Origin: a virus
IMG/VR virus record: IMGVR_UViG_3300006750_000038
Location: 1 to 33,680 of that record
DNA: 33,680 bases
Direction: 5' to 3' (one strand)
Shown: in pieces, positions 1 to 33,680 of the stretch
How positions within the stretch are numbered: the first letter of the stretch is position 1
How the letters are laid out: every line of letters begins with the position of its first letter
The notes under the pieces: model-generated
Database searches by the model: none
The model's input: the letters and a program-made list of their open reading frames with translations, nothing else
Told to the model about the DNA's origin: nothing
Made by a program: the position numbers and the translations under genes

Positions 1-534
1 ACGCAATGCATGACCCAGTTTTGTGTAATAATCAGTCTTTTTAACCTGCTGGTAAGCGGTATTTATCTTCGATGTTTTGGCGGCATTTTTTGCCGCTTGC
101 GCGGGGCTCGCGTGGATATTCTTATCTGGGTGGTGCTTCATCATTAGATCTCTCCAATGACGTTGCAAGTCTTTCTTTGTTTTGAACGTTTTGGGTCGCA
201 CGCCTAGGATTTTTAAGTTCCTTTTTAAATCGGCTCGCTGCTTTAGGGTGCCACCTAGAACGCGTGCTGAACGAGCCCTCCCCGCAAGCCAGCCCATGTC
301 GCCAGCGTACCCGGCAGCCCCACCGAGGAGCTTCCCTATTGCAGAGCCGCGCTCTTCGGCTGCCCATCTACCTTCCTCAATCTTGCCCCTGTACTTTTTA
401 AACAGTGAAGACTGAAGTTTATGTAGCATTTTCTTAGGAAAGGGTAAGTTCTCGAGTTTTCGATTGTAGAGCTTACGCCCAACCCTCTTCCCAACAAAAT
501 GCCCACCAGCAACACCGCTTATAGTCCCAATCAT
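1..534 (-). CDS. J-domain (DnaJ-like) protein, partial at left edge
   Basis: The frame is open from an ATG at 534 to the window edge, giving 178 residues with the C-terminus missing. Residues 1-20 and 63-95 are Gly/Ala-rich and basic, in the style of the 644-aa protein just upstream. Residues about 106-167 form a recognisable J-domain: helix I-like LKILGV, helix II (KDLQRHWRDLMMK), the invariant HPD loop at 135-137, then helix III ending in KINTAYQQVK. J-domains stimulate the ATPase of Hsp70/DnaK. The start is supported by AGGGGG about eight bases upstream and lies 5 bases after the stop of the 644-aa gene, so the two are probably cotranslated. Its role is inferred only: recruiting host DnaK for assembly or for handling ejected proteins. 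The J-domain call is firm; the function and full length are unknown. Confidence 0.8.
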   Translation of the reverse strand, partial: MIGTISGVAGGHFVGKRVGRKLYNRKLENLPFPKKMLHKLQSSLFKKYRGKIEEGRWAAEERGSAIGKLLGGAAGYAGDMGWLAGRARSARVLGGTLKQRADLKRNLKILGVRPKTFKTKKDLQRHWRDLMMKHHPDKNIHASPAQAAKNAAKTSKINTAYQQVKKTDYYTKLGHALR

Positions 535-539
535 ACCAG

Positions 540-2474
540 TTACCCCCTATTTTGTAGAGCCGCGAGCAGCCCCGCTGTGCCAGCACCAGCCACCATAGGG
601 GCCGCTGCCGCTTCAGAAAAAGTTAAACGTTTAGGAGACACTGCTCTGTTCAAGGCTAACTGGGCCTTCCCAGCCGCAGCGGCCCTTCCTAATTCAGCTA
701 CCCGTCTAGCAGCGCCACCTACTTGACGAGAGAAGTCTCTAGATGCCGGTGAAACACCGTAGTCCAAAAGCGGGTCTAGGATTTTCCTACCGGTTGTTTT
801 CTTCATGCCTGGGAGGAACGCTTCCCGTACACCCTGCCCCGCAGACAAGAGAGCTTGGCGTTGAACAGGCGACCACTTCGTGGCAAGCCCTTTAGCAGCA
901 TTCACCCCCAAATGGACACCGCCAAAACCAGCTAGACCTCCCGCAATATGGGCAGGTATACTAGCGCCACCAGAAAGTAAGGCAGAAGCTCCTAGTACCC
1001 CGAGTCCTGCGCCACCTACTGCGAGGTCTGTTAGTATTGGGTTCCTTTTGGGATCTTGGGCAAGGGCTTTCGGAAGCCCCCGCATTGCCTGACCCTCCTG
1101 AGAGAGGGCCCCCCTGCCGCTATGCAACATTTTTTGCCAAGCTCTTTGTGCGCCCTCTCCCCCCGGGAGGCGCTTCATAAGTAGACCGGCCTCAAAGGGT
1201 GACCTGCCGCCTTTACCTAGAGCCTTGTCTATAGCTTCGGGTAATTGGTTCCAGACTGGAACAGGTTCGCCACGTTTGCTTGTTCGCATGATAGGCGTAA
1301 TTTGTTTCTTGAGAAGCTCTAGGGTCCTCTCTCGATACGCGGGAGGCACACCGCGTAGAAGCTTGCCAACCTCGATCCCCATCTGGCGATTGTACTTGAG
1401 AGAGGGAAGGCCCGCTCCTAGAGCAAGACCAGAGCGATAACCGGGGTTTGTGCGCCCAGCTAAGCCTTCCCGTATACCCATAGCCAACTGGTCTGTTTTG
1501 TGCTTCTGCATCATTTTCTGAAGGAAGCGCCCGCCCGGAGCGCGTTTAAGACCCTTTCCTACCTTTCCGTAACCCATGGTTGCTTTCTCAACGCCGTGGA
1601 AAAGCGGGAGCGCCAGGATGCCTGCGCCCACATGGTGAGCCAGTGCGGCAGCCATCCCCGTTGCGACTACAGCCTCTTTTGTTACGGAGCCTTCTTTGTT
1701 CATGGCCTTCATAGCGCCCTCGACCGCCGCAGATAAAACAAGACCGCCAAGCAAGCCACCAGCGGCACCACCACCGGCTGCTGGTAAGGCTCGCCTAAAC
1801 GCCTGTGTAAGTCCCTTCCTGCCGCCATCCCCCATACGATTAATCATAATATTTTCTGTGCCTCTGGATAGAGCGCCGATAGCCGCGCCAGACAAAGCAG
1901 GCAGCAAATACTTATTAAGCTTGTTGCCGCCTCCCTTACTTTTCTTCCTGCCTGCCGCAATGCTCAAGCCTAGAGCAATCGCTGAGGGGGTCTTGTAGCC
2001 GATTCGAGTAGCGCCGAGTCTTAGGCCCTTCTGGGTTGCCGTCATTACTGGGGCTCTTTTCTGCTTTTTAAGCTGGGAGAAAAGGCCTTTTGGCTGCTTA
2101 TTTTTTTGGATCCGCGCGGCACGGTACCCCTCCATAAAACCTTTCTGGCCTTGATAGATAGCCGCACTTGAGCCTAAAAAAGCTAAGCCACGCATCTGCG
2201 TAGACCTGTCTTTTGAGGAGACATCCTTCAGGCCCTTCAAAAAAATAGGTGCTGTTAAAACACCAACAACGCCGCCCATTGCGCGACCCGCTCCACGACC
2301 GGAAGCCCCGCGTCTTATTAGGTCTTTCATATTTACTTTAGAGCCCCGAAGCTTGGATTCTACTGTGTGCTCTATCGTACCTTTTGGTAGATCTCCAAGG
2401 AGGGCCTTTGCCCCAAAAGCGGGGGCCGTCTTAGCGACCGTGCTCAAATAGCTTTGATTATTATCCTTCGCCAT
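540..2474 (-). CDS. Gly/Ala/Lys-rich protein, candidate internal virion or ejection protein
   Basis: This 644-residue protein matches no family I can name. It alternates long Gly/Ala-rich, weakly hydrophobic helical stretches (about residues 60-115, 190-215, 230-300 and 475-525) with strongly basic segments, and it is almost free of Cys. Several stretches look able to insert in or cross a membrane, but there is no signal peptide. It sits in the minus-strand structural operon between a 107-aa protein, whose end it overlaps by 14 bases, and the J-domain protein. Composition and location are reminiscent of ejected inner-virion or membrane-pore proteins, but this is inference. It could equally be a tape-measure-like or scaffold protein, although it lacks the coiled-coil look of a classical tape measure. 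Confidence 0.75.
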   Translation of the reverse strand: MAKDNNQSYLSTVAKTAPAFGAKALLGDLPKGTIEHTVESKLRGSKVNMKDLIRRGASGRGAGRAMGGVVGVLTAPIFLKGLKDVSSKDRSTQMRGLAFLGSSAAIYQGQKGFMEGYRAARIQKNKQPKGLFSQLKKQKRAPVMTATQKGLRLGATRIGYKTPSAIALGLSIAAGRKKSKGGGNKLNKYLLPALSGAAIGALSRGTENIMINRMGDGGRKGLTQAFRRALPAAGGGAAGGLLGGLVLSAAVEGAMKAMNKEGSVTKEAVVATGMAAALAHHVGAGILALPLFHGVEKATMGYGKVGKGLKRAPGGRFLQKMMQKHKTDQLAMGIREGLAGRTNPGYRSGLALGAGLPSLKYNRQMGIEVGKLLRGVPPAYRERTLELLKKQITPIMRTSKRGEPVPVWNQLPEAIDKALGKGGRSPFEAGLLMKRLPGGEGAQRAWQKMLHSGRGALSQEGQAMRGLPKALAQDPKRNPILTDLAVGGAGLGVLGASALLSGGASIPAHIAGGLAGFGGVHLGVNAAKGLATKWSPVQRQALLSAGQGVREAFLPGMKKTTGRKILDPLLDYGVSPASRDFSRQVGGAARRVAELGRAAAAGKAQLALNRAVSPKRLTFSEAAAAPMVAGAGTAGLLAALQNRG

Positions 2475-2784
2475 TAGCCGCCACCGCCTTCGATACCTTA
2501 GCTACCACACGCTCAATCAAAGTATCATTAAGCATGGATACATTCTTGACCTCACCATACCAGCTATCCACTTCTGGTACGTACTCCACGATAATATTAT
2601 CTTTAGGAAAACCAGCAAGAGCGCTCAACACACTAGCTTCGAAGTTATCAGGAAACTCAGGGTCCGCCCAAAAATGAAATTTAACCCCAGTTTCGTACTT
2701 GTAGTACTCAGTTCTAATGCCCGGTACTACAGTCTTAGACGTAACAAAAGTTATACGTTGTATGTTGATTGCTGAGCCGAACAT
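2461..2784 (-). CDS. hypothetical 107-aa protein in structural operon
   Basis: A small mixed alpha/beta protein that I do not recognise. Strand-like segments (residues 8-20, 28-38 and 62-70) are followed by a helical C-terminus. The start ATG is preceded by a purine-rich GAGAGGAC sequence, and the gene is separated by 3 bases from the upstream 263-aa gene and overlaps the downstream 644-aa gene by 14 bases. That packing argues it is a real member of the operon. By position it could be a minor virion or tail-completion protein, but nothing in its sequence shows this. Confidence 0.65.
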   Translation of the reverse strand: MFGSAINIQRITFVTSKTVVPGIRTEYYKYETGVKFHFWADPEFPDNFEASVLSALAGFPKDNIIVEYVPEVDSWYGEVKNVSMLNDTLIERVVAKVSKAVAANGEG

Positions 2785-2787
2785 AAC

Positions 2788-3579
2788 CTAGTCCTCTCCC
2801 CTCTTTAAATCTTCGAGACTTGTAATATCACGTTTCCCGAGTTTTATGGCAACACTCCTAAGTTCATCGAGCACTTGCTGCACCTCATCACCAGTTCTAT
2901 TAAGCTCCTCTGTCGCCTTAAAAATATTCTCCGCCCACATCTTAGCCGTCATAGCGGTATCTCTATTGTTGGGCGAAGCCGTAGTTTCGAAAAAACGCAT
3001 CGCAGACTCATGGAAAACACTGCGAATTACATCTTTCTGGGGCAGGTCTACACGGTAACCCACACGCCACAACGCATACTCAATCCCCTGCTTGTAACAC
3101 TGCTGGAGAGTTTTCCCTTCCGGGTACTTGTCTAGGTAGGAAAACCACTCACGACTAGACAGAAGCTCTCTATTCCAAAAGTAGTGCCTGTACATGTCCA
3201 CCGTTTTCTGAGCTACCTTTACCCCGGTAATCTCCATAGTATAATTGCTAATATCTTCTAACGAAGCGCCACTAAGTATTAGCGCTTCAAGGACGGGCCG
3301 AACTTTCGTATTGCCCAGCAGGTCCCTCGCGCGGGCAGCATTTTTCTGTTCGGACGCCATAGACATCACACGCTGCCGCCTAACCCAAGCCTTTGTTGGG
3401 CTATTAACCATAGAAAATCTAGCTGGTTTTGTCTCTCTGAGTTTTGCGTTTAACTCTCTTAGGTAGCCCTCTGAAGGTTCCGGCATACGATACATGCAGG
3501 CAGCCGCAACTATCTGTCTCTGGGTGAGACCAGAGAACAGAAGCATGTACTTTAACCAGTATTCATTAGGCTGTTTCAT
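2788..3579 (-). CDS. hypothetical 263-aa protein with a helix-turn-helix-like segment
   Basis: A mostly helical, basic protein. Residues about 92-135 (LILSGASLEDISNYT, then a second helix with VAQKTVDMYRHYFW) resemble a helix-turn-helix of the kind found in small terminase subunits and phage adaptor proteins. The C-terminal third is charged and helical. The start lies 23 bases after the 659-aa gene and has AGGT five bases upstream. Small terminase is one possible role, but no large terminase is adjacent and I cannot confirm it. A head- or tail-associated protein is the alternative. Confidence 0.65.
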   Translation of the reverse strand: MKQPNEYWLKYMLLFSGLTQRQIVAAACMYRMPEPSEGYLRELNAKLRETKPARFSMVNSPTKAWVRRQRVMSMASEQKNAARARDLLGNTKVRPVLEALILSGASLEDISNYTMEITGVKVAQKTVDMYRHYFWNRELLSSREWFSYLDKYPEGKTLQQCYKQGIEYALWRVGYRVDLPQKDVIRSVFHESAMRFFETTASPNNRDTAMTAKMWAENIFKATEELNRTGDEVQQVLDELRSVAIKLGKRDITSLEDLKRGED

Positions 3580-3602
3580 AATTACCTGAGTATGGGGTCA
3601 CC

Positions 3603-5582
3603 CTACATAGAAACGTTTGCCCTGATCTGAAGCTTTTTCAATCCTTGGGTAGCGCGTTCAATGCCTTTCAGGGCAGAGGACACAGCGTTTTCTGGGACAT
3701 CGGAAAGACCAAGACGAACACCAACTAGAAGTTCTGCCAACTTCGAGGAAGCTTCTTCTAATGCGGGGATTGCATCTACATATCCCTGAATATTTTCGGG
3801 GGTTACAAAATTTAAAGAGAGGACAGAATCGACTGTCTGCGGATTCGTTAAGGAGGCGGCCTCCTTCACCAGATCAATGTGGATAACATCGGCAAGGTTC
3901 GCGACCTCTTTCGAAACAGCGAGTTTCTCCTTCTCCTCCATAAGCCTATTCTTAGCGACAAACGAAATAGCAGTATTTTTAATAGCTGACGCTATCTTCT
4001 TCATTGCGCCCTCGGGAGTATCCCCGAGAACACCCAAGACCAGAAGCGCATCGGTAACGTCTAACGCAGCGGTCTTGTCCATAACGTTTACTGGTCGCCC
4101 ACTAAAATGGAACTCCGACCCATCCGACTGGAGACAAACTTCCATCATCCGGTCCTGACTGGAGGCAACTTTGTCCATTGTCGTCATATCGTAACCGTAA
4201 CGGCCACCGAAAGAAAGCGGCACGAAAATAGCATCCTCGGGAAACAAGTAGTCATTACCGCTAATAGGTATGGGCTTTTTAACACTAGCAATCTTCAACG
4301 ATCCACGTCCCCTCAGAGGGTGGTCGTAAAGGTACGAAATGTTATTATCGATTTCAACCTTATTAAGAATTGTGACCGGCTCCGTAACAACCCCCGCTGT
4401 CTTTAGAACGAAGATCCCCTCCCCAGCCAAAGCCTGACCCTTCAAGGAACTAAGATCCAGGTCACCACAGCGAACCCCGGCAACCTTTTCCTGAAAAGAA
4501 GCTCCCGATTCCCCGACGACCAGACACAAGTCCATCATATGTCCGTCTAGGGCTGTTACCTCGTTGATAACTGCTGCTCGCTGAGCCTTACCCGACTTGG
4601 TCATCACAGAGTAGATCCCACTTTCCTCTACCAATTTTAGGTTCGCCGTTTTCTCTACTTGAACAAGCTCCTTGTTCTCCGCAGGGACAATTAAGGTGTA
4701 CCCATTATTAATAATGTTCTGGCGAATTTCGAGAGGGATCTCTTGCCCCTCAACATTACTAAGTAAGACCTCCTGCGAGACACCATCGACAGCAGCCATC
4801 TTAAGCTTGTACCCGCCGTCAATTTTAGACACAACAGTTGCCTCGAAGTCATCGATATCCTGCGTTTCTTGGACGCTTGGGGTCTCCTCTGCCCTGCCCG
4901 CAAGTTTCTCAACTGCAGCATGGAAGGCTTCATTTAAAACGATTGCGTCTTTGAGAGACTGGTCACCAGCCAGCTTCTCTAGAAAGGATACGACCGCTTG
5001 GGACTCAATCTTGTCGGACAAGGTGTCCAAAACAGACGCCTGCTTCACTGTTGAGTTTACCCCCGTAGCTCCGCCGCCAGTCATTGCAGCCGGATCTTGA
5101 GGACTGAAATTCTGCCCACCACCGGGCGTAGGCGGCAGCCCGGGAGCGACCACATAAGGGCTCATATCAAAAAGAGCGGCGGAGACACGCTGCTCATTCA
5201 GAGGTAAAAATCGACCGTCCGGGGAGATGAACACGTCGAACGAATACGCCTTCTTGCTCTCCACAATAATTGGGATTCTAAGGGCATTTTTATCTTCCTG
5301 CCCCTGTTGTTCAGGATTCCGCACCACTTCACCCATGCGCTGTGTCCCATCTGGGGTAGGCACATCGGGAGCATGGGTAACTTTGAACACACCATACATA
5401 TAGCCAAGACTAGGGTCTTGCCCCTCAACAGACAAATTAACTTGGTACTTTCCAAGGTAAGAGTGCTGCTTGTACAGATGAGCTAGTAGCTCACTCGGAT
5501 ACGTAGAAGGGTTATCCCCTAGGGTAAACTTAGAGGCCGTTTTCTCGAAAGTCGGCGGTTGAAGTTTTCTTACAAGATCCAT
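3603..5582 (-). CDS. large virion-type protein of unknown function (659 aa)
   Basis: The frame could extend upstream to 5651, but that would overlap the preceding gene by 58 bases. The ATG at 5582 has a good AGAGGTAACCAA leader and lies 11 bases after the upstream stop, so I use it. The N-terminal region (to about residue 145) has strand-rich segments ending in a Pro/Gly-rich linker near residue 150-175 (PGLPPTPGGG). The rest is a mix of beta segments and short helices, and the C-terminus (about 540-655) is helical. No family is recognised. Position between a baseplate-type protein and other structural genes, large size and lack of enzyme motifs suggest a structural or baseplate component; this is inference. 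Confidence 0.7.
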   Translation of the reverse strand: MDLVRKLQPPTFEKTASKFTLGDNPSTYPSELLAHLYKQHSYLGKYQVNLSVEGQDPSLGYMYGVFKVTHAPDVPTPDGTQRMGEVVRNPEQQGQEDKNALRIPIIVESKKAYSFDVFISPDGRFLPLNEQRVSAALFDMSPYVVAPGLPPTPGGGQNFSPQDPAAMTGGGATGVNSTVKQASVLDTLSDKIESQAVVSFLEKLAGDQSLKDAIVLNEAFHAAVEKLAGRAEETPSVQETQDIDDFEATVVSKIDGGYKLKMAAVDGVSQEVLLSNVEGQEIPLEIRQNIINNGYTLIVPAENKELVQVEKTANLKLVEESGIYSVMTKSGKAQRAAVINEVTALDGHMMDLCLVVGESGASFQEKVAGVRCGDLDLSSLKGQALAGEGIFVLKTAGVVTEPVTILNKVEIDNNISYLYDHPLRGRGSLKIASVKKPIPISGNDYLFPEDAIFVPLSFGGRYGYDMTTMDKVASSQDRMMEVCLQSDGSEFHFSGRPVNVMDKTAALDVTDALLVLGVLGDTPEGAMKKIASAIKNTAISFVAKNRLMEEKEKLAVSKEVANLADVIHIDLVKEAASLTNPQTVDSVLSLNFVTPENIQGYVDAIPALEEASSKLAELLVGVRLGLSDVPENAVSSALKGIERATQGLKKLQIRANVSM

Positions 5583-5593
5583 TTGGTTACCTC

Positions 5594-6076
5594 TTATTGC
5601 CAGGGAACGGGTGGTGACCCTGGCGTAGTTTGCGTGCCGGTGATTGCCCACGTTGATAATACCCCGTTTAGGACTATTGTTGAAGGCATAGTAGTAGATG
5701 AAGGTGACAATGATGCCAGAGCAATTAAATTTAACACTGCCAGGGGGGGTGCGTGAACAACGGGTGCGGGGGGTGCGACATTACCCGGAATCGCGCACAT
5801 TGTAGCAAACACCATAAACCCCGCCGCTAGTGTTTCATGCGATAGAACATTAATCGCGCCCCCCTGTGCAGCCTTTACAGTTTCAATAAATAAATCTTCG
5901 CCCGAGTCCAACCCGGCAGATGTCCATAGAGGGATAACGCCATTTTCAAAAAATGCGCGTGCCACTTTTGCCCACCCAGAGACACAGTCCATATCCTCCA
6001 GGCCCGCTGCTAGCGCATCGGAAACTGCGGCCTGAATTGCTACATCCATAGCGGCTGTGGCCGTAACGTAAGGCAT
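5594..6076 (-). CDS. virion-type protein, 160 aa
   Basis: The start is set by AAGGTGAAGAAATA directly before the ATG at 6076. That ATG overlaps the upstream stop by one base (TAATG), which indicates translational coupling to the baseplate-hub-like gene. The N-terminus is Ala-rich and helical (about residues 1-60). The C-terminus is Pro/Ser/Thr-rich and ends in a WAITGTQTTPGSPPVPWQ-type tail. From memory, similar short Ala-rich proteins ending in a W-x-x-TGT...PW tail occur next to phage baseplate and tail genes, so a minor baseplate or tail role is likely. No catalytic motif is visible. Confidence 0.7.
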   Translation of the reverse strand: MPYVTATAAMDVAIQAAVSDALAAGLEDMDCVSGWAKVARAFFENGVIPLWTSAGLDSGEDLFIETVKAAQGGAINVLSHETLAAGFMVFATMCAIPGNVAPPAPVVHAPPLAVLNLIALASLSPSSTTMPSTIVLNGVLSTWAITGTQTTPGSPPVPWQ

Positions 6077-7455
6077 TATTTCTTCACCTTTACGGAGGCA
6101 GAGCCAACGTTGGGGGTAGCGGAAAATGAGGTCACCATCGGGCCGCTGGGCCCCCAGGCAGTTACGCATTGAAACGCTGTCTTCATGAAAGTTTCGAGGT
6201 CTTGGTACCTGACAACTTTGGCGTCAGCCGAGTCACCAAGGTCTATGGTTCCAGCATTGATGTCTACATGTGGGGACTTAATCTCCACGCTGTTTAGTAC
6301 GTCCATCACGACTTTCTTGCAAGCCATCTCGAACTCATTTGACTTTAGAAACTCAACATATGAGTCATCAGAGGCATCTTTAGCGCCAGAGCCCCAATCC
6401 ATCCTGGCTGACCCATGAACCGACGCATAGAGATCTTTCTCTATTTCATGCCTGATGCTCCCCTTCGTAAAAACAAAATTGTCACCATCCCTGTTTAGTT
6501 GGAACGCATACGTTACTTTGTCTTTATTATCGCCGTCATCATGACTATAAATAGTAATACTTATAACGCCCTTCTCCTCTGCAGCAATGCCCTCTCCCTC
6601 TGGCTTGCCTTTGCTCTGTCTTAGATCCGTGTTCGCAAAGATATGCTCTGCGTCCACTTCTGTGTCCAGAGCTTCGCTCGTAAGCCTGCCCACACGCAAT
6701 TCTACTGTGTACTTCCCTTTGGAGACATCTTCCTGGGCTAAGTCCTTGATGTTGTAACGAACTAAGACTGGGGTTTCTTCAGCAGTTTTAAGCGCGTTCT
6801 TCTGATCTTCGTCTAAAAAATAATTTGAATTCGGTACACTGCCGGTGCCTGCGGAGGGGCTTTCTCCATGAGCTAATACCGCATGCCCCCATTCAATTTC
6901 CCCGACAGGACTAAATGCTTGGTATCTTTGGAAATAATCACGAACAACATTTTCGACGGGAATATAAATTCTTTGCGCTAATCCTGTAGACCCAATTTGT
7001 ACTATACCGCCTCTCCGGACTACAATCTGATTCTCATCCGCTGTACCAAGGTAGATATCCCCCGGCTCTAGTGGGTGGCGAAACCCACGCCAACTCGGGT
7101 CTTGGTCTGCCATCGCCTCAATGCGCTCTGCTCCACCAGCCCCCAAACTGACAGACCCTGCCAGAGTAGGTTGCACTGTGATGGGGTTCAGAACAAACCC
7201 AATGATAAACTGTGTGCCATCCGCGCAGGAACAAACATAACAGTAGGAGTCTATCTCTGGCATGAAGTTAATCCCGCCGCCGTGATCTCTGTGGCAGTAG
7301 GGGGTAGCAAAAGGTATCGGCCCCAAGGGTTGCAGCGTATAAACGGTTAGCAACTCAACAGTCCACTCGGCAAAATTCACACTCGTAACCTTGGCCAGCG
7401 TTATGTTCGCGGGGCCGGATGATTGGCTTACGGTTTTTGTGTATGGGTCAGCCAT
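6076..7455 (-). CDS. baseplate hub / spike-like protein with N-terminal OB-like domain
   Basis: This 459-aa protein begins with a beta-rich region (about residues 14-95) that looks like the OB-fold of gpV/gp5-type baseplate spike proteins: alternating strands, then GGGINFMPEIDSYCYV and DGTQFIIGF. Beta-rich segments continue through the middle, and the C-terminal part (about 345-430) is also predicted strand-rich, as in spike stems. In myoviruses and related phages such proteins sit at the tail tip. Its ATG at 7455 overlaps the stop of the RNA polymerase gene by one base (TAATG), with GAGGG about ten bases upstream. Three clustered Cys near residues 72-77 are unusual and could bind metal. The assignment rests on fold-like pattern and context rather than on a clear signature. 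Confidence 0.6.
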   Translation of the reverse strand: MADPYTKTVSQSSGPANITLAKVTSVNFAEWTVELLTVYTLQPLGPIPFATPYCHRDHGGGINFMPEIDSYCYVCSCADGTQFIIGFVLNPITVQPTLAGSVSLGAGGAERIEAMADQDPSWRGFRHPLEPGDIYLGTADENQIVVRRGGIVQIGSTGLAQRIYIPVENVVRDYFQRYQAFSPVGEIEWGHAVLAHGESPSAGTGSVPNSNYFLDEDQKNALKTAEETPVLVRYNIKDLAQEDVSKGKYTVELRVGRLTSEALDTEVDAEHIFANTDLRQSKGKPEGEGIAAEEKGVISITIYSHDDGDNKDKVTYAFQLNRDGDNFVFTKGSIRHEIEKDLYASVHGSARMDWGSGAKDASDDSYVEFLKSNEFEMACKKVVMDVLNSVEIKSPHVDINAGTIDLGDSADAKVVRYQDLETFMKTAFQCVTAWGPSGPMVTSFSATPNVGSASVKVKK

Positions 7456-10400
7456 TAGTATGGGCCCTCGGTTACCTTGTCTTTCTTACCAAACTCTGCC
7501 GAATACGCCAATCCCGGTGCAGGATGGAGGCCGTGGATATCTGACTCCCACCCCTCGTTTGCGGCACGAATAAATGTTTCTTTTAACTTCCTGTATTGGA
7601 GTCTTGCCAACCAATCTGTAGTTTGGTCTAGCGGTAAGGTCTCTATCCCGCGTAACATCGGCTCTGTTTTGATCGTGTTTTTCATACTCTTATTAAGGGC
7701 GTTCGCGTGAGACAAAGAAATATAGTCTCCACGAATGAACTTACTTGAGTCGCCTGGGTCGGTGACCTTACCTAAATTAGTTAGCGCCTTGGTAACAACC
7801 TCTACATTACGCTTTTTGATGCCTTCCTTCTCATAGACCTTATGTATTTCGTCTGCGAGATATCGCTGCACCGTTTCTATATTGGTTTTCTCTAGGAGAT
7901 CATGTGGATTGATAATGCCACCGGACAAGGGCTGGCCTTTCCGAACTTTGGTGCCGCGTTTAACAGTAACCTTCAGGTTCCCAGGAATATAGGTCTCTTG
8001 ATTGCCCACCACAACATCATAACCGCCGATGGAACTTTCCTTCACAGATTTGATCTCTCCAGCGGCAGGAGAAAGAACGGCAGAGTTTGCTAGGGTCTCT
8101 GGCATCTTGAGCAATTGAGATATCCGATGGATACCACTAACAACTGAGCTTCCGCCGCCAGCAATTCCTCCTGTATGAAATGCTTTCATAGAAAGCTGTG
8201 TTCCACGCTCACCGATAGAGGTCCCAGCAATGAGGCCAATATTGGTTCCTTTGGCTATAGGATTCCCGTCGTCTGAAACGCCGTAACATTTGGCACATAG
8301 CCCTTTGGGTAGTTCGCATTTTAAGGGGGACCTAACAATAATTTTGTCGATCTTAGCCGACTTCAACCTGGAAAGCAGGTTTGGGGTGACCAACGTATTT
8401 GCGGACAATTTTAGCCCAGGGACAGAAACCGGTTTCGCTAGATACCGGTCAACAATATTAGAGTCCGTTGTGGGTAGAGCTATCCCCTTGCTTGTTTTGC
8501 AGTCATCCCCGGAGACAATGTAGGACATAGTAGTGTTAGCAATCTGCTTATTTAATGCCCCTGGGATCTGAACAGACTGCACCTTTTTTATCAGCCCTGC
8601 TCGAGCACCAGACGTGGTAACCCAGTAGTCTGACGACTGTAGTCCCTCTGAGTAGGAGCGGGAGATGGGAACAGGAATCGTCCTTCCTTGTGCATTCTCA
8701 ACAAGCATCGGGGAAAGAACCAGTTGCTGAAGCTGCGACCATGAGGGCTTCACTCCCGCACTCTCCATAGCTCTTAACTTATTCCCCTTCTTATCTAGTA
8801 AAGTTCGCGCCTCCGCGCTCATAGCGTTCGAGGCTTCGGTATACAGGCCGACAATCTTTTTATCCCCAGCCTCCCTGGAAAGCATATTCATGCCGACCTG
8901 CTTTTGGATAACCGCTTCCTGCACTTTTGTTTTAGCCATGTGTCTTTCACGAATCTCCCTTAGAGGCGTGAAGTCGTCTAAACTAAAGGAAAAACCAATA
9001 TTATAAGCATGCCCGAATCCAAGGTCTTTGATCTTATCGGCTGTAGTGGCGAACTCGGCGGGGGCCTTGGTAGCCACATCGCGAAGGACTTCTTGCAGCA
9101 GTTTTTTACCCAAAACAGCCTTTGGGTCTTCCAGGTATTTGGAGGTCTGAAGCTTTTTCGGTAACGTATTATTAAAAATAATACGGCCTGCTGTAGTTTT
9201 CGATGCGCCCACTTGGATGACGTCAGTCATGCTGATTTCGCCTGCCTTAGCGTCAGCAATAGCGTCTTTAGCGTTTCTATATGACTTGTCTGTTTTCTTC
9301 CCCCACTTGCTAAGAAGGTACAAACCAAGTTGACCCTCTAAGGTTGGTTGGTACATTACCTGACCTGTCGCGGGATTGAACAGATTCCTAGAGGGCATCA
9401 TCTTGTGCGCTTCGTCTACTGCCTCCTGGGACACGGGCACGAAGACCGCCATAGTGTCGCCGTCAAAATCTGCGTTAAACCCACCAACAACAAGTGGGTG
9501 GATATGGATAGCAGACTCTTTATGAAGTCTCGGCTTAAAGGCCATGATCCCAAATTTATGCAACACAGGATCACGCTTGAAAATAACGGGCCGTTTACTA
9601 ACTGCAATATCAAGAGCTTTATTAGCAAGTGACGTGTTCTTCTCAACTTCCTCACGGGCCTGCAGGGGCGTGTACCCCATCTTCACAAGTTCCCGCACAA
9701 CAAAAGGTCTGTAAATCTTCATCGCTCCCTTCCTGGGAAGCCCCATCTCGTCTAAGTGAAGATTCATGTCGGGAATAATTACAGAACGCATGCTGATGTC
9801 TTGGCGTCTGTCTACAAGTCTCTGCAGAAAGAAGCTCTGCTTAGGAGAGGATCGCCCAGATAGTATCTGAAGTATCCCGGGAGGGCTGGGTTGCCCATCG
9901 GTTGTAATACCGCCCTGAGTTGCCGTCTGGACCCCCATGAGGGCCTCTGTCGCATCGTATAAGTCACCCTGAAGTTTAGCTACCTCGCTCTCAGGAAGAA
10001 CGCCTTTTGCCTCACCAAGCTTCTTATTTAGAAGTGCAATGTCCCTATAGAGCATATTGATACCATCAATATTTAGATCCCCGCCTTCCATAGCAGTAAT
10101 TGGCCTGAACAAAGGAGGCAGGACAGGAACGTTATTTATTACATAAGCCTCCTCCGCACTTAATTTGTTCTTTTGTAGCATCAATAGGTACTTGATTTTC
10201 TTATTCACGCGATCCAAGTCACTGCGGCGGACAGTCTTAATAGCCTCTGTTGACTCAGCGAGTTGCGCGTCAATATCTACAGAAGACAATTGTGCGGCAA
10301 TAGCGGAGGGGCCTGTCTGGGTGTCCTCGGTTGCTTCTACTAGATTGCCGTCGCTATCAAAACCAAGCGAACCAGCCACTACTGCGTCGTACTCTTTGCC

Positions 10401-13400
10401 CGTTATCCCCAGAAGAGAGCGGATACCCTTCTCGAACACAGGGTTCGGGAGAACAGCGGTCAGTTTTATGTGGGACCAATTCTTGCCCCCGGGACCACCG
10501 GTAATTGTCTCGTCGAATAAACCATTTTTTTCCGGCTTGAGATCTTTTCCCCGGATAACGCGGCTCCCATCCTTTATCTCCCCGTTAGACATCGCCACAA
10601 TTTGTTTATCGGTGAGCGGAGAAACAATAAGGCCATTGCCTTCCTTCTCAACATTCAACCCAAGTGCGTTCAGGTAGGCCAGAAACTTCTCATAGGCAAA
10701 AGAGGGCTTGGGAGCAGGTAAAATAGACCCCGTTTGGATAGCTGTCCAAACTTCATCCTGAGCCTTGTCCCCTTTGTACGTAAGGGCGTCGCGAATATTA
10801 GCGGTCGCTCCGTGGGCTAACATAGCGTACAGCCCCAACTCGCCAAAGCGTTGCGCGCCACCAGACTTACCGCCGCTCTTGGGAACGAGGTTGGCGTCAT
10901 AGTCGTACCCATAACCATGAGAGCGGGCGCTCAACTTCTTGTCAACTTGATGCATCAATTTAAGGAAATACTGGTGACCCACCAAAACCTCTCCGAGGCT
11001 CTTGCCAGTCTCGGGGTCATAAAGCTCCCTGGTCTCCGACAGGCCAGCATCCTTTAGTGCAGAGTTCACAGCGTCTCGATACCCTAACTCGCGTTCGTGC
11101 TCTTTAACCTCTACTACCTTCGGGCCAGTTTTTGTCTGAATGGTACGTGTGTGTGCTTTAACGCGGATAATTTTCTTCTGGTCATCCGATTGGAAGTTCT
11201 CGACAGCAAAAGGCTCCCCATTAGCGTAGGCAATGTTACCAAGCGCTGTTTCCAAAACTTGGCCCGGATTAATCCTCCCAGGGATACCAGAGGGGCTCAA
11301 GGCAACCTGAAGCGCATTGCCCTCAGCATCTTTTGGCATCTCTTCGTCAGGTATTACTGCCGTAATAACGCCCTTATTGCCGTGGCGTCCCGAGAGCTTG
11401 TCTCCAATATCTGCAGGCTCCTCGGTTTTTATGTGAACCAAAATCTCCCTGCCATTCCTAACAACATCTGTGACCACCCCTCGGTAAGGCTTATCCCAGG
11501 TCACCGATCTATTTCGATAGGGGCGCGCCAAAGACTTGTGTATACCGCGTAAGAGAAGCTGCTCTTTTGAGGGCTCTACCTTCTGCAGAACCGTTGTTAG
11601 TACATCCCCAGGGTCAACAATTTGGCCTTTTTTAATAACCCCGTCAGCGTCCAACTTCTCTGCGTTCTCCTCGGAAACAGACCCAGGGTAGTGCGCCCTG
11701 AATTTTTTGAGCCCCACAGACATGCTCTTGTCCACGTACGCACGCTCCTTGTGGAGGTGGACGCTTGTCAGTTTCTCTGACGCAGATTCACTGATGACTA
11801 TCCCGTCCTCAAAAACAAGCCCCTTATAGGGTAGATAGCCGACGCGTAGGTTGGTCCCTAAAGCAAGGGCTCCTTGGTCAGTAAAATTTGTATCCGCAAT
11901 AGTCTGGCCCTCGGCCACTCTGTCGCCCTTTTTTACGAGGGACTTGCTTGTAATAAATGCTTTTTTATCGTTAAGCGGGAAGTTGTCGTACAACTGGACA
12001 TCGTGCTTCTTGCCCTTCGTGTCTTTCACAACAATTTTCGACGCCGAAACAGAATCCACAAAACCAGAGACAGGGGTTTCATGTGAAGTAAACCGGCCCA
12101 CAATCTTTTCCCATGTAGAGTACTCTGGCCTAGCATTACCAGATACAACCTGCACTAAAGGCTGCTCTGGGTTCTTCAGAGAAATAGCCTGAGAGATGTG
12201 CCGTGTCGCCATCCCAGCACGATTCGCCTGATCTGAAGGCAGGAAGGGGATCAGATTAGCGGTAATAGAAAACATCTGCTTGGGAGATCTGAGAATATAA
12301 TCAACCTTATCTGCGGGAACTTTGCTCGGGTCTTCCCCGCCTGCAGGGATAACCACGATGTGGTCCCCTTTCGGGATCATAGACTTGTCCGCACCTACAG
12401 AATATTGATCTGAAAAAGCAATGTTTCCTAAAATAAGTTCGGACGGAGACTTGTCTGCATACTTGCCCGCCTTGACATCGAACACCCGAATACGTGGGGT
12501 TGTCCCTGTTTTACGCACACCGAGAGCTAGGTGCCCACTAATACCAGAACGTTTTCCCTCTGGGGTTTCGACCGGGTCGATAAATCCGAGGAAGCTCGCG
12601 TCAATAAGTTTTGCCTCTTTCGAAATCGCGGCATCGCTTTGAATCCCGCCTGTCCCCATAATGGTAGTCCGTAAGAAACCGCCCATCATATCCACGGGGT
12701 TAACTTGTGATGTTTGCTGGGATAATGACGTAGAGGTAAAAAATGCTTTGATGGGAACATTAAAAATGTCCGGAGTAACGACAGCCCGAACACTCTCTCT
12801 CCTGTCCAAGTTGTTCATCATCTTATAGGTAATTCTTCTCTTAGAGTTCTGGATGCGCTCCGGGATATGATTGTCAATCGACCAGAGTTCCTTAAACTGT
12901 AAGGCATCACGATTATCAACCTTAGTCACGCCTTTATTAATGTCGATAAGCTTCTTAGAGGTTGTCAGAAGGGCATCACCGGTTACGGACTCAAAAGCCT
13001 TGCCAAGCGTTATAGCGGTTGTATCGGCACGAAGGCCCGTGTCTCCCAAGGCAGCCTGGATAACAGGGATGGCTTCCGCATCAGTCTTAACGACAACGCC
13101 CTTAGCGAGTGCTTTCGATAACTTCATAAGCTCACCACGCTTCTTCGTGGCGACAGCACTTGTGTAGAGTTCCGGTCCCCAGGAAGCTCGGATAGCGTTG
13201 TCATCTACACCGAGCGCCTGTAATACAGGCAGAAGTTGGATATTAGAAGACCCATAAGACATTAAGAATCTGCGCTTAGTCGGGTCAAACCCAAGACGAA
13301 AGCCCCGACCTTTAGTTAAATTGAACTGGGATTCAAGTTCCCCGTTTGCTTTCCGTCTAGCGTAAACACCGGACTTTAACCGCCATTGATTATCTGCTTG

Positions 13401-13730
13401 GTACTCCGTGCCATCTATGATGTAACTGTACCTGCGTGTAATCTTTGGAAGATTCAGTACCTTAAGTTTTTTTGCGGAATTGATGACTTTCCCTGTCTCA
13501 TTATTGATGAGAGTGAAGTCCCCAAAAATTCCCTGCGCCCAAGTTCGGCCCCGTAGGCGGGCTTTCTTTTGGCTTGCTATGTCATCTTCATCCACAGGAT
13601 CGCCAATGTATATGTCATTAGCAACCAACGTGTGCTTCCTCCCCTTGAGGGGGAAAAACCGTTTAATTTCCTCTATCGTCCCGTCTTCAAGGGTTTTCAT
13701 TACCCTCTGGGGATCGAGCACATTCGACAT
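7455..13730 (-). CDS. single-chain DNA-directed RNA polymerase: fused beta and beta-prime
   Basis: This 2091-aa protein holds both large subunits of a bacterial-type RNA polymerase. Beta blocks: residues 99-127 (IDGTEY...SGVYARR), rifampicin region 333-363, VETPEG at 387-392, LPYKGLVFEDGIVISE at 633-648, GDKLSGRHGNKG at 776-787, GIPGRINPGQVLETALG at 815-831, and GGAQRFGELGLYA at 957-969. Beta-prime blocks: LTDKQIVAMSNGEI at 1039-1052, KQSFFLQRLVDRRQDISMRS at 1297-1316, catalytic NADFDGD with D1421, D1423 and D1425, bridge helix about 1707-1740, trigger loop TSIGERGTQLSMKAFHTGG at 1837-1855, and the C-terminal RGIETLP region near 2027. Cys 1744, 1805, 1812 and 1815 match the second beta-prime zinc site. 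The first zinc-binding domain is absent. E. coli beta plus beta-prime total about 2750 residues, so lineage-specific insertions are missing. The ATG has GGAGGG six bases upstream. No alpha, omega or sigma is visible nearby. Confidence 0.97.
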   Translation of the reverse strand: MSNVLDPQRVMKTLEDGTIEEIKRFFPLKGRKHTLVANDIYIGDPVDEDDIASQKKARLRGRTWAQGIFGDFTLINNETGKVINSAKKLKVLNLPKITRRYSYIIDGTEYQADNQWRLKSGVYARRKANGELESQFNLTKGRGFRLGFDPTKRRFLMSYGSSNIQLLPVLQALGVDDNAIRASWGPELYTSAVATKKRGELMKLSKALAKGVVVKTDAEAIPVIQAALGDTGLRADTTAITLGKAFESVTGDALLTTSKKLIDINKGVTKVDNRDALQFKELWSIDNHIPERIQNSKRRITYKMMNNLDRRESVRAVVTPDIFNVPIKAFFTSTSLSQQTSQVNPVDMMGGFLRTTIMGTGGIQSDAAISKEAKLIDASFLGFIDPVETPEGKRSGISGHLALGVRKTGTTPRIRVFDVKAGKYADKSPSELILGNIAFSDQYSVGADKSMIPKGDHIVVIPAGGEDPSKVPADKVDYILRSPKQMFSITANLIPFLPSDQANRAGMATRHISQAISLKNPEQPLVQVVSGNARPEYSTWEKIVGRFTSHETPVSGFVDSVSASKIVVKDTKGKKHDVQLYDNFPLNDKKAFITSKSLVKKGDRVAEGQTIADTNFTDQGALALGTNLRVGYLPYKGLVFEDGIVISESASEKLTSVHLHKERAYVDKSMSVGLKKFRAHYPGSVSEENAEKLDADGVIKKGQIVDPGDVLTTVLQKVEPSKEQLLLRGIHKSLARPYRNRSVTWDKPYRGVVTDVVRNGREILVHIKTEEPADIGDKLSGRHGNKGVITAVIPDEEMPKDAEGNALQVALSPSGIPGRINPGQVLETALGNIAYANGEPFAVENFQSDDQKKIIRVKAHTRTIQTKTGPKVVEVKEHERELGYRDAVNSALKDAGLSETRELYDPETGKSLGEVLVGHQYFLKLMHQVDKKLSARSHGYGYDYDANLVPKSGGKSGGAQRFGELGLYAMLAHGATANIRDALTYKGDKAQDEVWTAIQTGSILPAPKPSFAYEKFLAYLNALGLNVEKEGNGLIVSPLTDKQIVAMSNGEIKDGSRVIRGKDLKPEKNGLFDETITGGPGGKNWSHIKLTAVLPNPVFEKGIRSLLGITGKEYDAVVAGSLGFDSDGNLVEATEDTQTGPSAIAAQLSSVDIDAQLAESTEAIKTVRRSDLDRVNKKIKYLLMLQKNKLSAEEAYVINNVPVLPPLFRPITAMEGGDLNIDGINMLYRDIALLNKKLGEAKGVLPESEVAKLQGDLYDATEALMGVQTATQGGITTDGQPSPPGILQILSGRSSPKQSFFLQRLVDRRQDISMRSVIIPDMNLHLDEMGLPRKGAMKIYRPFVVRELVKMGYTPLQAREEVEKNTSLANKALDIAVSKRPVIFKRDPVLHKFGIMAFKPRLHKESAIHIHPLVVGGFNADFDGDTMAVFVPVSQEAVDEAHKMMPSRNLFNPATGQVMYQPTLEGQLGLYLLSKWGKKTDKSYRNAKDAIADAKAGEISMTDVIQVGASKTTAGRIIFNNTLPKKLQTSKYLEDPKAVLGKKLLQEVLRDVATKAPAEFATTADKIKDLGFGHAYNIGFSFSLDDFTPLREIRERHMAKTKVQEAVIQKQVGMNMLSREAGDKKIVGLYTEASNAMSAEARTLLDKKGNKLRAMESAGVKPSWSQLQQLVLSPMLVENAQGRTIPVPISRSYSEGLQSSDYWVTTSGARAGLIKKVQSVQIPGALNKQIANTTMSYIVSGDDCKTSKGIALPTTDSNIVDRYLAKPVSVPGLKLSANTLVTPNLLSRLKSAKIDKIIVRSPLKCELPKGLCAKCYGVSDDGNPIAKGTNIGLIAGTSIGERGTQLSMKAFHTGGIAGGGSSVVSGIHRISQLLKMPETLANSAVLSPAAGEIKSVKESSIGGYDVVVGNQETYIPGNLKVTVKRGTKVRKGQPLSGGIINPHDLLEKTNIETVQRYLADEIHKVYEKEGIKKRNVEVVTKALTNLGKVTDPGDSSKFIRGDYISLSHANALNKSMKNTIKTEPMLRGIETLPLDQTTDWLARLQYRKLKETFIRAANEGWESDIHGLHPAPGLAYSAEFGKKDKVTEGPY

Positions 13731-13743
13731 CAGTCCCTCCGTG

Positions 13744-13760
13744 CTAACACGGCATGTTAG
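13744..13760. repeat. short inverted repeat in RNA polymerase leader
   Basis: CTAACA, a 5-base spacer, then TGTTAG forms a perfect 6-bp palindrome 14 bases upstream of the RNA polymerase start codon and just before its ribosome binding site. It could be an operator or an mRNA hairpin controlling RNA polymerase synthesis. It overlaps the AACA end of the candidate promoter motif. Confidence 0.5.
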
Positions 13761-13771
13761 TTAGGTATAAG
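13755..13771 (-). promoter_or_regulatory. candidate phage promoter motif upstream of RNA polymerase
   Basis: On the minus strand the site reads CTTATACCTAACTAACA. CTTATACC ends 33 bases before the RNA polymerase start codon. The same 8-mer CTTATACC, followed by AACA, lies 30 bases before the 332-aa gene start, and a 13-of-14 match (ATACCTAACAAACA) precedes the DNA polymerase gene. This is a promoter candidate by recurrence only; no transcript data are available. Confidence 0.4.
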
Positions 13772-13774
13772 AAC

Positions 13775-13797
13775 TATGGGGCAATGTAGCCCCCATA
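13775..13797 (+). promoter_or_regulatory. hairpin upstream of the plus-strand island
   Basis: TATGGGG (13775-13781) pairs with CCCCATA (13791-13797) over a 9-base loop, immediately before the AAAAGGAG ribosome binding site of the 27-aa peptide. It is not followed by a T-tract in the plus direction, so a terminator is unlikely there. It may control translation of the island or the RNA polymerase mRNA leader on the other strand. Confidence 0.4.
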
Positions 13798-13815
13798 AGA
13801 AAAGGAGTCCTGCAA

Positions 13816-13899
13816 ATGAATACACGCAGAACCACGTCTACCAGTTCTACTACAGAAGATCTGGCAGACGCCGTTGAAAAATCTCTCGACGGTAAATAA
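13816..13899 (+). CDS. 27-aa Ser/Thr-rich peptide
   Basis: A short frame with a textbook AAAAGGAG eight bases before its ATG. The product starts MNTRRTTSTSSTT and ends with a short acidic amphipathic helix. It is on the plus strand, opposite to its flanking genes, and its stop is directly followed by the GTG start of the zinc-ribbon gene, so the two form a mini-operon. Function is unknown. Support is the ribosome binding site and the gene junction rather than similarity. Confidence 0.5.
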   Translation: MNTRRTTSTSSTTEDLADAVEKSLDGK

Positions 13900-14115
13900 G
13901 TGAAGACAATTAAAAAGATAAAGTGCTTCATAAAATCGGGTTACTGCCAGAGTCCAGCGAATTGCGGCCAGTGTGAATACTTCCTGGACGTCAAAAGAAA
14001 TTATTGGGTCTGCCCTAAGTGTCTCAAACATAGCGATAACACCTCCAGCTTTTTTCAAAGCGGAAGATGTGACCGATGCGAGAAGCCAACGGCGATACTC
14101 GTTTGTGTGGACTAG
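13900..14115 (+). CDS. 71-aa Cys-rich zinc-ribbon protein
   Basis: The 71-aa product has nine Cys (9, 16, 22, 25, 38, 41, 57, 60, 69). C38-x2-C41 and C57-x2-C60 make a classical zinc ribbon, and C9/C16/C22/C25 could form a second zinc site. The N-terminus is Lys-rich. The start is a GTG directly abutting the TAA of the 27-aa peptide, implying translational coupling. Its TAG lies in a palindromic CTAG that also gives the stop of the convergent portal gene. It sits beside an RNA polymerase that lacks a zinc-binding domain, so a transcription-accessory role is conceivable but unproven. A general nucleic-acid- or protein-binding ribbon is equally possible. Confidence 0.7.
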   Translation: MKTIKKIKCFIKSGYCQSPANCGQCEYFLDVKRNYWVCPKCLKHSDNTSSFFQSGRCDRCEKPTAILVCVD

Positions 14116-16148
14116 ATTTGAGCACTTCCGGGTCCTGACCTAGGTGGTAGCTTCTCTGGTAGTGGTTGCATGGGAGCCATGCCTCCGCCAGACAGAGCAT
14201 TGTTTACTAACATATATAAATCCGGGTTCGCGGCACGTAACTGTGCCAGGACCCGGTACCTTTCCACTTCCTCCATCTTTTTTAGCTCGGAAGTCATCCT
14301 GCGGGCCTGAGCGAATAAGTCAACCATGGGGCTCTGTGTAGATTGAACAGGGCTCTGGGCTGCTCCCTGAACAACGCCACCAGCTTCCGGAGGGGCCTGT
14401 TGCCCGGGAGGAGCTTGTTGCCCGGGAGGAGCTTGTTGTTCACCCGGCGCGGCCTGCGCCCCAGCAGGCGGAGCACCTTGTTGTGGCGCTCCTTGTTGTG
14501 GCGCTCCTTGTTGTGGGGCACCGCCTTGTGGAGGAGCGCCGCCTTGTTGTTCCGCGCCAGGAGGAGGGCCATATTGCTGCTGCATCTGCATCTGGTTTTC
14601 TTGCTGCATGTTCTGGGACTGGATTTGATATCTGGTCTGGACAAGCATGGCTTCGCCTTGAGCCTCTACCTGCTTCAGTTGCTGTTCCCGTTGAGCGCTG
14701 GCAGCGACCTCCCCCTCTACCTTGAGTAGGTCACGCTCGGTATCAAAATTATAATCTCTAGACGCCAAGAAAGATCTACGACTAATCATACCCGCATTGG
14801 CTAGATTCATATCAAAACTAGCCCGCTGAATATCATCTGCCATTTTGAAGGGCTTAAACTTGATGTTGACGTTTGGGAGGCCCATGAATTGAGAAACCCG
14901 GTCGCGGATAAACTCAACACAACGGAGCATGTCTTGCCTATTACCAAGAAACTCATTCTCGAGTGCTCGTAGGTTGACAGAAGCGCCGGAATACTGCGCC
15001 TCACCGTAGAAAAACCCTGTAGGCACACCCATGCCAGCGATAATCTGATCGGAGTAAACGCGTAACTCTTGGTGCAGAAGTAAGCTCCGACCCTGCCCAC
15101 CAATCATCTGGTACCCGATGGGAACAGGCATTACAGGTATGTGATTATTGTCCTGACGCCAACGTTTGATCTGAGTCTGGACCTCTTTTTGCCAATCCTG
15201 TAAATTGATTTGCGCGTAGGGGTTACTTCCATCCGTTGTTACCTGCGGGAACATGACGCGCATGGGAACAATATGCTCCATCGCTACGGCTTCTTGAGCT
15301 TTCCGAAGAATCTGCAAGAAGAAGATGTCTTTCAAGACGGGGAGGATAAGCGGAGCGCCCCACCCACTATCGGAAGGCTCTCTAGAGATAGAAGGTCTAC
15401 GACTATGGAATATCTTGGTGCTGTCTAAAAGAACGGAACGCTTCTTCCTGATAGCATCAATAAATGCCTGGGGAATCGTTTCCAGGATATCCGGCTTACC
15501 TAGAGTAATATCGTTTCTGAGCGCCCTCGGCATCTTGTAATAATATAGGTAGCGGCCCGTTATCTCATTGTATTTTATGGTGATATGTTTTGGGTTCCAG
15601 CGGATCAAACGGATCTTGACGGCAGCTTTGACAGGCTCGTCTACAACTTTAGCGGGCCCACTGTAGTCACAAGCTGGGCAAGTTAGATGGAACTTAAAGC
15701 CCTTCCACTTGTAGCCAGATTTCTTCGCAGGGACACTGTTCCCGCAAGAGGTGCAATGGAGAACCTTATTGAAGGGGAAGGCTACCGAAATAAAGGAGTT
15801 ACCATAAGTGTATCTGTCGAGATTAACTTCAATCAAAAACGAACGAAGCAAAAATTGCTTCTCAAAAAGATCCTTATAGATCTTTACCAAGCCCTCGTTG
15901 TCTTCCTCGTACACCAAGTCTGTAATTGGGTACGTAGCCAACTTCTGTGTAACCGCATTAATAAGTGGGTTAGTAAGTTGGTAATAATGACACCAGTCAA
16001 AGGTCTCCTTAATAGTCTTGGGCATGTAGTTTTTAGCTACGTCAAAGAAAGGGCTGGGGTAAAAAGACTCGGGCCGTCCGACAGACTTCGCCCGAGAACT
16101 TGCTGAAGATAAACCGTATCTCTGGGAACCGTAGTCCATTTGGGGCAC
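14112..16148 (-). CDS. portal protein with embedded zinc ribbon and Pro/Gln/Gly-rich tail
   Basis: This 678-aa protein would form the dodecameric portal at the head-tail vertex through which DNA passes. Portal hallmarks are residues 360-400 (DQIIAGMGVPTGFFYGE, then GASVNLRALENEFLG), the LRKAQEAVAMEHIVP segment near 281-295, and helical stem and crown regions. Unusual features: a C132-x2-C135 / C157-x2-C160 zinc ribbon inside the N-terminal clip/wing region, and a low-complexity Pro/Gln/Gly/Ala tail at about 525-598, followed by a helical C-terminal segment. The ATG has AAAGGAG upstream and lies 4 bases after the 223-aa gene. The gene ends tail-to-tail with the zinc-ribbon gene in a shared CTAG. 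Confidence 0.88.
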   Translation of the reverse strand: MPQMDYGSQRYGLSSASSRAKSVGRPESFYPSPFFDVAKNYMPKTIKETFDWCHYYQLTNPLINAVTQKLATYPITDLVYEEDNEGLVKIYKDLFEKQFLLRSFLIEVNLDRYTYGNSFISVAFPFNKVLHCTSCGNSVPAKKSGYKWKGFKFHLTCPACDYSGPAKVVDEPVKAAVKIRLIRWNPKHITIKYNEITGRYLYYYKMPRALRNDITLGKPDILETIPQAFIDAIRKKRSVLLDSTKIFHSRRPSISREPSDSGWGAPLILPVLKDIFFLQILRKAQEAVAMEHIVPMRVMFPQVTTDGSNPYAQINLQDWQKEVQTQIKRWRQDNNHIPVMPVPIGYQMIGGQGRSLLLHQELRVYSDQIIAGMGVPTGFFYGEAQYSGASVNLRALENEFLGNRQDMLRCVEFIRDRVSQFMGLPNVNIKFKPFKMADDIQRASFDMNLANAGMISRRSFLASRDYNFDTERDLLKVEGEVAASAQREQQLKQVEAQGEAMLVQTRYQIQSQNMQQENQMQMQQQYGPPPGAEQQGGAPPQGGAPQQGAPQQGAPQQGAPPAGAQAAPGEQQAPPGQQAPPGQQAPPEAGGVVQGAAQSPVQSTQSPMVDLFAQARRMTSELKKMEEVERYRVLAQLRAANPDLYMLVNNALSGGGMAPMQPLPEKLPPRSGPGSAQI
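14398..14520. repeat. in-frame tandem repeats within portal gene
   Basis: Two 18-base copies of TGTTGCCCGGGAGGAGCT lie at 14398-14415 and 14416-14433. Three 15-base copies of CCTTGTTGTGGCGCT, the last divergent, lie at 14476-14520. All unit lengths are multiples of three, so they encode repeated Gln-Ala-Pro-Pro-Gly-Gln and Gln-Gly-Ala-Pro-Gln units on the minus strand. Copy number could vary between isolates without breaking the frame. Confidence 0.85.
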
Positions 16149-16152
16149 TCCT

Positions 16153-16824
16153 TTATGGAAGCAGTTTTTTAACCTGTGTGAGGAGCGAACCAGACATTGA
16201 CCCTAAAAAGTCTTTTACGGAAGTTGACTTCATAATCTGAACGTCATCTTCATTTCTACCGCTAAACGTTGGTTTCTTCTTCAAATCAAGGGCTCTTTTT
16301 ATTTGAGCTTGGTGCATTGGCTCAACAAACTCCGCAATGTAGCGGTTACTCGGCTCTAGTGCACCCGGCCCGTAGGATAAACCGTAGTCTAGCATAGCTG
16401 CGGCTACGTATTTATAGACCTCCGTAGAAATCTTCGTGTCCTCTTTGATCTGGGACATTATCTCTAGGGCAAGGGCTGCTTGGTGTGGAGTAGGCATTTG
16501 AATCAAGTCAAATTTTGGGGTTAAACCAGCAAGCCCCAGGGACACCTTTTCAAAAGTCTCCCATCGAGTATACGGGGCATCTGAGACATGGCAAGTGCGT
16601 ATTGCTTGGATCTTATTTCTAGTAATCTCAGAAATGGTCGTACCCCAGGTACGGCCAATCTCGAGCCAGCACGTTTCCGGCTCCCAACCAAGATATTCGG
16701 ACCCAAACTCCCGAAGGAGCATTAGGTTTAGAACAAGTGGATGAGTCTCGCGATTCGTAAAAGCTTGCTTAGGAGTTTGTGGCCCCGTGCTGGCTGTGAG
16801 TTGTATACTAGTGAGTGTGTTCAT
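16153..16824 (-). CDS. hypothetical 223-aa protein upstream of portal
   Basis: A largely helical soluble protein with no motif I recognise. It has a Trp-rich patch (residues about 47-60, including LGWEPETCW) and a basic C-terminus. The start overlaps the end of the 332-aa gene by 17 bases, and the stop is 4 bases before the portal gene, so the three are one operon. By position it may be a head-assembly, packaging or portal-associated protein. I cannot choose among these from sequence. The ribosome binding site (GGATGA) is weak, as expected for a coupled gene. Confidence 0.7.
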   Translation of the reverse strand: MNTLTSIQLTASTGPQTPKQAFTNRETHPLVLNLMLLREFGSEYLGWEPETCWLEIGRTWGTTISEITRNKIQAIRTCHVSDAPYTRWETFEKVSLGLAGLTPKFDLIQMPTPHQAALALEIMSQIKEDTKISTEVYKYVAAAMLDYGLSYGPGALEPSNRYIAEFVEPMHQAQIKRALDLKKKPTFSGRNEDDVQIMKSTSVKDFLGSMSGSLLTQVKKLLP

Positions 16825-17806
16825 CTATCATCCGTGCAATTGCTTGCTTGTGGGGAGCAGGCAAACTACTAAGCACCGATGCTGGGTCTGAAACGAACTC
16901 GTCTGAAAAGCTTTCGCCAAAAGCATCGGTAAGACGCGCAGAGCCTCCGTTCTCGACCCAATGGGACACTGTATCGTTTGTGTACTCACGTCCACCAATC
17001 TCAAAGGGTTGGTCAACAGAAGCCTTTTTCTCAACAGAAGTTCCGAAAACAGTCTGATAAGGGTCTGGTATTACTCGGTTATATAAACCCGTAAGCTCAT
17101 ACCGTATATCAAAGTCTGCCAAGTCTTCGGCCAGCTTGTCAGCATCTGCGGAAGCGGATTTAGTAAGCAAAGTCTCTAGCTCCGCGAGACCATTGGCCTC
17201 CATAACCGCCAACTTCCTCGTGTCGATGCCCAGAGCAAAGTCACTACCGAGTTCAACGCGACCATAGTCAATCATGTCATCGGTAAAAAGACCATTGAAA
17301 GCACCCGCCTCTTTTACCTGCAACATCAGCCTACGTTTTCCCCGGGGAGAGCATGCCTTGAAAGCGTCCTCCACAACCTCGTACTGGTCATCAGAAGAGA
17401 GCCCAAAAAGCTCCTCTAGACTTCTGTCTTCTGCCTCACCGCTATAGCCAAGCTCTAGCGCCGCAGTTTTAGTAAGGTCCTCTGGTGGGGTGAACCCAAA
17501 CGAAACCAAAGCAGAGCTTAGTTTTTGGGCTGCTTCCTTTTGGAGATTCTCGGATAACCCAGCACCATGCGCAGAAAAGTACACCGCCGAAGCAACTGCG
17601 TTGCCAGCATCAAGGATAGGGAACTTGTGTACTCTTCCCTGAGGTGTGTCCGCTACCAAAGCGTAATCCCCGTCTTTAGGGGCTTGGTTTTCAGATAGGT
17701 CAGCCGCGATTTTAATGATAGGGGGGATACCCCGTTCCGAAAACTCTTTTCGGAGGAGCAGGCCTCCATCATCGTAATGATCTAGGACCACTGGCAAGTC
17801 TTTCAT
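16808..17806 (-). CDS. phage structural / head-assembly-type protein, 332 aa
   Basis: I use the ATG at 17806, which has GGGAG five bases upstream; a GTG at 17818 is in frame but lies on that ribosome binding site. Residues about 58-100 contain a KFPILDAGNAVASA...LSENLQKEAAQKL pattern. It resembles the recurring yPi.d..h...A...f segment with a trailing A-x-x-x-G helix seen in many phage head and protease-region proteins. The rest is acidic and helical (residues 105-170 and 200-240), with a C-terminal helix (QAIARMIDEH). First gene of its minus-strand operon, followed by the 223-aa and portal genes. A scaffold or protease-associated role is possible, but no catalytic triad is evident. Confidence 0.6.
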   Translation of the reverse strand: MKDLPVVLDHYDDGGLLLRKEFSERGIPPIIKIAADLSENQAPKDGDYALVADTPQGRVHKFPILDAGNAVASAVYFSAHGAGLSENLQKEAAQKLSSALVSFGFTPPEDLTKTAALELGYSGEAEDRSLEELFGLSSDDQYEVVEDAFKACSPRGKRRLMLQVKEAGAFNGLFTDDMIDYGRVELGSDFALGIDTRKLAVMEANGLAELETLLTKSASADADKLAEDLADFDIRYELTGLYNRVIPDPYQTVFGTSVEKKASVDQPFEIGGREYTNDTVSHWVENGGSARLTDAFGESFSDEFVSDPASVLSSLPAPHKQAIARMIDEHTH

Positions 17807-17829
17807 GGTTTCTCCCACAAGGGCTTAAA

Positions 17830-17844
17830 TGTTTTTGGTATAAG
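17830..17844 (-). promoter_or_regulatory. candidate phage promoter motif upstream of the portal operon
   Basis: On the minus strand the site reads CTTATACCAAAAACA, with CTTATACC ending 30 bases before the ATG at 17806. It shares CTTATACC and a following AACAT with the RNA polymerase leader. Read on the plus strand, GGTATAAG could instead be a -10-like element 45 bases before the first early gene; the motif alone does not settle the direction. Confidence 0.4.
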
Positions 17845-17889
17845 CAAACCGGAAGCCCCTAAATTTCTAAAAACAACCCGGAGGGTATG

Positions 17890-18192
17890 ATGGACAACAC
17901 TAATGACAATAATAAAAGATGCAGCCTGCGCGTGGAAGTACCGCGCAAGAAGCCTGAATTAAAAGATGTGATGATCGACGCAGGCATAGAGGGCCTCAGA
18001 GCAGCAGCAAGCACATTGGCGCGCAGCTTAACACACAATAATGATAACAGCCCCATGTTCGCCTTGACAATCGATGTTCCAAAAATCCAGCACGCTTCTT
18101 CAAGTAACACACAAACCGATACCACCACCAAAGATATACAGCAAGAAATAATAGACGAAGAGTGCGACGCCGAACATCCAGAGAGCGAGTAA
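17890..18192 (+). CDS. small acidic protein at head of early operon
   Basis: Two ATGs lie in tandem at 17887 and 17890. The GGAGGG just upstream is only 1-2 bases from the first, so the second is the better start (100 aa). The N-terminal half is basic, with a helix near residues 24-48. The C-terminus is Thr- and Glu/Asp-rich and probably disordered. It is the first gene of the plus-strand operon, directly before the Cro/C1-type regulator. Small proteins at this place often modify host functions early in infection, but nothing in this sequence identifies a target. Confidence 0.6.
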   Translation: MDNTNDNNKRCSLRVEVPRKKPELKDVMIDAGIEGLRAAASTLARSLTHNNDNSPMFALTIDVPKIQHASSSNTQTDTTTKDIQQEIIDEECDAEHPESE

Positions 18193-18193
18193 G

Positions 18194-18646
18194 GTGGGGC
18201 AATCTTCACAATTATCTTCCCTGCGGTTTGGGGCGGTAATAAAAAAATTGCGAGTGTCTGCCGGGTATTTATCCGGCAGAGACTTCGCGAAAGCTTGTGG
18301 GCTATCTAGGGAAACCGTGAGAAACTACGAGTCCGGTAAGACATTACCATCGAACGAGTCTTTACTTCAAATATTGAAAACTCTAGATGTAAAACCGGGC
18401 TCTACAGGCTCTATAGAAATAATAGCCGCACTGCACGAAGCTAGACGCAGTAAAACAACCGCCACAAAAAGATCGTATGGAGCTGCAGCCAATTTTGAAC
18501 TCAGTAAATACTTGAGAGCTTCAGACATCTCGGAAGAGAAAATTGAGCAATTACTCACACTGTTTACTGAATACATCAGCCCGGATAGGCAAAGCGCTAG
18601 CCTCATGCACTTTTTACGGCAGAGAATAACCAAAATATTGGAGTAA
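18194..18646 (+). CDS. Cro/C1-type (XRE) helix-turn-helix regulator
   Basis: This 150-aa protein has an XRE-family DNA-binding domain at about residues 12-66: helix 1 (FGAVIKKLRVSAG), a turn, recognition helix LSRETVRNYESG, then the helix ending LLQILKTLDV. A helical C-terminal region (about 100-148) could dimerise. The start is GTG, one base after the previous stop, so expression is probably coupled; the ribosome binding site is weak. As the second gene of the plus-strand operon it may repress the divergent region at 17819-17889 and so control the early operon. A lysogeny repressor is less likely because no integrase is visible, though one could lie outside the window. Confidence 0.8.
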   Translation: MGQSSQLSSLRFGAVIKKLRVSAGYLSGRDFAKACGLSRETVRNYESGKTLPSNESLLQILKTLDVKPGSTGSIEIIAALHEARRSKTTATKRSYGAAANFELSKYLRASDISEEKIEQLLTLFTEYISPDRQSASLMHFLRQRITKILE

Positions 18647-18650
18647 ATAT

Positions 18651-20057
18651 ATGATTTACCTCCCAGAAAAAGACAACGGTGAGACCATAATAGACGAGGC
18701 TTTTTCCTCTGCTAGTATGTGGATCCCGAACTCAATGATTAAAGACAAAGATACCTTTCTGCGCGCAGCAACTATTCGAACAGAAGATTCAAGATCTGGC
18801 GCAGTGCGTGCAATTTCGCTAGCGCACAGAGAAGTGCATCACATAGTTGTAGCAAGACACCTTTTTTCCGAGGAAGAATGGGCCGCGCGCCTCAATAATT
18901 GGTCAGTGCCCGCGCTTAACATGACCTGGGAGTATGTGGACTTCGGTGGAGACATCTCCCCAAGAGATGCTGCACAAGAGGAGGCTTGGGCAGCGTTTTC
19001 TAAAGCCGACCACGGTGTATTAAACCTTGCCTGCGGCAAAGGCAAAACAGTCCTGGCCTTAAAGAAAATAGCAGACCGAGGCGTCCCCGCTATTGTCATT
19101 GTTAACAACAGTGGACTAATGGAGCAGTGGAAAGAGCGGGCTTGCGAATTTCTAGACATAACCGAAGAAGATATAGGCGTAGTGCAGGGACCGAAGGCTG
19201 AGTGGGACAAGCCCCTGGTATTAGCAATGATACACACGTTGGCAAACCATGCCACTCGGGGGCTTAGTCTAGACATTCGGACTCGTTTTGGGACTGTCGT
19301 TTTTGACGAGGTGCATCATTTAAGTGCCGCCAAATTCAGCCTGACAGCCGACTTATTCCACGGTCCTAGATTCGGATTGACCGCAACCCCTCACAGGGAA
19401 GATGGTCTTGAAGATGTCTACTATGCCCACATAGGAAATATCTTTCACTCGGACCTTATGGGTGACCTGTCCGCAAAGATCTTCTTTGTAAAGCTAACTA
19501 CAACAGGCTCCCCAGTAGATAAGTCAGTGCTAAGAGATAAAATTGGTGAGTTTTCCGCGCCTAAAATGTACCAATACTTAGCCACCCAAGAAGACAGAAA
19601 CCACAAGATCATAAATCTTGTAGCAAACGCACTGGGCAAGGGGAGGAAGATTCTGGTGCTGGCACATAGTAAAGTGCACCCCGCTCTCCTTAACGAAAGT
19701 TTCCTAGACAACCCAAGTATGAAAAGATATACAAGTGGGGTTGTCACGGGGGACACTCCCGGTGTAGACCGTACGCGCATAATTAAAGAATCCAACGTAA
19801 CTTTCGCCACATTCCAAATTGCTAGAGAGGGGCTAGATGTTGTTGAGCTAGACACCCTAATCTTCTGTACTCCCTTTAAATCATGGGGAGCTTTTCAGCA
19901 GGGTAAGGGTCGCATCGAACGACAACTTAAAGGTAAAAGAGAGCCCCTTGTTTTGGTCGTTGACGACATCTATTTAGGGCCTTCGACCAGTATGTGCCGA
20001 GCGCTTAAAAGGAATATTGTGTCCCATGGACTACCGTTTAAAACAGTCGAGGGATGA
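18651..20057 (+). CDS. SF2 DNA helicase (XPB/UvsW-like DEAH-box type)
   Basis: A 468-aa protein with all major superfamily 2 motifs: Walker A CGKGKT at 128-133, motif II DEVHH at 219-223, motif III TATP at 244-247, and motif VI QGKGRIER at 417-424. It lacks extra nuclease domains. The arrangement fits phage UvsW/XPB-like helicases, which unwind branched DNA and help recombination-dependent replication. The ATG has GGAG eight bases upstream. The 3' end overlaps the next gene, for the glycosylase, by about 32 bases. Confidence 0.92.
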   Translation: MIYLPEKDNGETIIDEAFSSASMWIPNSMIKDKDTFLRAATIRTEDSRSGAVRAISLAHREVHHIVVARHLFSEEEWAARLNNWSVPALNMTWEYVDFGGDISPRDAAQEEAWAAFSKADHGVLNLACGKGKTVLALKKIADRGVPAIVIVNNSGLMEQWKERACEFLDITEEDIGVVQGPKAEWDKPLVLAMIHTLANHATRGLSLDIRTRFGTVVFDEVHHLSAAKFSLTADLFHGPRFGLTATPHREDGLEDVYYAHIGNIFHSDLMGDLSAKIFFVKLTTTGSPVDKSVLRDKIGEFSAPKMYQYLATQEDRNHKIINLVANALGKGRKILVLAHSKVHPALLNESFLDNPSMKRYTSGVVTGDTPGVDRTRIIKESNVTFATFQIAREGLDVVELDTLIFCTPFKSWGAFQQGKGRIERQLKGKREPLVLVVDDIYLGPSTSMCRALKRNIVSHGLPFKTVEG

Positions 20058-20691
20058 CCTAAAGTCATTTCTCCACACTTTCCAAGACTGCAAAGAGTGT
20101 GCCCTGCATAAAAACAGGAAAACGCTAATAACAGGTAAAGGTAGTGTAAACGCCTCTGTAGTTATTCTGCTGGACAGAGTAAGTGCTCAGGCTGCAAGTG
20201 GTGGAAACATCATGGACGGGGGTGAGGGGAAAACCCTCCAGCAAGTACTCAAGTTCGTTGCCAAAGATTACCCAGTAATACGAGACAGCTTTCTTTGGGT
20301 GACCCCCGTGACCGTGTGCCCAACCAAAAGAGTTGGGAAGCTAGAAATGTTACCGCCGCCTTCAGCTAGAGAACACGCGGCATGTTCCGCGAGACTTTTT
20401 GGGGAGATGCATACAATACAACCAGAAATAGTCATTGCTTGTGGGGCCTCAGCCTACAAAGCACTAAACCCAACAAGGGGAACCCCTCATGCCGATAACA
20501 TCGGAAGAGTGGTAGAAGGGCATATCGTCGGAGACATAGGGACATACCCCGTGCCTATGATGGTGACCTTCCCAATGAACCAATTGTTCAGAAACCCTAC
20601 ACAAACCGTAGACGGTATCTGGAATAAGACAATTAGCCACTTCAAACAAGCGATTAACATCGCACAAATACTAGCAGAAAAAAGGAGATAG
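20026..20691 (+). CDS. family 4-like uracil-DNA glycosylase superfamily protein
   Basis: I chose ATG 20026 (221 aa), 12 bases after AAAAGGA; a TTG at 20017 is an in-frame alternative. Four Cys (22, 25, 98, 120) in the CxxC...C...C spacing match the 4Fe-4S ligands of family 4 UDGs, and PEIVIACGASAYKAL matches the conserved core. The usual catalytic motifs are altered. The GEAPG-type motif aligns with LLDRVSAQ near residue 48, and the HPS-type loop near 182-188 reads FPMNQLF with no His. The fold and cluster are probably kept, but activity is doubtful. It lies between the helicase and a run of small genes in the replication operon. Confidence 0.8.
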   Translation: MDYRLKQSRDDLKSFLHTFQDCKECALHKNRKTLITGKGSVNASVVILLDRVSAQAASGGNIMDGGEGKTLQQVLKFVAKDYPVIRDSFLWVTPVTVCPTKRVGKLEMLPPPSAREHAACSARLFGEMHTIQPEIVIACGASAYKALNPTRGTPHADNIGRVVEGHIVGDIGTYPVPMMVTFPMNQLFRNPTQTVDGIWNKTISHFKQAINIAQILAEKRR

Positions 20692-20692
20692 C

Positions 20693-21124
20693 ATGGGCTA
20701 CGAATCTAAATCAGAAGAGGCTCGCAGAGCCGTCAAAGAGTTCGAGGAAGCAAGAAACGAAATTCTCGACTTTTTCCGAGCAAAACCAGAGTTCCTAGAT
20801 GAGTTTTTGCCTTTGGCAGATCGATACAACAAGCTTCTTACAGAAGCAAAAAACCATGTCCGGAATTTAGAGGGCGACGAGAAGGTTTCAGTAGGGCCCT
20901 TTACGCGCTCGTCCAGGCCAAAAAGCACTACGTATGACGCAACAAAAGTAAACCCGGAAGTGCTCACCATGCCCGGTGTTGTGAAGAAAATTGATGCGAC
21001 TAGAGTAAACGCCCTTATCGTGTCTGGTAAGATCTCCCACACCGATGTTGAGGACGGACAATCGGTAAGCTACGGAACGGCTAGAGTAAATGCCCCCGGA
21101 TTAATTACAATAAAAGTGGTGTGA
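20693..21124 (+). CDS. hypothetical 143-aa protein with coiled-coil N-terminus
   Basis: The ATG has AAAAAGGAG eight or so bases upstream and follows the glycosylase stop by one base. Residues 1-62 are charged and helical, possibly a coiled coil. After a short basic linker, residues 78-143 are beta-rich with a repeated A-T/G-x-K/R-V-N pattern near 83, 102 and 130, hinting at a small duplicated strand motif. I do not recognise a family. Its setting suggests a replication-associated role. Confidence 0.65.
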   Translation: MGYESKSEEARRAVKEFEEARNEILDFFRAKPEFLDEFLPLADRYNKLLTEAKNHVRNLEGDEKVSVGPFTRSSRPKSTTYDATKVNPEVLTMPGVVKKIDATRVNALIVSGKISHTDVEDGQSVSYGTARVNAPGLITIKVV

Positions 21125-21128
21125 CCCC

Positions 21129-21557
21129 ATGTACGGTGGTGGTCCAAAGACAGGGGTGGCTTACGCCGCCCTTCGTCTTACTACAATTAAATCCTGGGGT
21201 TACAAAAAAGACAAAAAGACTAGGAGTGAGCGGATGGAGCAACAAATACCAATCGATTCTTTACGGACGGATGAAAATCTACCTGAGGCGTCAATTACAG
21301 CTAGTGTAGCCAGGAAGATCTCGGACGCCGTTTACTACGGCTCTGGCGAGTGGGACAAAATCCCGTTTACCGTCGAGATTTTTTCGAGCGTTACCTTAAA
21401 ATGCGACCAAGATGTCGAGACTATTCGGACAGCACATAATTGTGCTTACGACATGGCTTGGGATGCGTCGAATGAACACATCCTAAAAGCAACTGCTGGG
21501 CACATGATTGACATAAAGACACGTCTGTGTTCTGGATCTTTCCCAGAGGAGGGGTAA
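21129..21557 (+). CDS. hypothetical 142-aa protein (start uncertain)
   Basis: The long form starts 4 bases after the previous stop but lacks a good ribosome binding site. An in-frame ATG at 21234 (107 aa) has AGGAGTGAGCGG directly upstream and could be the true start. The intervening codons look protein-coding, and the operon is otherwise tightly packed, so I keep the long form with that caveat. The core (residues about 55-130) is mixed alpha/beta with three Cys. No family recognised. Confidence 0.5.
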   Translation: MYGGGPKTGVAYAALRLTTIKSWGYKKDKKTRSERMEQQIPIDSLRTDENLPEASITASVARKISDAVYYGSGEWDKIPFTVEIFSSVTLKCDQDVETIRTAHNCAYDMAWDASNEHILKATAGHMIDIKTRLCSGSFPEEG

Positions 21558-21561
21558 AGCG

Positions 21562-21852
21562 ATGGACCTTACGAAGTGCTCAATTGATTCTATCCATGCG
21601 TACAGCATTGAAGTATTCAACCCCGAGGCACAAAAGGAATTTTGCCGTGTCTCTGCGAAGATCGGCTATGGCGTCGGGGGCAGGGCTGTTGGTGAATCTA
21701 TAGTCAGCGGCCTAGAGAAACATGAAGAAGTTCAAGAAGCCGCTAGAGTCCTAATAGAAGCCATAGAGAAGGCCTTTGCGCCGACCATTGGTGTCCTAGC
21801 AGACGATAAAAAACTGGAGGGGGAACTCCCCTCTGGGCTGGTTAACATCTAA
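21562..21852 (+). CDS. hypothetical 96-aa protein
   Basis: A GAGGAGGGG ribosome binding site precedes the ATG, and the gene follows the 142-aa gene by 4 bases. The product is a compact mix of a beta-strand N-terminus and helices, with a Gly-rich IGYGVGGRAVGES segment at residues 34-46. No recognisable family. Position just before the replicative helicase suggests, weakly, a helicase-related or replication role. Confidence 0.6.
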   Translation: MDLTKCSIDSIHAYSIEVFNPEAQKEFCRVSAKIGYGVGGRAVGESIVSGLEKHEEVQEAARVLIEAIEKAFAPTIGVLADDKKLEGELPSGLVNI

Positions 21853-21872
21853 AACAAGTGGAGACTTACAAT

Positions 21873-23285
21873 ATGGCAAACTGGGAGCTACAACTTATTA
21901 GTGCGATAGTAGGGGGAGAAACGCCCGCTGAATCTTTTGAATCGGCACAAGGGGGCGGGATAAATTTTCAGATCTTTGGAAGCATGGAAGCCAAAAACCT
22001 CTGGGCCACGATAGACGCCCACTATAGAAGGCCGCACAACTTCGGGCATATCCCGAGCGAGCAAACATTAAAAGAGCAATTCCCCGCTCTCGACCTACCC
22101 ACTCCGGTAGAAAACTTTCAGGACCTATGCGAAAAGATACGGGACAGTTATCTTCGGAGACAGGCAGAGAGCGCGGTAAGCACTTACTTGTCTAGTGTCG
22201 AGCCCAGCAATGGGCTAGAAATAATAGCTAATCTACATCAGCAAATCGGGCAAATACTCGAGGGCATCACGTCAGAATCAGACGTATGTTTCTCACAAGT
22301 AGCCTTCCAAGAGTGCATAGATGAACTCCAAAGAGTTTCTACAGCTGACGGAATGACGGGCATGCCTTGGCCGTGGTCAAGATTAAACGTCGCAACACAA
22401 GGGATACAACCGGGAGATTTCATTATGGTTTGGGCTCTGCCCAAGTCAATGAAAACATGGTTCGGTTTAGTGGTAGCTGCTCACCTGTTAACCACAGGGC
22501 GACGGGTTCTTGTCTATTCAAAAGAAATGACTTGGCCTGTAGTTAGAAGGCGGTTGGCATGCATATTAGCAAAAGTAAATTACGACCGCTTAAAGGCTGG
22601 GGAACTTTCTACTGGGGAAGTAAACCAGTACCTCCAAAAACTAGAGGAGATATGCGACCCAGAATTCCCAGGAGATGTCTGGTTTACACAGGCTGACCGA
22701 GCAGATGGGACCCCCGGCGGGCCAGACGAAATACGGAGAAAAATAGAAATATTCAGACCCCATTTTGTCCTGCTCGACAGTGCGTACATGCTGGAGCTTC
22801 CAGGTAGCGGGAACAGCGCTTTAGACTGGAAACACATGTCTCTTGTAAGCAGACGGATCAAACAACTAGCCAAAACGACAGGCGTACCTATTATGGCAAT
22901 CCTCCAAGAAAATGAGAGGAGCGCACTCAAGTATGCGAAGTCACGAGGCACCGCTTCATTAGCGATGAACACAGGAGCAATTATGGATTGTGACGTTGGC
23001 ATCCGACTCGTCCATCATAAAAAACGAAGGGAACTTTCAATACATCTGCCTGCTGCTAGGGAGACTACTGAGGAGGGCTTCACAATTAATGCGATTGTGG
23101 CTGAAAACTTTGCGTACGCCCACGATGGGCTTCATATGCTGGCGGAAATTTTTAATGAAGAAGAATCCCGAAGCAACCTTCCAGATCAAATTGAGGCCCC
23201 GCCAGAAACTGTGCAAGCAACTAGTCCTTTAATGGCTAGTTGTAGAGGACAGCGTGATGAGATCGATGACGACCTTGAGATCTAG
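21873..23285 (+). CDS. DnaB-like replicative helicase
   Basis: ATG 21873 (470 aa) has GGAG nine bases upstream; a GTG at 21858 is in frame but less likely. Residues 1-130 resemble the helical DnaB N-terminal domain. Residues 160-420 form a RecA-like motor: SRLNVATQGIQPGDFIMV, a degenerate Walker A (ALPKSMKT, 188-195), SKEM with the likely catalytic E218, Walker B ending at D302 (FVLLDS), and a downstream ILQEN segment. It would form a hexamer unwinding the fork, together with the primase encoded immediately after. The Walker A lacks both Gly residues of GxxxxGKT but keeps K194 and T195. Confidence 0.88.
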   Translation: MANWELQLISAIVGGETPAESFESAQGGGINFQIFGSMEAKNLWATIDAHYRRPHNFGHIPSEQTLKEQFPALDLPTPVENFQDLCEKIRDSYLRRQAESAVSTYLSSVEPSNGLEIIANLHQQIGQILEGITSESDVCFSQVAFQECIDELQRVSTADGMTGMPWPWSRLNVATQGIQPGDFIMVWALPKSMKTWFGLVVAAHLLTTGRRVLVYSKEMTWPVVRRRLACILAKVNYDRLKAGELSTGEVNQYLQKLEEICDPEFPGDVWFTQADRADGTPGGPDEIRRKIEIFRPHFVLLDSAYMLELPGSGNSALDWKHMSLVSRRIKQLAKTTGVPIMAILQENERSALKYAKSRGTASLAMNTGAIMDCDVGIRLVHHKKRRELSIHLPAARETTEEGFTINAIVAENFAYAHDGLHMLAEIFNEEESRSNLPDQIEAPPETVQATSPLMASCRGQRDEIDDDLEI

Positions 23286-23287
23286 CT

Positions 23288-24283
23288 GTGGACTACGGCA
23301 GTGACCTCCTCTCGGTGCTCCAGAACTATTTAACCTTCCCGGAGCACCAAGCATCATCCTCGTACAATCTGGCAGCGTATTGCCCCTTTCATAAGGGTGG
23401 GAAAGAGTCAAAGCCCTCGTTCTATGTTTATGTTGGTCCTCCAACAAGTAACAAAAGACCTGGGGCGGCTTTTTGCCACACATGCAATGAAGGCTGGAGC
23501 TTTACTGGGCTACTAAAAAAGCTGTCTGTTCCCAATAAAATAATAGACAGCATAAAACAACACGTTGACTACAGCGCGCCCGAAAGGAAAATACCACTAA
23601 AGGTAGCCTTCTCTTGGGACATCCTGCCGGAAGCCATTCTTGGAACGTTTTCTTACCTACCCAAAAAGCTAATAGACGACGGATTCGCTGAGGATATCCT
23701 AAAGGAATATGAAATAGGTTTTGACCGACCTCGTAAGAGGATCATATTTCCTATCCGGAATCATCACGGTGAACTCGTCGCTATCAGCGGGCGGACAATT
23801 TCTGGTCGGTGGCCGAGGTATAAGCTCTATAAGGAGGAACTAGAAGAGGTTGTTAAAAACTACTCCTTCGATAGGAAGAATATACTTTGGGGATTAGAGA
23901 AATTCTACGAGACGAGAATGTATACAGATATAAAGATTGACACGCCAGTGGTGGTGTGTGAAGGTTTCAAAGCCGCCCTGTGGGTTGTCCAAAGCGGGCA
24001 CCCGCACACAGTGGCATTACTGGGTTCGTACTTAAGCAGGGAGCAGGAGATGTTACTGTCCAGAATCACGAACAGCGTAGTGTTGTTCCTGGATAACGAT
24101 GAAGCCGGTTACAAAGCCACCAGGAAAATAGTGGAGAACCGATTACCCGGTGTCGAAGTAAGAGTAGCAAAATATAAAAAAGATGAGAAAGACAAATCGC
24201 CGGATGATCTGGGAGTATCCCAAGTAAGGGAAGCGATAGACTCCGCATTAACAATAATAAACTGGAGGAGATCCTACCAATGA
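23288..24283 (+). CDS. DnaG-type DNA primase
   Basis: A 331-aa primase. A CHC2-type zinc site is formed by C32, H35, C63 and C66 (YCPFH ... AFCHTC), followed by a linker and a TOPRIM domain with catalytic E225 (VVVCEGF) and the D269-N-D271 metal pair (LFLDNDEAG). This domain order is that of DnaG without the helicase-binding C-terminal domain. Start is GTG two bases after the helicase stop, implying coupled synthesis. The stop overlaps the next start as ATGA. It synthesises RNA primers for lagging-strand replication. Confidence 0.92.
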   Translation: MDYGSDLLSVLQNYLTFPEHQASSSYNLAAYCPFHKGGKESKPSFYVYVGPPTSNKRPGAAFCHTCNEGWSFTGLLKKLSVPNKIIDSIKQHVDYSAPERKIPLKVAFSWDILPEAILGTFSYLPKKLIDDGFAEDILKEYEIGFDRPRKRIIFPIRNHHGELVAISGRTISGRWPRYKLYKEELEEVVKNYSFDRKNILWGLEKFYETRMYTDIKIDTPVVVCEGFKAALWVVQSGHPHTVALLGSYLSREQEMLLSRITNSVVLFLDNDEAGYKATRKIVENRLPGVEVRVAKYKKDEKDKSPDDLGVSQVREAIDSALTIINWRRSYQ

Positions 24284-25401
24284 GCAAAGTAAATTACGAA
24301 GAATTTAAGAAACTACAAGCGTCGAAACGCAAAAACCTCATGGACAATGCCGGAAAGTCTTCTGGCGGCGGGAAAGGTGGCGGTGGTGGATTTGAGCGGC
24401 CTGCTTGGCAACTCAGACGAGAATATTTCAAGCCACCAACAGGCGCGACAAAAATCCGTATCATCCCACAGTCGGATGGTGAAATCTGGTACCCCTTCAT
24501 GAGTAAATGGGTATCTACAAAAAAGGGAAAAAGACAGGTCATTTCTAACGCCTGGAACGGCGAAAGAGACCTTCCCTGTGTCCTGTACTACTACGCTATT
24601 GAAGAATCTAAACCAGATTACATCGCAGCAGAACAGGTCTCAACAACCGTGCTTGTTCTGGAAGACTTTTACAAAGTCCCCAGAACGTCAGCCAAGGGCA
24701 ACGAGTATCATATCTTTGAGCGTAGCCTCGGAGTTGATAAGCACGGTAGAACCCTGGACACTGCAGAGCATCAGAACTGCGAAAAAGTTTTCGGAAGAAG
24801 GCTCCATTGGTCAATGTGGCCAACGCAACAACGTCACCTGATGGACACGCTGCAGAGTTTAACGGAAAAGTGCGCCAACTGTGATGGTGGCGAAATCAGT
24901 GTCTATGCCTACCGGTGTACAAGCTGTGATGAAGTAATAGCGAACCACAAAGAAGAACCTATCGACCGCAATGCGGAACAAGTTCTTCGGTCAGGACCTG
25001 TCGTATGCCCCTCTTGCGATACTCGTATGCGTGCACAACAAATGTATGAGTGCGTTAAGCAAGATAGCTATAAGGGAGCGTGGGTGCCTGGATGTGGTAA
25101 TCCGTTTAAGATATCCCTCGATGAACCGCTCGACCTTGTAATTCGTGCGGTCCCTGCCGGGAAAACCACAGCTATTGAAGTACTTAACTTTGGGCCAGCG
25201 GACTTAAGTCTAACCGAAACTCTGCCCGAACACCTCACAGAACCCTATGAGTTCGATGAGTTCTTCGGAAAGATGGACCTAGAGGACCAAGCAATAGCGA
25301 TGGATATGGAAATGCCCTTTGAACGAAATGCACAAAATCTTGTGGATAAGTTCTTCACGGCTGACCCAAACGAAGAAGATGACGATAGCATCCCCTTCTA
25401 A
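24280..25401 (+). CDS. single-stranded DNA-binding protein with zinc sites and SSB-type tail
   Basis: A 373-aa protein. It begins with a basic N-terminus and a Gly-rich linker (residues 28-37), then a core with aromatic and basic residues (about 41-190) that would hold the ssDNA-binding fold. Eight Cys (198, 201, 213, 216, 243, 246, 258, 272) could bind two zinc ions; T4 gp32 also carries one structural zinc. The acidic C-terminus ends EEDDDSIPF, closely resembling the bacterial SSB tail DDDIPF that docks partner proteins. It overlaps the primase by four bases (ATGA). The likely role is coating ssDNA and recruiting replication partners. The zinc region is larger than in common phage SSBs. Confidence 0.8.
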   Translation: MSKVNYEEFKKLQASKRKNLMDNAGKSSGGGKGGGGGFERPAWQLRREYFKPPTGATKIRIIPQSDGEIWYPFMSKWVSTKKGKRQVISNAWNGERDLPCVLYYYAIEESKPDYIAAEQVSTTVLVLEDFYKVPRTSAKGNEYHIFERSLGVDKHGRTLDTAEHQNCEKVFGRRLHWSMWPTQQRHLMDTLQSLTEKCANCDGGEISVYAYRCTSCDEVIANHKEEPIDRNAEQVLRSGPVVCPSCDTRMRAQQMYECVKQDSYKGAWVPGCGNPFKISLDEPLDLVIRAVPAGKTTAIEVLNFGPADLSLTETLPEHLTEPYEFDEFFGKMDLEDQAIAMDMEMPFERNAQNLVDKFFTADPNEEDDDSIPF

Positions 25402-25415
25402 ATAAAACCTGTTGA

Positions 25416-25517
25416 GTAGGGTAAGCGCCGTCTAAACGCTGAGCGGCGGAAGGCATTTGCACACGATAATACCCAAAGAGTTTCCCTGCTAATACGGAAA
25501 TTTACGGCGCTCCCTAC
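25416..25517 (+). ncRNA. candidate structured RNA upstream of DNA polymerase
   Basis: A 102-base segment with a long closing stem. Positions 25416-25421 plus 25424-25431 pair perfectly with 25504-25511 plus 25512-25517 (14 bp with a two-base TA bulge). Inside, AGTTTCC (25479-25485) pairs with GGAAATT (25496-25502) over a 10-base loop, with one G-U pair. It has no T-tract, so it is not a simple terminator, and it does not look like a tRNA. It could be a cis-regulatory leader of the DNA polymerase, a small RNA, or a replication origin element. Confidence 0.5.
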
Positions 25518-25520
25518 CCA

Positions 25521-25536
25521 GCATACCTAACAAACA
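25521..25536 (+). promoter_or_regulatory. candidate phage promoter motif upstream of DNA polymerase
   Basis: GCATACCTAACAAACA lies between the structured segment and the ribosome binding site, 21 bases from ATACC to the ATG. Within it, ATACCTAACAAACA matches 13 of 14 bases of the motif upstream of the RNA polymerase gene in the same orientation relative to the gene. Confidence 0.35.
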
Positions 25537-25548
25537 AAGGAGAAACAA

Positions 25549-27438
25549 ATGGGGATGTTTAAGCTCCTCCCAGAACCAATCTGTGTGAGAACACTGGAGC
25601 AGGTTCAAACTGTCCTAGATGACTATAAAGACGCGACCATCCTCGCATTTGATACCGAAACAACCGGCCTTTCGAGAACTAAAGACCGTGCCGTTATTTT
25701 AGCTCTAAGCGACGGAAAATCTCGATACGCAATCTTCGCGGAAATGATACCTTACTTTAAGGAGTTCCTAGAGAACCCTGAATTAAAGCTTATCGCGCAC
25801 AACGCAAACTTTGACCAATGGATGATGCTAAACGTAGGCATCGACTTAAATCGATACAGCCTAAGAAAGCATTATCGTGTGTTCGATACCATGGTTATGC
25901 ACGCAATAGTAGACAATGCCAAATCACACAAACTGAAGCCTCTGGCGAAGGATTACTTGGGCATTGACATGATTCCCTTTAAGAGTGTCTTTGGCTCTCA
26001 AATGCGAAAGAGAGAGCTACACGACATCTTGTTGGACCCGGAAAATGAGGAAGTCGTAACAAACTACGCCTCTCTCGACGCCTACGCCACCTTCCAGCTA
26101 TTCCTTGCTTTGCGCAAAGAACTAATACAGATGGAAACCGGTTTAAACGAATACAAAACTCTATGGGAATACTTCTACAAGACAGAAGTTCCGTTCACAA
26201 AAATCCTGTGGGAGATGGAACGAGCGGGAGTGCTAATTGATAAGGATGCACTTTTAGAGCAAGCCCCAAAAATAGAGAGCGAGCTTATAGGGATACAAAA
26301 ATGGTTTGGCCGAACGATGGGCAAGCTGTATGTGAACCTAAATTCAGGTCCGCAGATGGGGGAATTTTTCTTCGGGCAACTGGGCTACAAGCCCGTGTCG
26401 TACACAGATAAAGGAGCCGCGCAACTCAATGCGCCTACACTTGAACGTTGGGCTCGTGGTGGTTGCGAGTACTCAAAAAAATTACTGCACTACCGAGACT
26501 TAGACAAAAAGCTCGGTACATATATAACCAATATCCTGAAGCTCACTCACGTTGACACTCGTGTACACGCATCGTTCAACCAGACGGGGGCTAGGACGGG
26601 CCGCTTAAGTGCATCCGAACCTAACCTTCAAAACCAACCTCCGTACATCAGAGGGGCCTATATAGCGCCAGAAAACCATAAGTTACTCGCAAGGGACTTT
26701 GCTCAATTAGAGATGCGAATCCTAGCGCATTTCTCGGGGGACGCCTCACTGATAAGAGCAATCCGTAGCGGACAAGATGTGCATTCAAGCACGGCGTCTA
26801 AAATGTTCAAGGTCCCCTATGAAGACATCATGGAGGCCAGAAAAAAAGATGACGCCGATGAGCCCCTCACCCAACACGAAAAGGGATTACTGCGCCATAG
26901 AAAAGGGGCAAAGGCCATCAACTTTGGACTCATGTATGGTCAGGGGTCTGGCAGACTATCTGCAGACCTTGGCTGCTCGCTGGAGGAAGCTAAACTTCTT
27001 AGTAAGCAATACTTTGCAGCATTCCCTAAAATACCTAAGTACTTCAAGAGCGCTATACGTCAAGCCGCCAGAGACGAGTATTGCACGACTATTCTAGGTC
27101 GGCGCAGACAAGTCCCAGGGCTTAATTCAAACATAAGAAGAGACAGAAGCGCTGCTGAACGAAAGGTAAAAAACTCGCCTATCCAGGGCAGCGCAGCGGA
27201 CATTACCAAAATGGTGATGATCCGTCTCTGGGAAGACCCGCTTATTGAAGTTTCCGGGGCCAAGATGGTGATCCAAGTCCACGATGAAATCGTGTTCGAG
27301 GTGCCGGAAGAATTTGTTGAGGATGAGGAATTCAACAAACGCATTGAAGAATTGATGGCACAGCCATTTTCTTTTGAGCTAGCGGTCCCGCTGGAAACCT
27401 CTGGGAAGTACGGAAGCAACTGGGGGGAGTGTAAATAA
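25549..27438 (+). CDS. family A DNA polymerase with 3'-5' exonuclease
   Basis: A 629-aa replicative polymerase. Exonuclease motifs: D35-x-E37 (FDTETTG), D89 (HNANFD) and Y173-x3-D177. Polymerase motifs: A with D383 (RDFAQLEMR), B with R451, K455, F459 and Y463 (RKGAKAINFGLMYG), and C with H578-D-E580 (QVHDE). There is no 5'-3' exonuclease domain, so it is a phage-type PolA. Residue F459 corresponds to Phe762 of E. coli Pol I. The ATG has AAAGGAG upstream and follows a 147-base gap containing the structured segment. It would copy the genome together with the helicase, primase and SSB encoded just before. Confidence 0.95.
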   Translation: MGMFKLLPEPICVRTLEQVQTVLDDYKDATILAFDTETTGLSRTKDRAVILALSDGKSRYAIFAEMIPYFKEFLENPELKLIAHNANFDQWMMLNVGIDLNRYSLRKHYRVFDTMVMHAIVDNAKSHKLKPLAKDYLGIDMIPFKSVFGSQMRKRELHDILLDPENEEVVTNYASLDAYATFQLFLALRKELIQMETGLNEYKTLWEYFYKTEVPFTKILWEMERAGVLIDKDALLEQAPKIESELIGIQKWFGRTMGKLYVNLNSGPQMGEFFFGQLGYKPVSYTDKGAAQLNAPTLERWARGGCEYSKKLLHYRDLDKKLGTYITNILKLTHVDTRVHASFNQTGARTGRLSASEPNLQNQPPYIRGAYIAPENHKLLARDFAQLEMRILAHFSGDASLIRAIRSGQDVHSSTASKMFKVPYEDIMEARKKDDADEPLTQHEKGLLRHRKGAKAINFGLMYGQGSGRLSADLGCSLEEAKLLSKQYFAAFPKIPKYFKSAIRQAARDEYCTTILGRRRQVPGLNSNIRRDRSAAERKVKNSPIQGSAADITKMVMIRLWEDPLIEVSGAKMVIQVHDEIVFEVPEEFVEDEEFNKRIEELMAQPFSFELAVPLETSGKYGSNWGECK

Positions 27439-27439
27439 C

Positions 27440-27706
27440 ATGCGCCTCCCTGACCCCTGGTTTTTCTACGTGGCCGAGTGCGCCGATTCGTCCCTCTATG
27501 CTGGTATTACTACTAATATAGAGAGGCGGATCGGAGAGCACAATAAGGGCGCGCGGGGGGCTAGGTATACAAGAAGCAGAAGACCGGTTCACCTAGTAAT
27601 GTCGCGGGAGTTCCCCGATAGGTCTAGCGCGTCAAAATACGAGTGTAAATTTAAAAAGTTTACCAGAAAAAGAAAACTGACAGAAATTCGGAGACGAAAT
27701 GGATGA
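27440..27706 (+). CDS. GIY-YIG domain protein (UPF0213/YhbQ-like)
   Basis: An 88-aa single-domain GIY-YIG nuclease-fold protein. The motif reads FYV (9-11) and YAG (20-22), with R29 and E68 at the catalytic Arg and metal-binding Glu positions and a YTRSRRPV segment typical of the small YhbQ-like group. These bacterial proteins are poorly understood and suspected to act on branched or damaged DNA. It starts 1 base after the DNA polymerase stop and overlaps the next gene by 8 bases. It looks like a domesticated operon gene rather than a homing endonuclease, since nothing is interrupted nearby. Confidence 0.85.
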   Translation: MRLPDPWFFYVAECADSSLYAGITTNIERRIGEHNKGARGARYTRSRRPVHLVMSREFPDRSSASKYECKFKKFTRKRKLTEIRRRNG

Positions 27707-28427
27707 TAACCAGAAAAAGATTAGCAACTTAGGCTTGGTAACCCTAAGCCATCTGATAGCGCAAAGAGTCATAGATAACCTAGTGGGCCCCGTAAAATTC
27801 AAAGAAGGCTTCGAGGGGAACTTCAATATCAATGTGCGTGACCTAGAAAAAGCCGCGTATGGCTGGACCCCCTTCGTGCCAGCGGCTCCGCTGGAGTCAG
27901 GGAATCCACTCGTAGACACAAAAGAGGTGTGGATAAACTGCACCTATCAGGTCTACGTATACTGTCGAGAATTCGAGGGGATGCCCTTCCCTATAGTCAA
28001 CCTCAGCCTCAAGACAAATGACAGAGCCCCTGTAAGGGACTGGCGTGACCTACAAAGAATTAAGAATGAGTTGTGTGGGACGCTTTGCGAGGCAGTAGAA
28101 TTGTATCCTGCTGAATGCAGGCTAGTAGATACGTCGAACCAGTACCATTTATGGGTATTACCGCCGAGTAGGTTATTCCCGTTTGGCTACGAGGGAGGAA
28201 GGTTCGTGACAAGTGACCCCGATACTAAAGCGCGCCTCGAAGCGCACATGGAAAAGAACTACAAATTCGGCAAAAATGAGAAAGCCGTACAACGGCCCTT
28301 CGAGGAGCATCACACATCAGACGACTGCCCCGCAATTGGTCCGCTCTGGGCTAGTAGAGGATACTCGTTCAATGAAGAGACCGAACAGGTTCTCCTGCAC
28401 GGTGAGGAAATAAAGGAGGCACGATGA
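27699..28427 (+). CDS. DUF7694-like phage protein
   Basis: A 242-aa protein with the segment WRDLQRIKNELCGTLCEAVE followed by ELYPAECRLVDTSNQYHLWV (residues about 115-152). This pattern recurs in a phage family of unknown function that I associate with DUF7694. The N-terminal half is alpha/beta; the C-terminus (about 180-242) is charged. It overlaps the GIY-YIG gene by 8 bases and the next start by 4 (ATGA). Function is unknown; the recurring Trp/Asn/Tyr/His residues hint at an active or binding site. Confidence 0.7.
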   Translation: MDDNQKKISNLGLVTLSHLIAQRVIDNLVGPVKFKEGFEGNFNINVRDLEKAAYGWTPFVPAAPLESGNPLVDTKEVWINCTYQVYVYCREFEGMPFPIVNLSLKTNDRAPVRDWRDLQRIKNELCGTLCEAVELYPAECRLVDTSNQYHLWVLPPSRLFPFGYEGGRFVTSDPDTKARLEAHMEKNYKFGKNEKAVQRPFEEHHTSDDCPAIGPLWASRGYSFNEETEQVLLHGEEIKEAR

Positions 28428-28696
28428 AGACAAAATATGCAGTACCTTGGTGGTTAGTCGAGGACCTAGTTGCCGCTGGTCTTGCAGATGGGGAAGAAGA
28501 CGCCATGGTTAAGGTAGCTTCAGGTGAAGCTCTAGACCCCCTTCTGGCAGAGAAGAACGAAAGGCACTCAAGACTGCTGCGCGATCTTCGGGCTCGCGGC
28601 GGAAGAGATGTAGACCTCGCGGAGGAAATTGACTACCTCGGAGCCAGCATCGAAAAATTAGACCAGCTTATCAAAACTCGTGAGGAGACAGAATGA
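28424..28696 (+). CDS. hypothetical 90-aa helical protein
   Basis: Short, acidic and mostly helical, with a probable coiled coil at residues 42-88. It overlaps both neighbours by four bases (ATGA at each junction), so it is a real operon member placed directly before the RecA-like gene. It may be a partner or chaperone of that protein, but there is no motif to support this. Confidence 0.65.
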   Translation: MKTKYAVPWWLVEDLVAAGLADGEEDAMVKVASGEALDPLLAEKNERHSRLLRDLRARGGRDVDLAEEIDYLGASIEKLDQLIKTREETE

Positions 28697-29751
28697 CCAA
28701 AAAAGATAACTTGGCGGGCCTAATCAAGGGTATTCAAAAAGACCTTGGAGGAGCAGCAAGAATTACCCGCCTCTCTGAGGTGGTTGCGCCGTTCCAAACT
28801 AGACTGCCTACGGGTATTCTAAGTTTGGATTTGGCACTAAGGGGCGGGTTCCCAGCAGGGTCTATGCACCAGTTGTTTGGGCCAGACGGGGCGGGTAAAG
28901 ACTATCTAGCCAACCTGCTCATGGCGCAGACCCAAATAACATACGGTGAGAAGACTAATATCGCCTGGATGAGTTTTGGGTACAAGCCGGATATCCCCTT
29001 TATGGAAATGTGTGGGATCGATACTGAGGTCGGTAACCTAATGTTTATTGACGTTGGAAATGAAGAAGCGCTCGACCAACCAGCCGAGTCACTTCTCACA
29101 GCCATGTTGAACCTTATTAGGTCTAATAAATTCCAACTAATGATTATTAACGAGCTTGGTTCAGGAGAGACCAAAGACAACGTAAAGAAGGGACTTCACG
29201 AGGACGCAAAAATTGCCACTTGGGCATCACTCATGGCTACCTTCTGCCAAAAGTTTTATAGCGCTATGCGGAACACTGATGAAGAGACAGGTCCCAATAA
29301 GACCTGCGTCATAATGATAAACCCCGTAAGGGCTAATATAGATGCTAGGTCAGCGAAGTACTTCCCTTATTCACAGGGTGGTGGGTACGCGCTTAAACAC
29401 GCAAAAGCGGTTGACTTGCATCTCAGAGTTGGTAGCTCGATAAAGTCTAGTGGTAAAAAGATAGGGAAAGAGATCAAGTGGAAAATCTCCAAAGGGAAGC
29501 ACGGGATCTCTGAAGGCGCTGAAGGCGGCTATAACTTCATCTTCAACCAAGGAGTTGATTTGATAGAAGACCTCGCAAATACCGCCAAGTCTTTAGGGCT
29601 TATTAGAAGCTCTGGTCCGGTGTATTACATCTTAGACTATGAAGACAAGGTCAAGGGAGGCTTGACGGGTGTCATAGACATCCTGAAGAAGTCCCCAGCG
29701 CTATGCGAGGAAGTTCGCGTAGCTGTCCTAGAGAAAACAAAGAATGGCTAA
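28693..29751 (+). CDS. RecA-like recombinase homologue with altered ATPase residues
   Basis: The 352-aa protein follows the RecA core along its length: LPTGILSLDLALRGGFPAG, P-loop GPDGAGKD (63-70), a strand ending MIINELG (149-155), MINPVR, and YSQGGGYALKHAKAVDLHL. Several residues used for ATP hydrolysis in RecA are changed. The P-loop Thr is D70, the Walker B Asp is N153, the E96-region reads MSFGYKPD, and the Gln of FINQIR becomes Pro. K69 is kept. It lies among nuclease genes and would act in recombination or recombination-dependent replication as a DNA-binding filament with weak or no hydrolysis. It may be a RecA mediator rather than the strand exchanger. Confidence 0.85.
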   Translation: MTKKDNLAGLIKGIQKDLGGAARITRLSEVVAPFQTRLPTGILSLDLALRGGFPAGSMHQLFGPDGAGKDYLANLLMAQTQITYGEKTNIAWMSFGYKPDIPFMEMCGIDTEVGNLMFIDVGNEEALDQPAESLLTAMLNLIRSNKFQLMIINELGSGETKDNVKKGLHEDAKIATWASLMATFCQKFYSAMRNTDEETGPNKTCVIMINPVRANIDARSAKYFPYSQGGGYALKHAKAVDLHLRVGSSIKSSGKKIGKEIKWKISKGKHGISEGAEGGYNFIFNQGVDLIEDLANTAKSLGLIRSSGPVYYILDYEDKVKGGLTGVIDILKKSPALCEEVRVAVLEKTKNG

Positions 29752-30505
29752 AGTTTACGTAAAGATCGGGCCCAAGTTCGTTGAACATGCGGTTGATGGG
29801 CTCCCGTTTCTCCCAGGGCTTTGTATGCACAAAGTTCCGTATAGCGGGAAGTCTAGCAGCGTATACAACATAACGCACACGCAAAGCGGCCTTGCGGTCC
29901 TATCTAACGTAGACGAAGCCAATTTAGAACTTACCAGAATGATCATGGGTCGGATGCTCTGGGACAAAACCACAGACGCCATCTTCGATGAAATAAAATA
30001 TCACAACTTGGTCAAAGAAGCGGAGGCCGTATTGTCCAACCATACAGAAAGCGAGAAGCAAGAGAAAAGAATTGCTAAAGACATAAAGGGTAAGCGGCAG
30101 CCAGCCTCTGGGTCAAGATGGGGAAGCAAGCGAGATGTTATCACGCCAGACCTGCTGATTGAGGCGAAGACAACAAAGTCTTCTACCCAAAGAGTGTCGA
30201 TAAAAGACCTTCATTTCCTGACAAAGCAGGCTTACCAGCAAGGAAGAGTCCCAGCGTACATACTAGAGTTTTCAAGAAGGTGGGAGGTTGTCCTTGTGCC
30301 CATGCAAGAACTCACAGAGGACGCCCTAGGGGAATTTGAAGAAACCAAAAATTTAGATTACAGAAAAAGAAAATCGTTCTCGGTCAAGGAAGAATTGGCT
30401 GGTTGGGTCTCGTCCGAAAACTGCGTCCTGATTGAGACAACGGAAACAACCTACGCGCTAATAAGCTATTGCGCCTTCCTAGAAATAGCTAAGAGGGGAA
30501 TATGA
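29744..30505 (+). CDS. PD-(D/E)XK nuclease, Holliday-junction-resolvase-like
   Basis: A 253-aa protein. Residues about 115-175 carry the pattern SGSRWGSKRD, LLIEAKTTKSS and LHFLTKQAYQQGRVPAYILEF. D131, E140 and K142 fit the PD-(D/E)XK active site, as in Hjc-type resolvases and related phage nucleases. The N-terminal 110 residues and C-terminal region match nothing I know. It overlaps the RecA-like gene by 8 bases and the Cas4-like gene by 4. The likely role is cutting branched DNA during replication or packaging. Confidence 0.75.
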   Translation: MAKVYVKIGPKFVEHAVDGLPFLPGLCMHKVPYSGKSSSVYNITHTQSGLAVLSNVDEANLELTRMIMGRMLWDKTTDAIFDEIKYHNLVKEAEAVLSNHTESEKQEKRIAKDIKGKRQPASGSRWGSKRDVITPDLLIEAKTTKSSTQRVSIKDLHFLTKQAYQQGRVPAYILEFSRRWEVVLVPMQELTEDALGEFEETKNLDYRKRKSFSVKEELAGWVSSENCVLIETTETTYALISYCAFLEIAKRGI

Positions 30506-31197
30506 AAAAAGACAAGATGCCCGTTCGGTGTTTTCGCGAAGAGCAGCCAAAGAATGATAGAAACTTTAACATCGCGCAAGAATTCGACTACTTGCTAGAA
30601 ATGGAAAACGCTAAGCCGTGGACCCGTAAGATAGGCCACTATCACCCGTCATCGATACGAGGGTGTAAACGGGCAATGTACTACGACAGGATCGGGTCCG
30701 AGCCAAAGCCCAGGATACATGCAGATCTACGTATGCTGTTTGACATGGGCCACGCCCTGCACGGAATGGTTCAAGAATACCTAGCCCAGATAGAAGGCTT
30801 CGAGCCAGAAGTGGCTATTGAGTTCGAGCCGCTAAACTTGTACGGCCATTGTGATGGTGTATTCAGAATACAAGACTGGGTCTTAGAAATTAAGACTGTA
30901 GGTGAGTCAGTCTATAGAACCCTGGTTCAACCTAAAACGGACCACATTTGGCAAATCCATTGCTACATGTTTGCTCTGGATATTCCGAGGACACAGCTTC
31001 TCTACGTAAACCGAGCAACCGGAGCAACTCGTTTATTTAAAGTAGAATTTAGTAATGACATCTGGGACCAGATCGTGAGCATTATTAATTACGTAGAAGA
31101 ATTTGTTAAAAAGGAAACGCCTCCCCCACAAGAGATAAGCAAGTGGACCTGCCGATCCTGCAAATTCTACCATATATGCGAACCAACTTTTGACTAA
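30502..31197 (+). CDS. Cas4/RecB-like nuclease with Fe-S cluster
   Basis: A 231-aa PD-(D/E)XK exonuclease of the Cas4/RecB type. Active-site residues D118 (GHCDG), E129-x-K131 (LEIKT) and Q151-x3-Y155 are present. Cys 55 (RGCKRAMYY) and C217, C220, C226 (CRSCKFYHIC) match the split 4Fe-4S ligands of Cas4/AddB. Similar stand-alone phage enzymes resect DNA ends for recombination. There is no CRISPR array or other cas gene in the window. The start overlaps the upstream nuclease gene by four bases. Confidence 0.88.
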   Translation: MKKDKMPVRCFREEQPKNDRNFNIAQEFDYLLEMENAKPWTRKIGHYHPSSIRGCKRAMYYDRIGSEPKPRIHADLRMLFDMGHALHGMVQEYLAQIEGFEPEVAIEFEPLNLYGHCDGVFRIQDWVLEIKTVGESVYRTLVQPKTDHIWQIHCYMFALDIPRTQLLYVNRATGATRLFKVEFSNDIWDQIVSIINYVEEFVKKETPPPQEISKWTCRSCKFYHICEPTFD

Positions 31198-31206
31198 GGA
31201 AAAGCA

Positions 31207-31770
31207 ATGACCCAGGAAAGTAAAGACATTTTTCTGGCACTCAGGAGCACACTGGAAGAGGACCTAAAAAGTACGGGGTTTAGCCCCGACGCCAATCCTC
31301 CAGGACGTGAGCCCAAAATTACGGGCTCAGTGGCTGCTCTAAAGGCACCAGAATTGAAGGCGCTATACGATGAATTCCTAGCGTTCTACGATTATATTAC
31401 AGACCAGATTGTTTCCGACATAGGCTTTGAGGTCGTAAGCAAGGCAAGGCTCGAGCATGTTCAATCTTCTGTAACTTTAAAAGCTCACGCTGATTCTACG
31501 CTGAAAAATGCAGAGCAGCGTAAGGCGTTTGTTCACTGTGACCTAACTTATCTTGGCGCAAAAAGAGACTACACCTACTTCAAGGGGAAGCTCGCAATGC
31601 AGCAGGAGCGGCGGGATAAGTACAAACGAGCCATGGACCGCATTGGGCGGGAGTTGTGGCTTAGAACACAGGACGACAGTCCTCAAGAGTTCTACAAACC
31701 AAGCAAGCGAATTAACTTAGCAGAACCTGCGTACCGATCAGCCTATAAGCATATTAAAGATAATGGATAA
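31207..31770 (+). CDS. hypothetical 187-aa helical protein
   Basis: A helical, basic protein without a motif I recognise. The ATG has AAGGA seven bases upstream, and the 3' end overlaps the RusA-like gene by 8 bases. Residues about 40-150 form long helices with clustered Lys/Arg, consistent with nucleic acid or protein binding. Its position between two recombination nucleases suggests a recombination accessory role; this is inference only. Confidence 0.6.
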   Translation: MTQESKDIFLALRSTLEEDLKSTGFSPDANPPGREPKITGSVAALKAPELKALYDEFLAFYDYITDQIVSDIGFEVVSKARLEHVQSSVTLKAHADSTLKNAEQRKAFVHCDLTYLGAKRDYTYFKGKLAMQQERRDKYKRAMDRIGRELWLRTQDDSPQEFYKPSKRINLAEPAYRSAYKHIKDNG

Positions 31771-32179
31771 CTGCGTTTTTGAAGCCAAAATAACGACGCT
31801 GCCTCCGTCTGTTAATAAGATGTACGTCCATACAAAATGGGGGCCGAGACCGTCTGCGGCAATGAAGAAGTTCAAAGCTAAAGCAGCAGCAGAATTAATA
31901 AAACAAATATCGTTTGATATGGAGCCACTAGATAAAAATTCACCCTACAGGCTTAGCCTGGAGTTTTACCTGCCAGCCCTTGTAAACAAGAGTTGGCCGG
32001 GTAAAGCAAAAACAAAGTACAAAAGACGGGATGTTTCAAACCTTGTAAAAGTAGTTGAAGACGTGCTTTCCCGCTGCTTAGGGATAGACGACTCGTGCTT
32101 TCTTGAGGAAGAGCTTAAAAAGCTTGACGGCGGTGCCTGTGGCTTTGTAGGAATTGAAATTAAGATATACAAACTTTAA
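31763..32179 (+). CDS. RusA-like Holliday junction resolvase
   Basis: A 138-aa protein of normal RusA length. The N-terminus has the typical PPSVNKMY segment, and residues 88-113 read RRDVSNLVKVVEDVLSR followed by IDDS, matching the RusA catalytic region. D90, K96, D100 and D109/D110 sit at conserved places. The second Asp of the usual DxDN is Ser92 here. RusA homodimers resolve four-way junctions, which a phage needs before packaging. It overlaps the preceding gene by 8 bases. Confidence 0.9.
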   Translation: MDNCVFEAKITTLPPSVNKMYVHTKWGPRPSAAMKKFKAKAAAELIKQISFDMEPLDKNSPYRLSLEFYLPALVNKSWPGKAKTKYKRRDVSNLVKVVEDVLSRCLGIDDSCFLEEELKKLDGGACGFVGIEIKIYKL

Positions 32180-32192
32180 TTAAGGAGAGGCT

Positions 32193-32507
32193 ATGGGCGA
32201 CAAGAATCACACACTGAAACTATCTCCATTAGAGCTTCAACACATGGTTTGGGAAAAGCATGAAAAGCGAATTGCTATCCATACAAAGCCCGAACAAATA
32301 CAAGAACTTTTACCGTATAAGGTAGATGAAATCCCAGAAAACCAATTTAACCATATGCGTGATGAGATCATGCTTTACATTGAGAGGCACAAAAATATGT
32401 TATCCCTGCCCTGCGACGGCAATTGTTATGGACACACAGACGGAGTAGTAGTGTTTTGTCACCAACAACTCCTGGAGGATCAGTCGAATGACCGCGACAA
32501 AAATTAA
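32193..32507 (+). CDS. hypothetical 104-aa protein with Cys/His cluster
   Basis: The ATG has TAAGGAGAGGCT upstream. The first 70 residues are helical and charged. Residues 74-89 contain C-x3-C-x-H with a later Cys and His (CDGNCYGHTDGVVVFCHQ), a possible metal site. The 3' end overlaps the AT-hook gene by 20 bases. No family recognised. Confidence 0.6.
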   Translation: MGDKNHTLKLSPLELQHMVWEKHEKRIAIHTKPEQIQELLPYKVDEIPENQFNHMRDEIMLYIERHKNMLSLPCDGNCYGHTDGVVVFCHQQLLEDQSNDRDKN

Positions 32508-33357
32508 AGTAGCGAAGAAGATGTTTGAGAACCTAGACAGGGCAGAAATTAGAAGCCTAGCAATTTTCGGGATGAAGCTATCTCCCGCAACTGCGTATAA
32601 GCTGGAGTCTAAACAACTGGTATCTTGGGTGCACGACCGTGCGCTTACGGTTCCTGATGATGAGATTACAGGAGACCGCAGCGTAGACACTAGACCATTT
32701 GCTGATGCAGATTTGGCGTCTATGATTGCGACCCTGAAGGAACGAGAAGCCTTCAGAGAGGGCGTCCTAGAATATATTAAACAACTCCAAGAGTTTGTTC
32801 GGGGCGAAGCAAAACAAGCGCCAGGATGGCCCCCCATTAAGGAAGACGAAAGTGGGGCTACCCCGCCGGAAGTTAAGGAGGCCCCTCCAGCCAAACGAAA
32901 GCGAGGTCGGCCACGTAAGTCTGAGAGTGTCAATAATAAGACGCTAACAAAGCCAAAGCTTGTCACTGCGCCAGAGGTTGTTGTGAAACCAACACCCAAG
33001 CAAAAGATCAAAAAGACAAAGCTCGGCACTAAATCAGAGCCAGCCGTAGCCAGTAACTCCCAAGTAGAGGTACTCAAAGAAACAGTACACTCTCTCGAGA
33101 ACCGCGTAGTAGAAATGTCACAAACATTGAAAGATATTAGTGCTTTTACAGACGGGCTTGCTAACGGAATCAAAGATGGGTTTGAACGTATGAACGAGCA
33201 GGTAATGGCTCTTCGGGCAGAGCAGACAGCAGCGCATAACCTTCTAGGAAACGCGCTATTGTTCTTAATGAACTCCGCTATTTTCGAGCAGGGTGAAGAA
33301 AAGATTGATCTGTCTGGTATCCCGGAACCAAGCACCTACTTAGATACAGAAGACTAA
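32488..33357 (+). CDS. AT-hook and coiled-coil protein
   Basis: A 289-aa protein in three parts. The N-terminal helical domain (1-105) is followed by a Lys/Pro-rich disordered linker with an AT-hook core, KRKRGRPRK (136-144). A coiled coil (about 191-250) and an acidic end follow. AT-hooks bind the minor groove of AT-rich DNA; the coiled coil suggests oligomerisation. GGAGG lies eight bases before the ATG. It is the last gene of the long plus-strand operon, directly before the terminator. It may be a nucleoid- or genome-organising protein or a transcriptional modulator; the sequence does not decide. Confidence 0.75.
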   Translation: MTATKIKVAKKMFENLDRAEIRSLAIFGMKLSPATAYKLESKQLVSWVHDRALTVPDDEITGDRSVDTRPFADADLASMIATLKEREAFREGVLEYIKQLQEFVRGEAKQAPGWPPIKEDESGATPPEVKEAPPAKRKRGRPRKSESVNNKTLTKPKLVTAPEVVVKPTPKQKIKKTKLGTKSEPAVASNSQVEVLKETVHSLENRVVEMSQTLKDISAFTDGLANGIKDGFERMNEQVMALRAEQTAAHNLLGNALLFLMNSAIFEQGEEKIDLSGIPEPSTYLDTED

Positions 33358-33391
33358 GCACAAGTATTGCCAGCAAAGCACCAGTGTGGTG

Positions 33392-33436
33392 GACCCCCGT
33401 ATGCGTATATTCTGCACATACGGGGGTCTTTTTTTT
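33392..33436 (+). terminator. strong intrinsic terminator
   Basis: GACCCCCGTATG (33392-33403) pairs perfectly with CATACGGGGGTC (33417-33428) over a 13-base loop and is followed by eight T. It ends the replication operon 34 bases after the stop of the AT-hook gene. Confidence 0.95.
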
Positions 33437-33535
33437 ACCCCAAAATAACGCAAAATCCACCTTCCTTTTGGAGATAAGAATGGTGAAGGAGTCCCTTAGA
33501 ATTCTTTCACATCACCACATAGAAAAGGAGTTCTC

Positions 33536-33680
33536 ATGGAAAACCATAAAATTGCCGTGCTTGATACATCGACTGCCCGCAACGTCAAGTGGACCCTCAA
33601 TGTCATCGACGATATATACAGTGCATCTCCCCGCCTTCTGGAGCTTCTAGAAGAGGGCTACACTGTATACATCGCTTCGA
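33536..33680 (+). CDS. hypothetical protein, partial at right edge
   Basis: The frame is open from an ATG with AAAAGGAG five bases upstream to the window edge. The first 48 residues begin MENHKIAVLDTSTARNV and show a strand, then helices (SPRLLELLEEG). It starts a new transcription unit about 100 bases after the terminator, so a promoter should lie in 33437-33520. No family recognised from the part seen. Confidence 0.65.
   Translation, partial: MENHKIAVLDTSTARNVKWTLNVIDDIYSASPRLLELLEEGYTVYIAS

Follow-up and report, generated by a model that had tools for sequence, protein, structure and literature searches.

A bacterial-type RNA polymerase with beta and beta-prime in a single frame in the structural gene cluster of uncultured tailed phages

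Can the two large subunits of a bacterial-type RNA polymerase be carried by a phage as one chain? The question is raised by a minus-strand frame in a 33,680-nucleotide stretch of viral DNA (IMG/VR record IMGVR_UViG_3300006750_000038, hereafter the window), in which the original prediction had recognised blocks of beta followed by blocks of beta-prime, NADFDGD included. The frame, its two parts and the genes on either side are as follows.

7455..13730, minus strand: fused beta-beta-prime RNA polymerase gene, 2,091 aa
10626..13730, minus strand: beta-like part, residues 1-1035 (NCBIfam PRK00405 6e-123, TIGR02013 1e-108; Pfam Rpb2_3/6/7)
7458..10625, minus strand: beta-prime-like part, residues 1036-2091 (TIGR02386 1e-163; AlphaFold model)
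14112..16148, minus strand: portal gene, adjoining the polymerase on its upstream side (tblastn to the annotated Arash portal 3e-87, to the phage G portal 2e-16)
6076..7455, minus strand: next gene of the structural cluster, whose ATG overlaps the TAA of the polymerase (TAATG)

The fused frame and its anatomy

The polymerase frame starts with ATG, contains no internal stop and ends in a TAA that overlaps the ATG of the following gene. Pfam domains were found along the 2,091-aa chain in colinear order, Rpb2 domains 3, 6 and 7 at residues 340-996 and Rpb1 domains 1, 2, 3 and 5 at residues 1151-1995. This order, the NCBIfam matches and the position of the catalytic motif confirm the reading of one frame with beta before beta-prime, and the profile searches proposed for the two halves returned rpoB for residues 1-1035 and rpoC for residues 1036-2091. 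The archaeal NCBIfam models scored far more weakly than the bacterial ones (1e-36 against 1e-108 for rpoB, 2e-22 against 1e-163 for rpoC), and an archaeal-type origin of the chain was rejected on this ground. A phmmer comparison with the PDB gave an E value of 2e-112 to beta-prime, and the nearest solved chains among the matches listed were all bacterial; identity to the bacterial subunits is about 28-30%. A chance match is excluded by this E value together with the intact fused frame in 73 of 82 distinct contigs. The fused bacterial-type polymerase frame is real.

Upstream of it, a 94-aa frame starting with TTG (13774-14058, between portal and polymerase) was considered as a gene and rejected, because no match to it was found in the complete relative that shares the gene order. 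On the opposite strand, in the right half of the window, lie genes of replication and recombination: helicases, a primase, a family-A DNA polymerase, a UvsX-like recombinase and resolvases. An Rfam search within the window gave no match.

The anatomy of the chain was derived from an alignment to E. coli beta plus beta-prime, with which it is colinear throughout.

11526..11573, minus strand: flap-tip helix PSKEQLLLRGIHKSLA (E. coli beta alignment; role by homology)
11370..11390, minus strand: GRHGNKG motif of beta, residues 781-787
10476..10523, minus strand: GLFDETITGGPGGKNW, site of the deletion of the beta-prime N-terminal zinc ribbon (E. coli beta-prime alignment)
10005..10052, minus strand: first arm of the beta-prime coiled coil, or clamp helices (alignment; helices in the model; role by homology)
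9456..9476, minus strand: catalytic NADFDGD, residues 1419-1425
8286..8507, minus strand: zinc site 2 cysteines, residues 1744, 1805, 1812 and 1815
8166..8180, minus strand: trigger-loop FHTGG, residues 1851-1855

In this alignment beta-like sequence extends to about residue 1030 and beta-prime-like sequence follows from there, essentially without a linker: the beta C-terminus (GGAQRFGELGLYAMLAHG...) runs directly into the start of beta-prime (LKPEKNGLFDE...). Missing from the aligned chain are the zinc ribbon at the N-terminus of bacterial beta-prime, where GGPGGKNW spans the gap, and the lineage insertions of the E. coli subunits. Retained are the trigger loop, zinc site 2 and both sigma docking elements, which in bacteria are the flap tip for sigma region 4 and the beta-prime coiled coil for sigma region 2. 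Together with the domain content and the gene context, the alignment bears out the proposed compact and complete fusion of bacterial layout in a phage structural region.

A structure prediction, also proposed at the outset, was made with AlphaFold from residues 900-2091 and 38 relatives. The model of the beta-prime half (pLDDT 87.5, pTM 0.84) aligned with Thermus beta-prime over 1,027 residues (Z 34.1, rmsd 3.0 Å), and with bacterial beta-prime chains at Z scores of 31-34 over about 1,020-1,036 residues. Folded alone, this half thus matches bacterial beta-prime from end to end.

Relatives with fused and cut polymerases

IMG/VR was scanned for relatives, with 16 loci found in a first scan and 79 in a second that included an alignment; 82 distinct contigs carry them. 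The whole polymerase lies in one uninterrupted fused frame in 73 of these contigs, with lengths of 1,993-3,010 aa and a median of 2,087 (n=73). Seven of the other nine are truncated by contig ends, and in the last two the frame is continuous except for one in-frame stop. The near relatives G007 (181,199 bp) and G005 (173,034 bp) both have identical 119-bp ends, as expected of complete circular assemblies; the gene order around the polymerase is the same in both as in the window, and 32 of the 34 window frames compared find their best G007 counterparts in unchanged order. A provirus or cellular gene was also considered and rejected: among the matches listed in bacterial genomes, 18 of which were inspected, only ordinary separate rpoB and rpoC genes were seen, at no more than 31% identity. 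Judged from these contigs, the one-chain bacterial-type layout is spread over a large group of uncultured tailed phages from many habitats.

Cultured relatives are Salmonella phage Arash (OQ632216) and Vibrio phages D69, D148 and D181, whose polymerase is homologous over 97% of its length. In all four it lies directly downstream of the portal gene with the beta/beta-prime joint fused, as in the window, and the arrangement of portal then polymerase is common to the window, Arash and D69. Unlike the single frame of the window, the Arash-type beta-prime is cut after the catalytic motif, so that the first gene encodes beta and the first part of beta-prime and the second the remaining beta-prime; the two products measure 1,525 and 606 aa in Arash and 1,527 and about 609 aa in D69, the second gene being of about 606-610 aa across the group. 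The catalytic motif is YAADYDGD and the trigger loop is altered in this type, whereas the window has NADFDGD and FHTGG. Some uncultured relatives of these phages are cut again in the beta-prime part, near query residue 1,110-1,144, with the joint still fused. Arash-type loci are cut only inside beta-prime, except for one (L209) that is cut in beta too.

In a quick tree the cut forms were nested among the fused ones. A tree under a site-mixture model placed the phage clade apart from bacteria and did not recover the branching at its base; both trees used a bacterial outgroup only. The phylogeny called for by the original prediction thus sets the phage clade apart from bacteria. Because the mixture model leaves this base unsettled, the claim of an ancestral fusion rests on the shared fused joint and not on the tree. 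The common ancestor of the phage family would already have had a fused beta-beta-prime, and the Arash/D69 branch would later have cut beta-prime into two or three genes, sparing the joint.

A sigma-like protein, a candidate promoter and the role of the enzyme

The near relative G007 encodes a 323-aa protein with weak matches to sigma regions 2 and 3; the gene for such a protein lies outside the 33.7-kb window, which is a genome fragment. Homologues resembling sigma70 were found in 22 of 26 family genomes, including Arash and D69; the four cultured Salmonella and Vibrio relatives have sigma-like proteins of their own. Region 3 scored above the Pfam cut-off in 13 genomes and region 2 was weak in the fused clade; in an alignment of the sigma-like proteins regions 2, 3 and 4 follow in order, region 4 as judged by eye. 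The predicted structure was good only locally (pTM 0.36), and its comparison with the sigma chains of solved initiation complexes gave local matches (E about 1e-7, TM-scores about 0.25). Since the model is poor as a whole, the sigma assignment rests on the local matches and the motifs. Searches with Pfam models, which cover recognisable forms only and were positive in control genomes, found alpha in none of 26 family genomes and omega in none of 22. With a conserved sigma70-like protein in related phages and both docking elements kept in the chain, the evidence points to a sigma-dependent enzyme rather than to one that acts without sigma.

A promoter-like motif, GTATAAG, emerged from word counts in the sequence preceding genes, made over four related genomes. 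In near relatives it takes the bipartite form GCAAA-N17-GTATAAG, followed by a G six bases beyond the core. A position-weight matrix was trained on G007, G005 and G003 and applied to a held-out genome, G006, where 12 sites scored above 14 and 10 of the 12 fell in the 5.7% of the sequence that is noncoding, with 0.0 expected in shuffles; as G006 is related to the training genomes, some of these sites are shared by descent. Standard TTGACA/TATAAT promoters were rejected, TTGACA showing no enrichment upstream of genes. The window holds two strong candidate sites.

17811..17853, plus strand: candidate promoter, core GTATAAG at 17838-17844 (matrix score 22.9; 0.0 expected in shuffles), directed into the cluster of replication genes
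32288..32330, plus strand: candidate promoter, core GTATAAG at 32315-32321 (matrix score 22.1), the weaker candidate because it lies among genes

Taken together, these results are best explained by a phage-owned, single-chain core polymerase of bacterial type that is directed by sigma and descends from an ancestral fusion later cut in the Arash/D69 branch, a reading to which we assign a probability of roughly 80%. The fused polymerase is most likely an active, sigma-dependent phage enzyme. Its active site would lie between two barrels of one polypeptide, and the chain would share with the bacterial enzyme the magnesium-binding DxDGD triad, the bridge helix, the trigger loop and the clamp. In bacteria an alpha dimer and omega bring beta and beta-prime together; here the two are joined covalently end to end, and this task would therefore be built into the chain. 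The phage sigma70-like protein would bind the chain at its two retained docking elements, coiled coil and flap tip, and would read the phage promoter GCAAA-N17-GTATAAG. That the enzyme is catalytic, needs no host alpha or omega and pairs with this sigma, as well as which genes it transcribes, is what we infer from these comparisons.

That two genes were joined by an assembly error, against which the original prediction had cautioned, or by chance is refuted by the comparative data: the intact fused frames in 73 of the 82 contigs are independent and come from different metagenomes, and the domain order overlaps without a linker, which leaves a join scarcely credible. It is very improbable, too, that the chain is a decayed, inactive polymerase retained as a structural or regulatory protein. 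The in-frame stops of two relatives (TGA in L064, TAG in L070) would fit decay, but the DxDGD triad is present in all 73 complete frames, the trigger loop and zinc site are conserved across the window clade, and the inteins found among relatives sit in the catalytic loop and the trigger loop, sites that inteins favour in essential active enzymes. A chain that works only with host alpha and omega, as a fused replacement of beta and beta-prime and not as a self-sufficient core, would account for the close bacterial homology over both halves and for the phage genomes in which neither alpha (0/26) nor omega (0/22) was detected. We consider it unlikely, since at about 28-30% identity to the bacterial subunits, and with so broad a spread across phages and habitats, contacts to the alpha of one host would hardly have been kept.

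By analogy with phi14:2 gp66 and P23-45 gp96, the enzyme could be packaged in the virion and injected for transcription of the early genes, and not serve middle or late transcription. Consistent with this are the location of the gene inside the structural cluster, between the portal gene and the next gene with stop and start overlapping, the same position in Arash and D69, and the direction of the best promoter in the window, into replication genes that would need the enzyme early. GTATAAG might nevertheless be read by the host polymerase with the phage sigma, and a rigid, cell-like enzyme would have to traverse the tail tube with its clamp helices kept, whereas the virion enzyme of P23-45 has, as its authors suggest, shed the clamp to allow tail passage; we place virion delivery slightly short of even odds. 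The full combination of an alpha- and omega-free single-chain core, a dedicated phage sigma with its promoters, virion delivery and split polymerases cut from a fused ancestor is more tentative still.

If active, the single-chain core preferred here would amount to a bacterial-type RNA polymerase pared down to a single chain and its sigma, near enough in sequence to the cellular enzyme for a part-by-part comparison. It would reveal which parts, among alpha, omega, the zinc ribbon and the insertions, a sigma-dependent enzyme can do without, and it would provide an expression system of one gene. How split phage polymerases arose can be tested on the series of one-, two- and three-gene forms, and cultured Arash and D69 give direct experimental access to the enzyme.

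Comparison with known polymerases

The novelty of a single chain had been overstated, although a complete fusion of bacterial type stands. Phage-encoded enzymes with two barrels on one polypeptide are known from crAss phi14:2 (gp66) and P23-45 (gp64/gp96), which form a separate, highly divergent two-barrel clade (PMC10770324). The crAss enzyme reportedly has no recognisable similarity to cellular beta and beta-prime models (PMC7481178), whereas the window chain is colinear with the bacterial subunits and matches cellular models at 1e-108 to 1e-163. Bacterial-type phage beta and beta-prime, too, had been described in 2020 as mReC, a group of tailed phages, largely metagenomic and from IMG/VR and with some contigs above 200 kb, whose bacterial-like beta and beta-prime branch separately from those of cells (Weinheimer and Aylward 2020; PMC7481178). 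The main text of that paper treats beta and beta-prime as subunits and applies the label fused to the crAss enzyme only; its methods would admit a fused protein (PMC7481178).

The window shares with mReC, as described there, a phage contig, beta and beta-prime matches, NADxDGD and a clade apart from cells (against a bacterial outgroup only), and the mReC terminase PF03237 was likewise detected here, in 15 of 23 genomes. Capsid proteins were detected in 8 of 97 mReC contigs, all matching PF07068 (PMC7481178); a search of 29 genomes from the present family and its Arash branch, with phage T4 as a positive control, found no member of PF07068, and identity through the capsid is unsupported. The window can be called an mReC-like phage, and identity with mReC is likely in part.

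Fusion of polymerase genes occurs repeatedly and is an accepted theme (PMC7281927). The rpoB-rpoC fusions of Helicobacter and Wolbachia (NCBIfam PRK09603 and PRK14844) likewise have beta before beta-prime, and their models match the halves of the window chain in order, but they are cellular genes of about 2,840-2,890 aa as against 2,091 aa, and the window chain is not a member of either family because it scores 233-352 bits where the cut-offs exceed 4,600. Bacterial-like beta and/or beta-prime are also encoded by Rhizobium phage RHph_TM30 and, as two-gene enzymes, by Cobetia phage Carin-5 and the Yersinia phages YerA41 and GN1. Carin-5 represents the ordinary two-gene state, with separate 1,083- and 927-aa genes beside replication genes and not the portal, and a sigma gene adjacent; in RHph_TM30 a 1,127-aa beta-prime gene likewise lies beside replication genes. 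In phiKZ and AR9 beta and beta-prime are each split over genes, and in cells alpha2, beta, beta-prime and omega are separate chains; the window has one frame, with no recognisable alpha or omega in its relatives. Statements of a beta-beta-prime fusion in such phages were confined, in the open-licence literature, to crAss, P23-45 and general remarks. What appears to be new is that a broad phage family has the bacterial layout in one chain, accompanied by putative descendants in which the chain is cut, by a sigma-like protein conserved alongside it and by a candidate promoter.

Opposite strand of the polymerase-portal spacer

The spacer between the polymerase and portal genes was examined in an alignment of near relatives, and on its plus strand the core of the candidate phage promoter motif GCAAA-N17-GTATAAG precedes a ribosome-binding site and then a very short reading frame:

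window 13765-13899, + strand: GTATAAG core, ribosome-binding site and tiny frame

The GTATAAG core is kept in all of the near relatives aligned (10/10). The tiny frame is 27 aa long in the window (MNTRRTTSTSSTTEDLADAVEKSLDGK) and mostly 27-46 aa in its kin, to which an acidic C-terminus is common. This small product may act as a regulator, either of the polymerase itself or of the polymerase leader. Two further features were recorded elsewhere in the window:

1-534 (-): a structural-cluster protein has a DnaJ domain (1.3e-7) close to its C-terminal end
27440-27706 (+): a small gene for a GIY-YIG nuclease, amid the replication genes

Interruptions of related polymerases

The fused polymerases of three related loci (L094, L114 and L115) contain insertions at conserved active-site motifs, assigned as intein-like from position and end residues only. 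In beta, the insertion points in this set lie between TPE and G and between GIP and GR; in the 3,010-aa polymerase of L115, insertions in the beta-prime part follow NADFDGDAM and separate FH from TGG. In two other loci the polymerase frame is continuous except for one in-frame TGA or TAG each (L064, 10074-10076; L070, 8146-8148), attributable to sequencing error, mutation or recoding.

Sigma-like proteins and Arash-type polymerases

A sigma-like homologue was found at 13780-14409 of G025, the genome of polymerase locus L108, the match reading through one TAA. The cultured Salmonella phage Arash (OQ632216) encodes two different sigma-like proteins (120974-121165 and 11907-12578), one RpoS-like by annotation and the other the family homologue. 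The Arash-type polymerase of L209 has an extra cut inside beta, giving pieces of 524, 1,005 and 616 aa, with ca. 930 bases separating the first two. In the Vibrio phages D148 and D181, an annotated homing endonuclease lies beneath the polymerase match.
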